From positions 62,001 through 126,000 of the forward strand of contig JANSXH010000005.1 in the NCBI GenBank assembly GCA_024743055.1: DNA of 64,000 nucleotides. Reading direction: 5' to 3'. A program made the translations under genes and the position numbers. The notes below the pieces were generated by a model, which saw only the letters and a program-made list of their open reading frames with translations, was not told the DNA's origin and ran no database searches. Below, one piece after another: positions 1 to 64,000 of this stretch. This stretch comes from Pseudomonadota bacterium. GTDB taxonomy: Bacteria > Pseudomonadota > Alphaproteobacteria > Sneathiellales > Sneathiellaceae. Positions within the stretch are counted from its first letter, which is position 1. Each line of letters begins with the position of its first letter.

Positions 1-1182
1 AAAAGCCCGCGCTGTCGGTTTACCGGGAATACCTTCTAACTCAATAGCACCTATTAAGCCGAGATTTCGAAGATCAATGACGTGCGGCTCTCCCTTAAGA
101 GAATGCACGGCCTCTTCCCAATAAGGGGCCAGATCATTGGCTCTTTCAAACAGCCCATCTTCCTTGTAGCAATCAAGCGTGGCCAAAGCGGCGGCGGCGG
201 CCACCGGATGACCGGAATAGGTGTAGCCATGGAACAGTTCAATCATATTGTCCGGTCCAGTCATAAAAGTATCGTAGATTTCTTTCGAACAAACCACACC
301 ACCCATAGGGATCGTTCCGCTGGTCAGACCCTTGGCCACAGTCAGCATATCCGGTTGAACCCCGAAATATTCGGTCGCAAAGGAGGCTCCGAGACGGCCA
401 AAACCGGTGATCACTTCATCGAATATCAACAAGATACCGTGGGCATCGCAAATTTTGCGAAGCCGCTCTAGATAGCCCTTTGGAGGTAAAAGCACACCGG
501 TTGAGCCTGCCACAGGCTCGACAATTACTGCGGCGATAGTGGAAGCGTCATGCAGAGCGACCATCCGCTCCAGCTCATCTGCAAGCTCGGCGCCATGTTC
601 CGGCAGGCCGCGACTATAAGCATTTTTTTCCGGCAGGTGCGTATGAGGCAGATGGTCCACCCCGCTCAGCATCGTGCCAAAAGTGCGGCGATTGGCGACG
701 ATCCCGCCAACAGAGATTCCGCCAAAGCCGGTACCGTGATAGCCGCGTTCTCGTCCGATCAGACGGGTTCGGGCACCGTCACCGCGGGCCCGATGATAGG
801 CAAGCGCAATTTTCAGCGCTGTATCCACAGATTCAGAACCGGAGTTCGTGAAAAACATATGGTCAAGACCATTTGGCAACATCGCCGTCACCCGGGCCGC
901 CAGTTCGAATACCTTTGGATGTCCCATCTGAAAGGCAGGAGCATAGTCCATTTCAGCAATCTGTCTGCTCACGGCTTCCGTGATACGGAGTTGGGCGTGG
1001 CCGGCATTGCAGCACCAGAGACCAGCGGTCCCGTCAAGGATCTGCTGACCTTCCGAATTGGTATAATGCATACCCTTGGCGCCTACCAGCATACGCGGGT
1101 TAGCCTTGAATTGCCGGTTTGCCGTATAAGGCATCCAGAAAGCGTCTAGATTATTGGGGGATGAAGTGGCGATTTCAGACAT
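1..1182 (-). CDS. class III omega-amino acid:pyruvate aminotransferase (3' end outside window)
   Basis: PLP-dependent class III transaminase, of the kind that moves an amino group from beta-alanine, GABA, taurine or a diamine to pyruvate. The 394 visible codons run to the window edge, so the C-terminus is missing. Visible landmarks are the phosphate-binding stretch FFTNSGSESVDTALK, the cofactor aspartate in LLIFDEVITGFGR, and the Schiff-base lysine at about residue 284 in TVAKGLTSG. I chose the ATG at 1182 because GGGAG lies about 8 nt upstream and MSEIATSS gives a normal-length N-terminus. It is divergent from a PuuR-like regulator with a palindrome between them, which suggests substrate-controlled expression. 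The exact amine substrate cannot be told from sequence. Confidence 0.9.
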   Translation of the reverse strand, partial: MSEIATSSPNNLDAFWMPYTANRQFKANPRMLVGAKGMHYTNSEGQQILDGTAGLWCCNAGHAQLRITEAVSRQIAEMDYAPAFQMGHPKVFELAARVTAMLPNGLDHMFFTNSGSESVDTALKIALAYHRARGDGARTRLIGRERGYHGTGFGGISVGGIVANRRTFGTMLSGVDHLPHTHLPEKNAYSRGLPEHGAELADELERMVALHDASTIAAVIVEPVAGSTGVLLPPKGYLERLRKICDAHGILLIFDEVITGFGRLGASFATEYFGVQPDMLTVAKGLTSGTIPMGGVVCSKEIYDTFMTGPDNMIELFHGYTYSGHPVAAAAALATLDCYKEDGLFERANDLAPYWEEAVHSLKGEPHVIDLRNLGLIGAIELEGIPGKPTARAF

Positions 1183-1294
1183 GTCATGATCTCCCTGTTG
1201 GAACTTTGAAAAGCCTATTCAGCTCATTAATTTACACAAGGGAAAAGCGAAAGCCCCAATAAGTAACGATTTTCGCGTTGCGTAGTGATGACTT

Positions 1295-1312
1295 TGTTTA
1301 ATATATTAAACA
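1295..1312. promoter_or_regulatory. 18-bp perfect palindrome, likely operator of the adjacent PuuR-like regulator
   Basis: The sequence TGTTTAATATATTAAACA is identical to its own reverse complement. It lies in the 159-bp divergent gap between the aminotransferase and the XRE-cupin gene, 29 bp before the regulator start. A homodimeric HTH protein would bind such a site; control of both genes is inference. Confidence 0.6.
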
Positions 1313-1341
1313 GATTGTCGAATCAGAGAGGAATATTTGCA

Positions 1342-1890
1342 ATGGATTTTGATCTGGGTGCTCGGCTTCGGGCTTTACGGGAACAACATGGTCTCTCACA
1401 ACGAGAACTGGCTAAACGTGCTGGCGTTACCAATGGCACTATCTCCATGATTGAGCAAAACCGGACAAGCCCTGCTGTCGGCTCCATTAAAAAGGTTCTT
1501 GATGGATTTCCCATTGCTCTATCGGATTTCTTTGCCAATGATTTTTCCGGATATGGCAAAATATTCTTCGAAAAGTCGGAACTTACAGACCTGTCGGAAG
1601 GAAAAATCTCCTATCGCCAAATCGGTCGAGACCTGACCGGCAAAGCACTGCAGGTTATCCATGAAGTCTATGCACCGGGGGCCGATACCGGTCGCAGCAT
1701 GCTCAGCCACCAAGGTGAGGAAGCAGGCGTCGTGATCCGCGGAAGCATCGAACTTACTGTCGGTGCCGATCGCAAGATTCTCAAAACCGGAGACGCCTAT
1801 TATTTTGAGAGCCACCGTCCCCACCGCTTTCGCTGCGTCGGCGACATTGAGGCTGAAGTTGTCAGCGCCTGTACCCCGCCAAGTTTCTAG
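1342..1890 (+). CDS. XRE-family HTH regulator with C-terminal cupin (PuuR/SutR-like)
   Basis: Transcription factor of 182 residues. An N-terminal lambda-repressor-type HTH (residues about 8-62: GARLRALREQHGLSQ, then TNGTISMIEQNRTSPAVGS) is followed by a cupin effector domain at about 105-180. The helix-turn-helix segment closely resembles E. coli PuuR, the putrescine-utilisation repressor, as I recall that protein. The frame is open from 1285, but the ATG at 1342 has an AGAGAGGA ribosome site 9-10 nt upstream and gives the family's usual length. It is divergent from an amine transaminase, so the expected role is sensing an amine or its product and controlling that gene. The cupin ligand is unknown. 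Confidence 0.88.
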   Translation: MDFDLGARLRALREQHGLSQRELAKRAGVTNGTISMIEQNRTSPAVGSIKKVLDGFPIALSDFFANDFSGYGKIFFEKSELTDLSEGKISYRQIGRDLTGKALQVIHEVYAPGADTGRSMLSHQGEEAGVVIRGSIELTVGADRKILKTGDAYYFESHRPHRFRCVGDIEAEVVSACTPPSF

Positions 1891-2034
1891 CTGCTCAATT
1901 TATATAACCGCTAATATTGAAAATACCGGAATCTGTGATTACGTAGGGTATGCTTGGGATAAAGGCAAAAAACCTTCCCAAGAGAGTAACGCAAACAGGT
2001 ACAGGGCCTGATGCGGGTAAATTGGGAGAGTATG

Positions 2035-2799
2035 ATGACCCACCAAAACCTAGTTGAAACTAAGAAAACGTATGACATTATTTCTCGGGATTATCAGAAG
2101 GCACAGTCGTTGCCTTATCAGGATTTTTTGCACAAACCGACGGTTCTTAAGCTGGTCGGTCCCGTTGAGGGGAAGACTGTTCTGGATCTCGGCTGCGGTG
2201 ATGGCCAATACTCCCGGCTGATGAAAAAGATGGGTGCCTCAAAGGTTGTTGGCATCGACCAGTCCTTTGGAATGCTCAATCTGGCTTGGAATGCAGAGGT
2301 ACAGGAACCGTTGGGATGTGAATACCATTGTGCAAATGCTGCGGAATTTGAGAGCCGCGAGCTCTATGATATCGTGCTTGGGAACTTCCTGCTGAATTAC
2401 GCCTCCAACAGAGAACAGCTCCTGGCCTATTGCAAGTCAATTTCAGGCGCCCTCAAACCGGGCGGTCGCTTTGTCGGACTGAATTTCAATATGGCACTTG
2501 ATCCAACCCACTATCTGGACTGCCTGAAATATGGCCGGTACCAAACGACCAAAGCCGATAGACAAGAGGGAGATCCCATTACTGTGCATTTACAGAATCA
2601 GGATCAGTCCTACATTCGGTTCGTTTGCTACTATCTGAGCCCAACCACCTATGAAGCTGCCTTCAAAGAGGCTGGCTTTACAAATTTTGCAGAAGCATCC
2701 CTTTTCGTTTCCGAAGAAGGGTTGCAAATGTCGCCGCCCGGACACTGGGGAAATTACCTGGCTGCCCCACCTGTAGTTGGCCTCTACGCCCGCAAGTAG
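2035..2799 (+). CDS. class I SAM-dependent methyltransferase, substrate unknown
   Basis: Soluble methyltransferase of 254 residues. Motif I is VLDLGCGDG, followed by the acidic end of strand 2 in VVGIDQS and the motif IV region DIVLGNFLLNY. The C-terminal half has a family-specific end (PPGHWGNYLAAPPVVG). An upstream in-frame ATG at 2011 exists, but GGGAG at 2024-2028 is 6 nt before the ATG at 2035, so I start there. It stands alone between the regulator and a converging chemoreceptor gene. Nothing in the sequence names the acceptor; a small-molecule substrate is more likely than RNA because no RNA-binding domain is seen. Confidence 0.8.
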   Translation: MTHQNLVETKKTYDIISRDYQKAQSLPYQDFLHKPTVLKLVGPVEGKTVLDLGCGDGQYSRLMKKMGASKVVGIDQSFGMLNLAWNAEVQEPLGCEYHCANAAEFESRELYDIVLGNFLLNYASNREQLLAYCKSISGALKPGGRFVGLNFNMALDPTHYLDCLKYGRYQTTKADRQEGDPITVHLQNQDQSYIRFVCYYLSPTTYEAAFKEAGFTNFAEASLFVSEEGLQMSPPGHWGNYLAAPPVVGLYARK

Positions 2800-2823
2800 G
2801 ACGAAATTAGCATTCAGTAATTG

Positions 2824-2846
2824 GGCCGGGACGTAAGTTCCCGGCC
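2824..2846. terminator. GC-rich hairpin between convergent genes
   Basis: Perfect 8-bp arms GGCCGGGA and TCCCGGCC enclose a 7-nt loop, between the methyltransferase stop and the stop of the converging chemoreceptor gene. There is no strong T-run on either side, so efficiency is uncertain; it could serve both genes. Confidence 0.55.
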
Positions 2847-2853
2847 TTAGTTG

Positions 2854-4752
2854 CTATTGATTAAGGCTCCGATATAGCTCGATGCCTTCTTCAGCAAATC
2901 CGTTAGCATCATTGACCGCACCTGAGATCGAACTGAGATTGTCGTTAATCTCACTAACGGCGGTTGACGCTGATTGCATACTAACCGTGATTTCTTTTGT
3001 CGTTGCCGTCTGTTCCTCAACGGCACCTGCTACCGAGGTAACACTGGATTCAACCGCAACAATCGCAGCTTTAATGCTGCCCAGATTATTCACAACATTG
3101 TCACTGATTGATTGCATACCGTTGATTTCATTAGAAATCTGGTCCGTCGCGTTCGCGACCTGGCTCGCAAGAGATTTCACTTCAGTGGCAACGACTGCGA
3201 AACCTTTACCTGCTTCTCCGGCGCGGGCCGATTCAATAGTAGCATTCAACGCTAATAAATTAATCTGGGCTGCAATTCCCTGAATAACCTCGATGATACT
3301 GGTCATTTCCTGGGCTGCCGTAGTCAGCTCTTTCGTAGAGACGTCCGCGTTGTCAGCTTCTTCATTGGCCTTTTCCACCTCGGATTTTGAGGCTGTCATG
3401 CTGCGGGAAATTTCCTGAGCTGACGACTGGAACTCTTCTGCGGCTGCCGCTACTGACTGAACCGTTTGCAAGGCATTGCCGGAAGAGGAGACAGCTGAGC
3501 TTGTTTGTTGATTAGCTTCTCCTACAGAAGAAAGTATCTTCTCGAGGTTTTCGTCAACAATCTTACCAACCCGATCCGCTTCTTGGCGGGCAAGAACTTG
3601 TTCCGTAACATCAGTGGCATATTTCACCACTTTGAATGGGTTGCCGTCTGGATCCAAGATCGGGTTGTATGATGCTTGTATCCAGACTTCCCTGCCACCC
3701 TTTGCCAAACGTTTATATTCCGCTGACTGATACTCACCCCGGCCGAGCGAGGCCCAGAATTCTGTATATTCTTCGCTAGCAGCATAAGCTGGCTCGACAA
3801 ATTTCCGGTGATGCTCGCCGCGGATTTCCTCTATGCTATATCCCATAGCGTCGAGGAAATTCTCATTGGCGTCGATTATAGTGCCATCGAGGTTAAACGA
3901 TATCACGGCTTGAGACTTATTCACGGCAGCGATCTGCCCGCGGTAGTCAGCGTTTTGCAGGATACTCTCTGTAATGTCCGTTGCGTATTTTACGACCTTG
4001 AAGGGCTTTCCGTCGGGGTCAAAAATTGGATTATATGAAGCTTGTATCCAGATTTCTTTTCCACCCTTGCCCAGGCGCTTATATTCTCCTGCTTGAAACT
4101 CGCCGCGCGCAAGAGCTGCCCAAAAATCCTTATAAGCGCTGCTGGCGGCATAGTCCGGCTCGACGAATTTCTGGTGATGCTCGCCCTTGATCTCATCAAT
4201 GCTATATCCCATGGCGCCAAGGAAATTCTCATTGGCGTCGATTATAGTACCGTCCAGGTTAAATGAAATTACAGCCTGAGACTTGTTCACTGCATTTATC
4301 TGGCCTTCATAATCCGCAGTCTGTAAAACGCGCTCGGTGATATCGGTTGCAAGCTTAACAACCTTTACCACCTGCCCTGATTTGTCAAAAATGGGGTTAT
4401 AAGAGGCCTGAATCCAGATTTCCTTACCACCCTTACCAAGACGTTTATATTCTGCTGCCTGAAAGTCGCCTCTTGCCAGTGCCTCCCAGAATTCCTTGTA
4501 TTCAGAACTGTTCTTATACTCCGGCTCAACGAACATACTGTGCTTCTGACCAACAACCTCCTCAAGGCTGTATCCCATCGCGCCGAGGAAATTTTCATTC
4601 GCCGTAATTATAGTCCCGTCGGGCTTGAACTGAATAATCGCCTGGGATTTGTCCAAAGCCGAAACAATTGCTTCAAGCTCTCGGGAATTCGATTTGGATG
4701 TCGTAGATTTGGCCTCTAAAGCAGATTTACTTTCAGATAGAAACTTCAACAT
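2854..4752 (-). CDS. soluble methyl-accepting chemotaxis protein with three tandem PAS domains
   Basis: Chemoreceptor of 632 residues without any hydrophobic segment or HAMP domain, so it is cytosolic and senses an internal signal such as redox state or oxygen. Three PAS domains repeat with a period of about 122 residues (roughly 27-148, 149-270, 271-385). Each ends in a PAC-like stretch containing [11 protein letters not shown] ([11 protein letters not shown] in the third) and [10 protein letters not shown] or close variants. The repeats are also strongly similar at DNA level (about 366 bp), which indicates recent duplication. The MCP signalling domain (about 400-632) has the CheA/CheW-binding tip [16 protein letters not shown] near residue 495. 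The HCD-type coiled coil is short. No che genes are nearby. Similar architectures occur in BdlA/Aer-type receptors. Confidence 0.92.
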
Positions 4753-5074
4753 ACTTGGTACCTCACTTTACTATTGTGAGAACGCCAGCAAAGACAAAGG
4801 GCTATCGCCTTACTAAAAGCGCTGACATTTTCATGAGGTTTATCTTATATAAATAATATTAAAATAAAATTAAGGATGATTTTTAGGATTGCGGGAGCAA
4901 ATACAATCATTTGCGCCCACCTGCACTCTGTGGCCCAAAAAGGTAGGCAAGGCCCATACGATCTTACCTTAAACTCTTGATGACGGAAGTGAGGCCAGTT
5001 TTTATGTGATAAGCTACAATCCAAGGTGAAAACGCACTAACAGTATTTTTCAATTTTAACGGGTACCTAAAAAC
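4753..5074. other. 322-bp A+T-rich intergenic region with one hairpin
   Basis: No coding frame, tRNA or recognisable RNA gene is seen. It must contain the promoters of the divergent chemoreceptor and COQ7 genes. The only structure I see is an imperfect hairpin at 4893-4918: arms GGGxGCAAAT and ATTTGCxCCC around a 6-nt loop, with one mismatched pair. Confidence 0.5.
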
Positions 5075-5611
5075 GTGCCAGCAGAATTCCGCCGTAGAGC
5101 GAGTACAATAGCCGAGAAGATGATCAAAGTTGATCATGCTGGCGAAAATGGGGCGGTGAACATTTACCGGGCTCAGCGAATGATTGCACGAGTCAGATCA
5201 ACAACTCTTATCAAGCAGCTCGATCGAAATTTTGATCACGAAAAAACGCATCGACAGATTTTCGATGCCTATCTCCAACGGAATCAAATTCGCAAATGTC
5301 AAAGTTACTGGGCCTGCGGTATCGGAGGTTATACTCTGGGTATTGTGACGGGACTTATCGGTCCATCAGCCGTAGCCGCGACTACCTACGCTGTCGAGCA
5401 TGTGGTCTTGGAACATTTTGAAGAACAGCTTGCATATCTTGAAACGCATGATGACGACGCCTTCAATTGCGTGCAGCAAATCATAGCCGACGAAAAAACC
5501 CATCATGACGAAGCAAAGAGCCAGATGAATGCGGACTTGAAGCTGACAAAAATACTAATCTCTTTTGTGCAATTCTGTACGGAAAGTGTTATTCGCTTCG
5601 GCATGCGATGA
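5075..5611 (+). CDS. coq7: demethoxyubiquinone hydroxylase, COQ7 family
   Basis: Membrane-associated di-iron monooxygenase that hydroxylates 5-demethoxyubiquinone in ubiquinone synthesis. The 178 residues contain the expected carboxylate/histidine ligands: E24 in DHAGENGA, E56xxH59 in HEKTH, a central Glu in AVEHVVLEHFEEQ, and E140xxH143 in DEKTHHDE. The start is a GTG at 5075 without a strong ribosome site; an ATG at codon 16 is an alternative, but it would begin right at the conserved VDHAGE motif. It precedes a lipid-synthesis operon by about 150 bp. The two may be separate transcription units. Many alphaproteobacteria use COQ7 in place of UbiF. Confidence 0.9.
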   Translation: MPAEFRRRASTIAEKMIKVDHAGENGAVNIYRAQRMIARVRSTTLIKQLDRNFDHEKTHRQIFDAYLQRNQIRKCQSYWACGIGGYTLGIVTGLIGPSAVAATTYAVEHVVLEHFEEQLAYLETHDDDAFNCVQQIIADEKTHHDEAKSQMNADLKLTKILISFVQFCTESVIRFGMR

Positions 5612-5763
5612 AGCAGCGTAACCTCTAAAACATAGCCATATTATTATTCTAATTATGTATGTGTATCTACCGAGACAAAATAGATTAGGTTGATTTATCG
5701 CCCCACTCATGATTACATCTTGTAAGCTTTTTAACCTGTAACAAAGTGATATAGAATAGGCGA

Positions 5764-6174
5764 GTGCAAGATACATCATTGAAATACAAATTGATTTCAG
5801 CGTTGCTTGCATTTTTTCTTTGGGGAGGATGGGCCCTTTATGCGAACGCTGAACATGGGACGGTCAGCCAGCTCGTTGCGGCGGCAACCCAAGGAACGAT
5901 GAGCCTATTAATTACGCTCTTTATCCTACGAATGATCACAGGATTTAAAGCACATCAAGCCTTCAAACAGCGCTCAAAATATCTTCCGGGAATCGTTACA
6001 TTCCTGATCACTAGCAGTGGACTTATCGGTGTACATCTGGTCATGCAAACTCCCAATATTGCCGCTACCACACTCCCACCGCTTAGTGTCGCCCTCATTT
6101 TTTGCCTCTACACTTGTCACAAACTTTCTACTCAGCAAGATTCCGGCTTCAAGGAGGCCTCAAAGCAATCATGA
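5764..6174 (+). CDS. small integral membrane protein, first gene of a phospholipid operon
   Basis: Unrecognised protein of 136 residues with about four hydrophobic segments (around 9-27, 38-58, 72-92, 100-116) and short loops. The start is GTG at 5764 with AGG 5 nt upstream. Its stop overlaps the start of the next gene as ATGA, so translation is coupled to a CDP-alcohol phosphatidyltransferase, and CdsA and PlsC follow. Context suggests a role in phospholipid handling in the inner membrane, for example as a subunit or flippase-like partner, but no motif supports a catalytic function. Confidence 0.75.
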   Translation: MQDTSLKYKLISALLAFFLWGGWALYANAEHGTVSQLVAAATQGTMSLLITLFILRMITGFKAHQAFKQRSKYLPGIVTFLITSSGLIGVHLVMQTPNIAATTLPPLSVALIFCLYTCHKLSTQQDSGFKEASKQS

Positions 6175-6815
6175 CTGATGCACGCCGCCCGCTAAAAGTA
6201 AGAGGCCTCAAAGTGACGAAAACCATTGCGTCAGGCCTTAGCAAAACCGGGGTAACACCTAACCAGATATCTATTGCCAGTATCTTTTTCGCGGCGTTAG
6301 CATCGCTTTCACTTCTGTGGATTCCAATTGCCAATGCGTGGCTTCAAGTCACTCTTCTGCTCCTTGCCGCAGTCTTTATCCAATGCCGTCTCCTTTGTAA
6401 TCTATTCGATGGCATGGTTGCAGTAGAAGGATCGAAAGGAACTATATCCGGGGAGCTGTTCAATGACATACCAGATCGCATTGCGGATCCACTTATTCTC
6501 GTTGCTGCGGGATATGCATGTGCGGAATTTGACCACGCCATCCTATTAGGATGGTTGTCAGGCATTCTTGCTGTCTTTACGGCCTATATACGCACCTTAG
6601 CGGCTTCAATCGGCGCCCCTGTTGACTTCGTGGGTCCGATGGCAAAACAGCAGCGCATGGCCGTCATCACTATTGCCTTAATAGCATCAGGCGTTGGCTA
6701 TACATTCAATTTGGGCACCCTCCCAATTTATGTTGGACTGATTGTGATTGTAATTGGATCGGTCATTACAGTCATTCGCCGTACTGTTCGGGCCTATCGC
6801 GCCCTGGAGTCGTAG
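6171..6815 (+). CDS. CDP-alcohol phosphatidyltransferase family protein, YnbA-like
   Basis: Inner-membrane enzyme family that transfers a phosphatidyl group from CDP-diacylglycerol to an alcohol. The 214 residues have several transmembrane helices. The family motif D-x2-DG-x2-AR-x8-G-x3-D-x3-D is present with the right spacing but altered: N77, D80, G81, A84, V85, G94, N98, D102. So the first and third aspartates are Asn and the Arg is Val. From memory, E. coli YnbA also has Asn at both positions, which would place this protein in that poorly understood subfamily rather than making it a dead enzyme. The ATG at 6171 overlaps the upstream stop; AAGGAGG lies 13 nt before it. Alcohol substrate unknown. 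Confidence 0.85.
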   Translation: MTDARRPLKVRGLKVTKTIASGLSKTGVTPNQISIASIFFAALASLSLLWIPIANAWLQVTLLLLAAVFIQCRLLCNLFDGMVAVEGSKGTISGELFNDIPDRIADPLILVAAGYACAEFDHAILLGWLSGILAVFTAYIRTLAASIGAPVDFVGPMAKQQRMAVITIALIASGVGYTFNLGTLPIYVGLIVIVIGSVITVIRRTVRAYRALES

Positions 6816-6817
6816 AA

Positions 6818-7753
6818 ATGATTTTTGACATCCCCATTTCCTCCTTCATCGTTATGTCGGTGGTGATAGCAATACTTGTCTTTGCAACTTTTGCGGCCCA
6901 GTTTATCAACTCCATATGGTCCAATAAGGATTTTACTGAACTTAACGAGAGAATTGCGAGTTGGTGGTGGATCATCGGCCTTCTTTTTGTCGCGCTCTGG
7001 GCGGGAAGGACTGCGTCTATCGTCTTTTTCGGCTTCCTGAGTTTTCTTGCACTTAAGGAGTTTCTGTCGGTGGTACCCACTCGATCCGTGGACCGAAACG
7101 TCGTTTTCTGGTCCTATCTGGCAATTCCGGTGCAGTATCTATGGATTTATCAGGCTTGGTACGGAATGTTCCTGATCTTTATTCCGGTTTTCGTGTTTTT
7201 GTACATGCCAATTCGCATGGTTATTCGGGGTGAAACGTCCGGATTTATCAAATCTGCTGCGACGATACAATGGGCGACTATGTTGACAGTTTTTTGCCTT
7301 AGCCACATCGCCTACCTGTTGAATTTACCGAACGATGCTGAAAATGGAGGATCAATCGGATTAGTCCTCTATCTTCTGTTGCTGACACAATTTAACGATG
7401 TCTGCCAATTCTTGTGGGGAAAGTCCTTTGGGAAAAGAAAGATCATTCCAAAAGTAAGCCCAAACAAGACGTGGGAAGGGTTCATAGGAGGTATGATGAC
7501 CGTTGTGTTATCAGCCGCGCTCTTGGCGCCATTTCTAACCCCACTTACTTTTTTTGAAGGTTTGGCAGCTGGTGTGATTATCAGTGTCGCCGGCTTTTTT
7601 GGTGATGTCGTCATCTCTTCGATCAAACGGGATCTGGGTATCAAGGATAGCGGTACGCTGCTTCCTGGTCACGGTGGCATCCTCGACAGAATGGACAGCC
7701 TGATCTACACCGCTCCCGTTTTCTTTCATTTCCTCTATTATTTGAAATACTGA
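6818..7753 (+). CDS. phosphatidate cytidylyltransferase, CdsA family (YnbB-like)
   Basis: Multi-helix membrane enzyme that makes CDP-diacylglycerol from phosphatidic acid and CTP. Within 311 residues the C-terminal CdsA signature is complete: SPNKTWEGFIGG, then FFGDVVISSIKRDLGIKDSG and LPGHGGILDRMDS. It starts 2 nt after the stop of the CDP-alcohol transferase gene, so it would supply that enzyme's CDP-lipid substrate directly. The pairing of a variant transferase with its own CdsA, apart from the housekeeping copy expected elsewhere, resembles the E. coli ynbAB arrangement. Confidence 0.92.
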   Translation: MIFDIPISSFIVMSVVIAILVFATFAAQFINSIWSNKDFTELNERIASWWWIIGLLFVALWAGRTASIVFFGFLSFLALKEFLSVVPTRSVDRNVVFWSYLAIPVQYLWIYQAWYGMFLIFIPVFVFLYMPIRMVIRGETSGFIKSAATIQWATMLTVFCLSHIAYLLNLPNDAENGGSIGLVLYLLLLTQFNDVCQFLWGKSFGKRKIIPKVSPNKTWEGFIGGMMTVVLSAALLAPFLTPLTFFEGLAAGVIISVAGFFGDVVISSIKRDLGIKDSGTLLPGHGGILDRMDSLIYTAPVFFHFLYYLKY

Positions 7754-7754
7754 T

Positions 7755-8393
7755 ATGGATAGATTCCTGAAAATTGCATTCTTCGGATTGATCGTAAAGC
7801 CGGTGGTTCTGATCATATTGGGCCTGAACCTTAGAAACAGGCAGCTCCTTCCTTATTCCGGACCGGCAATTCTTGCTGCCAACCACAACAGCCACATGGA
7901 CACAATGGTATTAATGAGCCTATATCCTTTGTCGCGCATCCATAAGGTGAGGCCCGTGGCAGCGGCCGACTATTTCCTGACAAGCCCACTAAAAAGTTGG
8001 TTCTCCAAGAACGTCATTGGCATCATTCCTCTTGAGCGCAAGGGCGAGGGAGACCGGCAAAGATTGTTCGATGAATGCGAAAGCGCCCTAAAACAAGGCG
8101 ATATCCTGATTATTTTTCCCGAAGGAAGCCGCGGGGAACCTGAGCAAATGAGTGATATCAAAAAAGGAGTCTTTCATCTTGCTAATGGCAAGGTCAAAGC
8201 GACAATTACACCAGTCGTTATGAGAGGCTTGGGGCGGGTATTGCCAAAAGGGGAAGCCCTTTTGGTCCCCTTTAATTGTGACGTGATCGTCGGCGAAAGA
8301 CTTCCAGACTATGAAACAGCCTCTGAGTTCACCTTAGGCGTTCGAAAGGTATATGAAGAGTTGTTTGAGCAATGTCTGACAAGCGCTGAGTAA
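7755..8393 (+). CDS. plsC: 1-acyl-sn-glycerol-3-phosphate acyltransferase (PlsC family)
   Basis: Membrane-associated acyltransferase of 212 residues that produces phosphatidic acid from lysophosphatidic acid. The catalytic HX4D motif is in NHNSHMDT, and the glycerol-phosphate-binding motif is in FPEGSRGEP. It follows cdsA by 1 nt and is last in the operon, so the cluster encodes acylation, CDP activation and head-group transfer in consecutive genes. The gene ends 31 bp from the converging pyrD stop. An alternative is a lysophospholipid acyltransferase acting on another head group. Confidence 0.88.
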   Translation: MDRFLKIAFFGLIVKPVVLIILGLNLRNRQLLPYSGPAILAANHNSHMDTMVLMSLYPLSRIHKVRPVAAADYFLTSPLKSWFSKNVIGIIPLERKGEGDRQRLFDECESALKQGDILIIFPEGSRGEPEQMSDIKKGVFHLANGKVKATITPVVMRGLGRVLPKGEALLVPFNCDVIVGERLPDYETASEFTLGVRKVYEELFEQCLTSAE

Positions 8394-8424
8394 TATTCAA
8401 ATTTGCTGAGATTTCGGCTGTAAC

Positions 8425-9498
8425 TTAGCGTTCTATCAACACGTCCACACCCACTGCTTCGGAAACATTTGCATAATCGTCAGCCCGCAATCTCTCGGCC
8501 AGTCCCAGGGCAATGTCATGGGCCAGGTAGGGGCCGTGATAAATCATCGCTGTATAGATCTGTAAAAGACTGGCACCAGCGCGGATACGTTCATAGGCAT
8601 CTTCCGCTGTCTCAATTCCCCCAACCCCGATCAAGGGCACCTGCCCGCCGGTAGCGCGATACATATCTTTCAACACCGAAAGGGATAGAGCTTTCAGCGG
8701 CGCTCCGGAAAGACCGCCGGCTTCTGTCTTGTTTGCATGTTTCACATGCTCCGGGCGAGTGATGGTGGTGTTGCCGATGATAATCCCATCGATGGCAAAT
8801 TCCTGTACTGTGCTAGCGATATCTGCCTTGTCCTCGTCGGTGAGATCCGGCGCGATCTTGAGGAGTATCGGGAAATTCTCAGCCCCAGCAGCCAACATCT
8901 CTTTGCGGGCCTCGCTGAGCCGTCCCAACAGATCCGTCAACTCCTCTCGACCGTGAAGGGTCCTGAGACCAGGGGTGTTAGGAGAGGAAATATTGACCGT
9001 AACGTAATCGACCAGCGGTGCCAGCCGGTGCATGCCGATCACATAGTCTTGAACCCGATCCTCACTGTCCTTATTGGCGCCGAGATTGGCCCCGACCACA
9101 TGGTCATGAGTGCGGGCGGTGAGATTGGCGGCCATAACCTCCAACCCCCCATTATTGAAGCCGAGACGATTGATCACGGCCCGATCCTCGGGCAGACGAA
9201 AAATACGTGGCTGCGGATTACCAGGCTGGGGCTTCGGAGTGACACTGCCAACTTCCAGAAAACCAAAGCCGAGCTTCTCAAGGCCGTTGATCGCCTCGGC
9301 ATTTTTATCATAACCCGCAGACAGTCCAATGGGGTTGGTAAACGTCAGCCCGAAAAGTTTGGACTCCAATATCGGATCCGCTACCTGCGATACCCCTGGC
9401 AGCAAACCTGATTTTAAGGCTCGGATAGAAAGAGTGTGGGCAGTTTCGGGAGACAGGGTAAAGAGAAGCGGCCGCAAAAGGCTGTAGAGAAAAGACAC
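8425..9498 (-). CDS. pyrD: dihydroorotate dehydrogenase (quinone), class 2
   Basis: FMN enzyme of the inner membrane that oxidises dihydroorotate to orotate and passes electrons to ubiquinone; fourth step of pyrimidine synthesis. It is 357 residues, typical for class 2, with an N-terminal amphipathic membrane anchor (SFLYSLLRPLLF). Motifs seen are INRLGFNNGG, the catalytic serine region VTVNISSPNTPGLR, and the FMN phosphate loop LIGVGGIETAEDAYE. The start is GTG at 9498 with GGAG 6 nt upstream, only 3 nt after the DUF952 gene stop, so the two genes are cotranscribed. Confidence 0.95.
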   Translation of the reverse strand: MSFLYSLLRPLLFTLSPETAHTLSIRALKSGLLPGVSQVADPILESKLFGLTFTNPIGLSAGYDKNAEAINGLEKLGFGFLEVGSVTPKPQPGNPQPRIFRLPEDRAVINRLGFNNGGLEVMAANLTARTHDHVVGANLGANKDSEDRVQDYVIGMHRLAPLVDYVTVNISSPNTPGLRTLHGREELTDLLGRLSEARKEMLAAGAENFPILLKIAPDLTDEDKADIASTVQEFAIDGIIIGNTTITRPEHVKHANKTEAGGLSGAPLKALSLSVLKDMYRATGGQVPLIGVGGIETAEDAYERIRAGASLLQIYTAMIYHGPYLAHDIALGLAERLRADDYANVSEAVGVDVLIER

Positions 9499-9501
9499 CA
9501 G

Positions 9502-9843
9502 CTACTCCAACTCGGGAAATACATGCCGCCCGTCGGGCCCAAGGGGAAGCGCATCCTCCCGATGAACAAAGGCAGTCTCAAGAACGCCATAAAGATGCGG
9601 AAATAACACCCCGCCCCGCGCCGGCTCCCACTTGAGAGCCTCCCCCAGCAGCTCGGCCTTAACTCGGATCAGCACCAGGCCTTCCTCGCCCGCCCGGTGC
9701 TTGGCGGCGCTTTCAACGACGGTCTCGGCCGTGGAAAAATGAATAAAGCCATCGGCCTTGTCATTGGCTGTGCCAAGATAAGCCCCGCTCGCCTCGGCGT
9801 CTCGCCAATCTTTTTCGTCAGCCATATGATAGATCATCGTCAT
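9502..9843 (-). CDS. DUF952 family protein
   Basis: Small soluble protein of 113 residues of the DUF952 family, function unknown. It begins MTMIYHMADE and carries the family's DGFIHFSTA and LKWEPARGGVLFPHLYG segments. The reading frame stays open far upstream, antisense to the aminotransferase gene, but the ATG at 9843 has AAAGGAA 8 nt before it and gives the family's length. It lies directly upstream of pyrD and probably shares its promoter. Base composition is G+C-rich compared with the flanking lipid operon. Confidence 0.88.
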   Translation of the reverse strand: MTMIYHMADEKDWRDAEASGAYLGTANDKADGFIHFSTAETVVESAAKHRAGEEGLVLIRVKAELLGEALKWEPARGGVLFPHLYGVLETAFVHREDALPLGPDGRHVFPELE

Positions 9844-9999
9844 CGCCAAAATTCCTTTTGATTGCGCGCAAAATACCTGATGCCTGCAAACTTGAACAGG
9901 GAAAAGAGCGGCCCAGCCGCCGCTTGACAGATCGTGACTTGCGAGGGCCCGCCGGAATCTGATAGAGAGGATATCCCATTGGATAAAAGGAGCCCCGCC

Positions 10000-10845
10000 A
10001 TGGCCGGTGTGTATTTCTATAACGGTGACTGGTATGATGAAAGCCCGCGGGTGATCGGCCCCGGAGATCATTCCTTCTGGATGGCCTCGACCGTATTTGA
10101 CGGCGCCCGCGCCTATCAGGGCATGGTCCCCGACCTCGATCTGCATTGCGAGCGGCTGGGCCGCTCCGCCACCGCCCTCGGCTATCACCCCACCATGGAA
10201 GCCGGTGAAATCCTCGAGCTTTGCCAGCAGGCCGTGAAAAAGCTCCCGCAAGCGTCCGAGCTTTATATCCGCCCCATGTATTTCGCCCGCGAAGGCTTTA
10301 TCGATCCCGATCCCGACAGCGCCGAGTTCATCCTCGCCGTCTATGACAGCCCGATGCCCGATGTCGGCGGCTTCACCGCTCATTTCTCGGCCCTTCGCCG
10401 GCCGGCCAAAGACATGGCCCCGACCGACGCCAAGGCCTCCTGTCTCTATCCCAATTCCGGACGGGCCATCGTCGCCGCGGAAAAAGCCGGCTTCGACAAT
10501 GCCATTATGATGGACGCCAATAACAATGTGGCCGAGTTCGCCAATTCCAACCTCTGGACAGTGAAAGACGGGGTCGCCTTCACCCCCGCCGCCAATGGCT
10601 GCTTCCTCGCCGGGATCACTCGCTCGCGTGTCATGACCCTGGCCGAGGCCGCCGGGATCGAGGTGCAGGAAGTCCATATGACCCGCCAGGACGTCATGGA
10701 CGCCGACGAGGTGTTCAACAGCGGCAACTACGGCAAAATCCTCCCCGTCACCCGCATCGAGGACCGCGAACTCCAACCCGGCCCCACCACCCGCAAACTC
10801 CGCGACCTCTATATGGACTTCTCCCGCGCGAGCCAATTATTCTAG
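10000..10845 (+). CDS. class IV PLP aminotransferase, branched-chain amino acid type
   Basis: Fold-type IV transaminase of 281 residues, most like the alphaproteobacterial branched-chain aminotransferases. The Schiff-base lysine is K145 in TDAKASCLYPN, the cofactor glutamate E179 is in NNVAEFANSNLW, and the phosphate-binding region is AGITRSRV. The frame extends upstream to 9934, but AAAAGGAG lies 8 nt before the ATG at 10000. Codon use is strongly G+C-biased, in contrast to the A+T-rich genes that follow. A parS site sits 42 bp beyond the stop. A D-amino acid or aminodeoxychorismate lyase role is less likely but not excluded. Confidence 0.85.
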   Translation: MAGVYFYNGDWYDESPRVIGPGDHSFWMASTVFDGARAYQGMVPDLDLHCERLGRSATALGYHPTMEAGEILELCQQAVKKLPQASELYIRPMYFAREGFIDPDPDSAEFILAVYDSPMPDVGGFTAHFSALRRPAKDMAPTDAKASCLYPNSGRAIVAAEKAGFDNAIMMDANNNVAEFANSNLWTVKDGVAFTPAANGCFLAGITRSRVMTLAEAAGIEVQEVHMTRQDVMDADEVFNSGNYGKILPVTRIEDRELQPGPTTRKLRDLYMDFSRASQLF

Positions 10846-10886
10846 CATTGCGCGATTAGCATCCGCCGTTAACTGACTGTCACGGG

Positions 10887-10906
10887 ATTGTTTCACGTGA
10901 AACAAT
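10887..10906. promoter_or_regulatory. parS: parS centromere site (ParB binding)
   Basis: ATTGTTTCACGTGAAACAAT is a perfect 20-bp palindrome whose core, TGTTTCACGTGAAACA at 10889-10904, equals the bacterial parS consensus. ParB loads on such sites and spreads to organise origin segregation. It is intergenic, between the aminotransferase stop and the end of a converging gene. Known chromosomal parS sites cluster near oriC; no parAB, gidAB or DnaA-box cluster is in the window. Confidence 0.93.
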
Positions 10907-11025
10907 GTTTGAGATAAAACAATCTTGGCGGGTTTTCTCGCTGGGCGGGGATGGGGTGTGGGTTGTGCGGCTTATGGGGGAGAATTGCGGCTTTGGGTTG
11001 AGGGAATAGGGTGATAGTCGCTCAA

Positions 11026-11046
11026 TTTTTGGCAATTAGCCAAAAA
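11026..11046. repeat. inverted repeat in the 10846-11097 intergenic region
   Basis: TTTTTGGC and GCCAAAAA form 8-bp arms around AATTA. It lies 52 bp past the stop of the minus-strand gene at 11098 and may end that transcript, but the stem has only three G-C pairs and no clean T-run follows. Apart from parS and this repeat, I see nothing in the 252-bp gap. Confidence 0.35.
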
Positions 11047-11097
11047 ACTAAATTGGGTTGTTGGCAAAGAGCATTTTATTGTGAATTTCCTATTTTT

Positions 11098-11904
11098 CTA
11101 TATTTTTCTTGATAGAAGAGAAACCATTCTTTCAGTCAAACGCTCAACGATTTCCTGTTGATCATCTGCCCTGCTAAAGTCAACTTCATACATTGCGATG
11201 AAAAGTGCTTCGTCTATATAGGGAAGCCTAAGAGCAGGCTTATCAAAAAAAGAAGTGCTTAAGCCTTTCGAGCCAAAGATGGAAGGCTGGACAACGTCGC
11301 TACGACTGACCATGAGAAATCCATTTACAATCGTATTCATGTAAAGGTTTGAAACCGGCTCATTGCTTTTATAAGGGTTGTCAAGAACAGCAAATCCACC
11401 AACGTTCCCCTCTTTGTCACTCCATCTCTTACTTATTGAAACAATTTCCACCGGATCATCATTTGCTTCAAGCAAACGCTTTTCGAACTCTTCAGTAGTT
11501 TCGCCCTTGTTTTTGAAGATATTTTGAATGTCAGGGTTTTTAGAAAGTGTCACATAGTCGTTTGTGTAAATAACAATGAAATTCGCACTATCGTCATTGA
11601 CTTTTTCAACCTGAACTTCCGTCAACTTGCCTAGATACGCCATAATTGAATCAAAACTACTGACTTCTAGATCGCTCAACTCACCGATGACTTGGTATCT
11701 GATTGGCACACCCCATTTCCCATATTTTGGAGGAATACCAGCCAGCAGTGATTCCACGTGCTCCTTTATTTCATTCTGAGTAACAGTCTCTTCGGCTTTT
11801 AACTGAGTTGCAACAAGAAGGCTTGCTAAAAACATTGCAAAAATCATGGGCGCTAAAGGCCAGCAAAAGGGTCTCGCTTTTGATCGAACTAGCTCATAAA
11901 TCAT
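11098..11904 (-). CDS. exported protein, possibly DUF2927-like
   Basis: Protein of 268 residues with a long N-terminal signal or anchor (hydrophobic residues about 16-33, then KAEE). The mature part includes KYGKWGVPIRYQVIGELSD and, further on, NFIVIYTND, a layout that resembles DUF2927 proteins, which are secreted and uncharacterised. No enzyme motif is seen. It starts 14 bp after the stop of an upstream lipoprotein gene, so the two are likely one operon. Both are visibly A+T-richer than the flanking ilvE-type and lysK genes, which suggests a different history. Function unknown. Confidence 0.65.
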   Translation of the reverse strand: MIYELVRSKARPFCWPLAPMIFAMFLASLLVATQLKAEETVTQNEIKEHVESLLAGIPPKYGKWGVPIRYQVIGELSDLEVSSFDSIMAYLGKLTEVQVEKVNDDSANFIVIYTNDYVTLSKNPDIQNIFKNKGETTEEFEKRLLEANDDPVEIVSISKRWSDKEGNVGGFAVLDNPYKSNEPVSNLYMNTIVNGFLMVSRSDVVQPSIFGSKGLSTSFFDKPALRLPYIDEALFIAMYEVDFSRADDQQEIVERLTERMVSLLSRKI

Positions 11905-11918
11905 TTTTTACCTTCAAA

Positions 11919-12644
11919 TCAAAGGCAGGAAACAGCGTCAGCCGACGCTAGCCCCCCAGATGTTTTTTCAGCGGCAACCTTTTGCGCGGATGCCTCCAGA
12001 AAGCGGTTCAGCTGCGGCTGCACCACTCCCCATGCATCCTTTGCATTTTCGTAGGCTGATCCTATGCCGAACGTGTTTGGGGTGCTTCGTTCAGCGGCCA
12101 GTGAAAGGATGAATTTTTCCGCCTTGTCGTTTCTCATATCCGTCACTTCGATGTCCAAAAAAGTTATCCCGCTCCAGCCCACGACAATTCCAGCGGGACC
12201 ACCCACGGTACCGGCGATGACGGCCTTATCCTTTATGGACGCCACTATCACTTTCTGCCATTGAGAATAGTCGCCATCGACGACAGTCTCATATCCGCTC
12301 CGCAGGAGAACCGAGTTGGGAGTTCGATTAAAAAAAGCGCCCAACCGCCGGACTTTGATATGCATGGAAATCCGGCCCTCCTCAGCAAGAGCCGTTTCCG
12401 GTACAATTTTGTAGGAGCCCGGGTAAGCCGCACAAATTGACAGAGCCAAAATACTGGCAAAATCTTCCTTCCGGGCGACTGCATCCTGATCCGTGATGGC
12501 GATTAGAATTGGCTGTTGCGCAGAAATGTCTGTGTTACTTCTCAGCTCTACTTCAGGAATAGTATGCACAGTCTCATTCATGAGACCGCACCCAGACAAA
12601 CCAATAACCAGAGAAATACAGAGGAGAACGCGAGAGTGAAACAT
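11919..12644 (-). CDS. lipoprotein of unknown function
   Basis: Protein of 241 residues with a lipoprotein signal: MFHSRVLLCISLVIGLSGC, lipobox LSGC with Cys at 19. The residue after Cys is Gly, which in enteric bacteria permits outer-membrane sorting. The frame is open to 12710, but AAGGA lies 6 nt before the ATG at 12644 and that start puts the lipobox in the usual place. The mature domain (strands such as GRISMHIKVRRLGAFF and ITFLDIEVTDMRNDKAEKF) and the glycine-rich AGTVGGPAGIVVG stretch are unassigned. It is upstream of, and probably cotranscribed with, the exported protein gene ending at 11098. Confidence 0.75.
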   Translation of the reverse strand: MFHSRVLLCISLVIGLSGCGLMNETVHTIPEVELRSNTDISAQQPILIAITDQDAVARKEDFASILALSICAAYPGSYKIVPETALAEEGRISMHIKVRRLGAFFNRTPNSVLLRSGYETVVDGDYSQWQKVIVASIKDKAVIAGTVGGPAGIVVGWSGITFLDIEVTDMRNDKAEKFILSLAAERSTPNTFGIGSAYENAKDAWGVVQPQLNRFLEASAQKVAAEKTSGGLASADAVSCL

Positions 12645-12731
12645 AGATGTCCTTAGGAGTAAAATATGCGAGTTTTGAGCACTATAGGATACTATGTTTT
12701 CAATTATCAATTGAATTGATCGTAAATTTCC

Positions 12732-14318
12732 TCAAGCCCCCAAATCTTCCCCCATCAACACCCGCTCAATCAGCGCCACAGTCTCATCGACGCCATAGAG
12801 CGCAATAAACGAGCCCATCCTTGGCCCCTGGCTCTGCCCGAGCAAGGTCTCATACAGCGCCTGGAACCACTCCCGGAGGTTGTCGAAAGCGTGGTCTTTG
12901 CCGACCTGGAAGACGAGGTTTTGGATATCGGCGGGCTCCACGTCTTTGGGCAGCGCCTTGAGGTCGGTGGCCAGTTGTTCGAGGGCAGCGCGCTCCTTGT
13001 CGTCGGGCAGGCGGTAGCTTTTGGCTGGCTTCACGAAGTCGTGGTAGTAGGCGATGGCGTAGCCGACCAGCTTGGCAAGCTCCGGGTTGGTTTCCGCCGT
13101 GGCGCCGGGGACGTAGCGGGAGATAAAGCCCCAGAGCACATCCGGCTCCTCCGCGTTGGCGACGGCGGCGAGATTCAAAAGAATTCCGAAGGTGAGCGGC
13201 AGGCCTTCCGAGGGCGGGGTGCCCGCATGAATATGCCAGACCGGATTGGCATATTGCTGCTTGGCTTCCTGCTCGGGGTATTTGCCGAGGAAGGTGAAAT
13301 ACTCATCCACCGCTTTCGGGATCACATCGAAATGGAGGCGCTTGGCCTTTTTCGGGCTCTGATACATATAAAGGGCGAGGCTCTCCGGGGAGGCATATTT
13401 CAGCCATTCCTCGATGGTGATGCCATTGCCCTTGGACTTGGAGATCTTCTTGCCCTCCTGATCCAGGAACAGCTCGTAATTAAAACCCTCCGGCGGCCTT
13501 TTCCCGAGGATGCGGACGATCTTGCTCGACAAGGTGACGCTGTCGATCAGGTCCTTGCCGGCCATTTCGTAATCCACCTCCAACGCATGCCAGCGCATGG
13601 CCCAGTCGACCTTCCATTGCAGCTTGCAATGCCCACCAGTGACCGGCACGGTGACGGTCTCACCGGTTTCGGGGTCCACATAGGAGACGGTTCCCGCTTC
13701 TTCATCGCGGGCCGTGATCGGCTCCTGCAGCACCACACCGGTGCGTGGGCAGATGGGCAGGAAGGGCGAATAGGTGGCCCGCCGCTCCGGTCCCAAGGTG
13801 GGCAGGATGACATTGATGATGGCGTCATAATGCTTCAGGACAAGCAACAGACTCTCGTCAAACATGCCCGACGTGTAGCACTCGGTGGAGGAGCGGAACT
13901 CATAGTCAAAGCCGAACTGATCGAGAAACGCCTGAAGCCGGGCATTGTTATGGGCGCCGAAGCTGTCATGGGTGCCGAAGGGATCAGGCACCTGGGTCAG
14001 CGGCTTGTTGAGATTTTCTGTTAGCAGTTCCTGGTTCGGGACATTATCGGGCACTTTTCTGAGCCCGTCCATATCATCGGAGAAGGCGATCAGCCGGGTC
14101 GGAATATCAGAGAGCAGGCTGAAGGCATGACGGACCATGGAGGTGCGCGCCACCTCCCCAAAGGTTCCGAGATGCGGGAGCCCGGACGGGCCATAACCGG
14201 TCTCGAACAGGACATAGCCTTTTTCAGGCGCGCCCTTGGCATAGCGGTCGACGAGCTTTTTTGCCTCGACAAATGCCCAGGAGTTGCTCGATAGTGCAAT
14301 TTCGGCGACCGATGACAT
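12732..14318 (-). CDS. lysK: lysyl-tRNA synthetase, class I
   Basis: Charges tRNA-Lys with lysine using a class I catalytic domain, the archaeal-type enzyme that alphaproteobacteria use instead of class II LysS. It is 528 residues. The HIGH-type motif is in [13 protein letters not shown] and the KMSKS-type motif in [21 protein letters not shown] is also characteristic. The ATG at 14318 has GGAG upstream. It is divergent from a helicase gene across 122 bp. Codon use is strongly G+C-biased, as expected for a highly expressed gene here, which produces a long spurious frame on the other strand. Confidence 0.96.
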
Positions 14319-14440
14319 GATGGTTTCTCCAAAAGGGATAATCGTGAATCGCGCGGAATGTAAGCATAGGAAGGGGCGGCGTCAATCTTGCCGACCCAGA
14401 TTAACCGCCAAACCGGCAAAAACGGAACCAAAAATCCGGC

Positions 14441-17197
14441 ATGACTGATCAAACCGGCGCCATACAGCTTCCCGATGTTCCCGTCCTCACCGTCAGTGGT
14501 GCGGGCGCCGTCTGGCTGACCCCGGACGGGGAGATCGAGACCAGCAGCCTTGAGGAGGCAGCGCGCATCGTTCATAGCCGCCCGTCCATTCTGGTCCATC
14601 GTCTGAATGTGGCGCGTCATCTGAAGGTCAATCCTTTCACCGCTTTTGATCTATTGGAGTTATTTGCCTTCACCCATCCGGCGCGTCATTGCCTGCCGAC
14701 CTCGAACGGTCTGGCCCGAGCTGTCGGGCTGGCCTCCTCCCCCTCCCTTGAGGATCAGGCCCTCGGCCTGTTTGAGGCAACAAATATCCTTTTAAACGAT
14801 TTAACCGGTTTAAAGGATAAATACAGAAAATCAGCAGCAGCCATAGCTCTCACAATGGGTCAAGCGGGCTGGAACTGGGCGCCGAGCGTTCAGGCGGCCC
14901 TTGGCATGCCTGACAAAAATTCCCGATTTGGCGGCCTAGATGTCTGGACGGGCCTGCCCGAATGGCCCGACTTCGCGCCGGAGCCGCCGCCTGATGATAT
15001 CGCCGTGAGTGAGGAAGAGGCACGGCTGCGTCTGAAAGATCTGCTGGGTGACGGGTCGGAGTCCCGGCCCCAACAAGTGGAGTTCAGTGCCCTCACCTCC
15101 CACGCCTTCACGCCGCGCCAACAGAAAGATGTTCCCAATATCGTCTTGGCCGAGGCGGGAACGGGAACAGGCAAGACATTGGGCTATATCGCGCCCTCCA
15201 GTTTATGGGCCGAGAAAAATGGCGGGACAGTGTGGATCTCGACTTATACCAAGAATCTGCAGCGGCAAATTGATGATGAGCTGAAACGGCTGTATCCGGA
15301 CAAGGCAATCAAGGCGGAGAAAGCCGTGATCCGAAAGGGGCGGGAAAACTATGTTTGCCTGCTGAATTTTGAAGAGGCCCTGCAGGGGGGCGCGGCCATC
15401 GCCCCGGATAAGATCGTCCTGGGGTTGGTGGCTCGCTGGATCGCCGCCACCCGAGACGGCGATATGGTCGGAGGCGATCTTCCGGGCTGGCTTCTGGGGC
15501 TGGCTGGTCGAGGAAAGGTGACCCGCCTTGGGGACCGGCGCGGCGAATGCATCTATTCGGCCTGTCCGCACTATCGCAAATGCTTTATCGAAGCCTCCAG
15601 CCGCAAGGCCCGTAAGGCGGATATAGTCATCGCCAACCATGCCCTTGTCATGATCAACGGCGCCACCCGCCCCGACGATCCCACCTTGCCAAAGCGCTAT
15701 GTCTTTGATGAAGGCCATCATGTCTTTGACTCTGCCGACAGTGCTTTCGCAGCCCATCTCACCGGGCAGGAAACAGCCGAGCTGCGCCGTTGGATTGCTG
15801 GCAGTGACAGCGGCCGCTCGGGCCGGATGCGCGGGCTTGAGAAACGCCTCTTGGATCTGATCGGGGAGGATGAAGAGGGCATTGAGGCATTGCAGGATGT
15901 GATCCAGGCAGCGCGAAAGCTACCGGCGGACGGCTGGCTGACCCGACTACGTGACGGCAACCCGAACGGACCGATGGAACAGTTCCTCATCCTCATCCGC
16001 GATCAGGTTTTGGCCCGCTGCGGCCAACCGGACAGCCCCTATTCCATTGAATGCTCGGCCAATGAATTTCCCGAGCCTCTTATGGACGCGGCTGAGGTTT
16101 TGGAGAAAGCCCTGCAGGCGATTTCCTCGCCCATGACCCGGCTCGCCAAGTCCCTGGTGCGCAAACTCGATGAAGAAGCAGAGGAACTGGAAACGTCAAC
16201 CCGCCATCGCATCGACGCAGCGGTACAAGGTCTGGCCCGACGCATCAATATGATGCTGACCCCCTGGCGGTCCATGCTGACAGGCATGAAAACAGAGACA
16301 CCGGAGACATTCGTTGACTGGCTGGCCATTGAACGGGTGGGCGGACGGGACATAGATCTCGGATTTTACCGCAGCTATGTCGATCCTACCGAGCCCTTCG
16401 CCGAAACTATCCTCAAGCCTTCTCATGGTGTCGTTATTACCTCCGCAACACTGCGCGATGATTATGAAGCCGAAGAAAGCTGGCAATCGGCAGATATGCG
16501 CACGGGTGCCCATCACATGATCCAGCCACCCGAACGAGCCCATCTCGCCTCACCTTTCGATTTTTCTGGCCAGACAAAGGTGATCGTTGTGACCGATGTG
16601 CGTCGGGATCATATGAAGGAGGTTTCCGCCGCATATCGAGAACTATTTATGGCGGCGGGCGGCGGTGCGCTTGGTCTTTTTACGGCGATTTGGCGCTTGC
16701 GAGCTGTCTATGAAAACATCTATGGACCGCTCGCAAAGGCTGGTCTTGATCTCTATGCGCAGCATCAAGATGCCCTGGATACCTCTACCCTGGTTGATAT
16801 TTTCCGAGAAGAAGAGGATTCGATCCTCCTTGGCACTGACGCGGTCAGGGACGGCGTTGATGTACCGGGACGCTCTTTACGGCTGATCGTCTTTGATAGG
16901 GTCCCCTGGCCGCGCCCGGACCTAAAACACAAGGCGCGAAAAAAAGCCTTTGGTGGTAGTCGCTATGACGACAAACTGACTCGGCTGAAGATCAAGCAGG
17001 CCTATGGCCGATTGTTGCGGCGGGAAGATGATTTTGGAGTGTTTGTACTGCTCGACAGCATGATGCCATCCCGCCTCGCATCCGCCTTTCCCCCGGATGT
17101 GGAAATTGAGCGGCTAGGCCTGAAGGACGCAATCGCCCTAACCCGAAACTTCATTGCTGGCAAAGAACAGGCTCTTAAAAAAAATATCATTGGATAA
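14441..17197 (+). CDS. DinG/Rad3-family ATP-dependent DNA helicase
   Basis: Superfamily 2 iron-sulfur helicase of 918 residues. Walker A is in AEAGTGTGKTLGY at about residue 239, and the DEAH-like motif II is FDEGHHVF at about 422. Cysteines between them (YVCLLN at about 306, and GECIYSACPHYRKC at about 369) match the 4Fe-4S cluster of XPD/DinG. C-terminal motifs are LLGTDAVRDGVDVPG and QAYGRLLRREDD. The N-terminal 200 residues are an extra domain with no motif I recognise. Such helicases unwind 5'-3' and resolve R-loops or damaged structures. The gene stands alone, divergent from lysK, with a TerB-like gene 60 bp downstream. Confidence 0.9.
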   Translation: MTDQTGAIQLPDVPVLTVSGAGAVWLTPDGEIETSSLEEAARIVHSRPSILVHRLNVARHLKVNPFTAFDLLELFAFTHPARHCLPTSNGLARAVGLASSPSLEDQALGLFEATNILLNDLTGLKDKYRKSAAAIALTMGQAGWNWAPSVQAALGMPDKNSRFGGLDVWTGLPEWPDFAPEPPPDDIAVSEEEARLRLKDLLGDGSESRPQQVEFSALTSHAFTPRQQKDVPNIVLAEAGTGTGKTLGYIAPSSLWAEKNGGTVWISTYTKNLQRQIDDELKRLYPDKAIKAEKAVIRKGRENYVCLLNFEEALQGGAAIAPDKIVLGLVARWIAATRDGDMVGGDLPGWLLGLAGRGKVTRLGDRRGECIYSACPHYRKCFIEASSRKARKADIVIANHALVMINGATRPDDPTLPKRYVFDEGHHVFDSADSAFAAHLTGQETAELRRWIAGSDSGRSGRMRGLEKRLLDLIGEDEEGIEALQDVIQAARKLPADGWLTRLRDGNPNGPMEQFLILIRDQVLARCGQPDSPYSIECSANEFPEPLMDAAEVLEKALQAISSPMTRLAKSLVRKLDEEAEELETSTRHRIDAAVQGLARRINMMLTPWRSMLTGMKTETPETFVDWLAIERVGGRDIDLGFYRSYVDPTEPFAETILKPSHGVVITSATLRDDYEAEESWQSADMRTGAHHMIQPPERAHLASPFDFSGQTKVIVVTDVRRDHMKEVSAAYRELFMAAGGGALGLFTAIWRLRAVYENIYGPLAKAGLDLYAQHQDALDTSTLVDIFREEEDSILLGTDAVRDGVDVPGRSLRLIVFDRVPWPRPDLKHKARKKAFGGSRYDDKLTRLKIKQAYGRLLRREDDFGVFVLLDSMMPSRLASAFPPDVEIERLGLKDAIALTRNFIAGKEQALKKNIIG

Positions 17198-17257
17198 ACA
17201 AGGGCGAACCCCATATTCTGGAAAAGTAGTTTATTTAGGAACCGGAGAAACCGTCGT

Positions 17258-17668
17258 ATGACGACCTTGAATTTGCACACTGCTCTTATTTCGACAATGG
17301 TGATTGTGTCCGCGGCTGACCGCGAAATGACCGACCGTGAACTATTCACGATCGGCGAGATCGTCAGAACTCTTCCCATGTTCTCGGAATATGAAGAAGA
17401 ACATCTGCCGGATGATGCCGCGGCCTGTGTCGACATGCTCAACAGCGATCAGAAACTCGAAGACACCATCAGCAAGATCCGCGCTGTCCTTCCTAAGAAG
17501 CTATATGACACGGCCTATGCCCTAGCCTGTGATATCGCCGTGTGTGATGGGCAGTTAAGCCAGGAAGAGCTGAGAATGCTTGAAATGCTGCGCCATGGCC
17601 TCGATGTGGACCGCCTGACGGCTGCTGCCATCGAACGAGGCGCCGCCGTGCGCTTTACACGGCTCTAG
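17258..17668 (+). CDS. TerB-like (tellurite-resistance family) cytosolic protein
   Basis: All-helical protein of 136 residues with the TerB pattern: an acidic helix-loop HTALISTMVIVSAADREMTDRE is echoed later by ALACDIAVCDGQLSQEELRML, the two halves of the metal-binding TerB fold. These proteins are widespread, and few are linked experimentally to tellurite resistance. No other ter genes are present, so a resistance role should not be assumed. ACCGGAGAAACC precedes the ATG. It follows the helicase by 60 bp and may be cotranscribed. Confidence 0.8.
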   Translation: MTTLNLHTALISTMVIVSAADREMTDRELFTIGEIVRTLPMFSEYEEEHLPDDAAACVDMLNSDQKLEDTISKIRAVLPKKLYDTAYALACDIAVCDGQLSQEELRMLEMLRHGLDVDRLTAAAIERGAAVRFTRL

Positions 17669-17739
17669 ACCAAGTAATAATTGCCAAATTTCCTGCTTCA
17701 TATAATACTCTCCGCATAAAAAAGAATAAGGGGAGATAA

Positions 17740-18285
17740 ATGGGAAATCTCAACGGGATCTCGATCGGATTCTTGGGACTTGGAGAAGTGGGCCGACCGG
17801 TTTTACGACGGCTCAAATTTCAGGGCGCGTCGATCCATGCAACCAGCAGGTCACCGGCATTACGTTACAAGATTGCTCGAGATGCTGTAGATCTTTGCAG
17901 CACACCGGCGGAAATAAATGACAAGATCGGAGACGGTATTCTCATTCTCATGCTGTCAAAAGAGTCATTGATCGATGCTTTTTTGACCGGAGAGGATGGG
18001 TTGCTCTCTAACCTGAAGTCTGGCGCTGTCCTTGTTGATCTTGGCATGACTTCACAGGACGCCACCCGGAAATACGCAGCGCAATTTGCTGAAAAGGGCG
18101 TTCATTGGGTCGACGCTCCAGCTATTGGAAGTGAGCAGGAGGCCCTCGAAGGGCACTTAAAAATCCGTGCTGGTGGACGGCAAGAGGATTTTGAAAGGGT
18201 GCTGCCAGTTCTTAAAGCCATCAGTGATGATATTGAACGCGTTGGCGATGTCGGAGCCGGTCAGGCCGCCATTGCAACGGTCTGA
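17740..18285 (+). CDS. NAD-binding domain of a beta-hydroxyacid dehydrogenase, truncated
   Basis: Protein of 181 residues matching only the N-terminal Rossmann domain of 3-hydroxyisobutyrate/6-phosphogluconate-type dehydrogenases: GFLGLGEVGRPVLRRL at 10-25 and VLVDLGMTSQ near 105. The substrate-contact motif, usually DAPVSGG, is altered to DAPAIGS. It stops right after GDVGAGQAA, where the family continues with a lysine-containing helix and a C-terminal helical domain of about 120 residues. The catalytic lysine is therefore absent. The next gene converges 2 bp beyond the stop, so the missing part was lost rather than displaced nearby. This is either a decaying gene or a stand-alone NAD(P)-binding protein. 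Confidence 0.75.
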   Translation: MGNLNGISIGFLGLGEVGRPVLRRLKFQGASIHATSRSPALRYKIARDAVDLCSTPAEINDKIGDGILILMLSKESLIDAFLTGEDGLLSNLKSGAVLVDLGMTSQDATRKYAAQFAEKGVHWVDAPAIGSEQEALEGHLKIRAGGRQEDFERVLPVLKAISDDIERVGDVGAGQAAIATV

Positions 18286-18287
18286 CC

Positions 18288-18905
18288 TCAGGCGAGATTG
18301 CGGACGAACCCCGCCATCTCATCGACAGCCTGCCGCCAGTTCTCAGCTTCCGTTCGACCCGACTTCTTGCGCGGTTTGAAGCTGTGATCACCATCCTCCA
18401 ACCAAGAGAAAGTGATTTTCGACGAGAGGTCATATCCGGGCACCGTCTCCCGATTGCCCATGGCATCCCTTTCACCCTGCAAGATCAGCGTAGGTGTCGA
18501 TAAGCCTTTCAAATGATCTATGCGCGGTCGATCTGCTTTACCGGGAGCATAAAAGGGGTAACCGAGGCACACCAACCCCTTCACTCCCATCTCATCAGCA
18601 ATCATACTGGCCATACGCCCGCCCATGGACTTGCCGCCAATCACCAAATTTGCAGGACCTCCTGCCTGATTGATCGCATCCCGCCAACTGTTCAGTAATT
18701 TGGGTTGCCTGTCGGGTGGTCGTCGGCTTCCTTCTTGCCGCCTTAGCTGCATATATGGAAATTCAAATCGCAGGACATGCAGGCCAGCCTCTGCACCAAT
18801 TTCAGCGAAGTCCTGCATAAACGGACTATCCATGGGGGCGCCGGCTCCGTGGGCCAGGATGAGGGTTGGTAAATCACTCGTGATCCCATTTTCAAGAAAA
18901 TCCAT
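18288..18905 (-). CDS. alpha/beta hydrolase (TEX30/KANL3-type)
   Basis: Cytosolic hydrolase of 205 residues with LILAHGAGAPMDSPF (oxyanion region), nucleophile serine in GGKSMGGRMAS, aspartate in LILQGERDAMG, and histidine in LEDGDHSFKPRKKSG. The pattern HGAGxxMDxPFM is typical of the bacterial relatives of TEX30/KANL3. The frame continues to a TTG at 18944, but the ATG at 18905 is preceded by GGAACGGAA and leaves 57 bp to the divergent desaturase-family gene. Substrate unknown; esterase activity is likely. Confidence 0.85.
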   Translation of the reverse strand: MDFLENGITSDLPTLILAHGAGAPMDSPFMQDFAEIGAEAGLHVLRFEFPYMQLRRQEGSRRPPDRQPKLLNSWRDAINQAGGPANLVIGGKSMGGRMASMIADEMGVKGLVCLGYPFYAPGKADRPRIDHLKGLSTPTLILQGERDAMGNRETVPGYDLSSKITFSWLEDGDHSFKPRKKSGRTEAENWRQAVDEMAGFVRNLA

Positions 18906-18962
18906 TTGCAATTCCGTTCCGTGCTCTATGTTGCCTCTAGGCAAATGTTAAGGTCTTACGCC

Positions 18963-19766
18963 ATGATCGAGTATATTTCCAGCAACGAACCTACGATCCG
19001 GCTTGGTTTCTTTATCGGAACCCTTGTCCTTATCGGCCTTTGGGAAACCGTTGCTCCAAAACGGGTACCGACAGTGTCCAAAATCTGGCGTTGGGCCAAT
19101 AATTTCGGGGTCACTTTTTTCAATACCTTTCTGCTCAGAATTCTGTTTCCCCTGTTAGCAGTGGGTGCAGCGGCAGCGGCAGCGGAAAATGGCTGGGGAC
19201 TGCTCAATCTGATTTCTCTACCGCCAGTTCTTTCAATCATTCTTGCCGTCATAGTCCAGGATTTTGTCATCTACTGGCAGCATGTGATTTTCCATCGTGT
19301 ACCAATGCTCTGGCAGCTCCATAAGATGCATCACGCGGATGTGGACTATGATGTCTCGACTGGCGCCCGTTTTCATCCTATCGAGATCATTCTGTCCATG
19401 TTCCTCAAGTTGGCGGTAGTATTTCTATTGGGACCGCCGGTGGTTGCTGTGATCATTTTTGAGATCCTGCTCAGTTCCGTTGCCATGTTCAACCATGCCA
19501 ACGCAGGCCTGCCAAAATCCGTCGACCGGATTGCCCGGCTGTTCGTGGTGACACCGGACATGCATCGGGTCCATCATTCAGTCATTCGCAGAGAACATGA
19601 TCACAATTTCGGCTTTAACTTGCCCTGGTGGGATTACATGTTCCGGACATATACGGAGCAGCCCTCTGCTGGTCATGACGGCATGACCATCGGACTTAAC
19701 GAATATCAGGATGACAGGAAGCAAAGCATCTTCTGGATGCTAGCTCTGCCTTTCAGAAAGAAATAG
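18963..19766 (+). CDS. sterol desaturase/fatty acid hydroxylase family membrane protein
   Basis: Integral membrane di-iron oxygenase of 267 residues with about four to six transmembrane segments. The histidine boxes are HVIFHRV, LHKMHHADVDYD, HPIEI, FNHANAG and HRVHHSVIRREHDHNFG. These enzymes hydroxylate or desaturate lipids; the bacterial members are mostly uncharacterised. The ATG at 18963 has AAGG about 9 nt upstream; an upstream in-frame start at 18906 would overlap the divergent gene. The gene converges with a CHAD gene 6 bp beyond its stop. Confidence 0.88.
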   Translation: MIEYISSNEPTIRLGFFIGTLVLIGLWETVAPKRVPTVSKIWRWANNFGVTFFNTFLLRILFPLLAVGAAAAAAENGWGLLNLISLPPVLSIILAVIVQDFVIYWQHVIFHRVPMLWQLHKMHHADVDYDVSTGARFHPIEIILSMFLKLAVVFLLGPPVVAVIIFEILLSSVAMFNHANAGLPKSVDRIARLFVVTPDMHRVHHSVIRREHDHNFGFNLPWWDYMFRTYTEQPSAGHDGMTIGLNEYQDDRKQSIFWMLALPFRKK

Positions 19767-19772
19767 AGGCGA

Positions 19773-20738
19773 CTATTTCCGAAGGTCATCTTTGCCAATG
19801 GAGAAAGCTTCATAGCGCTTCCAAAGATCATTGAACTGCTTTAGGTGCTGATCAATTTCCTCCGACGCATCTGTCAGTATATCAGCGGCAAGGCGCAAAA
19901 CATCGCCATAACAGTCAGCTCTTACATCCTCAGCGATTTGACTGAGAATAATCATGCCTTCCTTGACGTCATTGATATGGCCCAGGCAATCCTGCATTTC
20001 GATCAGAATCTGGAACCCCTCATGAACTTTATCTTCATTGAAGAGGGATGAAAAAAATCTCAGATGATAGCGGGCCCGTTTTGCGTACTTGCGCACATCA
20101 TGAAGCTCATCCGCTGACAGATGTTCATCCTCGGTGCCCTGGTTAAGTAGTTCCGTGCCACCCTCCTCGAGAACCGTCAGCGCAAAAGGAGCAACCGGCT
20201 TCGCCATCAGCTTCTTGGCAGCCCGGCCAAGCTTGGTAGACCAGTCACTGGACACCCATTTATCGAACTCCTTGACCATCGATTCGAAATGACCGCCAAA
20301 TAACTCCCGGGATATGACTTCATATTCTTCGTCCCGCCAGGCTTCCGCATGTAAGCGCAGTTCTGAATAAGCCTTTTTATGGGGTGCTTTCTTTGCCTCC
20401 CGCGTTAAAGTCACCTGAAGAAACACATCCATGTTCCGAGCATGGCCGAGCATGTTTCCAAAATAGCGGAACTCACGATTGAAGCGGGATCTGACTTCCT
20501 TTGGGATGATCGGTCGAAATATTGTCAAACCAACCCTGATTCGACGCATGCCGATGCGGATCTGCATAAGAGCGGCCGGGTTTCCGGATTTTTGGAACTT
20601 CTTAAAGTTGCTCCGTAAATGCTTGATCGATTCGCGGAATATCAGTTTTGCCGCTGTTTCTATATCCGGATTGTCCGAAAGATCGATGTTCGGCAGTTTT
20701 ATTGTATTCTGGTCGACCAAGTTTTCCCCCAATACCAT
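19773..20738 (-). CDS. CHAD domain protein
   Basis: Cytosolic protein of 321 residues consisting almost entirely of a CHAD domain: helical, rich in conserved basic residues, with MRIGMRRIRVGLTIFRP near residue 65 and DELHDVRKYAKRARYHLRFF near 210. CHAD domains bind inorganic polyphosphate and often decorate polyphosphate granules. Here it lacks the CYTH triphosphatase domain that frequently accompanies it, and no ppk or ppx is nearby. The ribosome site of the ATG at 20738 is weak, so the start is approximate. Confidence 0.85.
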   Translation of the reverse strand: MVLGENLVDQNTIKLPNIDLSDNPDIETAAKLIFRESIKHLRSNFKKFQKSGNPAALMQIRIGMRRIRVGLTIFRPIIPKEVRSRFNREFRYFGNMLGHARNMDVFLQVTLTREAKKAPHKKAYSELRLHAEAWRDEEYEVISRELFGGHFESMVKEFDKWVSSDWSTKLGRAAKKLMAKPVAPFALTVLEEGGTELLNQGTEDEHLSADELHDVRKYAKRARYHLRFFSSLFNEDKVHEGFQILIEMQDCLGHINDVKEGMIILSQIAEDVRADCYGDVLRLAADILTDASEEIDQHLKQFNDLWKRYEAFSIGKDDLRK

Positions 20739-20811
20739 AAGTATTTGCGCAATGATCGAATGCGCTTATGTTAAATAACCCGATATCCCAACGACAACCA
20801 AGAGAAAACAA

Positions 20812-21645
20812 ATGAAAAAAATCGAAGATTGGGTTGGAAATCAAGAAACAAGGACTGAACTTATTCATCAGCAATCTCTGAACGGCTTTGCCGCTCTTAT
20901 GGATCAGGACGTCCCGACATCCGCAATTGTGCCGCCTGGGGGTCACTGGATGTATTTTCTCCCGACCGACAAACAGTCGCGTCTGGCTCAGGATGGCCAT
21001 GCCTTCAAAGGAGATTTCCTGCCGCCCATTGATCTGCCAAGACGCATGTGGGCCGGCGGCCGCCTGACATTTCACAATCACCTCAAAGCCGGCGACACGG
21101 CTGAAAAAACCTCAACCATCAAATCCGTAACACCTAAGGAAGGGCGAACGGGAAATCTGGTCTTCATTACGGTACAGCATCAAGTCTCAAACCAGGATGG
21201 CATCTGTATTACAGAAGAGCATGATATTGTATTTCGGGATGCTCCTTCTGAAGGATCTGCATCTCCGAAGCAGCCACAGCCCGCCCCGACGGACGGTCGC
21301 TGGGAAACGGAAATTGTCCCCGACAGCGTTATGTTGTTTCGCTATTCAGCCCTTACCTTCAATGGACATCGGATTCATTATGACCGCGAATACTGCCAGA
21401 ATGTAGAGGGGTATCCTGGCCTCATCGTCCATGGCCCACTACTAGGGACCTTGCTGATGCGCCTAGCAGTCCACAGGATGGAAGAGCGGGAACTGGCCAG
21501 TTTTAACTTTCGCAACTTCAATCCGGTTTTTGATACCGCTCCCTTTACCCTGAACGGACGGGAGGAGAATGATCGGCAATGCTCCGTCTGGGTTACAGGT
21601 CCGGGAGGTGAGCTGGCTGTATCAGCTACCGCAGAATTCAAATAA
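20812..21645 (+). CDS. MaoC-type (HTD2/FAS1-like) acyl-CoA hydratase
   Basis: Double hot-dog hydratase of 277 residues. The N-terminal half has the FAS1-like dehydratase pattern (LPRRMWAGGRLTFH), and the C-terminal half has the catalytic hydratase segment FRYSALTFNGHRIHYDREYC followed by GYPGLIVHGPLLG. This arrangement is found in mesaconyl-C4-CoA / 3-methylfumaryl-CoA hydratases and in HTD2-like 3-hydroxyacyl dehydratases. It stands alone, without the CoA-transferase or lyase partners that would define the pathway. A strong terminator begins 1 nt after the stop codon. Confidence 0.82.
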   Translation: MKKIEDWVGNQETRTELIHQQSLNGFAALMDQDVPTSAIVPPGGHWMYFLPTDKQSRLAQDGHAFKGDFLPPIDLPRRMWAGGRLTFHNHLKAGDTAEKTSTIKSVTPKEGRTGNLVFITVQHQVSNQDGICITEEHDIVFRDAPSEGSASPKQPQPAPTDGRWETEIVPDSVMLFRYSALTFNGHRIHYDREYCQNVEGYPGLIVHGPLLGTLLMRLAVHRMEERELASFNFRNFNPVFDTAPFTLNGREENDRQCSVWVTGPGGELAVSATAEFK

Positions 21646-21670
21646 AAAAGGCGGGGATTCCCCGCCTTTT
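21646..21670. terminator. bidirectional rho-independent terminator
   Basis: AAAAGGCGGGGA and TCCCCGCCTTTT pair as a very stable hairpin with A- and T-runs on both sides. It lies between the stop of the plus-strand hydratase and the end of the minus-strand PCu(A)C gene and can end both transcripts. Confidence 0.92.
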
Positions 21671-21690
21671 CTCAAACTGGTTTTGATCCC

Positions 21691-22176
21691 TTAGTGGGTG
21701 TGACCGCCAGACATGGCCCCTGCTGCCTTAACATGAACTCTAACTCTGATTTCACCGGCAAATTCAAACTTCAGGGTCAATGGAAACATTTCCCCTTCGA
21801 CCAGAGGCTTATTTAGCCCCATCAGCATGACATGATAACTCCCAGGCTTCAGCATGACTTTCTCACCCGGCTTGATCGGAAGGTCAGTGATCTGCGCCAT
21901 GCTCATCACACCGTCCTTCATTAGGCTTTCATGGATTTCAACCCGTTTTGCGACGGGTGAGCTGGCCGAAACGAGCCGATCAATTTTGGTACCTTCGTTA
22001 TGGATCATCATGAAAGCACCACCGACTTTGGCAGTGGCAGGACGAGCCCGGGACCAGGCGTCCTCAACCTCTATTTCATGTTTCTCGGCACTCAGAACTG
22101 GATTTGGTGATGTGGTCACTCCTACCATCACGGCAAGCGAAAAGACCGCAGCCGATAACACTGACAAAACTTTCAT
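21691..22176 (-). CDS. periplasmic copper chaperone PCu(A)C
   Basis: Exported protein of 161 residues with a signal peptide (cut after about residue 30, LSA). It carries the exact PCu(A)C metal motif H82-x10-M93-x21-H115-x-M117, which binds Cu(I). The family delivers copper to the CuA centre of cytochrome c oxidase. The C-terminus ends GGHTH, a further possible metal site. It lies 14 bp downstream of an SCO1/SenC gene in the same operon, the usual partnership for CuA assembly. Confidence 0.95.
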   Translation of the reverse strand: MKVLSVLSAAVFSLAVMVGVTTSPNPVLSAEKHEIEVEDAWSRARPATAKVGGAFMMIHNEGTKIDRLVSASSPVAKRVEIHESLMKDGVMSMAQITDLPIKPGEKVMLKPGSYHVMLMGLNKPLVEGEMFPLTLKFEFAGEIRVRVHVKAAGAMSGGHTH

Positions 22177-22190
22177 AATTTCCCTCTCAT

Positions 22191-22808
22191 CTACAATTGT
22201 TCTTTAATTTTTGCTGCCATTTCTTCGGAAGGTGTTCCATAGGAGAAAACGGTGATCAATTCACCTTCCCGATCCATCAGATAGGTGAAGGATGAATGAT
22301 CTACCAGATAGTATTCTGGATCCCCATTTTCTTCTTTCTGGCTGTAAACTCGGTACTTCTTCTTTATATCTGCGATTTGCTCTTCGGTTCCGGTTAGCCC
22401 AACAAGAGTGGGATGAAAAGCTTCCACAAATTCGGACATGACCTCTGTTGTATCCCGTGTCGGATCGACACTCACAAAGACCGGGGTCACATCATTACCG
22501 TCATCACCCAGCTCCTGCATGGCCACTGAAATGGTCTGCATTTCTGTCGGACACACATCCGGGCAATAGGTATAGCCGAAGAATACCAGCATCAGCTTGC
22601 CTTTAAAATCCGCCTCAGTAACCGTTTCTCCCTTGTGATTGACCAGCTCAAATGGTCCGCCTATTTGGGGAGCTCCGGCAATAATGGTCGATCCTCCGGC
22701 AGTACTGCTGCCGGGCCCAAAATTGACAATGCCGGTCGCCCAAAGCCCAATCACAACCGCGCTGGCAAGAAGAAAAAAAGCGATAAGAAGGGTAAAAATC
22801 TTATTCAT
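22191..22808 (-). CDS. SCO1/SenC family copper-binding assembly protein
   Basis: Membrane-anchored periplasmic thioredoxin-fold protein of 205 residues that inserts copper into or reduces the CuA site of cytochrome oxidase. A single N-terminal helix (about 4-26) anchors it. The copper ligands are C82 and C86 in YCPDVC and H171 in VDHSSFTYL. The ATG at 22808 is preferred over a start 13 codons upstream because it leaves a compact positively charged N-terminus, although the ribosome site is weak. First gene of the SCO-PCu(A)C operon. The oxidase genes themselves are not in the window. Confidence 0.94.
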   Translation of the reverse strand: MNKIFTLLIAFFLLASAVVIGLWATGIVNFGPGSSTAGGSTIIAGAPQIGGPFELVNHKGETVTEADFKGKLMLVFFGYTYCPDVCPTEMQTISVAMQELGDDGNDVTPVFVSVDPTRDTTEVMSEFVEAFHPTLVGLTGTEEQIADIKKKYRVYSQKEENGDPEYYLVDHSSFTYLMDREGELITVFSYGTPSEEMAAKIKEQL

Positions 22809-23060
22809 GCATAAAGTCCGTTCGAGAGATATTTTCCCGCGCCGCATAACAGGTTTTTCAACTGCAAATCATTCCTAATTAAACTAGTTCAAGCCTTAAT
22901 AAGCGGCAACCGATTAAGGCCGGGTGCGGCATTCTACCGCAGGAGCCAGAGATTAGATTTGATCCTCAATTGACCGACTAACTTTCTAACGATAACGTAC
23001 GCATTCAATAATAATCCCGGCTCTACCGCCTTTATATGTGAGGCCCAAGAAGAATAAGCA

Positions 23061-24011
23061 ATGAGCATTTTCATCGCCAAACGACTTTTGACCCTGATTG
23101 CGACTCTGATCGGCGCATCCATGGTCATTTTTCTGGTGATGGAAATTCTTCCGGGAGATCCGGCTCTTGTCATACTTGGCGTCGAAGCAACGGACGAAAT
23201 GGTCGCTGCTCTGACTAAGGAGTTGGGGCTGGACCGACCGGCGCCGGAGAGGTATTGGACTTGGATCAGTGGATTGCTGCAAGGCGAGATGGGGACCAGC
23301 TATGCCTACAAGGTGCCAGTCTGGGAGCTTGTGGAAGGCGCGCTGTGGATCACCATTCCGCTCGCCATCATGTCCATCATTCTCAGCATTATTCTGGCCT
23401 TGATCATCGGTCTATATGCGGCGGCCCATCATAATAAAGCAGGCGATGTCGCTCTTATGGGGTTCAGCCAGCTTGGGATTTCCGTGCCGAATTTCTGGCT
23501 GGCACTGCTGCTGATCCTCCTATTTTCAATCCAGCTCAGATGGTTTCCGGCTGGCGGCTTTCCGGGTTGGAATGAAGGATTTTTCGTTTGCATTGTGGCC
23601 TTGCTGTTACCGGCGATTTCCCTTGCCACGGTTGTCGGTGCGATCCTGGCGCGCATAACCCGTTCCTCCGTGCTGGAAGTTTATCGCGAGGATTATGTCC
23701 GCACGGCCAGGTCTAAAGGTCTGAGCCAACGGGCAACTCTTTGGCTGCATGTTCTTCGCAATGCCCTGATCCCTGTGTTGACAGTGACCGGCATTCAGTT
23801 TTCTGCTCTTTTGACGGGCACCGTAGTTGTTGAAAATGTCTTTCATATTCCTGGTCTCGGATCCTTGGTGCTAAAGGCCATCAACAATCGCGATACAATC
23901 GTTGTTGAGAATGTTGTGCTCCTCCTTGCAACCATGGTCATTATGACGAATTTTGTGGTTGATATCCTTTATGCGGTGGTGGATCCACGCCTGAAAGCGC
24001 ACGACATATGA
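23061..24011 (+). CDS. ABC transporter permease, DppB/GsiC type
   Basis: Inner-membrane permease of 316 residues with six predicted helices, first gene of a dipeptide/oligopeptide-type importer. The N-terminal sequence (IAKRLLTLIATLIGASMVIFLVMEILPGDPA) and the coupling-helix segment VLEVYREDYVRTARSKGLS are typical of DppB. It overlaps the second permease by ATGA, so the four genes form one operon. The gene just upstream is divergent and no substrate-binding protein precedes it. The cargo could be a peptide, a glutathione-like compound or nickel. Confidence 0.93.
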   Translation: MSIFIAKRLLTLIATLIGASMVIFLVMEILPGDPALVILGVEATDEMVAALTKELGLDRPAPERYWTWISGLLQGEMGTSYAYKVPVWELVEGALWITIPLAIMSIILSIILALIIGLYAAAHHNKAGDVALMGFSQLGISVPNFWLALLLILLFSIQLRWFPAGGFPGWNEGFFVCIVALLLPAISLATVVGAILARITRSSVLEVYREDYVRTARSKGLSQRATLWLHVLRNALIPVLTVTGIQFSALLTGTVVVENVFHIPGLGSLVLKAINNRDTIVVENVVLLLATMVIMTNFVVDILYAVVDPRLKAHDI

Positions 24012-24859
24012 GTAATTCCGATCCCACGTCCTTCCTGAATCGCTGTCGACGCAGCCGAAGCTTCCTGATCGGCGGGGTGATGACAGGATTCCTCTTGCTT
24101 TGTGCGGCGATCTCTCTTTTCTGGACCCCAGGCTCTGCATACGACATTGTTATTCCCGATCGCTTTTTGCCCCCTTCAGCAGAACATTGGCTGGGAACGG
24201 ATCAGTTCGGCCGGGACATTGTTTCCATGCTGATGACCGGCACCCAAAACTCCATTGCCGTCGCTGTCGTTGCCGTGTCTATCGGCCTGATCATTGGTGT
24301 ATCTCTCGGCCTTTTGGCCGCGGCGAAAAGGGGCTGGACTGAAGAGTTTATCATGCGGATCAGCGACTTTTCTTTCGCTTTTCCAGCGATCCTTTCGGCC
24401 ATCATGATTACCGCTATTCTCGGACCAGGAGGCGTCAATTCAATCCTGGCTATTGGTCTGTATAACATCCCCGTGTTCGCGCGACTGACGAGAGGCTCAG
24501 CCAATGCCATTTGGGCCCGGGAATTCGTCCTGGCCGCCCGGGCTGCAGGGAAAGGCAAGTTCCGCATCACCTTTGAGCATATCCTGCCCAATGTTCTTTC
24601 GATCATCATCGTTCAGGCAACCATCCTGTTCGCTATCGCCATCCTGGCGGAGGCGGCTCTGTCCTATCTCGGCCTCGGCACCCAGCCGCCACATCCGTCT
24701 TGGGGGCGTATGCTGAATGAAGCGCAATCTTTGATTTTCCTCGATCCGTGGCAAGCTGTTTTTCCGGGATTAGCCATCGCTACCGCCGTCTTCGGCCTGA
24801 ACCTCCTCGGGGACGGCCTTCGCGATGTCCTTGATCCCCGGCTTTCGAGGAAGCGCTGA
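24008..24859 (+). CDS. ABC transporter permease, DppC type
   Basis: Second permease subunit, 283 residues, with helices near 18-38 and 78-105 and others to the C-terminus. Characteristic DppC features are [19 protein letters not shown] near residue 59 and the coupling segment [13 protein letters not shown]. The C-terminal helix ends in the usual [14 protein letters not shown]. It heterodimerises with the DppB-type subunit encoded just upstream. Confidence 0.93.
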
Positions 24860-24860
24860 C

Positions 24861-25856
24861 ATGACTTTACTTGATGTGCAGGACCTGACCATTACCCTAG
24901 CGACCGCCGAAGGACCGGCACGGGCGGTACGGGATCTGTCATTCAGCCTCGAACGTGGCGAGACCCTTGGGATTGTTGGGGAAAGCGGATGTGGGAAGTC
25001 CATGACGGCTCTCGCTCTAATGTCGTTGTTGCCGGAACGCAGCAACACAGAAGGGAAGATCTTGCTGGAAAGTGAGGACTTGCTCAGATTTTCAGAAAAA
25101 GACCTCTGCAATATCCGTGGCAATCGCATGGCAATGATTTTCCAGGAGCCGATGACCTCTCTCAATCCGGTTCACACTATCGGTCACCAGGTGATGGAAC
25201 CCTTACGCCTACATAAGGGCCTTGATAAAGATGCAGCGCACGCAGAAGCCCTTCGACTTCTCGATCGGGTGGGCATTCCCAATCCGAAAGCACGTATACG
25301 GAATTACCCCCATCAATTATCGGGGGGACAACGACAAAGGGTGATGATCGCCCTCGCCCTCTCCTGCGGCCCAGATATCTTGATTGCAGACGAGCCGACA
25401 ACCGCCCTTGATGTAACTATCCAAGATCAGATCCTGGAGCTGATCCAAAATCTGGTCTCCGAAGATGGCATGGCATTGATCCTCATTTCCCATGATCTTG
25501 GGGTTATTTCGGAAAATACCGACAAGGTTCTGGTCATGTATGGCGGATCGGCTGTGGAAACCGGCAGGACCGACAAAATATTTGGGGAACTCACCCACCC
25601 TTACACCTTGGGACTGTTCGCCGCGATGCCAAAGCTGGGGATGGGGCGCAATGCCCGCCTGGCCACTATTCCCGGTGTGGTTCCTGATCTGATGAACCTG
25701 CCGGCAGGATGTACCTTTTTTGACAGATGCCCCCTAGCCTCTGATCACTGCAGAGACGCCTCTCCTCCTGTTCACGTTCTAAACCCTGATCACGCAGTTG
25801 CCTGCCATAATATAGATGACGCCCGCGGTAAGAAATCCGAGGAGTTGTATCTGTGA
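24861..25856 (+). CDS. ABC transporter ATP-binding protein, DppD type
   Basis: Nucleotide-binding subunit of 331 residues. Walker A is [11 protein letters not shown], the signature motif [12 protein letters not shown], Walker [14 protein letters not shown], and the switch histidine is in ILISHDLGV. The C-terminal extension carries the oligopeptide-transporter cysteine motif ([16 protein letters not shown]), known in some members to bind an iron-sulfur cluster. I start at the ATG at 24861, 1 nt after the upstream stop, rather than 12 codons earlier inside the permease gene. Confidence 0.94.
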
Positions 25857-26869
25857 CCGATTATTCTGTAGAAGAACCTGTGTTGATCGTTGAGGACCTA
25901 GTTCGCCATTACCGGCTGCCTAAGGAAAGCCTGTTTGCAGAACATCGTTATGTCTATGCCCTCAACGGCGTCAGCTTTGAAATCAAGAAGGGCAAAAGCT
26001 TTGGTGTGGTTGGCGAAAGCGGATGCGGAAAATCAACCCTCGCCCGCAATGTCATGGCTTTGGAAGACACAGACGGAGGATCCGTCCGGATCCTTGGAGA
26101 AGAGGTCGTTGGCCTATCTTTCGAACAGCTCCGTCCCCTCCGCCAGCATTTCCAGATGGTATTCCAGGATCCTTACGGCTCCCTCGACCCGCATCTGAAT
26201 GTGGACCGGATCGTTGCCGAACCCCTTGCCGCTCTCGGCCCCCTGACATCGGCGGAGCGGGATGAAAGGGTTCGGGAAGTACTCGAATCCGTCGGATTGA
26301 AAAGTGGAGATATCTCCAAATATCCCCATGAATTTTCGGGTGGTCAGCGTCAGCGCATCGCCATTGCCCGCGCCTTAATCACCCATCCCGAACTGATCGT
26401 TGCCGATGAGCCGGTGTCTGCCCTAGATGTCTCCGTTCAGGCGCAGGTCCTTAACCTTCTAAAAGATCTCCAGGAAAGCTTCGGGGTCACCTATATGTTC
26501 ATCAGCCATGACCTGGCCGTTGTTGAATATCTATGTGACGAGGTCGCGGTGATGTATCTAGGGGAAATTGTCGAAAAAGGGCGTACGGAAGATCTGTTCG
26601 CCAATCCCGCCCATCCCTATACCCGAATTCTACTGGACGCCGTCCCACAGCCTGGTGCAGCCAAGAAACGGGATCGCATCAAGCTGGCGGGGAATGTCAC
26701 GGGGCAGACAGAAATTCGAGCCGGCTGTGCCTTTCAGGACCGTTGCCCCATGGTCAAGAACGTCTGCCGGAGTGAAAAGCCGCCGCTAGTTGCTGTTGAG
26801 GAAGAGCATCTCGCCGCCTGTCATTTTTCTGCGGATGTTCGGGCAAAAAATAAGCCGGCTGCCGGGTAA
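25853..26869 (+). CDS. ABC transporter ATP-binding protein, DppF type
   Basis: Second ATPase subunit, 338 residues, starting with GTG that overlaps the upstream stop (GTGA). Walker A is [13 protein letters not shown], the signature FSGGQRQRIAIA, Walker B LIVADEPVSALD, and the switch histidine is in FISHDLAV. The C-terminal cysteine motif is AGCAFQDRCPMVKNVC. It closes the four-gene importer operon. A small inverted repeat immediately after the stop is shared with the converging cupin gene. Confidence 0.94.
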   Translation: MTDYSVEEPVLIVEDLVRHYRLPKESLFAEHRYVYALNGVSFEIKKGKSFGVVGESGCGKSTLARNVMALEDTDGGSVRILGEEVVGLSFEQLRPLRQHFQMVFQDPYGSLDPHLNVDRIVAEPLAALGPLTSAERDERVREVLESVGLKSGDISKYPHEFSGGQRQRIAIARALITHPELIVADEPVSALDVSVQAQVLNLLKDLQESFGVTYMFISHDLAVVEYLCDEVAVMYLGEIVEKGRTEDLFANPAHPYTRILLDAVPQPGAAKKRDRIKLAGNVTGQTEIRAGCAFQDRCPMVKNVCRSEKPPLVAVEEEHLAACHFSADVRAKNKPAAG

Positions 26870-26888
26870 GTCCCTAATTAGTAGGGAC
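26870..26888. terminator. compact hairpin between convergent genes
   Basis: GTCCCTA and TAGGGAC pair around ATTAG. The stem begins 1 nt after the importer stop and includes the last codons of the converging cupin gene. No T-run follows, so termination is a guess from position. Confidence 0.4.
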
Positions 26889-27363
26889 GGCCGTCTTTAT
26901 GGGTAAACTGCCATTGGCCGTTGGCATCCAGAGCGGCCTTCAGATCATCCTTCGGGTAGCTACCTTCGTCGCCTTCAACCCGATCTCCCATTTCCAAATA
27001 CACCACATCCTCATCGGTGTTGTTGACTAATTGATGTGCTTCCCCTTGCGCCGGAAATCCGGCAAATTCTCCCGGTGACATATCTATCACCTGCGTTTCC
27101 AGAACAAGAGTAGGATTCCCCTCAAGAATGTAAATCAACTCATCCTGCTTGCTGTGCTTATGAAGCAACGCTGATTCGCCTCCTGGGACAAGGCGGGTCA
27201 GATTAACACCAAAATTAGTCAGCCCAAAAAAGTCTCCCAGCTGCCGTTTCTCCCGTCCCGCCATGCGGCTGAAAAACGGTTCCGGATAGTTAGACGGTTT
27301 AGTGCGGGGTGCAACGTCCGTAGCATTGGCAACGGCGGATTGAACTGAGTTTTTCACAACCAT
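26878..27363 (-). CDS. cupin domain protein
   Basis: Single-domain cupin of 161 residues, cytosolic. The two conserved cupin motifs are seen: ALLHKHSKQDELIYILEGN (metal ligands H, H, E) near residues 65-83, and FPAQGEAHQLVN (His ligand) near 105-115. The N-terminal FFSRMAGREKRQLGDFFGLTNFG segment is shared with a group of uncharacterised proteobacterial cupins. The enzyme or binding function is unknown. It lies 42 bp downstream of msrB on the same strand and may be cotranscribed with it. Confidence 0.85.
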   Translation of the reverse strand: MVVKNSVQSAVANATDVAPRTKPSNYPEPFFSRMAGREKRQLGDFFGLTNFGVNLTRLVPGGESALLHKHSKQDELIYILEGNPTLVLETQVIDMSPGEFAGFPAQGEAHQLVNNTDEDVVYLEMGDRVEGDEGSYPKDDLKAALDANGQWQFTHKDGRPY

Positions 27364-27405
27364 GGAAGACCTATTTATAAACTAACAGCGGATATGGAGC
27401 GGTGA

Positions 27406-27807
27406 TCAGTCTTCTTTATCTTTAAAATCAAGAGCTGCGGAATTGAGGCAATATCTCAGTCCAGTGGGTTCCGGACCATCTGGGAAGACATGCCCGAGAT
27501 GGGCATCACATTTATTGCAGATCACTTCTGTGCGACGCATGAAAAAGCTGCGGTCATCAACTTCTCCCACCATTTCCTCATTCAACGGTTTCCAGAAGCT
27601 GGGCCAACCTGTCCCGCTTTCAAACTTAGTTTCCGAAGAAAACAGGGGCTCGTCACAGCATATGCATGTATAAGTACCAGCTGCTTTATTATCGTTTAAT
27701 GGACCGGTAAAGGCCCGCTCCGTGCCCTTCTTTCGAGTGACCTTATATTGCTCAGGAGTTAGCTGGGCCTGCCATTCTGCATCGCTTTTGACAACTTTAT
27801 CTACCAT
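27406..27807 (-). CDS. msrB: peptide-methionine (R)-S-oxide reductase
   Basis: Repairs oxidised methionine in proteins by reducing the R-sulfoxide with thioredoxin. It is 133 residues. The zinc ligands are C48/C51 (CICC) and C97/C100 (CNKC). The catalytic cysteine is C120 in [13 protein letters not shown]. The position of the recycling cysteine (GCGWPS in many homologues) is Thr in ESGTGWPSF, so resolution must use another cysteine or thioredoxin directly, as in many bacterial MsrBs. No signal peptide, so cytosolic. Confidence 0.95.
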
Positions 27808-27955
27808 TTCTGCTACCTTTCTAGCCAGTTCACTAACTCTACAATTCCTTTATAGCCTTGATATATAGGGATTTCATTTCAAAAATCTGTCACAAAACTT
27901 GACGAATTCGATTGCTTGGCAGAAAATAATGTCGTTGAAGCTAGTTGGAGCGGGA

Positions 27956-28330
27956 ATGAGCGAGGTTGTAAGTTTCGACGATCACTATTTGGCCCGATCG
28001 GCAAAGTCTGCGCGGTCGGGACAATTTCAGCAGCCTGTATTCTTCAACCGAATTGAATTAGGTCAGATTCTCCAGGTTTATGGTCGCATGGTGGCAAAAG
28101 CCGAATGGCGGGACTATGCCATCGGCCAGGAGAAAAGCGCCTGCATCTTCGCTATTTTTCATCGAACCGCCGACAAACCATTGTTTCGAATCTATAAGGA
28201 GCCAAGACTGGCCGCCAAGCAAGGCGCCTACTCCGTTCTTGGACAAAATGGTCGCATTCTGAAACGCGGAAAGACCCTCGCGCAGGTTCTGAAAGTCTTT
28301 GATCGCAAGCGATTCAATACTATCGATTAA
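27956..28330 (+). CDS. DUF2794 family protein
   Basis: Small soluble protein of 124 residues, conserved in alphaproteobacteria but of unknown function. The family pattern is clear: VFFNRIELGQILQVYGRMVA, AEWRDYAIG, PLFRIYKEPRLAAKQGAYSV and GRILKRGKTLAQVLKVF. The frame is open to 27899, but GGAG lies 5 nt before the ATG at 27956, and the family begins about there. It is an isolated gene between msrB (divergent) and a cupredoxin-like gene. Confidence 0.9.
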   Translation: MSEVVSFDDHYLARSAKSARSGQFQQPVFFNRIELGQILQVYGRMVAKAEWRDYAIGQEKSACIFAIFHRTADKPLFRIYKEPRLAAKQGAYSVLGQNGRILKRGKTLAQVLKVFDRKRFNTID

Positions 28331-28442
28331 AAAAGTCGACCGACTCACGCATCAGTGAAACAGCGTGAATTGCATTATTTTTCATTTCGCCGAAATTATA
28401 GTTCGTAACGCTCTCTCTTGACGACGAAATCGGAAGAAAAAA

Positions 28443-28934
28443 ATGAAACTACTTTCTTATTCTTTTGCTACTGCCGCCGGTGCGGCGACACTTGCCTTTG
28501 GTCTTGCCGGTCCTGTTCAGGCCGCTGACGATGTTACAATCATTACCCTGACCCAGACCCCCTGCCAGTTTGTGGAAGCGGAGAATGGAACGGATCACAT
28601 GTATACCTCTACGATGAAAGAGGACTGTGAAAAAATCAACGCTGATTCTGGGGATGCCCGGGTCGCGGCTTCCGAGGTGATGACCTTGAAACCCGGCAAA
28701 TATATTTTCCGGGTAACCAACAAGAATGTTCCCTATTCCCTGGGCTTTTGGTTACGTGAACATGACTACAACTGGGCCAACCCAATACATAAGGCCACAA
28801 AGATCAGTGTCTCCGGTGGCGGTATGGATACCGGTAAAACCCTTGATTACGAAGTCGAGCTCAAGGAAGGCGAATATCTTTATTCCTGCCCGCTCAACAC
28901 AACACCGGATTACAAGCTGCACGTTAAAAGCTAG
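28443..28934 (+). CDS. periplasmic cupredoxin-like protein
   Basis: Exported protein of 163 residues with a signal peptide cleaved after about VQA (27). The mature part has a beta-rich, cupredoxin-like pattern: LKPGKYIFRVTNKNVPYSLGF in the middle and EGEYLYSCPLNTTPDYKLHV at the end, where type 1 copper proteins carry the Cys ligand loop. C149 could be that ligand, but a clear His partner and a downstream Met/His are missing. C41 and C62 may form a disulfide. It stands alone after a 108-bp gap, with its own terminator. Metal binding is unproven. Confidence 0.65.
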   Translation: MKLLSYSFATAAGAATLAFGLAGPVQAADDVTIITLTQTPCQFVEAENGTDHMYTSTMKEDCEKINADSGDARVAASEVMTLKPGKYIFRVTNKNVPYSLGFWLREHDYNWANPIHKATKISVSGGGMDTGKTLDYEVELKEGEYLYSCPLNTTPDYKLHVKS

Positions 28935-28957
28935 GTCTTAGATAGAGACATGAATGA

Positions 28958-28990
28958 GGAAATCGCCGCTCTCCCTGGCGGTTTCCTTTT
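28958..28990. terminator. rho-independent terminator
   Basis: GGAAATCGCC and GGCGGTTTCC form a 10-bp stem (one G-U pair) around a 9-nt loop, followed by TTTT. It ends the cupredoxin-like transcript and lies 2 nt past the stop of the converging Mpo1-like gene, whose transcript it may also end. Confidence 0.85.
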
Positions 28991-28992
28991 CT

Positions 28993-29496
28993 CTAAATGG
29001 GCAGTCCGAGCTTGCGATAAATAAAACTCATGAGCCAAGCCGGGCCAATCATTAAAAATTGGACATCTTTAAAGAACGAGGGTTTCTTGCCTTCGATCTT
29101 GTGACCAATGAACTGGAAAATCCAGGCAATCACAAAAACCGCGATGGCAAACTGCCACAAGGGCAAGCCCAAAACCGGCGCGCTCTGATACACTGAAATC
29201 AGGCCAAAGCAGCATAAAGTAAACAGCACCATGCCAATGGCCAGGGTCCAGGATAAGATCGCGTAATAGATAACGGTGATGGCAAGGGCGATGGTCGCCC
29301 AGTTAAGATTTGCAACCTCAAGAAAGACTGCGGGGACAGGTATTTCCCAAAGAAGCGCAACAATTGTCCAGAAAATCGCCGGAACCGCTAGCCAATGGAT
29401 AAATTTATTGGTGGCATTCTGATGGCTTGAGCCATATTCATCCAGCAAGGCAAAAATACGTCGGCCCTGCTTTTCTGCCGTTACATCTGATTTCAT
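28993..29496 (-). CDS. Mpo1-like (DUF962) membrane protein
   Basis: Integral membrane protein of 167 residues with about four helices. Two histidine-bearing motifs define the DUF962/Mpo1 family: YGSSHQNATNKFIHWLAVP near the N-terminus and QFIGHKIEGKKPSFFKD near 130. The yeast member Mpo1 is an Fe-dependent dioxygenase that alpha-oxidises 2-hydroxy fatty acids. The bacterial role is presumed similar. The ATG at 29496 is used; a TTG 7 codons upstream is possible. Confidence 0.9.
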   Translation of the reverse strand: MKSDVTAEKQGRRIFALLDEYGSSHQNATNKFIHWLAVPAIFWTIVALLWEIPVPAVFLEVANLNWATIALAITVIYYAILSWTLAIGMVLFTLCCFGLISVYQSAPVLGLPLWQFAIAVFVIAWIFQFIGHKIEGKKPSFFKDVQFLMIGPAWLMSFIYRKLGLPI

Positions 29497-29560
29497 GTCA
29501 CCACACCTCTCCCACAAGTGCTTCCATCAACGACGAGCAGGATAACATTCCCGCTGCTTC

Positions 29561-30889
29561 TTATGAAGGGGCGATACCGGCACGCCAGCGCGCATCCTCA
29601 TACAATTGCCGATCTGCCGCCACTTCCTGCCTGAATGTCAGACGTTTTTCAAGAAGGGGAAGGACAGTGTCATAGTCCCCGGCTTCAACAAGACTGGTCA
29701 ACCAGGCGAGCTCAAACAGATCCCGCTGGGCATGGCTGCCACCGATTTCCTGGAACCTTGGCTGGGCCGCAGACAACTGACGTGCGGCACTACTAAAGTC
29801 CTTGTTGGCAATATCAATAAACCCCCGAACTGACGGGAGGGCGACATCCGCCCAACAGTGACGTGTGAGCTCTGGCGCGTCTTGTGCCATTTTCTCGACT
29901 CCCGCGACCAGCTCCGACAAAGCTTCGCTTTGGCCGCCGCGCGCCAAAGAATAGGCATAATGCATATCAAAGAAAGGCTGATCATTGATCAATGTCCGCT
30001 CCGAAACCCATTTACTCAAATCCTCCCAACGGTGCCCGACATCGACCCCCAATTGCTCCAACCGCCATAAGAGAGAGATAGCGTTTACCTGATCCAGGCT
30101 ATAGGTTTTGTCGACACCCCAAACCTTGTCATCATAAAGGGCCAGAGGTGTTTCGAAATCGCCCTGCTCCATATAGAACAGCGCCTGATGCCACCAGTTA
30201 TGGGTATACATGAAGCTGTTTCGATCTTCCCATTCATCTGACAGGGATTGCATCCAGTCGATCCCCTCGTCATGCCGACCCTGGGTAAGCAGAACATGGG
30301 CGACTGCGTGATGGGCCCAGGGTTCTTTGCGCTTCATTTCTGTGGCTTTCCGACCATCTTCCTCTGCCAGTTCTAGCTGGCTGGTCTGCTCCCGCCCGAA
30401 GGCCCGCATACCATAGGCATAGGCACAATCTGGATGCCGTTCGACAATTTTCTCACCGAGCCAGAGCAGGTTCTTGTCATCTCCAAGATTGAAATAAAGA
30501 TTTTGGCCCAGCTTAGCAGCAAAAATATCCGACGGATAATCTGTGGCCAGACGCCGAAGATGCTTGAGGCTTGTGGCGACATCGTTGTCATGAAAAGCCA
30601 GTATTGCCGAAATAAACAATTGCTCTCGCTCTGTGCCTTTGGAAATATGTTCTTTGGCTTGTAGATAGTATTTCAGGGCAATTTCGGTTCGTGCTGGATT
30701 TTCGATAAATAGCCCCAGCAAGGCCGCATAAGCTGCTGCAACGGCGCATTCTGGGTCCTGATCGGCAGCTGCAAAAATCCCGGAAAAATCTGTTCCGAAA
30801 CCAATATAACTGTCGGCAAAGGTATCGATGGTTTCGACCGTCTTGGTGGATGTTGTTGTTACATCATTTCCGTAAAAGTCTTGTAGCAT
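29561..30889 (-). CDS. TTC38-like tetratricopeptide protein
   Basis: Cytosolic alpha-helical protein of 442 residues resembling tetratricopeptide repeat protein 38. Helical pairs recur through the protein, with family landmarks AYGMRAFGREQTSQLELAE, WAHHAVAHVLLTQGRHDEGI and FMYTHNWWHQALFYMEQGD. The conserved His and Trp residues in the middle give the family its look. Function is unknown in bacteria. The gene begins 3 nt after the stop of an MlrC-type gene, so they form an operon and probably act in one pathway. Confidence 0.85.
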   Translation of the reverse strand: MLQDFYGNDVTTTSTKTVETIDTFADSYIGFGTDFSGIFAAADQDPECAVAAAYAALLGLFIENPARTEIALKYYLQAKEHISKGTEREQLFISAILAFHDNDVATSLKHLRRLATDYPSDIFAAKLGQNLYFNLGDDKNLLWLGEKIVERHPDCAYAYGMRAFGREQTSQLELAEEDGRKATEMKRKEPWAHHAVAHVLLTQGRHDEGIDWMQSLSDEWEDRNSFMYTHNWWHQALFYMEQGDFETPLALYDDKVWGVDKTYSLDQVNAISLLWRLEQLGVDVGHRWEDLSKWVSERTLINDQPFFDMHYAYSLARGGQSEALSELVAGVEKMAQDAPELTRHCWADVALPSVRGFIDIANKDFSSAARQLSAAQPRFQEIGGSHAQRDLFELAWLTSLVEAGDYDTVLPLLEKRLTFRQEVAADRQLYEDARWRAGIAPS

Positions 30890-30892
30890 GAT

Positions 30893-32371
30893 CTAAGCCT
30901 CATTGATCAGGTCGAGCGGATATATGGGGCGCCGGACATTCTCGTAGTTTAGCAAATTATTGTCAGAGGTTGTGACCCCCTTACCATCCAGTCGCAGGGT
31001 TGCCTTGCCGATAGGTGCAAAGCCGGCCCGATAATGGATGCGGCTCTTTAGGATCAGATATTTTTTATGCTCGGGCTGAATTCCGACGGAGGTAAAGACA
31101 CCTACATCCCAGGGCTCATGGTGATTGGAGACGATGACGATTTCCATGTTTCCCGTATCTAAGACAGCGGTCGGCCCCATAAACACTTTGACGCCCGTAT
31201 ACATTGGCCCGTGAACCGTCCATTCGCCGTTTGACAGGATCTTGACCGTCCCCGCCAGTCTCAACGGTTCCCCGACCTCGCCAATTGACGGCATATCTGT
31301 TTTACCGCCAAGATCGAGAGTGATGGTCGAGCCAACGCCCGCTTTCTGCATCTCCTGAACAGCACCCGGATCCCAGACAGCTGCGACCGCCACATCTTCA
31401 AGGCCCTGCCTTAAAACTTCTGCGATCACCGTCATCACGTCCTGCGTCGCGCCGGAGCCGCAATTGTCCGCATGATCAAGCAGCAGGACGGGCCCTTCCG
31501 TAAGTTCCTTGGCTGCAGCAACCTGTTCCTCCAGCGGCGTATGCTCATAGACAAAATCCTCTCTGCGTTCCCAGGCGGCGGCAAGGATACGGTCTCGCAC
31601 CTGGTCCGCCAGATCTTTATCTCCGTCTGTAACGACAATGACAGAATTACCGGCATCCCTAATATCTGCGAGGGCAAAACCGCCAAAAGCGGTGGCCGCC
31701 AGGACACCCGGTTCTTTCTCCGCCTCTCGGCACAGTCGGATCAGGGTCGCCATGGGTTCATCGTCTGTCCCCTGGCGCAAGGTCTGGCTCAGAAGCTGCG
31801 TATTGCCCCAAGACATCACCGGGTTCACCTTGCCCGTCATGCCGTCCAGCAGGACCTGGCCGATCTGTTTGCCAACTTCATACATATCCACATGGGGATA
31901 GGTCTTATAGCCAATGAGGGCCGTGCAATTGTCCATAATCTTTGAAGTCAGGTTGCAGTGTAAATCGAGGGTGACGGCTATCGGCAAATCAGGATCAATC
32001 TCGCGGATTTTTTCAAGCAGCAGACCTTCCCCGTCCTCTGCATGCTCTGTCACCATGGCTCCGTGCAGATCCAACATCGCTGCATCCACCCCTTCGCGCA
32101 CAACATCAAGAATAGGCTCCGCCATGCGGTTAAACGCATCTTCCGTTACCGGACCAGAGGGCATCGCCTCCGCTGCAACCGGCGTGATAATTTCGGCTCC
32201 CGCTGCTTTTGCCAACTCGACATAGGCCCCAAAGGGCATGCCCGTTCCTTCATATGCTTTAAGGGCGTCCTCTCCCAGATAGGCACTCCAATCCTGAAAG
32301 CGTTTCCAATCAGCGACAATGGGGGAAAAGGTGTTGGTTTCGTGTTTCATCATGGCGATGAGAATGCGCAT
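30893..32371 (-). CDS. MlrC-type M81 family metallopeptidase
   Basis: Protein of 492 residues of the microcystinase C family. The N-terminus MRILIAMMKHETNTFSP and the segments AMLDLHGAMVTEH, VTLDLHCNLT and LLLDHADNCGSGATQD are highly characteristic; they contain the Asp/His residues expected to bind zinc. MlrC of microcystin degraders cleaves a linear tetrapeptide, but most bacteria with this gene never meet microcystin, so the natural substrate is another amide or peptide. It is the first gene of an operon with the TTC38-like protein. A dyad-symmetric 18-bp site lies 30 bp upstream. Confidence 0.92.
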   Translation of the reverse strand: MRILIAMMKHETNTFSPIVADWKRFQDWSAYLGEDALKAYEGTGMPFGAYVELAKAAGAEIITPVAAEAMPSGPVTEDAFNRMAEPILDVVREGVDAAMLDLHGAMVTEHAEDGEGLLLEKIREIDPDLPIAVTLDLHCNLTSKIMDNCTALIGYKTYPHVDMYEVGKQIGQVLLDGMTGKVNPVMSWGNTQLLSQTLRQGTDDEPMATLIRLCREAEKEPGVLAATAFGGFALADIRDAGNSVIVVTDGDKDLADQVRDRILAAAWERREDFVYEHTPLEEQVAAAKELTEGPVLLLDHADNCGSGATQDVMTVIAEVLRQGLEDVAVAAVWDPGAVQEMQKAGVGSTITLDLGGKTDMPSIGEVGEPLRLAGTVKILSNGEWTVHGPMYTGVKVFMGPTAVLDTGNMEIVIVSNHHEPWDVGVFTSVGIQPEHKKYLILKSRIHYRAGFAPIGKATLRLDGKGVTTSDNNLLNYENVRRPIYPLDLINEA

Positions 32372-32401
32372 TCAGATGCCCCTTTCTTGTCCTTATGAGG
32401 G

Positions 32402-32419
32402 TTGTTTGCAAGCAAACAA
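32402..32419. promoter_or_regulatory. 18-bp dyad upstream of the MlrC gene
   Basis: TTGTTTGC and GCAAACAA flank a 2-bp AA centre, 30 bp before the MlrC-type start codon. The 13-bp core GTTTGCAAGCAAA recurs at 33462-33474 before the small lipoprotein gene. It looks like a repressor operator; no cognate regulator gene is adjacent. Confidence 0.4.
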
Positions 32420-32471
32420 GTTTAAGCGCATTTCTACGATTTGTCACCCGCTCAACGAATTCCGGACAATA

Positions 32472-32498
32472 AAAAACCCGGCACTGGGCCGGGTTTTT
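32472..32498. terminator. bidirectional rho-independent terminator
   Basis: AAAAACCCGGC and GCCGGGTTTTT form an 11-bp stem around ACTGG. It lies 19 nt past the stop of the minus-strand Bax-inhibitor-1 family gene, which it should terminate. Confidence 0.9.
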
Positions 32499-32516
32499 CA
32501 TAACGCAATTGATGCT

Positions 32517-33224
32517 TTAGTTGCGATTGCCAAGGAGGCTCAGCAGCATCATGAACAGGTTCAGGAAATTCAAGTACATTGAAACGGCACCCATAATGGC
32601 TCCGCGCTCCAGCACTTCCTGGCTGTGGCCATGGTAATATTGTGACTTGATGCGCTGTGTATCAAAGGCTGTCAGACCCGTGAAGATCAGAACGCCTAGC
32701 ACCGAGATAACAAAATGCATCATTGTTGATTGCATGAATATATTTACAACCATCGCAATGATGATGCCAATCAGGCCCATAAACAGGAAGCTGCCAAATC
32801 CGGTCAGATCCCGCTTCGTCACATAGCCATAGAGGCTGGCGCTCCCAAAAGTCGCGGCCGTGATAAAGAAGACCCTGACAACGCTTTCAGCTGTATATAC
32901 CTGAAAGATGTAGGAAATGGAGACACCAAACAGCGCAACCATAATCCAGTAAAGGATTTTAGTGGTGCTCGTACTTGTCCGTCCCATCGCAAATAGCAAG
33001 CCAAGAGGAGCCAGCATTACGACCCATTGCAGGGGCGTTCCGAAGACCGCATTATAGATTGCAGGCGTATTGGCTGTAATCGCAGCGGTAATACCGCTTA
33101 ACGCCAATCCGGACGCCATGTAGTTGTAGACCTTCAGCATATAGCTGCGCAGGCCCTCATCGAGAACCGCTTGATCTACTGATCCTGTTCTCGCCGTATT
33201 CAGCTTTGAAAAGTCTGTAGCCAT
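32517..33224 (-). CDS. Bax inhibitor-1/YccA family membrane protein
   Basis: Polytopic membrane protein of 235 residues with seven hydrophobic segments and no signal peptide. Family features are the N-terminal MLKVYNYMASGLALSGITA, the central VQWVVM/ LAPLGLLFAMG region, and LIFTGLTAFDTQRIKSQYYHG near the C-terminus, which holds the conserved Asp of the calcium-leak channel seen in bacterial BsYetJ. YccA in E. coli modulates the FtsH protease. A monocistronic gene with its own terminator. Confidence 0.93.
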   Translation of the reverse strand: MATDFSKLNTARTGSVDQAVLDEGLRSYMLKVYNYMASGLALSGITAAITANTPAIYNAVFGTPLQWVVMLAPLGLLFAMGRTSTSTTKILYWIMVALFGVSISYIFQVYTAESVVRVFFITAATFGSASLYGYVTKRDLTGFGSFLFMGLIGIIIAMVVNIFMQSTMMHFVISVLGVLIFTGLTAFDTQRIKSQYYHGHSQEVLERGAIMGAVSMYLNFLNLFMMLLSLLGNRN

Positions 33225-33484
33225 TAACTAATTTCCCTGTAAGGAGTTGATTTCCGCATAGATATTGTATTTTCCAGCCAAAATTTCAAGGAAAATCAAC
33301 GTCAACAATGTCTTAATAGGGGTTGCTAATGGTTTTTTGGGCGCTCCATTGCCTAAATGAATATATTCCTGCATTTAATCAACATTTCCTGAGGAAGTAG
33401 CAAAAATTTGCGCCTTGACCATATGCACTTCACGCAGTCTAATCGGTAGAAAGGCTGTTATGTTTGCAAGCAAAAGGCGCCATG

Positions 33485-33826
33485 ATGAAAAAAACTTCCC
33501 TTATCTGTGTATCTGCCTTGGCTCTTATAATTGCGGGATGTAGCTCCATCAAAGAAAAAAAAGAAACCTATAAAGAGGGCGAAGCGAATATCAAAAAGCC
33601 CGTAAACTGTAGCACGGCTGAAGGGGATATCCGGGCGCTTGAGAGTGAAAAAGCCTATGCCGGAGAAATGATCGGTGCCGGGGTTCTTGCGGTCGTTCCT
33701 ATCAGTCTTATTGAAGGAGTTGTGGCTCGCACAGAAGGTAAACGAATAAAAATTGCGACTGGGGATTATAATAAAAAACTCAAAGAAAAAATCGCCCAGA
33801 TCAAGGAAACCTGCAACATCCAGTAA
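33485..33826 (+). CDS. small lipoprotein of unknown function
   Basis: Predicted lipoprotein of 113 residues: MKKTSLICVSALALIIAGC, lipobox IAGC. The mature part is lysine-rich, has one hydrophobic stretch (IGAGVLAVVPISLIEGVV, around 70-87), and two more cysteines near TVNC-type and ETCNIQ ends that may pair. The ATG at 33485 has AAAAGG 7 nt upstream; the ATG one codon earlier is also possible. A half-palindromic site GTTTGCAAGCAAA lies just before the ribosome site. No homologous family recognised. Confidence 0.7.
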   Translation: MKKTSLICVSALALIIAGCSSIKEKKETYKEGEANIKKPVNCSTAEGDIRALESEKAYAGEMIGAGVLAVVPISLIEGVVARTEGKRIKIATGDYNKKLKEKIAQIKETCNIQ

Positions 33827-34033
33827 ATTGCAATAAATAGGTGTATTTAAGGGTCACAATATTTCCTTTAAGCTGCCCAATTCGCGGCCTTTTCCTGCCA
33901 CGATTAACCATCAGTCTCCTCTCTAGAACGTCGGCTACTACTTCCTGCATTCGGTAGGACAACCGACAGTTCGACGGACCCGCACCTCGAAATGGTTTCG
34001 GGACGTCTTTCTTTTAGAAAATGGAGACTTGCA

Positions 34034-34264
34034 ATGAAGAAATTATTGATCACAGCCGCGAGTGTAACTGTATTGTCTGCAGCACCAGTTCTGGCCGCTA
34101 CGCCTGAATTCAGCGCTGTTGATGCAAATGGCAATGGCACCATCAGCTATGAAGAGCTGGTTGTCATGATGCCAGATACCAGCAAGGATCAGTTTGCCTC
34201 TGCCGATGCGGACGGAAGTGGCGAGCTTTCTATGGAAGAATACAAAGCTGCAACGAAGAGCTAA
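34034..34264 (+). CDS. secreted EF-hand protein
   Basis: Exported calcium-binding protein of 76 residues. The signal peptide (MKKLLITAASVTVLSAAPVLAA) is cleaved after about residue 21. Two canonical EF-hand loops follow: D30-E41 (DANGNGTISYEE) and D58-E69 (DADGSGELSMEE), each with acidic residues at positions 1, 3 or 5 and 12. GGAG lies 8 nt before the ATG at 34034. A pair of EF-hands makes a complete lobe, so calcium binding is likely; partner unknown. A 17-bp perfect hairpin, 34255-34271, spans the stop codon. Confidence 0.88.
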   Translation: MKKLLITAASVTVLSAAPVLAATPEFSAVDANGNGTISYEELVVMMPDTSKDQFASADADGSGELSMEEYKAATKS

Positions 34265-34359
34265 GCTCTTCTAGCTGTGTTCTGAGGGTTAAACCTCCCT
34301 GGTCGTCCGATAGAAAATTATGGTCTTCGGGCGATCAGGTCCACATCTCAATAAAGCAT

Positions 34360-36906
34360 CTAGTCGGAACGCAAAACTGGCGCAACTTTCTCTCCCAAAG
34401 CCCGCCAAGAGCCCAACAATCCAAAGATCAAAGTGACACCAACACTCACTACGATGGTGGCCAATATTGTGTAAGGCAGGTTAATCCATTTGGCTTCCAG
34501 AAGCTCTGTTATCACCAGGTAGGCCGCGGCCCATCCCGCGGCAGCGGCAATGACGGATGTCACCAGGCCGAGCAAGGCATATTCCAACAGGAATGCCTTA
34601 AAGATATCGAAGCGGGTTGCCCCTAGCACTTTCAGAATGACCGCATCATAGACCCGCTTGCGATGCCCAGCTGCGAAAGCACCAGCAAGCACCAGAATTC
34701 CCGCGACCAAGGTTACAGAAGATGTGGCTGACACAGCGGAGGAAAGCTGCTCCAATATGCGACTGACAGTCTGCAAAGCTTCCTTCATACGAATTACCGA
34801 GACATTGATGAATTTGTTTGTCACCTCCCGGAACAGATTGGCCTCGGCATCAATATCGGCACGCGCAGTCGCGAGATGCCCATGCGGTGCTCCCAACAAG
34901 CTATTTTGGTCAAACACAATCACAAAATTTATAGCCAGGGTGGTCCAGTCAATCTCCCTGAAATTGGCGATCTTGGCCACGATCTCTCTGCCCATAACAT
35001 TAACGGTCAGCTCGTCACCGAGCTCCAATCCCATGCCTTTACCGACCTCGCGCCCCATGCTGATCAGTGGGGGTCCCTGATAATCCTCTGGCCACCATTC
35101 GCCTTCTACAACAGCCGCTCCGGGTGGGGGTGTGGCGGAATAAGTAAGCCCGCGATCCCCGCGCAACGCCCATTTTGATTCAGGAGCTACAGAAAGTTCC
35201 GCTGCTGGAACCCCTTTCACCATGGTAATTCGACCGCGCATATTTGGGACATGATTAACATCGCTGACCCCACTTACGGCTTCTGCTGTATCTACAAAAT
35301 CGTCAAGCTGGTCGGATTGAATGTCGATAAAAAAGAAGGCCGGTGCCTGTTCCGGCAACTGATCCTGTACCTGCCGGGTAAGATTGCCTTCGATCAAGGC
35401 AACTGTCACAAACAGAGTCAATCCCAATCCCATCGAAAGAACGACACTGGTTGTCGCCGCCCCTGGACGATGCAGATTTGCAATTGCCAAACGCAAGGAA
35501 GGTATAGACGGCCTCGGCAGGACCCGTGCCAAATCCTGAACGCCGTGACCAACCAAAATCAACAGGCCGAAAATGATGACAATCGCCCCAACAAAACCAA
35601 TGGCAAACCATCTTTCTTGGCTGGTGTAAATGGCCAAAAATACCATTAGCAGAAAACTGACGGCTACGGCCAATAGGTAGATGGGTCGCGGCCATCTATG
35701 CCGAGAGACAGCATCTCTGAACAAGGAGGCTGCTGGCGTTTCGCGAGCTCTTGCCAACGGCCAGATAGCAAATAACGTGGCTGTCAGTAGGCCATAGGCC
35801 GTTGCTAGCAGCAAAGGACCGGCCTGAAAGGAAATGTCAGGGGGTATGGGCAGCGCCCGGGCCAGGAAGCCCGACGCGAACATAGCTCCGCCAATACCGA
35901 TGAGCAATCCGATCGCCGATCCAGCAAGCGCGAGGAATAAAACCTGAATGTAATGAATCCTGAATATCAGTCGGCTGCTGGCGCCCAGACATTTCAAGGT
36001 GGCTATGGTAGCAATTTTTCCATCAAGATAAGCCCGGACCGCATTTCCAACGCCGACACCACCGACAATCAGGGCTGTCAGTCCAACCAAGGTCAAAAAC
36101 AGGGCAACCCGCTCGACAAATCGCTTAATCCCCGGGGCACCGTTTGAGGCGTCCTGAATGCGCCATCCTGCATCGGGATGAGCTGCAGCCACATCTTCCC
36201 TGAAATCGGCAACGGACATTCCATCTTTTAATTTCAATCGATAGTGATTTCGGATCAAGCTTCCGGGCTGAATCAAACCGGACTTCTCAAGGGCTTCTGT
36301 CGAAATAATGACCCGGGGTCCCAGGGCCATACCTTGCGAAGCCTTATCCGGTTCCGAGGCGATAATCCCTCTTACTTCCGCTGTTAGCTCTCCAACCCGA
36401 ACCTGATCCCCTAGTTTTAGTAGCAGGCGATCTGCCATTGCCTGCTCAACGAGCGCTCCATAGCCAGTATCCGTTTGTCCAAGAAGCGCGTAAGGAGCCA
36501 CTTCGCCGCTCTCTTCCGTCAGGGTTAGTTCTCCAAAAAGAGGATAAAGATCATCGACAGCTTTAAGCTCTGACAGGGTACGATTGTCATTTGCTGTGGA
36601 CCGCACCATGGCCCGTAATGTCTGCATCTCCGAAACCGTCCCCTGGTCCCCGAGCCAGGCTCGCTCCTCCGTCGTTGCGGGCCGTTGGGTTAGGCGGATA
36701 TCGACATCTCCGCCGAGGATTACCCGGCCATTAGCCCTCAATCCGTCGGTAATGGAGGAAGAAAGGGTTCCGACACCGGCAATGGCCGCAACGCCAAGCA
36801 CCAGGCAAGCAAGGAAAATACGAAACCCTTTGAGGCTCCCCCGCATTTCCCGAAGCGCAAAACGAAAGGCCAGACCAAGAGTTTCTGGGTTAGAGCTGTT
36901 ACTCAC
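34360..36906 (-). CDS. ybbP: ABC transporter permease, YbbP/FtsX type
   Basis: Large inner-membrane permease of about 848 residues with an N-terminal helix (about 25-47), two long periplasmic domains, a four-helix central block (about 265-440) and a C-terminal FtsX block (about 720-840, starting SATSSVTLVAGILVLAGAFAAG). This is the YbbP architecture, paired with YbbA and TesA in many proteobacteria and thought to expel or extract lipophilic molecules. The start is probably GTG at 36906, with AGG 9 nt upstream; a TTG at 36915 is the alternative. It overlaps or abuts the end of the ATPase gene, so translation is coupled. Confidence 0.92.
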   Translation of the reverse strand: MSNSSNPETLGLAFRFALREMRGSLKGFRIFLACLVLGVAAIAGVGTLSSSITDGLRANGRVILGGDVDIRLTQRPATTEERAWLGDQGTVSEMQTLRAMVRSTANDNRTLSELKAVDDLYPLFGELTLTEESGEVAPYALLGQTDTGYGALVEQAMADRLLLKLGDQVRVGELTAEVRGIIASEPDKASQGMALGPRVIISTEALEKSGLIQPGSLIRNHYRLKLKDGMSVADFREDVAAAHPDAGWRIQDASNGAPGIKRFVERVALFLTLVGLTALIVGGVGVGNAVRAYLDGKIATIATLKCLGASSRLIFRIHYIQVLFLALAGSAIGLLIGIGGAMFASGFLARALPIPPDISFQAGPLLLATAYGLLTATLFAIWPLARARETPAASLFRDAVSRHRWPRPIYLLAVAVSFLLMVFLAIYTSQERWFAIGFVGAIVIIFGLLILVGHGVQDLARVLPRPSIPSLRLAIANLHRPGAATTSVVLSMGLGLTLFVTVALIEGNLTRQVQDQLPEQAPAFFFIDIQSDQLDDFVDTAEAVSGVSDVNHVPNMRGRITMVKGVPAAELSVAPESKWALRGDRGLTYSATPPPGAAVVEGEWWPEDYQGPPLISMGREVGKGMGLELGDELTVNVMGREIVAKIANFREIDWTTLAINFVIVFDQNSLLGAPHGHLATARADIDAEANLFREVTNKFINVSVIRMKEALQTVSRILEQLSSAVSATSSVTLVAGILVLAGAFAAGHRKRVYDAVILKVLGATRFDIFKAFLLEYALLGLVTSVIAAAAGWAAAYLVITELLEAKWINLPYTILATIVVSVGVTLIFGLLGSWRALGEKVAPVLRSD

Positions 36907-37609
36907 CGGCGGCAACCTGCGGCATCATTTCTTCAATATCAACAACCTTGCCATCTTCAAGGCGGATCAGATGATTACATTGGCGAGCAAGGGCATCATC
37001 ATGTGTAATCAAGACCATGGTTGTGTCCAGGCGAGAATGCAGCTCGAACATCAGTTCGACAATGAGATCACCTGTTTTCCCATCCAGATTACCTGTCGGC
37101 TCATCGGCCAACAGGATCTTAGGGTCCGTACACACAGCTCTGGCCAGAGCTACCCGTTGCTGCTCTCCACCGGATAACTGGGAAGGGTAATGTGTGGCTC
37201 GGTCCTTGAGGCCCACTGAGTCAAGCTTCGCAGCCGCCACGTCAAAGGCATCTTCCCGTCCTGCCAGCTCAAGGGGAATAGCGATGTTCTCAAGAGCGGT
37301 CATTGTTGGAATAAGATGAAAGGACTGAAAGACTATGCCGATATTTTCCCGGCGAAACCGCGCGAGAGCATCCTCGTCCAGCTTTTCAATATGCTCTCCC
37401 GCCATAACAACGCTACCAGATGTCGGCACCTCCAGCCCGGCCATGATTGACATTAGGGTGGACTTACCGGAACCGGATGGCCCTACGATGCCGACGGTAT
37501 TTCCAGCCTCGACGTTTAAATCTATTCCACGAAGGATATTGACTGGGCCGGCATCTGACTTAAGTGTGAGATGAATGTCTTTTAACTGGATTATTGGCTC
37601 TTGAGGCAC
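36899..37609 (-). CDS. ybbA: ABC transporter ATP-binding protein, YbbA type
   Basis: ATPase of 236 residues of the LolD/MacB-like class. Walker A is GPSGSGKSTLMS, the signature LSGGEQQRVALARA, Walker B ILLADEPTGNLD, and the switch His is in LITHDDALA. The frame extends to 37741, but that would overlap the divergent tesA gene; a GTG at 37609 with AGGA 7 nt upstream gives the usual N-terminus (VPQEPIIQLKDIHL). It pairs with the YbbP permease just downstream. Confidence 0.93.
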   Translation of the reverse strand: MPQEPIIQLKDIHLTLKSDAGPVNILRGIDLNVEAGNTVGIVGPSGSGKSTLMSIMAGLEVPTSGSVVMAGEHIEKLDEDALARFRRENIGIVFQSFHLIPTMTALENIAIPLELAGREDAFDVAAAKLDSVGLKDRATHYPSQLSGGEQQRVALARAVCTDPKILLADEPTGNLDGKTGDLIVELMFELHSRLDTTMVLITHDDALARQCNHLIRLEDGKVVDIEEMMPQVAAGE

Positions 37610-37643
37610 GATAATTCCTATGTAAATACAACGAGGTCTGACT

Positions 37644-38282
37644 TTGGCATATGGCGGGCGACCATCAATAATCAATATATTTGCCGTTTTATTGGTAATT
37701 TTTTGCATTTCTAGTGACGTAAATGCCAAAAATCCGGTCAAAATAGTCGCTATTGGCGATAGTTTGACAGCGGGCTATGGCCTTCCGCAAGGCGAGGATT
37801 TCCCCTCTCAGCTCGAAGCTGCCCTTCGTGAAGAGGGTCTTGATGTGGTCGTTGAAAATGCCGGTGTATCGGGTGATACCTCCACCGGTGGTTTGCAGCG
37901 CCTTGACTGGGCGCTCGGAAATGGGGCCGATTTCGTTATTCTTGAACTTGGGGCAAATGATGCTCTGAGAGGTATCGATCCTGAGAAAACCCGTGAGAAT
38001 CTGGATCAGATTCTGCAAATCCTGGCAGACAAAAACTTGCCCGTGCTGCTTGCCGGAATGAAGGCCCCGCCAAATATGGGCCAAGAATATACCCAGGAGT
38101 TTGACCAGATATTTCCCGATCTAGCAAAAAAGCATGATACGGATTTTTACCCTTTCTTCCTGGAAGATGTCGCCGCGATTCCGGAGTTGAACCAAAGTGA
38201 TTATATACACCCCAACGCGCAAGGCGTGAAAATCATTGTTGATAACATGTTGCCTTATGTTATCAGTTTCATTGAAAACTAA
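37644..38282 (+). CDS. tesA: multifunctional acyl-CoA thioesterase/lysophospholipase L1, TesA type
   Basis: Periplasmic SGNH hydrolase of 212 residues. A signal peptide (hydrophobic about 10-24, cleaved after VNA) precedes block I GDSLTAGYG (nucleophile Ser), block III GANDALRG, and the C-terminal catalytic pair in SDYIHPNAQG. The start is TTG at 37644 with GAGG 8 nt upstream; no in-frame ATG would preserve the signal peptide. It is divergent from ybbA across only 34 bp. The tesA-ybbA-ybbP grouping is widely conserved. Confidence 0.93.
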   Translation: MAYGGRPSIINIFAVLLVIFCISSDVNAKNPVKIVAIGDSLTAGYGLPQGEDFPSQLEAALREEGLDVVVENAGVSGDTSTGGLQRLDWALGNGADFVILELGANDALRGIDPEKTRENLDQILQILADKNLPVLLAGMKAPPNMGQEYTQEFDQIFPDLAKKHDTDFYPFFLEDVAAIPELNQSDYIHPNAQGVKIIVDNMLPYVISFIEN

Positions 38283-38338
38283 TTCCTGTTGGGACGTCCC
38301 TCAACAGTTTCTTCATTACTTCAGACTTAGGAACACGC

Positions 38339-39376
38339 ATGCAATATAGAAAGCTGGGTGGCTCGGATCTTGATGTCAGCGTCATTTGTCTTGGCACAAT
38401 GACATGGGGAGAGCAAAATAGTGAGCAGGAGGCCCACGACCAAATGGATCTCGCCTTGGAAATGGGTGTCAATTTCCTGGATACGGCAGAGCTTTATCCG
38501 ATCCCACCAAAGGCAGAAACTCAAGGGCTGACAGAGAAATATATCGGCAACTGGATGAATGCCCGAAAAGCCCGCGACAAGGTCGTTGTCGCCACAAAGG
38601 TTGTAGGCCCTACGGATGCCCAGTATTTTCGGGGCGAACCAGCAAGGCTCCACGCGCGCCATATAATTGAAGCCGTGGAAAACAGCCTTAAAAACCTACA
38701 GACGGATTATATCGACCTGTATCAGATCCATTGGCCGGAAAGGTCCACCAATTATTTCGGCAAGCTTGGCTATGATCATGTTGAAGATGAAGAGACGATC
38801 GCCATCATTGAGACCCTTGATGCCTTGAATGATATGGTGACAGCCGGAAAAATCCGCCATATCGGCTTATCCAATGAAAGCGCATGGGGTGTCATGCACT
38901 ATCTGCACTTAGCGGAAAAGCATGGCTGGGCGAGAATAGCCTCCGTGCAAAACCCCTATAACCTTCTAAACAGAACCTATGAAGTCGGTTTGGCGGAAGT
39001 CTCTATTCGGGAAAACTGCGGCCTGCTTGCCTATTCGCCCATGGCCATGGGTGTCCTCAGTGGAAAATATCTTAACGGAGCCAAACCAGCTGGGGCCCGC
39101 CATACAATCTTTGATCGTTTCAAAAGATATACGACGGAGCTGGCAGCCGAGATGTCGGAGAAATATGTTCGACTTGCCGAAAAAAACGGGTTAGATCCCG
39201 GCCAAATGGCCCTTGCGTTTGTCAATAGCCGGCCCTTTGTAACCTCGTCAATTATCGGTGCAACAAATCTCACACAATTGTCGCAGAATATTGCAAGCAT
39301 TGACATTGAGTTATCTGATGACATCATTTCAGAGATAAACAAAATAGATTCCCAGCATCCCTTTCCTTGTCCATAA
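38339..39376 (+). CDS. aldo/keto reductase, Tas-like
   Basis: NADP(H)-dependent oxidoreductase of 345 residues with the TIM-barrel AKR pattern. The catalytic Asp and Tyr are in NFLDTAELYP, the Lys in VVVATKVVGP and the His in LYQIHWPER. Overall layout (MQYRKLGGSDLDVSVICLG start, long loop ERSTNYFGKLGY, end NKIDSQHPFPCP) is that of E. coli Tas. AGGA lies 7 nt before the ATG. thpR follows 12 bp after its stop, so they may be cotranscribed. Physiological substrate unknown. Confidence 0.93.
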   Translation: MQYRKLGGSDLDVSVICLGTMTWGEQNSEQEAHDQMDLALEMGVNFLDTAELYPIPPKAETQGLTEKYIGNWMNARKARDKVVVATKVVGPTDAQYFRGEPARLHARHIIEAVENSLKNLQTDYIDLYQIHWPERSTNYFGKLGYDHVEDEETIAIIETLDALNDMVTAGKIRHIGLSNESAWGVMHYLHLAEKHGWARIASVQNPYNLLNRTYEVGLAEVSIRENCGLLAYSPMAMGVLSGKYLNGAKPAGARHTIFDRFKRYTTELAAEMSEKYVRLAEKNGLDPGQMALAFVNSRPFVTSSIIGATNLTQLSQNIASIDIELSDDIISEINKIDSQHPFPCP

Positions 39377-39388
39377 AGGAGATATGTC

Positions 39389-39937
39389 ATGCGCTTGTTC
39401 GTCGCCGTCCCGTTACCACAGGAAATCAAAGACAGCATTGCTACTTTGCGTGGTGGCATTCCTGATGCGCGGTGGATAGCTGCGGAAAATGCCCATGTCA
39501 CTCTCGCCTTCATTGGGGAGGTGCAGGCCCCGGAAATGTCTGATATTTGCCTTGCGTTGGGTCGAATCAAGCATCCGGAGTTTGAGCTGGCTATCGAAAG
39601 TGTCGGGATATTTGGAAGCAACAAGCGGCCAAGAATTCTCTGGGCAGGTGTCCATCGTGACAAATCCCTGATGCTCCTCCATAAAAAAATTGTAACGGCG
39701 ATCGAATCCGTTGGCGCCCGCGTTGACGACAGGCAGTTCCGACCTCATATTACCCTCGCCCGCATTCATAAATCCCCGTATGAACGGGTCCGGAATTATT
39801 TGTCGGACCACGCCCTTTTTAAAACGAAGACCATTCCTGTAACCAGTTTTAGCCTGTTCTCCAGCCATCTTTCGTCGACAAGCGCGATTTATGAAGAAGA
39901 AATGACTTTCGACCTTACACCTCTTCCCGTCGCATGA
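39389..39937 (+). CDS. thpR: RNA 2',3'-cyclic phosphodiesterase (2H family)
   Basis: Protein of 182 residues with the two HxT/S catalytic motifs of the 2H phosphoesterase fold: HVTLAFIGE near 34-42 and HITLARIHK near 125-133. ThpR, formerly called 2'-5' RNA ligase, opens 2',3'-cyclic phosphates at RNA ends. AAGGAG lies 7 nt before the ATG. The last 23 bp overlap the converging rsmJ gene tail to tail. Confidence 0.93.
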   Translation: MRLFVAVPLPQEIKDSIATLRGGIPDARWIAAENAHVTLAFIGEVQAPEMSDICLALGRIKHPEFELAIESVGIFGSNKRPRILWAGVHRDKSLMLLHKKIVTAIESVGARVDDRQFRPHITLARIHKSPYERVRNYLSDHALFKTKTIPVTSFSLFSSHLSSTSAIYEEEMTFDLTPLPVA

Positions 39938-40520
39938 AGACATCATAGCGGGTTGTTTTACCGAAAATCTGATGAGAGGGTGATTGCAGACCTTCCATGG
40001 GTCCAGCGCGCCTGGGCCATTTTAACACAACCCGTTTTGAGGCTGAATTCAATGCAACTGTCATCAGCTCAAAGCTATCCTCATCGGTGCCAACAATATT
40101 CCGCAAAGCGCGCATTTCATTTTTCACAAGCGCTGTCTTCGATCTTGGAGGGTGCATGGGATCGACTAGCACGGTTTCTGGCGAAAGATCTGGCAACATT
40201 TGCTTCGCGTCTCCATGAAGAAGCGTCATTCGATCAATAATGTCTGCAAGTTCAGAGTTTGCTTGTGCCGCTTCCTTCAAGGCAGCCGCTAACAAGTCAT
40301 ACATCTCTGTCGATCTCTCAACCAGGGTCACCTCTGCACCAAGAGAGGCCAGCAAGAAAGCATCCCGGCCAAGGCCCGCCGTTGCATCCGTTATGCGCGG
40401 TGTGACACCGGGTTTGAACCCCAGCGCCCTTGGCAGGGCCTGTCCTCGCCCCCCACCGAATCTGCGCCGATGGCCTACCGCACCACCAATAAAGTCTATC
40501 TTAAGCTCAGTTTCGGTCAT
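39915..40520 (-). CDS. rsmJ: 16S rRNA (guanine-1516-N2) methyltransferase
   Basis: SAM-dependent rRNA methylase of 201 residues. Family landmarks are FIGGAVGHRRRFGGGRGQAL, the SAM site ITDATAGLGRDAFLLASLG, LVDPMHPPRSKTALVKNEMR, and VVLKWPRRAGP. The ATG at 40520 has GGAG 6 nt upstream; the frame runs further into speE. The gene follows speE by 11 bp and converges on thpR, with which it overlaps by 23 bp. Confidence 0.92.
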   Translation of the reverse strand: MTETELKIDFIGGAVGHRRRFGGGRGQALPRALGFKPGVTPRITDATAGLGRDAFLLASLGAEVTLVERSTEMYDLLAAALKEAAQANSELADIIDRMTLLHGDAKQMLPDLSPETVLVDPMHPPRSKTALVKNEMRALRNIVGTDEDSFELMTVALNSASKRVVLKWPRRAGPMEGLQSPSHQIFGKTTRYDVFMRREEV

Positions 40521-40531
40521 CAATGCTCCAA

Positions 40532-41425
40532 CTAAAACCCGAGATTTTCTTTCCACCAGGTCGGCAAGGCAAAGGACGCCTTATGAAGATCGGCGTTGTA
40601 ATGTCGCCCTGTAAAGTCCATGGCCGGGCTGGAATAGTCATGATCATCATGACTGTAAAGAAAGAAGCCGAACTCTGCCGCCGGATAGAGTTGAACAATC
40701 GACCGGTATCCTGCGACATGAGGCAGCAAGCGCTCCTTCTGCATGATCGACACCAAATTCTGGTCCTTATCCCCACATAATTCCTGCAGAAAATAGGCTC
40801 GTTCCTTGCCAACAAAAATACTGTCACTATCAAGAACTACGCCGTCCGGTTTGATGCAGGCCGAAAAGTCTTCACAGAATTTGCGGGTAAAAACACTGGA
40901 TGAAGGGCCAACGGGCTCGCTCAAATCCAGGATGATCAGATCAAACTTATCATTACGATGACGCGCCTCTCCCATATATAGGGCAGCATCTCCAATGACG
41001 AGCTCTACCCTCGGGTCATCATAATCACCATTGATGGCGAGATACTCATTTGAAAGTTCAACAACTCGTTGATCTATCTCAACCATCACAACTCGGGAGA
41101 CAAAATCATGTTTGAGCGTCTCTCTCAAGATACCGCCGTCACCACCACCGACGATCAACACTTCTGTATTTTGCCGCTTTCTTCCCAGAAGCGGCACATG
41201 AACCGCCATCTCATGATACATGAACTCATCTGCATGAGAGGCTTGAACTAGATCATCGAGGGTCAACACCCGGCCAAAGACTTCATGCTCGAAAATCTCA
41301 ATTTTCTGATACGGGCTCTGTTCCGAATGCAGGAGCTGCATATCGAGAGCATGGGTAAAGGCCACCCCTTCTGTCTCTTCGTGCCACCAAGTGCGGCTCA
41401 GCTCGCTTATCTTCTTAGACGTCAT
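40532..41425 (-). CDS. speE: spermidine synthase (SpeE family)
   Basis: Aminopropyltransferase of 297 residues. It has the N-terminal beta-domain ([33 protein letters not shown]), DEFMYHEM, the decarboxy-SAM site [14 protein letters not shown] and [12 protein letters not shown]. The catalytic loop reads D167-LSE170-PVGP, where E. coli SpeE has D-C-T-D-P-I-G-P: the first Asp is kept, the second is Glu. A true polyamine synthase with shifted specificity is more likely than loss of function, because all other motifs are intact. No speD is adjacent. Confidence 0.9.
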
Positions 41426-41534
41426 AGGTTCTTCTCATACAGCTCAAAGAGATAGAATTAACAGTTATCTGGACTTCAGCGGGAACCATAGACATATTTA
41501 TCAGGAAGTCTCGCTGGCAGAAACAGGGATCGCT

Positions 41535-41828
41535 ATGACGGCAAAATTCTCCAAAGAAGAAATCTCCAAGTCTCTTGAGGACCTGCAGGGTTGGACTCAA
41601 CTTGACGGTCGCGATGCGATCCAAAAGGATTTCCTGTTCAAAAATTTTAGTCAGGCCTTCGCTTTTATGACAAGAGTTGCCCTAAAAGCGGAAAAGATGG
41701 ACCACCATCCGGAATGGTTCAATGTCTACAACAAGGTTGAGGTCGTCCTTGCCACTCACGACGTTGATGGCGTGAGCGACAAGGATATTGAACTTGCCCG
41801 CTTTATGGACAAGATTTCCTCCAGTTGA
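41535..41828 (+). CDS. phhB: 4a-hydroxytetrahydrobiopterin dehydratase (pterin-4a-carbinolamine dehydratase)
   Basis: Small enzyme of 97 residues that dehydrates 4a-hydroxy-tetrahydropterin, recycling the cofactor of aromatic amino acid hydroxylases; some homologues act in molybdopterin or folate metabolism. The active-site pattern [17 protein letters not shown]...THDVDGV contains the three conserved His (57, 58, 75). AGGGA lies 6 nt before the ATG at 41535, and 97 residues is the family length. Its stop codon directly abuts the stop of the converging SDR gene. No phenylalanine hydroxylase gene is nearby. Confidence 0.94.
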
Positions 41829-42590
41829 TTATTTCGGCGCCATCCGAATGGCGCCATCCAGGCGAATCACTTCACCATTCAACATCTGATTTTCAATAAT
41901 CTGCCGAGCGAGCGACGCATATTCCGTTGGCTGGCCGAGGCGGCTTGGAAACGGAACACTGGCGCCCAATGCAGCCTGCACATCATCCGGCAAGCCTTTA
42001 AGGAGCGGTGTTTCAAACAATCCGGGGGCGATAGTCATGACCCGAACGCCGACGGAAGACAAATCGCGCGCAATCGGCAAAGTCATTCCAACGATACCGC
42101 CTTTAGATGCCGAATAGGCCGCCTGGCCGATCTGACCGTCAAAGGCTGCTACAGAGGCCGTGTTTATACAAACTCCTCGCTCACCGCTTTCCATCGGATC
42201 CATCTTTGACATATCGTCTGCGGCCCGGCGCAAACAATTGAAGGTGCCGATCAGATTGACAGAAATAACCTGCTCAAACTTATCAAGGGGATGCATTCCA
42301 CGGCTGGATACTGTTTTTGCTGCCGGGCCAATACCAGCGCAATTGACCAGGATCCGGGCTGGCCCATGGGCGTCTCGCGCCTTGTTAAAGGCTGCGGCAA
42401 CAGAATCATCATCTGCAACATTGACGGTACAGGCAATGCCACCGATTTCAGCGGCCATTTCTTCGGCAGCACCTTCATTCATGTCTAGGATGGCTACTTT
42501 TGCCCCGGCTTCCGCGAGCATACGTGCCGTGGCTCCTCCGAGTCCTGAGGCACCCCCAGTCACAATTGCCGCTTTTGCGGAAATATCCAT
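41829..42590 (-). CDS. short-chain dehydrogenase, HSD10/3-hydroxyacyl-CoA dehydrogenase type
   Basis: NAD-dependent SDR of 253 residues closely patterned on type 2 3-hydroxyacyl-CoA dehydrogenase (HSD17B10). Cofactor motif [15 protein letters not shown] in AILDMNE for NAD preference, NCAGIG, catalytic Ser in [10 protein letters not shown], and YSASKGG. The insert [18 protein letters not shown] is typical of the HSD10 group that oxidises 2-methyl-3-hydroxybutyryl-CoA in isoleucine and branched fatty acid breakdown. Single gene, converging on phhB. Confidence 0.9.
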
Positions 42591-42710
42591 TTTTTTCTCC
42601 AGTTAATTCTTGGAATATTTGTCGAACTGACGTCTTCCATACACGGCCTGACAACAAATGTGAAGACACGCGATATTGCAAATTCATCAAACCAAGCGCA
42701 TATAGGAATA

Positions 42711-43094
42711 ATGACAAAAGACGATGATGACGATATATCCGCTTTTGACGCCGACAAGCTTCAAAGTGACAAACGGCTGGTAATGCGGGAATTTGGCCAT
42801 AAATTACGAGCAAATATCGGAAAAATCCCGTTTGCGGAAGATGTGACTGCCAGCTTCTATTGCGCCGTTGATGGCAAAAGCCCGGCCTTTGTCAAAGCGG
42901 TGCTGTTTGGGGCCCTTGCCTATTTCATCGTGCCAACAGATGTCATCCCGGATTTCATCGCTGGCCTTGGCTTTACGGATGACGCCAGTGTTCTGCTTGC
43001 AGCAATGGCCACAGTCAAAAAATATATAAATGAAGACCATAAAACCAAAGCGCGCCTGTTTCTAAAAAAGGAAACAGTTGAGGAAGTTGAATAG
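42711..43094 (+). CDS. YkvA/DUF1232 family membrane protein
   Basis: Protein of 127 residues with an acidic N-terminus (TKDDDDDISAFDADK) and a central DUF1232 hydrophobic hairpin: FVKAVLFGALAYFIVPTDVIPDFIAGLGFTDDASVLLAAM. The PxDxIPD and DDA motifs are the family signature. Function unknown. AGGA lies 6 nt before the ATG at 42711; earlier in-frame codons lack a ribosome site. Single gene upstream of the CoA-transferase operon. Confidence 0.88.
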   Translation: MTKDDDDDISAFDADKLQSDKRLVMREFGHKLRANIGKIPFAEDVTASFYCAVDGKSPAFVKAVLFGALAYFIVPTDVIPDFIAGLGFTDDASVLLAAMATVKKYINEDHKTKARLFLKKETVEEVE

Positions 43095-43220
43095 TCCTTC
43101 GCGGCGTTTCAGATGTCCCTTACATTTTCTCCCTGTCATATATTTGTGCACAGCAGCATAAATTTGTTATATAGCTGCTCAGAAGATCACGATGACCTGG
43201 TTGAATAAGGAAGCTTGTGA

Positions 43221-43937
43221 ATGAGTGACAGGAAGATATATGCAGATGCAACGGCTGCATTGGATGGATTGTTGCACGATGGCCAGACAATTATGTCTGG
43301 TGGATTTGGCCTTTGCGGGATTCCAGAAACCCTGATTGATGCGGTGAAGGACTCCGGGGTTAAAGGCTTGACTGTTATTTCCAATAATGCCGGTGTTGAT
43401 GGGATTGGCCTCGGTGTACTCCTTGAGAGCAAGCAGATTTCCACCATGGTCTCCTCCTATGTTGGAGAAAACAAGTTGTTTGCTGAGCAATTCCTGGGCG
43501 GTGAGCTGGAAGTAGTCTTCACCCCCCAAGGCACATTGTCAGAACAGATCAGAGCCGGGGGCGCCGGGATACCAGCGTTTTACACAAAGACAGGTGTCGG
43601 AACCCTGGTGAGCGAAGGCAAGGAAATCAAAAATTTCGATGGGGAAGATTATGTCATGGAGCGTGGCCTGACGGCCGACATCGCTCTCGTCCATGCCTAT
43701 ATGGCGGACAAGGAAGGTAATCTGGTATTCCGAAAAACAGCCCGGAATTTCAACCCAATGATGGCAACTGCCGGTAAAATTACTATTGCTGAGGTTGAGC
43801 ATCTGGTGGAGCCCGGCGAAATCGATCCGGATCACATTGTCGTCCCCGGTATTTTTGTGCAGCGGATTGTGCATGTCCCCAATCCGGTAAAACATATCGA
43901 GCAGCGTACAACCCGTCCCAAAAACCAGGTCGCCTGA
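43221..43937 (+). CDS. scoA: 3-oxoacid CoA-transferase subunit A
   Basis: Alpha subunit (238 residues) of succinyl-CoA:3-ketoacid CoA-transferase, which activates acetoacetate for ketone-body use or polyhydroxybutyrate recycling. The pattern GQTIMSGGFGLCGIPETLI, the glycine-rich oxyanion region, TVISNNAGVDGIGLGVLL and RAGGAGIPAFYTKTGVGT is typical. GGAAG precedes the ATG. Subunit B follows after 24 bp. Confidence 0.95.
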   Translation: MSDRKIYADATAALDGLLHDGQTIMSGGFGLCGIPETLIDAVKDSGVKGLTVISNNAGVDGIGLGVLLESKQISTMVSSYVGENKLFAEQFLGGELEVVFTPQGTLSEQIRAGGAGIPAFYTKTGVGTLVSEGKEIKNFDGEDYVMERGLTADIALVHAYMADKEGNLVFRKTARNFNPMMATAGKITIAEVEHLVEPGEIDPDHIVVPGIFVQRIVHVPNPVKHIEQRTTRPKNQVA

Positions 43938-43961
43938 CCCCATTTAGCAAAGGAACATCAC

Positions 43962-44603
43962 ATGGCTTGGACCAGAGAACAAATGGCACAGCGCGCTGCC
44001 AGTGAACTTGAAGACGGATTTTATGTAAATCTCGGCATTGGCATTCCGACTCTTGTCTCGAACTACATTCCAGAAGGGATGTCCGTTCAGTTACAAAGTG
44101 AAAATGGTATGCTGGGTATGGGGCCTTTCCCTTATGAAGGTGAAGAAGATCCTGACCTGATCAATGCCGGGAAGCAGACGGTCACAGAACTGCCGACAAC
44201 CAGCTATTTCTCTAATTCAGATTCCTTCGGAATGATCCGCGGCGGACATATCAATCTCGCGATCCTCGGCGCTATGCAGGTTGATGAAAATGGTGATCTC
44301 GCCAACTGGATGATCCCTGGCAAGATGGTCAAAGGTATGGGTGGCGCCATGGACCTGGTGGCCGGGGTCAAGCGCGTCATTGTTGTCATGGAGCATACAG
44401 CTAAGGGCTCTCCAAAACTGCTCAAAAGCTGCAACCTACCGCTCACTGGTAAGAATGTGGTGGATATGATCATCACAGATCTTGCCGTGTTCGAATTTGA
44501 AAAAGGCGACGGCGTTAAGATGAAGCTCATTGAGCTTGCAGACGGCGTCACTCTCGAAGAAGTGCAGGATCAGACCGAAGCCAGCTTTGAAGTCAGCCTC
44601 TAA
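43962..44603 (+). CDS. scoB: 3-oxoacid CoA-transferase subunit B
   Basis: Beta subunit (213 residues) carrying the catalytic glutamate E47 in [14 protein letters not shown], which forms the glutamyl-CoA thioester. Other landmarks are [34 protein letters not shown] and [31 protein letters not shown] precedes the ATG. Together with ScoA it makes a complete enzyme. Two large inverted repeats start 22 bp after the stop. Confidence 0.96.
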
Positions 44604-44625
44604 ATACCCGATGAATTAAACCTGG

Positions 44626-44664
44626 AACGATGTTTCATTCTGAAGATCAGATTGAAACATCGTT
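44626..44664. repeat. long inverted repeat IR-1 between scoB and the VPLPA-CTERM gene
   Basis: AACGATGTTTCA (44626-44637) and TGAAACATCGTT (44653-44664) are perfect 12-bp arms. Between them lies an inner 5-bp stem (TCTGA/TCAGA) with AGA as loop, so the whole 39-bp element can form one hairpin. No T-run follows, so it need not be a terminator; it may be a regulatory site. Confidence 0.75.
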
Positions 44665-44678
44665 CGTCAGATCGATAC

Positions 44679-44723
44679 AAAACGCATGTTTTTAGCCAGA
44701 AAATGGTCGAAAACATGCGTTTT
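44679..44723. repeat. long inverted repeat IR-2, possible terminator or activator site
   Basis: AAAACGCATGTTTT (44679-44692) and AAAACATGCGTTTT (44710-44723) are perfect 14-bp arms around a 17-nt loop that itself has CCA/TGG pairing. The right arm ends in a T-run, so it could terminate scoB transcripts. Its place 27 bp before a sigma-54 promoter also suits an upstream activating sequence. Each arm is itself close to palindromic (AAAAC N4 GTTTT). Confidence 0.7.
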
Positions 44724-44749
44724 TATGGTTAATTTCGATCAAATTTCTT

Positions 44750-44765
44750 TGGCATGAGCTTTGCA
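44750..44765 (+). promoter_or_regulatory. sigma-54 (RpoN) promoter
   Basis: TGGCATG-AGCT-TTGCA matches the -24/-12 consensus TGGCACG-N4-TTGCW with one mismatch, and GG to GC spacing is exactly 10 bp. Predicted transcription start is near 44776, 37 bp before the VPLPA-CTERM start codon. Such promoters need an enhancer-binding activator. Confidence 0.78.
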
Positions 44766-44812
44766 ATTTTCTCTCCATTACAAATTGTGAGAGAGGATTT
44801 GACGTAAAGATC

Positions 44813-45511
44813 ATGAAATATTCTAATTTAAAATCTGTCGCGTTAGCGGCTGCAATTGCGGTTTCTACATCTGCTATACCGGCTACAGCGAATGCCCACA
44901 CCGTATCATTAGGTTTTGTCCCAGCGGAAAATGCTGGCGAGGTAACTTTTTGGGTTGGTAATTACACCCATATGGGGCGGCCTGGAAATGTACCAATGGA
45001 AGGCAGCTTGAAGCTGTCAGGTGCTCCCGGAACCGATTACACCACTTCAGTAACAGAGTTCAATTTAAGCCAGTGGAATGGTAACGGCGGCAAGCCCCTT
45101 GGGCTGGTCGATGGGGTCAATAACTTTTATGCGAGCGGACGAGTTCATCGCAATGGAAGTCTGGTTAGTGGTTTCTCAGATTCCTACATCCAGGCTTGTT
45201 TGGCATGCGGTCCCGTCACGGGTTGGCAGGGTGTGACTGTTTCCGGTCTTATTGCCGGCAGTTACATCTTTGAATATGTCAAACAAGCTAATCCAACGAT
45301 GGATTGGACTCCCTGGAACAACTCTTTGAGTAACGTTTTCACCCTTAAAGACATTGATCTTAAGGGAAGTGGCCCACTTAACGTGAGCGCCGTTCCTCTT
45401 CCAGCAGCCTTCCCGCTCTACGGCGCCGGTGTGGCCCTGTTGGGTTTTCTGGGATGGAACCGGAAACGGAAGCAATCCAATGAGCAAAAAGAACTGACGG
45501 CTGCAGTCTAG
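44813..45511 (+). CDS. VPLPA-CTERM sorting domain protein (exosortase substrate)
   Basis: Exported protein of 232 residues. A signal peptide is cleaved after ANA (28). The mature beta-rich domain has a C-L-A-C pair at about 129-132. The C-terminus is a tripartite sorting signal: VPLPA at 194-198, a hydrophobic helix to about 215, and a basic NRKRK cluster at 216-220. This is the VPLPA variant of PEP-CTERM, recognised by a dedicated exosortase, so the protein is probably cleaved and attached to the surface or matrix polysaccharide. No exosortase or polysaccharide genes are in the window. A sigma-54 promoter and two long inverted repeats precede it. The ribosome site is weak (AAAG). Confidence 0.88.
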   Translation: MKYSNLKSVALAAAIAVSTSAIPATANAHTVSLGFVPAENAGEVTFWVGNYTHMGRPGNVPMEGSLKLSGAPGTDYTTSVTEFNLSQWNGNGGKPLGLVDGVNNFYASGRVHRNGSLVSGFSDSYIQACLACGPVTGWQGVTVSGLIAGSYIFEYVKQANPTMDWTPWNNSLSNVFTLKDIDLKGSGPLNVSAVPLPAAFPLYGAGVALLGFLGWNRKRKQSNEQKELTAAV

Positions 45512-45539
45512 TACCGATTAAAGACCAGCTGTCAGTTAG

Positions 45540-45573
45540 CTGGTGAGGGTTCTATCCCCTTTTCCTTCACCAG
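45540..45573. repeat. inverted repeat after the VPLPA-CTERM gene
   Basis: CTGGTGAxGG and CCxTCACCAG form imperfect 10-bp arms (7 bp contiguous) between the convergent stop codons at 45511 and 45603. An alternative stem, CCAGCT/AGCTGG, overlaps it upstream. Without a T-run it is only a possible terminator. Confidence 0.4.
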
Positions 45574-45602
45574 TAAGAGGGAAGCGGCATATGTCTGGGT
45601 GA

Positions 45603-46529
45603 TTAGGTATCATCTCTGCGCATATGCCGTTTTCTACCAAGCCCGGATTCCCGTCGGACGATATAGAGGCTTGATCCAACAATTATCAGTGCCCCCAATA
45701 TCATTCCCAATGTGGGTATTTCACTAAACACAAGATATCCAAGAACACCTGAAAAGATGAGGCGGGTGTAATCAAAAGGCGCGACCGCAGTTGCCTCCCC
45801 CACCGCAAACGCGCGAATGGCACAGAAATTTGCTCCTGATCCAAGAGAAGCAATAACCGCAAGAATCAACAATTCTTCCCAACTTGGCGGTACCCAGACC
45901 AGTAATGCCGGGATAAATGAAAAGAGAGACGCCATCACCCCAAAATAGAACATCATTGTCGTTGGCGCTTCCGTTACACTCAGTTTCTTCAAAAACACGG
46001 AGACAAGTGCCACCATCAAAGCCCCGAACAAGGCAACGGCGGACGCCAATTCAAAGCTCGCATTGGTCTGGACCATGACCAATACTCCCAGGAAGCCGAC
46101 CAATGTCGCTGTCCAGCGCCGCCAGCGGATTACCTCTCCCAAAAAAAGGACGGCGAGAAGAATGAGGAATAACGGCCGGGTAAATGTGAGAGCCACTGCG
46201 TCCGCCAACGGCAAATGAGTGATGGCATAAAATATCGATAACATCCCTGAGACACCGACGATTGCCCGGAACAAATGCAGGTGAAACACCTTTGTTTTGA
46301 GGGGCCGTATGCCTCGTCTAAGGGCGAAGGGTAAAATGGCGATCAGTCCAAATAGTGCTCTTAGGAATGCGATCTGGAAACTGTCCATCCCCTCCCCCAG
46401 AAACTTGATGCCCAGGCTCATTAGCGAGAAGAGAAGCCCGCCCAGCAGCATCCACAAAGCACCTTGTCCATTGGCAGGAATTCTGGAAAAAATCCCTTTT
46501 TGGGCAGTAGATCTGCTTTCCTCGCTCAT
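45603..46529 (-). CDS. EamA/DMT family transporter
   Basis: Ten-helix inner-membrane transporter of 308 residues of the drug/metabolite superfamily, made of two EamA repeats. Landmarks are GALWMLLGGLLFSLMSLGIKFLGE, FLRALFGLIAILPF, ITHLPLADAVALTFTRPLF and, in the second half, AVGEATAVAPFDYTRLIFSGVLGYLVFSEIP. Such proteins export metabolites or amino acids. Its start overlaps the stop of a paralogous transporter gene upstream (ATGA), so both are made from one mRNA. Substrate unknown. Confidence 0.9.
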   Translation of the reverse strand: MSEESRSTAQKGIFSRIPANGQGALWMLLGGLLFSLMSLGIKFLGEGMDSFQIAFLRALFGLIAILPFALRRGIRPLKTKVFHLHLFRAIVGVSGMLSIFYAITHLPLADAVALTFTRPLFLILLAVLFLGEVIRWRRWTATLVGFLGVLVMVQTNASFELASAVALFGALMVALVSVFLKKLSVTEAPTTMMFYFGVMASLFSFIPALLVWVPPSWEELLILAVIASLGSGANFCAIRAFAVGEATAVAPFDYTRLIFSGVLGYLVFSEIPTLGMILGALIIVGSSLYIVRRESGLGRKRHMRRDDT

Positions 46530-47485
46530 CTCCCGGGCCCGGCATGGGTTTCAGCGGCAGTTTGCGCGGCGACTTCTTTTTTCTCCGCTAGCGCACTGAC
46601 CCGGGTTTCCCGGATCGCAATATAGATGGAAGAGGCGAAAATAACCGCTGCGCCGATATAGGTATAGAGGTCCGGCTCCTGCATAAAAAACATGAAGCCT
46701 ATCAGTGCAGAGAAAATGAGCCGGAAGAAATCAAACGGCATGACGATTGAAGCGTCCACAAGGGAAAAGGACTTGGTGAAGGAGAGATGTCCAATGGTCG
46801 CCAGCACCCCAATGGCGCCAATCGCCAAAAGCTGATCAAGGGTCGGGGTAACCCAGACCATAACAGCTGGAATCAGAGACATGGGCAGAATAAGGATCTG
46901 GGTCCAGGCGACAATGGCAGAAGTACTCTCCGTCCTTGATAAGAGCTTTACGCAAGTGACCGAGCAAGCCATGGTGACGGCAGAGAAAATCGCCGAATAG
47001 GATCCAAGGCTTAATTCTTCAAGCCCGGGCCGCAAGATAATCATGGCGCCGAGAAACCCGACAATCATGGCGCTGCCCCGACGAATACCGACAATCTCCT
47101 TCAGAACGAAGATCGCTAATATGGTTGTAAAGATTGGGGCCGTAAAGTTCAGGGCGACCGCATCAGCGAGGGGCAGAACCGTAATTGCATAAAACCAAGA
47201 CAACATAGAGACAAAGCCGAAAAAACTTCGTGCGGTATAAAAACCGATCCGCTTGGTTTTGAGGGCGCCAAGTCCGGTTTTCATGAATAACGGCAGGATA
47301 AACAGGAGCCCCGCCACATTGCGTAGAAAGACGATCTCAAAAACCGGCATGCCACTGTCGGATACCGACCGGATCAACCCTCCCATGATGGAGAAAGCCA
47401 GGCAGGCCAGGATCATCAGGCTGGCGGCCTGAACGACCACCGGAGCAGCGAGAACGGGCTTGAGGAGAAGACGCAGGGAGGACAT
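46526..47485 (-). CDS. EamA/DMT family transporter, paralogue of its neighbour
   Basis: Second ten-helix EamA transporter, 319 residues from the ATG at 47485 (GGGG 5-6 nt upstream); the frame opens 17 codons earlier without support. It parallels its neighbour: MILACLAFSIMGGLIRSVSDSG, EIVFLRNVAGLLFILP, ITVLPLADAVALNFTAPIF and SLVDASIVMPFDFFRLIFSALIGF. The pair probably arose by tandem duplication. Coupled translation suggests either a heterodimer or two transporters with related cargo. Confidence 0.9.
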   Translation of the reverse strand: MSSLRLLLKPVLAAPVVVQAASLMILACLAFSIMGGLIRSVSDSGMPVFEIVFLRNVAGLLFILPLFMKTGLGALKTKRIGFYTARSFFGFVSMLSWFYAITVLPLADAVALNFTAPIFTTILAIFVLKEIVGIRRGSAMIVGFLGAMIILRPGLEELSLGSYSAIFSAVTMACSVTCVKLLSRTESTSAIVAWTQILILPMSLIPAVMVWVTPTLDQLLAIGAIGVLATIGHLSFTKSFSLVDASIVMPFDFFRLIFSALIGFMFFMQEPDLYTYIGAAVIFASSIYIAIRETRVSALAEKKEVAAQTAAETHAGPGR

Positions 47486-47563
47486 ATGCCCCAGATTAGT
47501 TTGAGGACAAACAGAGGAAAAGCATTTATTTTGCAATGCTGCCCTGCGCCGGGCCTGATTACC

Positions 47564-48802
47564 TCAGGATTGCCGCAACCACATAAGGTTCAGATCATTG
47601 AGAAGCTTGTAGGCAGGCCCGCTTTGGGCGCGGAAATTAGCCCAGTTTAAGGACATCTCAGATTGGATATCCGAGAGACTTTTTTTCCCATCGATTAGCC
47701 TGACAAACCCGCCTGCTTTGTCCGGAACTGGCAGGCTCAAGGAACCGCCATCAAAGGTAACGGTCAGGGTCTTCTGTCGGTCCAGCGCTGTCGCCAATTC
47801 AGTTGCATTCTGGTTTTTCAAGATTGGAACCATCTGTGGCTCAAACTTTGCTACGCACGCCTCAGCCTGCGACACTCGCTTGACATAGAAGCTATGGGTT
47901 TTGATATTTCCCGACAATTTCTCGGCCAGGGCCCAACGAGCCGTTGTATCCAGGCCTTTCGCCGTCTTCAACAGGGCCGGATCTTTCAAGAGCAGGTCAG
48001 GATTATAGCGCGCGGGTTCGATAAAGGTGACGGGAGAGAGACCTTCTCCCGCAAGCAATTCAACGATTTCAGGGACCAGGTAACTTCTGTCCCGCGGATG
48101 CAACAATAGATCATAGAGGGCGGCATCTTCCCCCAACTGATGATCACCCACACTGTTATTTTTAAGAAGCCAATTCGTCTGCGGCAGATCCTTGAGCAGG
48201 GCCTTCGCCGCTTTGACCTGCGCGGTTGTAGACATGCCGGCCGTTAAAGCTTTCAATGCATCCTGAACCGGATACACCCCGGTCCGGCCGAGAGTCGCAT
48301 ACAGCATCAGGCCCATGCCGCCTTCTTCTGCGAGGCAGTTAGTGAGGGCTTTCAGGCCTTCTGAGGGATCTTCGAGATGATGCAGAACACCGCAGCAATC
48401 GATATAATCGAACAGCCCCAAATCCTTCTCCGAAAGATCCAGTAAGGATCCCGTCAGAAACTCGATATTAGTAAGACCCCTTGCTGCCGCCCGCTTTTCT
48501 GCAACTTCCCGGCTAGCAGTAGACAAATCAATATAGGTTACGGTCCCGGCTGTCCCTCGGTTCGCAAGATGCTGGGCGAGCATGATGGTGCCATCGCCCG
48601 TACCACCGCCAGCAACCAGCGCCCGGAACGGTTTTGAAAAGTCCCGGCTACCGGAGAACAGATAGTGATTGACTTCGTCCAGGTGGCTCGGGCTGCCCTC
48701 AATCAGTCGCTGGGCTTCGTCCGCGGGGTCTCGCGGCGGGTAGGGATAGTCTTCATATTGGCGTTTGACCGCCTTGTCGCGTCTGCCCCTACCCTTTGCC
48801 AT
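47564..48802 (-). CDS. class I SAM methyltransferase with C-terminal extension
   Basis: Protein of 412 residues. A basic N-terminus leads into the distinctive KRQYEDYPYPPRDPADEAQRL segment, then the SAM site ALVAGGGTGDGTIMLA and the motif IV region YIDCCGVLHHLEDPSEGL. The second half (about 230-412) is a separate domain with a winged-helix-like end (GGFVRLIDGKKSLSDIQSEM). The N-terminal QYxxxPYPP signature occurs in a family of uncharacterised proteobacterial methyltransferases. It starts 3 nt after a quinone oxidoreductase gene and is cotranscribed with it. Acceptor unknown. Confidence 0.82.
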   Translation of the reverse strand: MAKGRGRRDKAVKRQYEDYPYPPRDPADEAQRLIEGSPSHLDEVNHYLFSGSRDFSKPFRALVAGGGTGDGTIMLAQHLANRGTAGTVTYIDLSTASREVAEKRAAARGLTNIEFLTGSLLDLSEKDLGLFDYIDCCGVLHHLEDPSEGLKALTNCLAEEGGMGLMLYATLGRTGVYPVQDALKALTAGMSTTAQVKAAKALLKDLPQTNWLLKNNSVGDHQLGEDAALYDLLLHPRDRSYLVPEIVELLAGEGLSPVTFIEPARYNPDLLLKDPALLKTAKGLDTTARWALAEKLSGNIKTHSFYVKRVSQAEACVAKFEPQMVPILKNQNATELATALDRQKTLTVTFDGGSLSLPVPDKAGGFVRLIDGKKSLSDIQSEMSLNWANFRAQSGPAYKLLNDLNLMWLRQS

Positions 48803-48805
48803 TAC

Positions 48806-49786
48806 TCAATCCCGAACGGTGATAATGACCTTGCCGGTGGATTTGCGCGAGAGCAGTGCCTTCATGGCATCCGCCCCCTGCTCCAGCGGGAAATGCATGG
48901 AGACATGAGGATTGATTTTGCCTTCTTCCACCATATCCAGCATGGCCTGGAAATTGGCCCGGTTCTGGTCAGGATGACGGCGGGCAAACTCGCCCCAGAA
49001 CACACCAACAACAGAACAACCTTTGAGCAAAGCCAGATTGGTTTTGAGCTCGGCAATACGGCCGGAGGCAAAACCAATGACCAAGAGACGGCCATTCCAG
49101 TTGATGCAACGCATCGACTGATCAAACGCATCCCCGCCGACCGGATCATAGATCACATCCGCGCCCTTGCCACCGGTCAGCTCCTTGACCCGATCTCTGA
49201 TGCTTTCAGTGGAATAGTTGATGACATGATCGGCGCCATATTGCGTGACGATATCCATCTTGTCATCGGAGCCAACTGTACCAATCACCGTAGCGCCGAG
49301 CGCCTTGCCAAGCTCGACGGCATTGAGGCCAACGCCGCCCGCAGCGCCATGCACCAACAAGACTTCGCCCGGTTTTAGATCTCCACGGTCAACGAGGGCG
49401 TGATAGGTGGTTCCATAGGTAACAGGGAAACCGGCCGCTTTATCAAAGGCCATATTGTCCGGGATCTTGTAGGTCCCTTCTTCCGGCGCCAGCACATATT
49501 CCGCGAAACCGCCAACCCCGTGATTGGCCATGACCCGATCACCAACGGCGACATTGGTCACGCCTTCGCCAATCTCGGCGACGATACCGGCACATTCCAT
49601 ACCGGGTGAAAAGGGAAAGGGTGGTTTAAACTGATATTTCCCGGCAATCATCAGGGTATCCGGGAAGTTGAGGCCCACCGAATGAACTTCAATTTTGACC
49701 ATGCCTTTGGAGACTTGGGGCTCATCGACCTCATCCATCTCGAGGATATCGGGACCACCAAATTCCTTGCAAACAAGCGCTTTCAT
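48806..49786 (-). CDS. NADPH:quinone oxidoreductase family protein (zinc-free MDR)
   Basis: Medium-chain dehydrogenase/reductase of 326 residues of the quinone reductase branch. It has GLNFPDTLMIAGKYQ, PFSPGMECAGIVAEIGEGV, the Rossmann glycines in LVHGAAGGVGLNAVELGKALG, and IYDPVGGDAFDQSMR. The zinc ligands of alcohol dehydrogenases are missing, as usual for this branch. It reduces quinones or unsaturated carbonyls with NADPH. First gene of a two-gene operon with the methyltransferase. Confidence 0.93.
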   Translation of the reverse strand: MKALVCKEFGGPDILEMDEVDEPQVSKGMVKIEVHSVGLNFPDTLMIAGKYQFKPPFPFSPGMECAGIVAEIGEGVTNVAVGDRVMANHGVGGFAEYVLAPEEGTYKIPDNMAFDKAAGFPVTYGTTYHALVDRGDLKPGEVLLVHGAAGGVGLNAVELGKALGATVIGTVGSDDKMDIVTQYGADHVINYSTESIRDRVKELTGGKGADVIYDPVGGDAFDQSMRCINWNGRLLVIGFASGRIAELKTNLALLKGCSVVGVFWGEFARRHPDQNRANFQAMLDMVEEGKINPHVSMHFPLEQGADAMKALLSRKSTGKVIITVRD

Positions 49787-49870
49787 ATTTTTTCCCTATC
49801 GTGTTTCTTATTTATGTTGCGATGCAATAACTTACCCTTGAATAAAAGCCAAGGTCAATCGGTGAGAGGA

Positions 49871-50899
49871 CTATTCCTCAAAAACCGCCTGTAAATGACC
49901 AACCTCAATGTTATTTCGGTTTCTCAATGTGGGTCGAACATAAGCATCAAGACTTGTATGCATCTCCTCCTTCATCACGCCCATCTTGTCGAGCAAGGCT
50001 CCGAGAGCAACCTCGGCCCCGCGGGTTGTTCCGTCATGAGCCTTGATTGCGATACCGATCCCCTGCTCGGGAAGTGCCGCGAGAAAAACGGCCTCAGCCC
50101 CGACCTTGGCAATGACCCGACCCTTCGCCGCCTTGTTGAGAGCGGTGCAAAGCCTGTCTGTCCCGGCGATCATCTCGGGATAGTCAGCGATCGCCTGCTG
50201 AATGCGTTGGCAGGCCAGGGCTCGTTCTGGTGACAAGGATGCCGGATTGGCAAAACGGGCAAAGGCAAGAGCTGCCCGGCTCAAGGGGATGCCAATGGTC
50301 GGAATAGAGCAGCCGTCTGTGCCCACCGGCGCGCCCGAAAGGTCGAGATCCGTAAAATCCTCCAGCACTCTGACGATGCGCTGCTGAACCGGATGGGCCA
50401 TCTGGATATAGCCTTTGGTCTCCTCTTTCAGATGAACGGCGGTTGTCAGGAAACCGCTATGCTTGCCCGAGCAATTGTTATGGGCCGCCGTTGGCTCCTG
50501 CCCTGAGACCGCCAGCGCTCTCGCTGCCACATCATAGCTTGGCCAATGGGACCCGCATTCCAGATCAGAAATACTCAGGCCGATGCGGTTCAGCCAGCTG
50601 GTTACAGCCTCAACATGAAAGGTCTCCCCGGTATGGGAAGCACAAGCCAGGGACAGCTCCCGATTGGAAATATCAAAAGCATCCGCCGCCCCGCTTTCGA
50701 CCAGAGGCAGAGCCTGCAACGGCTTGATGGCGGAGCGCAGATACACCGGGCTGTCAATATTGCCCCAGCTTTCCAGGAGCTTTCCGTCACTGTCACATAT
50801 GGCCGCACTGACAAGATGTCGGCTTTCGACAATCGGGCCCCTAGAAACGGTTACGGTAAACGGATTACGTGTTATATGATTGGCAAAATGGTCGACCAT
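49871..50899 (-). CDS. L-asparaginase II family protein (thermolabile asparaginase type)
   Basis: Protein of 342 residues of the COG4448 asparaginase family, not the classical AnsA/AnsB fold. Characteristic motifs are VTVSRGPIVESRH, YLRSAIKPLQALPLVESG, LACASHTGETFHVEAV, AHNNCSGKHSGFL and GTDGCSIPT. The family, including the Rhizobium enzyme, hydrolyses asparagine to aspartate. The frame is open to 51262, but that would run through the divergent TrmH-type gene; AGG lies 8 nt before the ATG at 50899. Confidence 0.92.
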   Translation of the reverse strand: MVDHFANHITRNPFTVTVSRGPIVESRHLVSAAICDSDGKLLESWGNIDSPVYLRSAIKPLQALPLVESGAADAFDISNRELSLACASHTGETFHVEAVTSWLNRIGLSISDLECGSHWPSYDVAARALAVSGQEPTAAHNNCSGKHSGFLTTAVHLKEETKGYIQMAHPVQQRIVRVLEDFTDLDLSGAPVGTDGCSIPTIGIPLSRAALAFARFANPASLSPERALACQRIQQAIADYPEMIAGTDRLCTALNKAAKGRVIAKVGAEAVFLAALPEQGIGIAIKAHDGTTRGAEVALGALLDKMGVMKEEMHTSLDAYVRPTLRNRNNIEVGHLQAVFEE

Positions 50900-50972
50900 A
50901 ATACAGCCTGTTGCTAGCAAAATGAGTAAGGGTCGCCTTTTAGCAGCAAAGAAGAGCTTGGAGTAGTATTTA

Positions 50973-51512
50973 ATGGCAATGTCTCGTGGGTATTTCGGTA
51001 TCGGGGTGGAAGGCATCAGTAAACCCATGAATGCGGGCAATCTGTTTCGGACCGCAAACGCCTTTGGGGCCAGTTTCGTCTTCACGATTGGGGCAGAATA
51101 TTCGGTTCGCAAAGCCCGCTCTGACACCAGCGTCGCCCCTAAAAACATTCCCTGGTACGACTTTGACACCCTGGATGACATGTTGCTGCCAAAAGGCTGC
51201 AAGATTGTCGGCGTGGAACTGCTGGACGAGGCAACGGAGCTACCGAGCTTCTTCCATCCCATCAGCGCCGCCTATATTCTGGGGCGCGAACGCGGGTCTC
51301 TATCACCGGCACTGCAGGAAAAATGTGACTATTTCATCAAAATTCCGACAAAATTCTGTCTGAATGTTGCAACAGCGGGGGCAATCGTTATGTATGATCG
51401 GATTGTGACCCATGGACGTTTTGCCCAGCGGCCAACCGGTGAACTTGGAAAACCTGTGCCACTTGAAGATCATGTGCAGGGAGACCCAATCATCCGGAGC
51501 GGGAAAGACTAA
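50973..51512 (+). CDS. TrmH/SpoU family RNA methyltransferase
   Basis: SPOUT-class RNA 2'-O-methyltransferase of 179 residues with the trefoil-knot motifs: motif 1 MNAGNLFRTANAFGA, motif 2 YILGRERGSLSP and motif 3 IPTKFCLNVATAGAIVMYDR. It lacks an extra RNA-binding domain, like TrmL-type enzymes that modify the tRNA wobble position, though the exact target is uncertain. GGAG lies about 10 nt upstream of the ATG at 50973; ATG at 50979 is also possible. Divergent from the asparaginase gene. Confidence 0.92.
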   Translation: MAMSRGYFGIGVEGISKPMNAGNLFRTANAFGASFVFTIGAEYSVRKARSDTSVAPKNIPWYDFDTLDDMLLPKGCKIVGVELLDEATELPSFFHPISAAYILGRERGSLSPALQEKCDYFIKIPTKFCLNVATAGAIVMYDRIVTHGRFAQRPTGELGKPVPLEDHVQGDPIIRSGKD

Positions 51513-51619
51513 GACGGGTTACTGAACTGATCAAACGGGTGTGGGCAGAAATATTAGCTGTTACAAATTTGATCAGGCAAAGGCTGGAAATAACACATGA
51601 CAATCGGTATTCTGCGACC

Positions 51620-52138
51620 ATGAAAAAATTTATTTTATGCATTTCTGTTGTGATTTTCGCGTCATTTCAAGGGTACAGGACAGCTCAGGCCCAACAATCA
51701 GACCCCCAGACATTAGGGACTTTCAAGGACTGGCAGGCCTATAGCTGGGTCGAAAACGGCCAGAAGATCTGCTATATGCTGTCACGACCGACAAAATCCC
51801 TGCCTCAGGGTGTTAATCGGGACGACATTTATGTCATGATCACCTACAGGCCCAAGTCCAAATCTGTGGAAGAAGTCAGCCATGTCACCGGCTATCCCTA
51901 TATGGAGCGGTCGACCGTCGATATGCTGATCGGCAACCGCAAGTTTGTCCTGGCAACCAACAACGACGTTGCCTGGGTTCCGGAAGGTGAAAGCGATGCC
52001 AAGCTGATCAGTGCCATGCGCGGTGGCTCGAAGCTGATTGTCAAAGGCAAGTCCCAACGAGGGACCGTCACAACCGACACCTATTCCCTGCAGGGCTTCA
52101 CCGCAGCCCATAAGCAGATTAGAAAAAGCTGTACTTGA
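51620..52138 (+). CDS. IalB-family periplasmic protein (invasion associated locus B)
   Basis: Secreted protein of 172 residues: signal peptide MKKFILCISVVIFASFQGYR to AQA (about 26), then the IalB fold with GTFKDWQAYSWVENGQKICYM near the N-terminus, YRPKSKSVEEVSHVTGYP, and a final Cys (KSCT) that likely pairs with the first. The family is common in free-living alphaproteobacteria, so the Bartonella invasion name should not be read as virulence. The ATG at 51620 is chosen because it gives the signal peptide. A strong terminator begins at the stop codon. Confidence 0.88.
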   Translation: MKKFILCISVVIFASFQGYRTAQAQQSDPQTLGTFKDWQAYSWVENGQKICYMLSRPTKSLPQGVNRDDIYVMITYRPKSKSVEEVSHVTGYPYMERSTVDMLIGNRKFVLATNNDVAWVPEGESDAKLISAMRGGSKLIVKGKSQRGTVTTDTYSLQGFTAAHKQIRKSCT

Positions 52139-52168
52139 ACGGCTTGCCCAGAGTATAAGCCGTTTTTT
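52138..52168 (+). terminator. rho-independent terminator after ialB-type gene
   Basis: AACGGCTT and AAGCCGTT pair around an 11-nt loop, and the right arm runs into TTTTTT. It separates the IalB-type gene from rlmN. Confidence 0.9.
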
Positions 52169-52187
52169 ATTTAAAGATTGAATTGTC

Positions 52188-53348
52188 ATGGACGCCTTGA
52201 TTCCAGATGTACCGGCGGTTAACCGGTCCCCTGACCTGCTTGCCATCCGCAAAAACCTGATCGGTCTGACCCGTGAAGAGATTGCGGCAGAGCTGGTTTT
52301 GGCCGGTGAGAAGGAAAAAACCGCCAAGATGCGATCCAAGCAACTGTTTCACTGGCTTTATTACCAAGGGGCCAGCGATTTCGATCAGATGACAACCATT
52401 TCCAAGGAAATGCGCAAACGCCTGCCGGAAACCTTTACGGCGGATCGCCCGGAAATCACGAGTTTGCAGGAATCAACCGACGGCACCCGCAAATGGCTGG
52501 TCAAATATCATGACGGTCAAGAAGTGGAATCGGTTCATATTCCAGAAGAAGACCGCGGCGCGCTTTGTGTCTCAAGCCAGGTCGGATGTACCCTGACCTG
52601 CAGTTTCTGCCATACGGGGACCATGAAGCTGGTCCGTAACCTGACCGCCGGAGAAATCATCGCCCAGATGATGGTGGCCCGCGATACCCTGGGTGAATGG
52701 CCGAGCCCGAAGGGCGAACGCATGATCTCCAATATCGTGATGATGGGCATGGGGGAGCCCCTGCTCAACTACGATAACGTCGCCAAGGCTCTCAAGATCA
52801 TTATGGATGGCGAAGGGATTTCCCTCTCCAAGCGCCGTATCACTCTCTCGACCTCGGGTGTGGTGCCGAAAATCCATCAATGCGGGGAGGAGCTCGGGGT
52901 CAATCTCGCCATTTCGCTCCATGCCGTCACCGACGATGTCCGCGATATTCTGGTGCCGATCAACAAGCGCTACCCTATCAAGGAATTGTTGCAGGCCTGC
53001 AAGGACTATCCGTCCAGCAACAATGCCCGGCGTATCACTTTTGAATATGTCATGCTCGCTGGCATCAATGACAGCCCGGCCGATGCAAAGGAACTTGTCC
53101 GGCTATTGAAAGACATTCCGGCCAAGGTCAATCTGATCCCGTTTAATCCCTGGCCCGGAGCCAACTATCAGTGCTCCAGCAACAACGCCATCCATCGCTT
53201 CGCCAAGATCGTCAATGACGCCGGCTATTCTTCCCCTGTCCGTGTCCCCAGAGGCCGCGACATCATGGCGGCCTGTGGTCAGCTCAAATCCGAGAGTAAA
53301 AAGATCCGGGCGTCGGAGCGCAATTCCCTGCAATCTGCGCAAGGCTAG
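52188..53348 (+). CDS. rlmN: 23S rRNA (adenine-2503-C2)/tRNA (adenine-37-C2) methyltransferase
   Basis: Radical-SAM enzyme of 386 residues that methylates A2503 in 23S rRNA and A37 in some tRNAs. The [4Fe-4S] motif is C134-TLT-C138-SF-C141 in [13 protein letters not shown], and the C-terminal cysteine of the mechanism is in DIMAACGQL. Other landmarks are [45 protein letters not shown] and [14 protein letters not shown]. The deaminase gene follows after 18 bp on the same strand. Confidence 0.97.
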
Positions 53349-53366
53349 AAACCATAGAGGCGAAAG

Positions 53367-53807
53367 ATGAGCCATCAGGAATTTATGGATCAGGCACATG
53401 CAGAAGCCATGAAAGGACTGGCAGAAGGCGGCCTTCCCATTGGCGCTGTCCTGATTGAGAATGGCAAAGTGGTCGCCCGCGGCCATAACAAACGCATTCA
53501 GGACGGAAATCCGGTTGCCCATGGCGAAATGGATTGTCTGACCAATGCCGGACGGCGCGCCAGCTACCGAAACACCGTCATGTATACGACATTGAGCCCC
53601 TGTATGATGTGCTCTGGCACCATTATCCAGTTCAAAATTCCCGAAGTTGTCATTGGCGAAGCCGAGAATTTTGACGGAAATATCGCGTTTCTGGAGAATA
53701 ACGGCGTGAAAGTGACCTTGATGAATGATCCGAACTGCATCAAGATGATGAAAGAATTTATCGAAGAAAACCCGACTTTGTGGAATGAAGATATTGCAGA
53801 GGATTAA
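53367..53807 (+). CDS. cytosine deaminase, yeast FCY1 type
   Basis: Zinc deaminase of 146 residues. Zinc ligands are H52 (in PVAHGEMDCL, with the proton-shuttling E54) and C79/C82 in LSPCMMCSG. The flanking pattern is unusually close to Saccharomyces FCY1: MYTTLSPC..C.G.II...IP.VV.GE..NF, and a C-terminus of the form FI.E.P..W..DI. This separates it from the large TIM-barrel CodA of enteric bacteria and from tRNA adenosine deaminase. The expected reaction is cytosine to uracil for pyrimidine salvage. It probably shares a transcript with rlmN and the membrane protein gene 14 bp downstream. Confidence 0.85.
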   Translation: MSHQEFMDQAHAEAMKGLAEGGLPIGAVLIENGKVVARGHNKRIQDGNPVAHGEMDCLTNAGRRASYRNTVMYTTLSPCMMCSGTIIQFKIPEVVIGEAENFDGNIAFLENNGVKVTLMNDPNCIKMMKEFIEENPTLWNEDIAED

Positions 53808-53821
53808 TTCCGATTAGGTCT

Positions 53822-54379
53822 ATGTTCAATATCAATCAAGGGCTTAACAAGAATAAGACTGAAAGGGCGGAACATCTTAAGGCCCTTCACGACGTCTTCG
53901 CGGACAAAGACTACAACCGGAAATACACTTTTTTATATAACAATCTGTCCATACTGGATTCAAAGGCCTCGTCGCTCCTGACCTTTAATGCCTTGGGTCT
54001 TGCGGTCCTTGCCGTCTGGTTAGGCGGGGTACCCGCGAACGCCTTTCATGTGGCCCTGGATTTTGCGTTTCTTCTGCTCCTCATCTCCTGCATCTTTTGT
54101 CTTGTTTGTGTTCGTCTTTACTGGAGTTCGACAAAAAACCTTATCCAAAGGGACGTGCATCTTGATGAGCTTCTGGAAAGACGGGACCGCCGTTCAAAAT
54201 ACTATCGGCGGGCGCGGATGCTCTCTCTAATGGCTTTGATCGTTGTCCTTGTCCCAACAGTTCTGCATTCCCTGGTCGTCTTTCTTTATGCATTCGGCAT
54301 CTGCTCGGAAGCTGACTGCCAGTATCTTTTACCGATCGAAAATTGGGGCATCCATTCCATTCATGGGGAAGAGGGCTAA
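53822..54379 (+). CDS. two-helix membrane protein resembling Pycsar effector (PycTM/DUF5706-like)
   Basis: Protein of 185 residues. The N-terminal soluble stretch leads to LSILDSKASSLLTFNALGLAVLAVW, a Dx-KAS-x-LL motif that I associate with the PycTM/DUF5706 family. Hydrophobic helices lie at about 52-68, 75-100 and 133-160, with a charged cytosolic segment (RDVHLDELLERRDRRSKYYRRAR) between. Known PycTM proteins are membrane-disrupting effectors next to a cCMP/cUMP cyclase; no cyclase is present here. AGG lies 5 nt before the ATG. The family assignment is tentative. Confidence 0.5.
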   Translation: MFNINQGLNKNKTERAEHLKALHDVFADKDYNRKYTFLYNNLSILDSKASSLLTFNALGLAVLAVWLGGVPANAFHVALDFAFLLLLISCIFCLVCVRLYWSSTKNLIQRDVHLDELLERRDRRSKYYRRARMLSLMALIVVLVPTVLHSLVVFLYAFGICSEADCQYLLPIENWGIHSIHGEEG

Positions 54380-54388
54380 AGCCAGGGC

Positions 54389-54856
54389 TTATAGCTCGAG
54401 CGCCATCGTGAGACTGGTGGGGCGTGCATATCCTTCATGGGTGGTGGTTGAGGTTTGTTGGAAACCGAATGTTCTGAAAAAAGCGTGCACCTCTTCAAGC
54501 TCGACCCGGGATTGTAGCTCGACGATGCGTTTTTCCTGGGCCCGGCAAAGCTCGAGCGCAAAACTGACAAGGGCAGCCCCGACGCCGGCTGATTGACAAG
54601 TGGTCGAGACAGCCAGTTTCCCGAGATACATTTTCTCGCCTTCATCCGCGAGGAAGCAGCAGCCGATCAGCTTGTTCTCGTTGAATGCCAGCAGCAGAGT
54701 TTCCTCCTCTGCCTTTTGTTGGAGGCTGGTGGCGGTCATTTTATGCAAAGAAGACGGCGGATCGATCCGCCCTTCCATATAGGCAAAAGCCTCCTGCAAA
54801 AGGCTATGGAGCCCCTCCCAATCGGAGAAATCATTGCTTTGTATTCTAACTTCCAC
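54389..54856 (-). CDS. GNAT family N-acetyltransferase
   Basis: Acetyl-CoA-dependent acyltransferase of about 155 residues. The core pattern is MYLGKLAVSTTCQSAGVGAALVSFALEL (motif A, with the pyrophosphate loop QSAGVG) and EEVHAFFRTFGFQQT (motif B). The start is uncertain: I use GTG at 54856, 5 nt after the benE stop; no good ribosome site is seen, and translation may be coupled to benE. Substrate unknown. Confidence 0.82.
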   Translation of the reverse strand: MEVRIQSNDFSDWEGLHSLLQEAFAYMEGRIDPPSSLHKMTATSLQQKAEEETLLLAFNENKLIGCCFLADEGEKMYLGKLAVSTTCQSAGVGAALVSFALELCRAQEKRIVELQSRVELEEVHAFFRTFGFQQTSTTTHEGYARPTSLTMALEL

Positions 54857-54861
54857 GTTCT

Positions 54862-56031
54862 CTAGGTTTTCCCCCGGGCGATATATTTTTTGATCTGGAA
54901 GGCGGCCATACCGATGACAAGCCCCCAAAACGGGGCGCCCACCGACAGCAGGGTAACACCGGAGGCGGTCACGGCGAATGTGAGAAATGCCGCTTCACGC
55001 TGCCCTTCATCCTTAAGGGCCGCTTCGAGACTGTTAGCGATGGTAGAGAGCAGGGCAAGGCCCGCGATCGACATGATCAGGGCGGTTGGAAAGGCCGTGA
55101 ACAAGGAGGTAATGGCGCCACCGAACAGGCCCGCCGCACAGAAGAAAAAGCCTCCCCATAAGGTTGAGGGATATCGTTTTGCCGGGTCGGGGTGAACTTC
55201 CTTGCTCATGCACATGGCCGCGGTGATGGCGGCCAGGTTGAAAGCAAACCCGCCAAACGGGGCCAGCACCAGCCCGGTCGCCCCGGACCAGGCGATCAAT
55301 GGGGAGGCGGGCGCATCATACCCATGGGTTCGAAGCGCCGCCAGGCCGGGGACATTCTGCGATGCCATGGTCACCACAAACAGCGGAATACCGACGCCAA
55401 TGAGGGTGGTGATATTGAAGCTCGGCCAACCGAAAACCGGGACTGTCAGGGAATAATCGAGGTCAAGCGCCCCAATCTGCCCCTGAAACACAGCCGAGGC
55501 AATTCCGGCAAACAGGGTGAGCGGAATAACATATCGCGGGGTCACCAGTTTTGCCCCAAGGTAAACTGCCAGCATCAGCCCGGCGAGCTTGAAGTCCACC
55601 TGCAGGGCGACAAAGGCGTCGAGCCCAAAACGGAGCAAGACCGCCGCCAGCAGCGCCGCCGCCAGGCTTGCCGGAATGAGATCCATGATTTTCTGAAACA
55701 GCCCGGTGACCCCGCAGAGTGTCAGCAGCAAGGAGGAAAACAGGAAGGCGCCAATGGCCTCGCTCATGGGGATCCCGGGTAAACTGGTCGCCAGTAATGC
55801 CGCCCCCGGTGTCGACCAGGCGATCAGGATCGGTTGTTTATACCAGAGGGTGAGGACCGTAGAGCTCACCCCCATCCCGACACCGAGAGCCCAGAGCCAG
55901 GAGCTGATTTCCGCGGGTGACGCTCCCGCCGCATTGGCCGCCTGAAAAATGATGGCCCCCGCCCCGGCATAGCCGACCAGGACGGCGACAAAGCCGGTGG
56001 AAATATAGGCGGGCGAAAAAAATCGTAACAT
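54862..56031 (-). CDS. benE: benzoate/H+ symporter family protein
   Basis: Inner-membrane transporter of 389 residues with about twelve helices, of the BenE/YdcO family. Family landmarks are STGFVAVLVGYAGAGAIIFQAA at the N-terminus, LIAWSTPGAALLA, and LAPFGGFAFNLAAITAAMCM near residue 250. BenE imports aromatic acids in some bacteria, but YdcO-type members have no proven cargo. It is divergent from an XRE-cupin regulator, and three operator-like palindromes fill the gap, so it is very likely controlled by that regulator. A GNAT gene follows on the same mRNA. Confidence 0.92.
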   Translation of the reverse strand: MLRFFSPAYISTGFVAVLVGYAGAGAIIFQAANAAGASPAEISSWLWALGVGMGVSSTVLTLWYKQPILIAWSTPGAALLATSLPGIPMSEAIGAFLFSSLLLTLCGVTGLFQKIMDLIPASLAAALLAAVLLRFGLDAFVALQVDFKLAGLMLAVYLGAKLVTPRYVIPLTLFAGIASAVFQGQIGALDLDYSLTVPVFGWPSFNITTLIGVGIPLFVVTMASQNVPGLAALRTHGYDAPASPLIAWSGATGLVLAPFGGFAFNLAAITAAMCMSKEVHPDPAKRYPSTLWGGFFFCAAGLFGGAITSLFTAFPTALIMSIAGLALLSTIANSLEAALKDEGQREAAFLTFAVTASGVTLLSVGAPFWGLVIGMAAFQIKKYIARGKT

Positions 56032-56055
56032 TAGAGTCTATCCTTTTTTCCCGTC

Positions 56056-56152
56056 TGTGCGTTATAACGTACATGGGAAGTTGAGATCGGCAGTTGTGCG
56101 TTATAACGCACACTGCAAAAAGGAGTTTAGCGGATGTGCGCTATAACGCACA
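56056..56152. promoter_or_regulatory. array of three 18-bp palindromic operators
   Basis: Three near-identical sites lie between benE and the XRE-cupin gene: TGTGCGTTATAACGTACA (56056-56073, one mismatch in the dyad), TGTGCGTTATAACGCACA (56095-56112, perfect) and TGTGCGCTATAACGCACA (56135-56152, one mismatch). Starts are 39 and 40 bp apart, about four helical turns, so bound proteins would face the same side and could loop or cooperate. Binding by the adjacent regulator is inference. Confidence 0.85.
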
Positions 56153-56172
56153 AGAGAAAATTTGGAGATTGA

Positions 56173-56739
56173 ATGGCCGACCCGAAAACTCATTTATCAC
56201 AAAAACTGAAAGAACTCCGCAAAAAACGAAGCTGGAGCCTCGACAAGGCCGCCGCCCATACCGGGGTCAGCAAAGCCATGCTGGGACAGATCGAGAGAAG
56301 GGAATCCTATCCGACAACAGCGATTTTATGGAAGATCGCGACGGGCTTTGAAGTCTCCATCTCCTCCCTCATCGAAGCGGTACCGCAAACCGAGACCGAC
56401 ACCCTGATCCGGACCGCAGAGGAGGTGCGTCAGAACCGCACTCAGGACGGCCTCAATGTCGCCCCCCTCTTCCCCCATGAGGCCCGGTTCGGCTTTGAAT
56501 ATATGGAGCTCACTTTCGAGGGCGGCTATGGCCGGCGGTCGGACCCCCATGAACCGGGGGTGGTCGAATTTCTGACCGTAGTCGACGGAGAGCTGGATGT
56601 GATGGCGGATGATAGATGGCATCGCCTGAAAGCGGGCCAGTCGATCCGTTTTCGCGGCGATAAAGTCCATGGCTATCGCAACCCGACCAACAAAAAAACC
56701 ACCACCATGCTGATCATCCACTATCCCGAAAAAAACTAG
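56173..56739 (+). CDS. XRE-family HTH regulator with C-terminal cupin
   Basis: Regulator of 188 residues: HTH at about 9-65 (SQKLKELRKKRSWSLDKAAA, then VSKAMLGQIERRESYP) and a cupin effector domain at about 110-185 (VVEFLTVVDGELDVMADD, GDKVHGYRNPT). TTGGAG lies 6 nt before the ATG. Three 18-bp palindromes occupy the gap to the divergent benE gene, the nearest ending 20 bp before this start, so autoregulation plus control of benE is the natural model. Same architecture as the regulator at 1342, but with a different recognition helix and a different palindrome. Confidence 0.9.
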   Translation: MADPKTHLSQKLKELRKKRSWSLDKAAAHTGVSKAMLGQIERRESYPTTAILWKIATGFEVSISSLIEAVPQTETDTLIRTAEEVRQNRTQDGLNVAPLFPHEARFGFEYMELTFEGGYGRRSDPHEPGVVEFLTVVDGELDVMADDRWHRLKAGQSIRFRGDKVHGYRNPTNKKTTTMLIIHYPEKN

Positions 56740-56757
56740 CCGTCCTTTATCTGCTTC

Positions 56758-57540
56758 TCAGGCGAGGGAGCGGCGGGAGGACATGCCGCCGTCGACGGTG
56801 AAGATCACCCCCGACGTATAGCCCGACCGATAAGAAGCGAGAAATGCGATCAGATCCGAGACCTCCCGGACATGGGCGGGGCGCTGCAAGGGGAAGGAGG
56901 CCAGCAATTCCGGGTACCGGCTTTCATCGCCAAACATGGTTTTCGCCCGGTTTTTCATCATATTGAGGATCCGCTCAGTCTGGACCGGGCCGGGATTAAC
57001 CCCGACTACCCGGATCCCGTCATCCAGACTTTTACCACCAAGCGCCCGGGTAAAGGCCATCAGGCTGGCATTGCCCGTCGTCCCTGCCACATATTCCGCA
57101 TCAAACAGCTCACCACCGACCCCAATATTATTGATAATGATGCCCTCACCGCGGTCTTTCATATGGCCATAGAAAACGCGGCACATATTGATATAGCCCA
57201 TGACCTTCAGCTCCCAGCCAGCGCGCCAGGCCGCCTCATCGACGGCAAAAAGGTTCCCGGCTGGAATGGCACCGGCATTGTTGACCAGGATATCGACATC
57301 GCCAACCAGCCCGTATAGGCGGTCACTGGCCGCCTCCTCGGTCATGTCCAGCGGATGAATGTCAATATTCACCCCGAATTCCTCCGTGAGCTCTCCCTGG
57401 ATCTTTTTCAGATTAGCCTCATTTCGCGCAGTTAGATGTAAATCAGCCCCCTCCGCGGCGAGGGACCGGGCGATGCCTTCTCCGATCCCTTGCGACGCAC
57501 CGGTGATCAGAATTTTCTTGTTTTTAAGTTGCAGGTCCAT
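56758..57540 (-). CDS. short-chain dehydrogenase/reductase lacking the usual Tyr-x3-Lys
   Basis: SDR-fold protein of 260 residues. The cofactor end is normal: ILITGASQGIGEGIARSLA, LHLTARN (Arg favouring NADP) and ILVNNAGAIP. The catalytic region is not: it reads INNIGVGGELFDAEYVAGTTGNASLMAFTR in two parts, where aligning NASLMAFTRAL with the usual KAALEALTRSL puts Asn at the lysine and Gly at the tyrosine. GVNPGPVQTERI and SGVIFTVDGG are normal again. I have the impression of a distinct SDR group with this YxAGxxGNA pattern, so it may be functional with other chemistry. Converges on the XRE-cupin gene. Confidence 0.85.
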   Translation of the reverse strand: MDLQLKNKKILITGASQGIGEGIARSLAAEGADLHLTARNEANLKKIQGELTEEFGVNIDIHPLDMTEEAASDRLYGLVGDVDILVNNAGAIPAGNLFAVDEAAWRAGWELKVMGYINMCRVFYGHMKDRGEGIIINNIGVGGELFDAEYVAGTTGNASLMAFTRALGGKSLDDGIRVVGVNPGPVQTERILNMMKNRAKTMFGDESRYPELLASFPLQRPAHVREVSDLIAFLASYRSGYTSGVIFTVDGGMSSRRSLA

Positions 57541-57715
57541 GAGCGGTGAGTTCCTTCCCAGTGAGTGCCATATCAGGTCGTTTTTTGCCCCGTTTATTCC
57601 AGCCTAGAGTATGCGGGATTTCTTCAGATGTAAAACTTGCAGCGCGCCGCGTTTTCCCTTAGGTTGCCGCTGCAAAATTGCACGAGATATAGATTCCCAC
57701 ATAAGGTTTTTCATC

Positions 57716-58924
57716 ATGTCACAGGAGATTAAAAAAGTCGTTCTGGCTTACTCTGGCGGTCTGGATACATCTGTCATCCTGAAATGGCTGCAAACCACCT
57801 ATAACTGTGAAGTCGTCACCTATACCGCTGACCTCGGTCAGGGCGAAGAGTTGGAGCCGGCCCGCGCCAAGGCAGAGATGCTGGGAATCAAGGAAATCGT
57901 TATAGATGACGTGCGAGAAGAGTTTGTCCGAGACTTTGTTTATCCCATGTTCCGCGCCAACGCCGTCTATGAAGGACAGTATCTGCTGGGCACTGCTATT
58001 GCCCGGCCGCTGATATCAAAGCGCCAGATTGAAGTCGCCAAGGAAGTCGGCGCCGACGCCGTGGCCCATGGCGCCACCGGCAAGGGCAATGACCAGGTCC
58101 GGTTCGAACTGGGCTATTATGCCCTTGATCCTGACATCAAGGTGATCTCCCCGTGGCGGGAATGGGATTTGAACTCCCGGACCAAGCTCATCGACTTTGC
58201 TGAGAAGCATCAAATCCCGATCCCGAAAGACAAACGGGGCGAGGCGCCATTCTCGGTCGATGCCAACCTGCTGCATATTTCCGCAGAAGGTAAAGCGCTT
58301 GAGGATCCGTGGGAGGAAGCAGGCGAGTATGTCTATACCCGTTCCGTCTCCCCGGAAGAGGCGCCGGACACTCCGACCTATATCGAGATCGAATATGAGA
58401 AGGGCGATCCCGTTGCCCTCGACGGCAAACGCCTGAGCCCGGCTGAAATGCTGACGGCACTGAACAAGCTGGCCGGGGATAATGGCATCGGCCGTCTTGA
58501 CCTGGTTGAGGGTCGGTTTGTCGGCATGAAGTCACGGGGCATCTATGAAACCCCGGGCGGCACGATCATGCTGGAAGCCCATCGTGGGATCGAGCAGATC
58601 ACCCTCGATCGCGGTGCCATGCATTTAAAAGACGAGATCATGCCCCGTTATGCGGAATTGATCTATAACGGCTTCTGGTTCTCGCCCGAGCGGGAAATGC
58701 TGCAGGCCCTGATCGACAAGAGTCAGGAGAAAGTTGCCGGAACTGTGCGCCTTAAGCTGTTCAAAGGCCGGGCCAGTGTTGTCGGACGGAAGAGTCCCTA
58801 CTCTCTCTATTCCATGGAGCATGTCACCTTTGAGGAAGACACGGTCTATGATCAGAGAGATGCCGAGGGCTTCATCAAGCTCAATGCCCTGCGCCTTAAG
58901 CTGCTGCACCGGCAGAAATCCTAA
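57716..58924 (+). CDS. argG: argininosuccinate synthase
   Basis: Joins citrulline and aspartate with ATP in arginine synthesis. It is 402 residues, the usual length. The PP-loop is [44 protein letters not shown] and [15 protein letters not shown] are all family-specific. The frame continues upstream to 57611, but AAGG lies 9 nt before the ATG at 57716 and the extra residues are not part of the family. Single gene, divergent from the SDR across 175 bp. Confidence 0.97.
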
Positions 58925-58958
58925 TACCTTACGGAGCGGGCCACTCACCCGCTCCGGC

Positions 58959-59270
58959 TCAGTTCAGTTTGCCCGGGAAGTCGTCCTCGTCGTCGTCTTC
59001 GAAATCCTGCACCGGCTCCACATAGGGCACATATTGGTCTTTGACAAACAGGATTGCGGAGAAGGCCCCGCCAATCAGAGCCCCAAGGGCCATGAGTACG
59101 GGGGTGGACGGGATCCACTGCAGGTCCCATCCCATATCGAGGCTACTGACCAGCAAAATCAAGGCGGCACTTGGCAGAATGACGAACAGGATGGAAAACA
59201 CAATCCCGACCAGTGCGCCAACGGCGACGGATCTTAAAAACCTGATTGTCTGTTGCCGTCGAAACCTCAC
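58959..59270 (-). CDS. small two-helix membrane protein with acidic tail
   Basis: Unrecognised protein of 103 residues: a basic N-terminus (MRFRRQQTIRFLRS), helix about 14-40, helix about 56-77 (TPVLMALGALIGGAFSAILFV) with a glycine-zipper look, and a very acidic C-terminus (QDFEDDDEDDFPGK). The start is GTG at 59270. It lies 27 bp downstream of folD on the same strand and may be the last gene of that operon. Function unknown. Confidence 0.7.
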   Translation of the reverse strand: MRFRRQQTIRFLRSVAVGALVGIVFSILFVILPSAALILLVSSLDMGWDLQWIPSTPVLMALGALIGGAFSAILFVKDQYVPYVEPVQDFEDDDEDDFPGKLN

Positions 59271-59297
59271 AACCTGCCAATGCCCTTCCTCGTTCGC

Positions 59298-60182
59298 TTA
59301 AACTGCCGGTTCTTCAATGCCTGCCTGGCGACAGGCGGCTGTCACAGTGTTTGCCAGCAGGCAGGCAATTGTCATGGGACCGACACCACCCGGGACCGGA
59401 GTAATGGCGCCTGCGACTTCTGAAGCTTCCGAAAAGCAAACATCGCCCACCAGCTTGGTCTTGCCGTCTTCCTTTTCAATGCGATTGATCCCGACATCAA
59501 TGACGGCCGCACCCGGCTTGACCCAATCACCGCGGATCATCTCAGGACGGCCAACAGCGGCAACCAGAATATCAGCGCCCCGGCAAACGGCAGGAAGGTC
59601 GCGGGTGCGGGAATGAGCAATGGTCACTGTGCAACTTTGCGCCAACAGAAGACTGGCCATGGGTTTGCCGACAATATTGGAGCGACCTACCACAACCGCA
59701 TTGAGACCGGATAGATCACCGAGCTTGTCCTGCAGCATCATCAGACAGCCAAGTGGCGTGCAGGGAACCATGGCGGGCAGGCCAACCGCTTGACGTCCCG
59801 TGTTAATGACATGAAATCCGTCCACGTCTTTCTCCGGGTTGATGGCGTCAAGAATGGCCATTTCATCTACCTGATCGGGTAGTGGAAGTTGTACGAGAAT
59901 GCCGTGGATAGTGGGATCGGCATTGAGCCTGTTTACCACCGCCAGAACTTCTTCCTGGGAGGCAGAGGCCTCCAGACGGATTTCCTCCGACTTCATACCG
60001 GCTTCCTGGGTGGACTTGCCCTTGTTACGGACATAGACCAGACTGGCCGGATCTTCGCCCACCAGAACAACGGCCAGACCGGGTGTCAGGCCATTCTCTG
60101 CCTGAAGCTTGGCAACCTGCTTACCAACCCGTTCCCGAACACTTGCCGCAAAGGCCTTGCCATCAATGATATCTGCAGTCAT
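59298..60182 (-). CDS. folD: methylenetetrahydrofolate dehydrogenase/cyclohydrolase
   Basis: Bifunctional C1-folate enzyme of 294 residues. Typical motifs are [14 protein letters not shown] (catalytic Lys in the YxxxK segment), [23 protein letters not shown], the NADP site [14 protein letters not shown], and [21 protein letters not shown] lies 6 nt before the ATG. It is 27 bp downstream of the yggU-like gene, completing a yggT-yggU-folD operon. Confidence 0.97.
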
Positions 60183-60209
60183 ATCCTCTCCCCGCCAGGC
60201 GACGCCCGG

Positions 60210-60527
60210 TCATAAATTCCTGAGCCAGTCCTTAATTTCGGGTCCCAAAAGATCCGGATCCCCTATGATCAACACGGATTTATCGCGGTCTTGTTTCCCG
60301 GCGACAATTTCAAACTCCGTCTTACCTTTTTTGAGAGATTTTGCCAGCAATTTTATCAGAGCCGTATTCGCTTTTCCCTTTTCCGGGATCGCTGTCACCC
60401 GGATTTTCAGGCGGGGGTGTCCGTTTCCGTCAATATAGGCACTCTCCACGCTGGAGCTGGAGGCATTAGGTGTCAGGCGAAAATCCAGAAGACAGCCGTT
60501 CACCGCCTTCCTGACCGGAGAGGTCAT
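60210..60527 (-). CDS. DUF167 (YggU) family protein
   Basis: Small soluble protein of 105 residues of the UPF0235/DUF167 family: LDFRLTPNASSSSVES at the start, LKIRVTAIPEKGKANTALIKLLAKSLKK in the centre, and EFEIVAGKQDRDKSVLIIGD. Structure is known for relatives but the function is not. It overlaps the YggT-type gene by ATGA, the conserved yggT-yggU pairing. Confidence 0.93.
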   Translation of the reverse strand: MTSPVRKAVNGCLLDFRLTPNASSSSVESAYIDGNGHPRLKIRVTAIPEKGKANTALIKLLAKSLKKGKTEFEIVAGKQDRDKSVLIIGDPDLLGPEIKDWLRNL

Positions 60528-60811
60528 ATCATGCGGGGCACATACTCAAACATCAGGTTTCTGAGAAAGATCAGCAGCAGGATCAGAACGATAGGAGAGA
60601 CATCCAGCCCGCCAAAAGTCGGGATAATCTTACGAATTGGTCTGAGGGGTGGCTCGGTAATGCGATACAGGAAATTTCCAACGGCAGATACGAACTGATT
60701 CTGAGTATTGACGACATTAAATGCCACCAGCCAGCTCAGGATCGCGTTGGCAATCAACAGCCAGATAAAAATGGTGATGACGGAGCTGATCAGAAGAAGT
60801 AAGGATTCCAT
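60524..60811 (-). CDS. YggT family membrane protein
   Basis: Inner-membrane protein of 95 residues with two helices (about 3-32 and 68-86) joined by the conserved loop ITEPPLRPIRKIIPTFGGLDVSPIV. The YggT family has been linked to osmotic or potassium homeostasis and, in cyanobacteria, to chloroplast-type assembly factors. GGGA lies 7 nt before the ATG at 60811. First gene of the operon with the DUF167 gene and folD. Confidence 0.93.
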   Translation of the reverse strand: MESLLLLISSVITIFIWLLIANAILSWLVAFNVVNTQNQFVSAVGNFLYRITEPPLRPIRKIIPTFGGLDVSPIVLILLLIFLRNLMFEYVPRMI

Positions 60812-60965
60812 GTGTGTTCCCGTGCAATTTTTACTCCCCTACATTTAATGGCCTGCACCAAAGAGAGCAAGGCCAGACTGAAGTTTGTTGAAATAGAGTT
60901 TTCTCACCGACACGCACATGCTGGGTAAAAATTATTTCAGGAGGGCAGAGCTCGGACGCCTTGAA

Positions 60966-61001
60966 ATCGGATTACCATGCCGCAATTGGCGGTAATCCGA
61001 T
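60966..61001. repeat. 11-bp inverted repeat
   Basis: ATCGGATTACC and GGTAATCCGAT form perfect 11-bp arms around a 14-nt loop that contains GCC/GGC. It lies 34 bp past the stop of the unrecognised membrane protein gene at 61036 and 154 bp before the YggT-type start. It may be a terminator or attenuator, though no clear T-run follows on the minus strand. I see nothing else in the 224-bp gap. Confidence 0.55.
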
Positions 61002-61035
61002 ACTCATTCAATCCTTTATCAGACTGGAACCCGGG

Positions 61036-62115
61036 CTAAGAATTCCGTCCGGTATATGCCATCTCCAGGGTCAACTCCTCTTGAGGTTTGCCTGTGTCAG
61101 CGTTTATCTGTTTTTTGGTCGTTGTATTGAATTGAATCAAATGTTCTTTCTCTTGGTCTTCGTCTTCTTCAGTTTTATCATCGCTATCGCTGGATTCAGG
61201 TGCCCTTAGAGTTTTTGGGAGGTGGTCCTGAGGCGATAAAACCAATTGGATGGCTTCACCGACCTTCGTCTCATACAGGTATGTAAGTATGATTCCGATA
61301 ACATCCTCAGCGATTTCAACTGGAGCCATCCTAAACGCGCTCTGGATACCTTTAACATTTATTGCCAGGTCAAGTTGACCGACGACTTCATCAGTTTGCT
61401 GTTTAAGCATCAAGGCCTTTAATGGACTGTATTGACCGACTATCGACTCTTGCAGTCCTATTTCGTTAAATCTGGTTAAAACTTCTTCCGACATCAGATT
61501 CATTATTTCCTTTCGGGCACATGCTGCAAAAACAGTTGCCTGCTTCTTCCCAAACAAAGCGACTAGCAACAGCAAAAGTGCCGCAACAACAAAAACAATA
61601 ATGTTTTCAGGCAATTGTGTTTGTCCCAGAATAATGCGAACGAACTCAACAATAACGCCTGCCAAAATCATCAGAATGAAGACAACAATTAGACCAATCG
61701 ACTTGCATTTTCTGCGTTGCCAATCTGTCTTGCCGTAGCGATTTTTATATTCCAACGGATCGATATCCATCGATGCCATGCCCTTACTGACCACCAAGCG
61801 CGTGACTTTATCAATTGATCCGGCAATTGGTTTAGCGACCGCATCAAAAAACTCTTTCTGAAGTTGGCCTTCATCCGCATTTTTTTCGGCAGCCGCCTTG
61901 AATAGCTTGTAAGATTGCTCAAGATGCCTTGTCATCTCATCAAGTTGCGATTTCGAATACATCTCATTGAAAATGGCTTCGATTGTGTGCGGACCGGCTT
62001 TAAACCTAACTTCTTCTTCAATGTTATCTAGTTTGCCACTCTGGAAATACTCTTCCTCGGGAACCTGTTCGACAATTTCAACTGCGAGGTATTGAAACAA
62101 TTTTGTTAATAACAC
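61036..62115 (-). CDS. unrecognised two-helix membrane protein with acidic C-terminal tail
   Basis: Protein of 359 residues that matches no family I know. An N-terminal soluble helical domain (1-135) is followed by two membrane helices at about 139-163 and 171-188, so both ends lie on the same side, presumably cytosolic. A second helical domain (about 195-300: MNLMSEEVLTRFNEIG, TDEVVGQLDLAINVKGIQS) precedes a highly acidic tail (SDSDDKTEEDEDQEKE). It is A+T-richer than the flanking genes and stands alone between folD-operon and cupin genes, which suggests later acquisition. The ribosome site (GGAG, about 9 nt upstream of 62115) is reasonable. Confidence 0.75.
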   Translation of the reverse strand: MLLTKLFQYLAVEIVEQVPEEEYFQSGKLDNIEEEVRFKAGPHTIEAIFNEMYSKSQLDEMTRHLEQSYKLFKAAAEKNADEGQLQKEFFDAVAKPIAGSIDKVTRLVVSKGMASMDIDPLEYKNRYGKTDWQRRKCKSIGLIVVFILMILAGVIVEFVRIILGQTQLPENIIVFVVAALLLLLVALFGKKQATVFAACARKEIMNLMSEEVLTRFNEIGLQESIVGQYSPLKALMLKQQTDEVVGQLDLAINVKGIQSAFRMAPVEIAEDVIGIILTYLYETKVGEAIQLVLSPQDHLPKTLRAPESSDSDDKTEEDEDQEKEHLIQFNTTTKKQINADTGKPQEELTLEMAYTGRNS

Positions 62116-62276
62116 TATTATTTCTCCAATTCTTTATGGGTGAACCTTGTACTTTCAACGCTTAGGATTGATAACGTCCTGAAACTCAGGATGTGATCTC
62201 AGTCTTTCGTTGGAATGTGTTAAGTTTCGAAACTTGCAGAGATTCGGTTGGCCGGGAGACAAGGGAGTAAACGGAC

Positions 62277-63059
62277 ATGAGTGAAGAATTATCCAGCCCA
62301 GTTCAGTTTGAAGGGCTCGAGATCCATGACATGGCGTCGACCGACTGGGTGGCGGTTGGCAAGCCGGGGCTGTTTTACAAGCCGGCTCGGGTCGATCTGG
62401 ACAGCGGCAAATTTCTGGGCCTGTTTCGCTTCGATGCCTTTGCCGAAAGTGGTTTGCATCAACATGTGGATGTGGGGGCCAGCTATATTCTGAGCGGGTC
62501 CGTCACGGATTACAGTGGAAATTTCACCCAAGGCTGCATCGGCATCAATCCGCCAGGAGATACCCATGACGCCTTGTCATATGACGGAGCGTTGATTACG
62601 TCACGGCTTGAAGGCTCCAGCATCTATCCACCAAAAGCTGAGGAGCTCAACGCCATTCATCCCGGCGCCTATCGCCATGGCTTTCAAAATGCCGGGGCGA
62701 TGCGGGATCCCATTGTCGTGCCCTATCATTACAGCGGAATTGAGCCTTCCAAAGGCCATCCGGAAGGGGTGACGATGCGCCTCCTTTATGATTACGCCGG
62801 AACGGATCATGATTTTCGCATGAGCTCCCTGCATTTAGACCCGGGCGCACGGACCGGGCCGTTTACGACACAGGCAGGCTTGGATATTTTTGTGGTCGCC
62901 GGAGATCTCGAAATTGCAGGACAAAGCGTCAAGGCCAATCAGTTCGTCTCCGCCCCCTCCTCCGCCGAGCTTGAGATCTCCAGTCATTTTGGCTGCCATC
63001 TGATCTGTTGGAGTGAGGCCCCGGTTATATCGGAGGGTCCGGATCCCTTTGGTTTTTAA
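62277..63059 (+). CDS. ChrR-type/DAD-like double cupin protein
   Basis: Soluble protein of 260 residues made of two cupin halves. The first has GLHQHVDVGASYILSGSVTDYSG and INPPGDTHDALS, the metal-ligand pattern of ChrR-cupin and 2,4'-dihydroxyacetophenone dioxygenase-like proteins. The second half (FTTQAGLDIFVVAGDLEIAG) keeps the fold but fewer His. The N-terminal zinc anti-sigma domain of ChrR is absent and no ECF sigma gene is adjacent, so an enzyme role is more likely than sigma control. Single gene. Confidence 0.72.
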   Translation: MSEELSSPVQFEGLEIHDMASTDWVAVGKPGLFYKPARVDLDSGKFLGLFRFDAFAESGLHQHVDVGASYILSGSVTDYSGNFTQGCIGINPPGDTHDALSYDGALITSRLEGSSIYPPKAEELNAIHPGAYRHGFQNAGAMRDPIVVPYHYSGIEPSKGHPEGVTMRLLYDYAGTDHDFRMSSLHLDPGARTGPFTTQAGLDIFVVAGDLEIAGQSVKANQFVSAPSSAELEISSHFGCHLICWSEAPVISEGPDPFGF

Positions 63060-63070
63060 AGCGTCTTCCC

Positions 63071-63766
63071 TCACTTAAGGACCGAGTTTTGAACCTGGGT
63101 AATGAGAGCATTGATAAACTGGTAGGAAAAATCAGCGATGGTGACCCCGTCCCCCTCCGTTCCAAATCCACCCAACGCGATCGAGCTAATCTTCGTCGAG
63201 AATTTCTTTGTCAGCGGATAGATCTTACCGCTGACAGCAATGTCCGTGAGGCTGACACTATCGATACGGAGTTTCTCCTGACCGTTCTCTTTGCCCGACA
63301 GCGACGCAACATAGGCGGCTGCCGCTGCCAGAATAACCGCCAGATTGGAGCTTGTTGCCGTGGTTTCCAGGTCTATGTTAGGGCTGGTAATTTTGACGGA
63401 CCTGATATGAAGCGGCCCCGCAATCAAGCTTAAAGGGGCGATTTCAATGTCTATTTTATCGACAGAAAAGCTGTTTTTGGCGCTTCCCAGATTCGAATTA
63501 GGAACTTGAAGGCTCTCAATGGTCCCGCGACCGGTCAGAAGGCTGACTTTGAAACCACTAACGGTGACAGCTTCTCCGGTGGCCAGGCTACCGAAAATAA
63601 CAAGCGCCTTTTTTCCGGCATCATTCATTCGCTCTTGCGCAAAGATCACTGCTCCTACGACCGCAAGAATGATCGCCAGCAGAACCCCGCCCGTCACCAT
63701 GAGCCAACTGTGATGTGACGGTGCGTGCGGGGATTTTCTGTGCAGGCTATTTCGAAACTGAGGCAT
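63071..63766 (-). CDS. membrane-anchored periplasmic protein, AsmA-like
   Basis: Protein of 231 residues with one N-terminal anchor helix (about 21-47) and a beta-rich periplasmic domain. The repeated strand pattern (VDKIDIEIAPLSLIAGPLHIRSVKITSPNIDLE, in two parts) is that of AsmA/DUF748 proteins, which are thought to move or shield lipids between membranes. It is much shorter than AsmA itself, so it represents only the N-terminal unit. The gene converges on the cupin gene. Assignment is by pattern only. Confidence 0.65.
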   Translation of the reverse strand: MPQFRNSLHRKSPHAPSHHSWLMVTGGVLLAIILAVVGAVIFAQERMNDAGKKALVIFGSLATGEAVTVSGFKVSLLTGRGTIESLQVPNSNLGSAKNSFSVDKIDIEIAPLSLIAGPLHIRSVKITSPNIDLETTATSSNLAVILAAAAAYVASLSGKENGQEKLRIDSVSLTDIAVSGKIYPLTKKFSTKISSIALGGFGTEGDGVTIADFSYQFINALITQVQNSVLK

Positions 63767-63858
63767 ATCATCGGATCCATTCGCATAAGGAATTAGGACT
63801 CCGGATATGGACCTCAGATTGTTTCAATCAAGAAGTATATACAACCTTGAGATATGTA

Positions 63859-64000
63859 TTACTTAAACTCGGGTTCCTCCCACCAGGGATAATAGGCGGG
63901 CATGTCAGCGGAGGGGCGCATGGTGAATTCTGCCGGTCGCTTCTCAAGGAAAGAGCTGACCCCCTCGGCCACGTCCGGGCTCTGCCCCATAACAGCAATA
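63859..64000 (-). CDS. enoyl-CoA hydratase/isomerase family, C-terminal end only
   Basis: Last 47 codons of a crotonase-family protein; the rest lies beyond the window. The visible part, from MGQSPDVAEGVSSFLEKR through PAEFTMRPS to the end PWWEEPEFK, is the typical C-terminal helix of bacterial enoyl-CoA hydratases (DVxEGVxxFLxKR). The stop is TAA at 63859-63861. Confidence 0.82.
   Translation of the reverse strand, partial: IAVMGQSPDVAEGVSSFLEKRPAEFTMRPSADMPAYYPWWEEPEFK

Follow-up and report, generated by a model that had tools for sequence, protein, structure and literature searches.

Operons related to the one analysed here are already in print with phenotypes. In P. aeruginosa, the six genes arc1A-F (PA2541-PA2536, antagonism resistance cluster 1) constitute an extra phospholipid-synthesis operon that is controlled by Gac/Rsm and aids survival under attack by B. 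thailandensis; five of the six resemble phospholipid genes, and no product is assigned in the available portion of the eLife paper on arc1. A later preprint on the same Gac/Rsm system contains, in the text available, a single mention of arc1 (PMC11888443). The E. coli ynbABCD operon encodes a CDP-alcohol homologue (YnbA) followed by a CdsA-type protein (YnbB), together with YnbC (hydrolase/methyltransferase) and YnbD (phosphatase). According to the available part of a study on MPIase, overproduction of E. coli YnbB raises MPIase, a ynbB knockout causes no significant change in its level, and the step is credited to CdsA/YnbB, with YnbA going unmentioned in that part of the text (PMC6362211).

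The window, which is the whole stretch of 64,000 nucleotides analysed from an alphaproteobacterium of the family Sneathiellaceae (contig JANSXH010000005.1), contains four tightly packed genes on the plus strand at positions 5764–8393, and the open reading frames lie exactly where the first-pass annotation had placed four tightly coupled genes (Table 1). They encode a membrane protein (F136), a CDP-alcohol phosphotransferase homologue (the transferase), a CdsA and a PlsC. The genes of F136 and the transferase overlap in an ATGA, and the following junctions are 2 bp (transferase/CdsA) and 1 bp (CdsA/PlsC) long. In Pfam, the CdsA matches PF01148 (E 7.5e-73) and the PlsC matches PF01553 (E 3.7e-24); together with the homology of the transferase, these matches bear out the earlier description of a self-contained operon for acylation, activation and head-group transfer. 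The transferase and F136 of the operon have zero Pfam matches at E 0.1. The CdsA is of the YnbB type, and its alignment with E. coli CdsA spans only 135 residues at the C-terminal end.

Table 1. Positions of the operon, its signature motif and the surrounding variable stretch within the window.
Feature	Position	Strand	Remarks
F136	5764..6174	+	136-residue, four-helix membrane protein; invariant N28, Q43, S47, T51, H91, T96, T102
CDP-alcohol phosphotransferase homologue, Asn/Asn motif	6171..6815	+	214 residues from ATG 6171
Variant signature motif N77..D80-G..A-V85-E86 ... G94 ... N98-D99..D102	6399..6476	+	
CdsA-type CTP:phosphatidate cytidylyltransferase, YnbB-type	6818..7753	+	44% identity to E. 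coli YnbB over 299 residues
PlsC-type acyltransferase	7755..8393	+	PF01553
Variable stretch holding the operon, a COQ7-like gene, a chemoreceptor gene and a methyltransferase gene	1891..8424	.	

The cassette shares with the ynb and arc1 operons the combination of a CDP-alcohol homologue with a YnbB-type CdsA and, as in E. coli, the transferase gene precedes that of the CdsA. It differs from both in the absence of the YnbC and YnbD genes, no match to either being found among its four genes. The ynbABCD operon is without F136, and PlsC is absent from the stretch read in K-12, unlike in the cassette; arc1 differs in having six genes, among which no F136 is known. The gene order YnbA-YnbC-YnbD-PlsC-CdsA was read in three loci (L178, L180 and L181), one of which, L180, has an extra small gene before PlsC; PA2541, which we take to be the YnbA-like gene, agrees with this order. 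The same order fits the description of arc1 in the available portion of the eLife paper.

Profile searches and a structural model indicate that the transferase is homologous to the CDP-alcohol family. Of 51 aligned relatives, 49 match PF01066 at E ≤ 0.1, the best at 1.5e-07, and the solved structures retrieved with a profile of the 51 sequences include AF2299 (E 5.9e-11) and Mtb PgsA1 (E 1.6e-05). Its nearest NCBIfam neighbours are the archaetidylinositol- and phosphatidylinositol-phosphate (PIP) synthases, of which the transferase misses the equivalog cut-offs by a wide margin (72.2 of 180 and 50.8 of 170 bits). The AF2 model (pLDDT 87.8) superimposes on the PIP synthase of M. kansasii (6wmv) with Z 21.1 and 2.2 Å over 193 residues, PIP synthases generally giving Z 20–21, and by this comparison the transferase is predicted to adopt the CDP-alcohol phosphotransferase fold. 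It resembles the PIP and archaetidylinositol-phosphate synthases further in the residues of the acceptor-phosphate site and in the terminal D-R-x-x-D, and differs from them in having Asn in place of Asp at motif positions 1 and 3 and Val in place of Arg.

Read from ATG 6171, the motif of the transferase is N77-LF-D80-G-MV-A-V85-E86-(7)-G94-ELF-N98-D99-IP-D102. The three substitutions and the intact spacing that the first-pass annotation had reported are thus read directly from the translation. The protein departs from the canonical signature D-x2-D-G-x2-A-R-x8-G-x3-D-x3-D, having N77, V85 and N98 where the signature has D, R and D, and for that reason we do not classify it as a canonical CDP-alcohol phosphotransferase. 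Most likely it functions in the manner of such an enzyme, with an altered site. To our knowledge, the CDP-alcohol fold is taken to need all four Asp.

That E. coli YnbA carries the same Asn pair, a point made in the first-pass annotation, proved right on sequence comparison. YnbA is about 27% identical to the transferase over the aligned part; in it, too, the Arg position is followed by Glu and the second Asn by an acid, but the Arg itself is kept. A protein search of 84,980 species genomes returned 547 relatives. In the best 80 of the 547 and the window's own protein, the pattern N..DG..A[V/M/I/L]........G...N...D is found in 81/81 with positions 1 and 3 left free. Because one query peptide for the 80 loci included N77, the search was repeated in 398 genomes of the window's phylum with a profile built from the same transferase family. 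This gave 37 matches at E ≤ 1e-5. Of these, 22 belong to the window type (all at E 1.5e-41 or better, the window's own included) and 15 are weaker; one of the 22 is a fragment with an internal stop. The Asn pair is present in 30/30 loci obtained from the 37 genomes, and two further profile-matched loci (L173 and L174) were read later, for a total of 32 of the 37 genomes.

When sequences were taken by homology alone, with the residues free, N-D-N-D was found in 106/106 rows at or above 120 bits and in 23/23 rows at 40–120 bits, counts that include re-fetched copies of the same places and correspond to 104 and 16 distinct sequences; the sole row below 40 bits reads D-D-D-D. It is on this residue-free count that the claim of fixation rests, since the W and Y sequence sets were chosen by a pattern requiring the Asn pair and therefore presuppose it. 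For the canonical set, 51 stretches were taken. Three of these (L158, L168 and L170) were left out for not fitting the pattern; they are fragments that start with D..DG..AR, after which the spacing deviates and positions 3 and 4 are partly visible. Two others proved to be of the YnbA type and were reassigned, and E. coli PgsA was added, giving 47 proteins. All 47 read D-D-D-D, and no protein with a single Asn at one of the two positions occurs among the homology rows or the 47 canonical proteins.

Two further positions separate the groups: Glu after the Arg position and Asp or Glu after the second Asn are each found in 129/129 Asn/Asn rows vs 0/47 canonical proteins. The Arg position itself is Val, Met, Ile or Leu in the window group, and Arg in the weaker group that includes E. 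coli YnbA. The transferase has the whole set of features that define the YnbA-type branch: positions 1 to 4 read N-D-N-D, Glu follows the Arg position, and Asp/Glu follows position 3. In a tree calculated without the five motif columns, the window type (support 100/99) and the YnbA type (99/98) are each set apart by a branch of their own; as to a single origin of the Asn pair, the branch that sets apart the canonical rows has a support of only 74/0, and long branches meet there.

Fixation of the Asn pair across the family shows that the Asn/Asn pattern is not a matter of chance, and its presence throughout the relatives rules out a loss in one protein or an artefact. The question put in the first-pass annotation, whether the pair is fixed in YnbA-like proteins, is thereby answered in the affirmative, and the aspartates are not missing from this protein alone. 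By sequence, the transferase belongs to an Asn/Asn branch of the CDP-alcohol fold that is fixed across phyla; the original observation is right, and it extends from a single locus to a branch carried in a mobile lipid cassette. Such a family, with more than 100 sequences from many phyla, would represent either a second way of running the reaction or a widespread pseudoenzyme in lipid operons, and either would be new to specialists. Literature searches of open-licence PMC returned no paper on the Asn variant or on F136.

The positions concerned are central to the metal site of characterized homologues. For M. jannaschii PSS, the available part of the source describes two ions bound through this motif: Ca, with D41, D44 and D62 as ligands, and Mg, with D62, D41, S65 and D66 (PMC8633023). 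As D41 and D62 hold both Ca and Mg, motif positions 1 and 3, which are Asn here, correspond to the residues that bind both metals. The same text gives the motif Arg a role in compensating the phosphates of CDP-DAG and places Ser63, next after position 3, in the acceptor site. All tested motif changes cut or abolished activity, those of the four Asp strongly, and Mg gave no rescue of D62N, the change of the third Asp to Asn (PMC8633023). In view of these mutants, an enzyme with two Asn cannot simply be assumed to be active.

For Mtb PgsA1, the available portion of the source has the third Asp able to bridge both ions and the fourth as presumed base; R155, R195, K135 and R137 bind sulfates that were read as marking the inositol-phosphate site (PMC6506517). 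The HMMER alignment pairs R155 with R162, R195 with R204 and K135 with R141 of the window transferase, all three of which are invariant in the family, and R137 with a Leu. Over 51 transferase sequences, D80, D102, R103, D106, K159, R162 and R204 are invariant. From this pairing, the invariant residues and the Asn at the bridging positions, the acceptor-phosphate site appears to be retained along with the base, and the metal bridge to be changed, and we infer that the transferase is a working enzyme with an altered metal site.

The alternative that the Asn/Asn protein is a pseudoenzyme, which binds CDP-DAG or phosphatidate, catalyses no transfer and regulates or scaffolds CdsA and PlsC, is in our view unlikely. 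It would account for the absence of both metal-bridging Asp, for a hydrophobic residue at the Arg position in all window-type members and for the lack of Mg rescue reported for D62N of M. jannaschii PSS, but not readily for the invariance of D80, D102, R103, D106 and the acceptor-phosphate residues, nor for the new acids fixed at two positions, and in seven loci there is no neighbouring CdsA or PlsC to regulate.

F136 has no clear match in Pfam or NCBIfam. Its model shows four main helices (mean pLDDT 90.1), and seven polar residues are invariant over 45 aligned sequences (Table 1). Lys and Arg residues average 2.2 in loop 2 and 2.7 at the C-terminus, vs 0.1 in loop 1 and 0.4 in loop 3, and from this concentration both ends of the protein should be cytoplasmic. 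In the predicted topology, N28, H91, T96 and T102 lie at the outer face, and Q43, S47 and T51 line one face of helix 2. No fold was assigned: Foldseek returned nothing at E ≤ 0.001, and in a second comparison the best hit (Z 9.1) was a designed channel, with the rest middling, scores that may reflect common helix packing. A lipocone or VanZ-like enzyme was considered and set aside because the invariant residues do not fit. The lipocone active site is polar, with ancestral His in H2, Glu in H3 and Asp in H4, residues that are changed in some families (PMC12419801, in the text available), so that a distant kinship may exist; F136 differs in that none of its seven invariant residues is an acid. 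VanZ was absent from the matches listed for the 45 F136 members, which cover 25 of 26 Pfam families.

F136 lies directly upstream of the transferase in 47 of the 81 loci, and in 45 of these 47 it is no more than 70 bp from where the conserved part of the transferase begins. A second gene order, PlsC-CdsA-F136-transferase, likewise has F136 immediately before the transferase. Among the 398 genomes, 11 have both genes, 11 the transferase only, 3 F136 only and 373 neither (Fisher p 2.7e-13, a rough guide because the species are related). This linkage supports the earlier proposal that F136 is a candidate partner of the transferase. The first-pass annotation had asked whether F136 always co-occurs, and it does not: the transferase is without an adjacent F136 in 34/81 loci. 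In two of these 34 genomes F136 is clearly encoded at another place, and a third has a weak, broken match. F136 therefore cannot be essential to the chemistry, and its presence in only 11 of the 22 transferase genomes likewise rules out an obligate subunit. F136 is also found alone, for example on a Rhizobium plasmid. A CdsA homologue is present in 74/81 loci and a PlsC homologue in 72/81, as read from the locus DNA; F136 and the transferase occur without nearby CdsA or PlsC in seven (L025, L030, L032, L042, L044, L052 and L060). No natural F136-transferase fusion was recognised, and long frames (e.g. L084, L094) look like upstream extensions of the transferase frame. F136 represents a conserved membrane family that is unnamed in Pfam and NCBIfam and has a clear genetic partner. 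In one YnbA-type operon (L176), a gene for a VTT-domain protein follows PlsC. VTT proteins include lipid scramblases, and by analogy this sister operon offers at most a hint of a transport role for F136.

The operon lies in a variable stretch of 6.5 kb flanked by genes for an HTH-cupin regulator (1285–1890) and pyrD (8425–9498). The regulator-pyrD gap, measured by alignment ends, is 14–18 bp in 5/6 congeners vs 6.5 kb in the window; in the sixth congener, the regulator match is missing at that place. A search of 60 relatives found the window-type transferase in three genomes, the window's own included, and it is in none of 23 other genus members searched. The G+C content of the operon is 0.47, compared with 0.51 for the window, which is weak evidence alone because other stretches are lower. 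Relatives on plasmids number 135 records, all at ≤ 60% identity. Examples are pAMI6 of Paracoccus aminophilus and pOM-1 of Nitratireductor sp. OM-1, where F136 bears the annotation 'hypothetical protein'. No transferase match was found in 50,697 phage records. The possibility of a known anti-phage system was discarded, the four proteins having no PADLOC match, and the neighbouring genes in relatives, with names recognised by eye, gave no functional clue, being mostly unrelated housekeeping genes. The genome, whose assembly is 86% complete, has four other PF01066 matches (L139, L153, L154 and L155), all D-D-D-D, a second CdsA and five other PF01553 matches, and on this account the cassette is extra.

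Taken together, we put at about even chances a reading in which the operon is an accessory, horizontally moving phospholipid cassette with a working transferase of altered site and F136 as its partner at the other face of the membrane. PlsC would supply phosphatidate, the YnbB-type CdsA would convert it to CDP-diacylglycerol, and the Asn/Asn transferase would move the phosphatidyl group onto an alcohol, probably a phosphorylated one since the acceptor-phosphate residues of PIP synthases are kept. In the presumed metal site, the bridging Asp would be replaced by Asn, with the second and fourth Asp kept and the new fixed acids E86 and D/E99 nearby, the latter where a relative has a residue lining its acceptor site. 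F136 may act with the transferase from the opposite side of the inner membrane, perhaps transporting the product or presenting it; the polar residues that never vary in F136 are grouped at the predicted extracytoplasmic end. Of these elements, the gene content, the fixed residues, the fold, the gene pairing and the mobility come from the data, and the activity, the substrate, the product, the role of F136 and any part in envelope defence are proposed. Several observations count against this reading. The Asp mutants of M. jannaschii PSS, in the available account, lost much or all of their activity, and the window type also lacks the Arg credited with compensating CDP-DAG phosphates; the cassette has no phosphatase, although a phosphorylated product would be expected to require one and the ynb/arc1-type operons have one; and there are both the 7/81 loci with F136 and the transferase but without CdsA or PlsC nearby and the 34/81 without F136 beside the transferase.

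We are doubtful of a stronger version, in which the transferase would represent a distinct catalytic class of the CDP-alcohol fold, the two bridging Asp having been permanently replaced as a pair, with E86 and D/E99 rebuilding the site (perhaps with one metal, or with a metal and a charged acceptor), F136 would be an outer-leaflet partner in delivering an undescribed lipid, and the cassette, moving between phyla, would help envelopes to resist attack. We consider it distinctly unlikely that the cassette simply provides one more pathway to a common lipid, for instance phosphatidylglycerol phosphate. According to the available text of the eLife paper, four of the six arc1 products are homologues of enzymes required for phosphatidylglycerol synthesis, and the acceptor site seems suited to a phosphorylated alcohol; yet one PgsA-like enzyme, L139, is already encoded in the genome, the third motif position is followed by Asp/Glu here vs Pro in 34/47 canonical proteins, mostly PgsA-like, and a fixed, different metal site would be needless for an ordinary product. 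Very improbable, finally, is a pyrophosphate-linked glycolipid like the MPIase precursor GlcNAc-PP-DAG, for which a sugar 1-phosphate would attack with no need of a strong base or bridging Asp: a relative of the encoded CdsA, E. coli YnbB, does raise MPIase when overproduced, but the available account (PMC6362211) ascribes the step to CdsA/YnbB with no significant change in the ynbB knockout and no mention of YnbA, and the cassette has no glycosyltransferase.

The product of the phospholipid cassette favoured here, if found, would make the question of the arc1 lipid directly testable. One congener has a YnbA-type operon instead of the window type, and on a Citrobacter IncF plasmid another such operon lies close to a Tn3-family transposase gene.

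The lipid operon lies in a variable stretch between the gene of an HTH-cupin regulator and pyrD, and starts 152 bp downstream of a COQ7-like gene that belongs to the same stretch. No match to this gene was found in the DNA flanking the transferase in the best 80 of 547 relatives. The chemoreceptor-like gene has close copies at other sites in some congeners (79% in the congener genome G022), and the variable stretch may therefore be a hot spot of gene gain.

Features of the variable stretch and of related loci
Feature	Location	Basis or remark
Class I methyltransferase gene	window 2011–2799	Methyltransf_25, E 3.9e-15; inside variable stretch
Chemoreceptor-like gene, 632 aa	window 2854–4752	repeated PAS-like segments, recognised by eye
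COQ7-like di-iron hydroxylase gene	window 5075–5611	PF03232, E 5.8e-38
DUF2784 membrane protein gene	L214 4656–5102	E 3.6e-25
Longer F136 relatives with insert	L203 4531–5052; L204 4625–5137
YnbA-CdsA-PlsC-YnbC-YnbD operon region	L237 6001–11587	Citrobacter IncF plasmid

At L214, in a genome of the same class, the DUF2784 gene precedes CdsA-PlsC-transferase, and the genome has no match to F136, the 136-residue membrane protein encoded by the first operon gene; the DUF2784 protein is a possible stand-in for it. Longer F136 relatives at L203 and L204 follow rpoS- and phoU-like genes, recognised by eye, in genomes without a match to the Asn/Asn transferase.

The Citrobacter operon has a Tn3-family transposase and a recombinase nearby and is followed by the gene of a 136-residue protein that matched no Pfam family. 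In three MAGs (Chlamydiae, L026; Lentisphaerae, L037; a further bacterium, L075), the transferase is part of a larger gene cluster that also has two CdsA-type genes, together with genes recognised by eye as those of an amidohydrolase and of an iron-sulfur protein.

Follow-up and report, generated by a model that had tools for sequence, protein, structure and literature searches.

PEP-CTERM genes controlled by PrsR carry a motif 1, whose 3' end reads TTTACA, at 32-92 nt before the sigma-54 motif (PMC1569441), and pepA of Aquincola is a sigma-54 dependent PEP-CTERM gene (PMC9850573). Many exosortase substrates are without this motif (Haft 2006, PMC1569441). The octamer TTAACCAT is the half-site of the regulator CtrA that is known from Caulobacter and serves in Ruegeria KLH11 too (PMC3692519), and it is also found in work on Rhodobacter sphaeroides (PMC6180460). 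The locus considered here lies in a window of 64,000 nucleotides (the whole stretch of DNA that was analysed) from a marine Sneathiella genome, and it has something of each of these systems: a gene for a putative exosortase substrate stands behind a very likely sigma-54 promoter, and a match to the CtrA half-site is found upstream of it.

The gene (44813-45511, plus strand) is monocistronic and encodes a VPLPA-CTERM, exosortase XrtD substrate-like protein of 232 aa, as judged from the profile and from reading of the C-terminus. The product has a signal peptide and ends in VPLPAAFPLYGAGVALLGFLGWNRKRK plus a short tail, and by eye VPLPA, followed by a membrane segment and then basic residues, is plain at its C-terminus; its scores are 9.8 bits for TIGR03370 (cut-off 25.35) and 13.8 for the Pfam PEP-CTERM model (cut-off 20.7). 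XrtD itself is encoded in the genome (C19:63661-65091; TIGR04152, 445 bits, cut-off 400), so that the exosortase locus which the first-pass annotation had advised looking for does exist. A profile search, with the matches read by eye, gave ten VPLPA-CTERM genes in this genome including that of the window. Among 25 genomes of the order, full-length homologues of the window protein were found in two other Sneathiella only (59-62% identical). These two genes sit in other gene surroundings, the sigma-54 site and the repeats described below are missing from both, and the one at locus L047 lacks TTAACCAT as well. The named full-length relative comes from a Sneathiella MAG, the sequence of which agrees with one of the same-genus genomes, and on this ground the organism of the window is taken to be a Sneathiella.

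The surroundings of the window gene suggest how it came to its place. To its left is scoB (43962-44603, plus strand; TIGR02428, 328 bits, cut-off 243.6), which encodes 3-oxoacid CoA-transferase subunit B and is the last gene of scoAB, and to its right is a convergent gene for an EamA/DMT transporter (45603-46529, minus strand; PF00892, 114 bits). In seven relatives, the ScoB proteins of which are 85-88% identical, the transporter gene directly adjoins scoB and ends only 10-30 nt past it. In the window the distance is 999 nt, and the VPLPA-CTERM gene lies in this stretch with its promoter and both inverted repeats. By parsimony, this block of about 1 kb (44604-45602), absent from the close relatives, is most simply explained as an insertion in this Sneathiella lineage rather than as a loss in the relatives. 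The insertion seen in these comparative maps would account for the window gene being an outlier among the VPLPA-CTERM genes.

A sigma-54 -24/-12 element, TGGCATGAGCTTTGCA, is located at 44750-44765 (plus strand) and matches the consensus exactly, with GG at 44751-44752 and GC at 44763-44764 (GG-N10-GC). From this geometry the transcription start is predicted at about 44776 on the plus strand, 12 nt past the GC of the -12 element, and the ATG at 44813 lies 37 nt downstream of it. The near-consensus element and the 37-nt distance of the first-pass annotation are thus borne out. The genome-wide search for TGGCAYG-N4-TTGC that it had proposed gave nine matches in the 3.6-Mb genome, against one for the reversed control. 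Seven of the nine stand directly 5' of a plausible start in the correct orientation, and the other two are within coding sequence. The genes behind the seven include those for an ABC-type binding protein, read as UrtA, and a FlgF-like protein, both named from their translations. Because RpoN is encoded in the genome (439.5 bits, cut-off 277) and the motif is promoter-specific there, the element is very likely a sigma-54 promoter of the 44813-45511 gene. In the genus it stands alone in this role: the exact site is absent from 85 of 86 distinct VPLPA-CTERM upstream regions, the sole carrier being the window gene.

Between scoB and this promoter are two long inverted repeats. IR-1 (44625-44665) has 19-nt arms (44625-44643 and 44647-44665) with 95% complementarity, one mismatch and a 3-nt loop. 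IR-2 (44679-44723) has perfect 14-nt arms (44679-44692 and 44710-44723) bordered by an A tract and a T tract. The two perfect repeats that had been noted from the sequence, with arms of 12 and 14 bp, are therefore both present, and the description of IR-2 holds; that of IR-1 needs correction, its outer perfect part being 13 bp, not 12, within imperfect arms of 19 nt. Of all perfect hairpins in the 64-kb window these two are the longest, shuffled sequences giving 0.05 hairpins with arms of at least 13, and RNA folding gives -26.8 kcal/mol (z -6.0) for IR-1 and -25.9 kcal/mol (z -7.3) for IR-2. A DNA search of the 25 genomes found neither repeat anywhere else. A search for the dyad TGTTTCA-N8-22-TGAAACA likewise recovered that of IR-1 at the window locus only, the remaining matches being one-off dyads. 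The repeats may be enhancer sites, as proposed from the sequence, but, being unique to this locus, they offer no second site for comparison.

The stem of IR-2 runs directly into a T run (GCG-TTTTTATGG, a T5 tract), as expected of an intrinsic terminator, although a simple terminator scan limited to loops of up to 8 did not report it. The same A4-stem-T4 build occurs in two other hairpins of the window, at 21646-21670 (between convergent genes) and at 32472-32498. With its A tract, stable stem and T tract after a gene end, IR-2 is most likely a terminator-type hairpin that would stop read-through from scoAB, and the earlier suggestion that it might end scoB transcription is plausible. IR-1 is not followed by a T run on either strand (GTCAGATCG on one, CAGGTTTAA on the other). 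An Rfam search of the region gave sub-threshold matches only. The R-box pattern of attC sites is RYYYAAC/GTTRRRY. IR-1 was also considered as an attC-like recombination site and was rejected by eye, the R-box pattern not being found. Another intergenic hairpin of the window, at 60966-61001, has 11-bp perfect arms and a 14-nt loop (ATCGGATTACC), also without a T tract.

Both hairpins might belong to the scoAB transcript alone and form its 3' end, as a terminator together with a stabilising stem-loop, and have no connection with the VPLPA-CTERM gene. IR-1 begins 22 nt past the scoB stop, IR-2 has its strong stem and T5 tract, and a hairpin with a T run follows scoB in other Sneathiella in which the next gene is co-directional. 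However, IR-1 has no T tract, such hairpins are missing after scoB in the closest relatives, and both stems are long and A+T-rich, whereas the terminators after scoB in other relatives are G+C-rich. We therefore regard this explanation as unlikely for the pair, though it is the strongest of the alternatives to the model proposed below.

The most widespread element of the VPLPA-CTERM genes in the genus is a different one. When the 8-mers of their upstream regions were counted without prior choice, TTAACCAT was the commonest. It was present in 22 of the 37 upstream regions of the first set and in 47 of 86 of the enlarged one, against 1.99 expected from order-1 Markov shuffles; near-identical regions had been removed from the 86 and orthologues of related species kept, so that they are not fully independent. 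As a control, 92 non-VPLPA genes were taken whose upstream sequence measured 150 nt or more, and two of them had the octamer (Fisher p ~1e-16). Loci L106-L124 were left out of the control, having been fetched by their likeness to a site-bearing segment, and with them the count is 10 of 119. The spacing TTAA-N7-TTAA forms a peak (23 seen, 5.6 expected, shuffle maximum 10), a second peak is at TTAA-N17-TTAA (18 vs 4.2 expected; 21 nt, or two helical turns), and a smaller one is at N9 (13 vs 4.3). The octamer was not found at the xrtD locus, and an extended test of plasmid-borne VPLPA-CTERM genes gave no match.

The window gene has one copy of TTAACCAT, on the minus strand at 44725-44732 (within TTAACCATA at 44724-44732), between IR-2 and the -24 element, and no full site. 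TTAACCATA occurs at 25 sites in the genome, seven of which are upstream of six of the ten VPLPA-CTERM genes, that of the window included. CtrA is encoded in the genome (NF045991, 420 bits, cut-off 350), and a full CtrA-type site, TTAACCAATTGTTAA, is present in the promoter of ctrA itself. Because TTAACCAT matches the CtrA half-site, CtrA probably controls the set of XrtD substrates. At the window gene, the single reverse half-site beside the T tract of IR-2 may be a chance match. Two further occurrences were seen. At 4859-4873 of the window, TTAAAATAAAATTAA is a low-complexity full CtrA-like site, possibly there by chance, upstream of a chemotaxis-type gene (2854-4752, minus strand). A conserved gene (MSFAR..PLFSQ..) of several Sneathiella (L106, L108, L109, L111, L121 and L123) has an upstream stretch that resembles 44721-44746 of the window, TTAACCAT included.

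It is improbable, in our view, that the octamer marks a regulator other than CtrA, such as a different member of the OmpR type whose site resembles that of CtrA. The tie to CtrA is one of sequence, related regulators can share sites, and the N17 peak (18 vs 4.2) falls outside the textbook CtrA site. On the other hand, the exact half-site and the N7 spacing both fit CtrA, and the few control genes that have half or full sites include some of the CtrA type, which, by names taken from translations, are ctrA and the genes for a chemotaxis-type protein, a CheY-like protein and a flagellar ATPase resembling FliI. CenR was ruled out as the owner of the motif, since it uses TGA-N8-TGA instead (PMC9275681).

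The first-pass annotation had suggested that the gene might belong to a VPLPA-CTERM regulon with a shared sigma-54 site and repeats, run by PrsK/PrsR and RpoN, and had itself held that the absence of these elements from other such genes would refute it. This absence is what was found: the 350 nt read upstream of each of the remaining nine VPLPA-CTERM genes of the genome contain no near-consensus sigma-54 site and no copy of IR-1 or IR-2. No PrsR scores over the TIGR02915 cut-off (502.6 bits) in 24 Sneathiella genomes, the best match in the genome of the window, which is 86% complete, reaching 353 bits. TTTACA is absent from both strands of 44604-44812. Because PrsR over the cut-off and motif 1 are both missing, control of the PrsK-PrsR type was rejected, and the shared regulon is not supported. 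In the single sister-genus genome a PrsR does exceed the cut-off, with 659 bits (G001:C7:26479-27804), which, set beside its absence over the cut-off in the 24 Sneathiella, may indicate a change of regulator between the genera. That IR-1 and IR-2 are the enhancer sites of a dedicated PrsR-type sigma-54 activator of exosortase substrates is very doubtful: their centres are in the usual enhancer range, some 131 and 75 nt upstream of where transcription is predicted to start, their arms have AACG(C)ATGTTT in common (weakly; shuffle p ~0.025) and pepA is a precedent (PMC9850573), but the genus has no PrsR over the cut-off where its sister genus has one, the PrsR-box core TTTACA is missing, the other VPLPA-CTERM genes of the genome do not have the elements, neither repeat recurs in the 25 genomes, and no repeat-like dyad accompanies the other eight exact sigma-54 sites of the genome.

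A native activator is the likelier one for the promoter. The genome encodes five enhancer-binding proteins, namely NtrC (713 bits, cut-off 559), FlbD (772, cut-off 750) and NtrX (710, cut-off 600), all recognized by curated models, and two unnamed ones. The GAFTGA loop is intact in NtrC and FlbD, and in the other three it reads GAFPGA, reads GAIPGI or is degenerate. Because of this intact loop, NtrC and FlbD are the best candidates among the genome's own enhancer-binding proteins, one of which is likelier than PrsR to be the activator. The genome being 86% complete, further activators may be missing from this list. NtrX and the unnamed NtrC-family regulator with GAIPGI, both without the GAFTGA loop, may not act through sigma-54.

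These observations can be put together as follows. An XrtD substrate-like gene would have been inserted, together with its upstream DNA, as a single-gene unit next to scoB, on the side where the convergent transporter gene adjoins it. A genuine sigma-54 promoter, activated by a native enhancer-binding protein other than PrsR, best NtrC or FlbD, would give a transcript that starts close to 44776. IR-2 would stop read-through from scoAB, and IR-1 would be a second hairpin, serving as a 3'-end structure or as an operator. CtrA would bind TTAACCAT, which separates IR-2 from the -24 element, and would affect the sigma-54 promoter itself or operate next to it. As a whole, we think this explanation somewhat better than an even bet. 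Its wider form is a tentative proposal to which we give slightly less than an even chance: that in Sneathiella the dispersed XrtD-sorted surface proteins are controlled by CtrA, a regulator of cell cycle and motility, and not by PrsK-PrsR, and that this set includes the window gene, which was inserted and has an additional sigma-54 promoter.

If the proposal is true, exosortase display would be tied to cell type or cell cycle, and a single exosortase substrate would be the meeting point of two global circuits. More than half of the sampled VPLPA-CTERM genes of the genus are preceded by a CtrA-type site, which provides a named and directly testable regulator and suggests that the cell makes these surface proteins at a particular stage or in a particular state. 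This also bears on how exosortase substrates are controlled outside the PrsK-PrsR group, and the window locus presents one such gene at a new place with a different type of promoter. We found no report joining CtrA with an exosortase, and the papers mentioning both CtrA and PEP-CTERM appeared unrelated by their titles and mention counts; the novelty is provisional, the subscription literature having been mostly outside the search.

Compared with known systems, IR-2 resembles the bidirectional intrinsic terminators in its A tract, stem and T tract after a gene end, and differs from them in the 17-nt gap between its perfect arms and in its A+T-rich stem, whereas IR-1 differs in having no T tract. 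The XrtD/VPLPA-CTERM sorting system (TIGR04152, TIGR03370) is matched by the presence of XrtD and by the VPLPA, membrane segment and basic residues of the window protein, the tail of which, however, falls below the TIGR03370 cut-off. Like the members of the PEP-CTERM PrsK-PrsR/sigma-54 regulon (PMC1569441; PMC9850573), the window gene is a single-gene exosortase-substrate unit with a -24/-12 element at a distance from the start codon within the reported range. Unlike that regulon, the genus has no PrsR over the cut-off, motif 1 with its TTTACA is missing from the locus, and the other substrates of the genome do not have the sigma-54 site in common with the window gene. With the CtrA regulon of Caulobacter, Ruegeria KLH11 (PMC3692519) and Rhodobacter sphaeroides (PMC6180460), the likeness extends to the TTAACCAT half-site, the TTAA-N7-TTAA spacing and the full site in the ctrA promoter. 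It differs in that the main putative class of targets here is the exosortase substrates, for which no such report was found, and in that the window gene has a sigma-54 promoter in addition.
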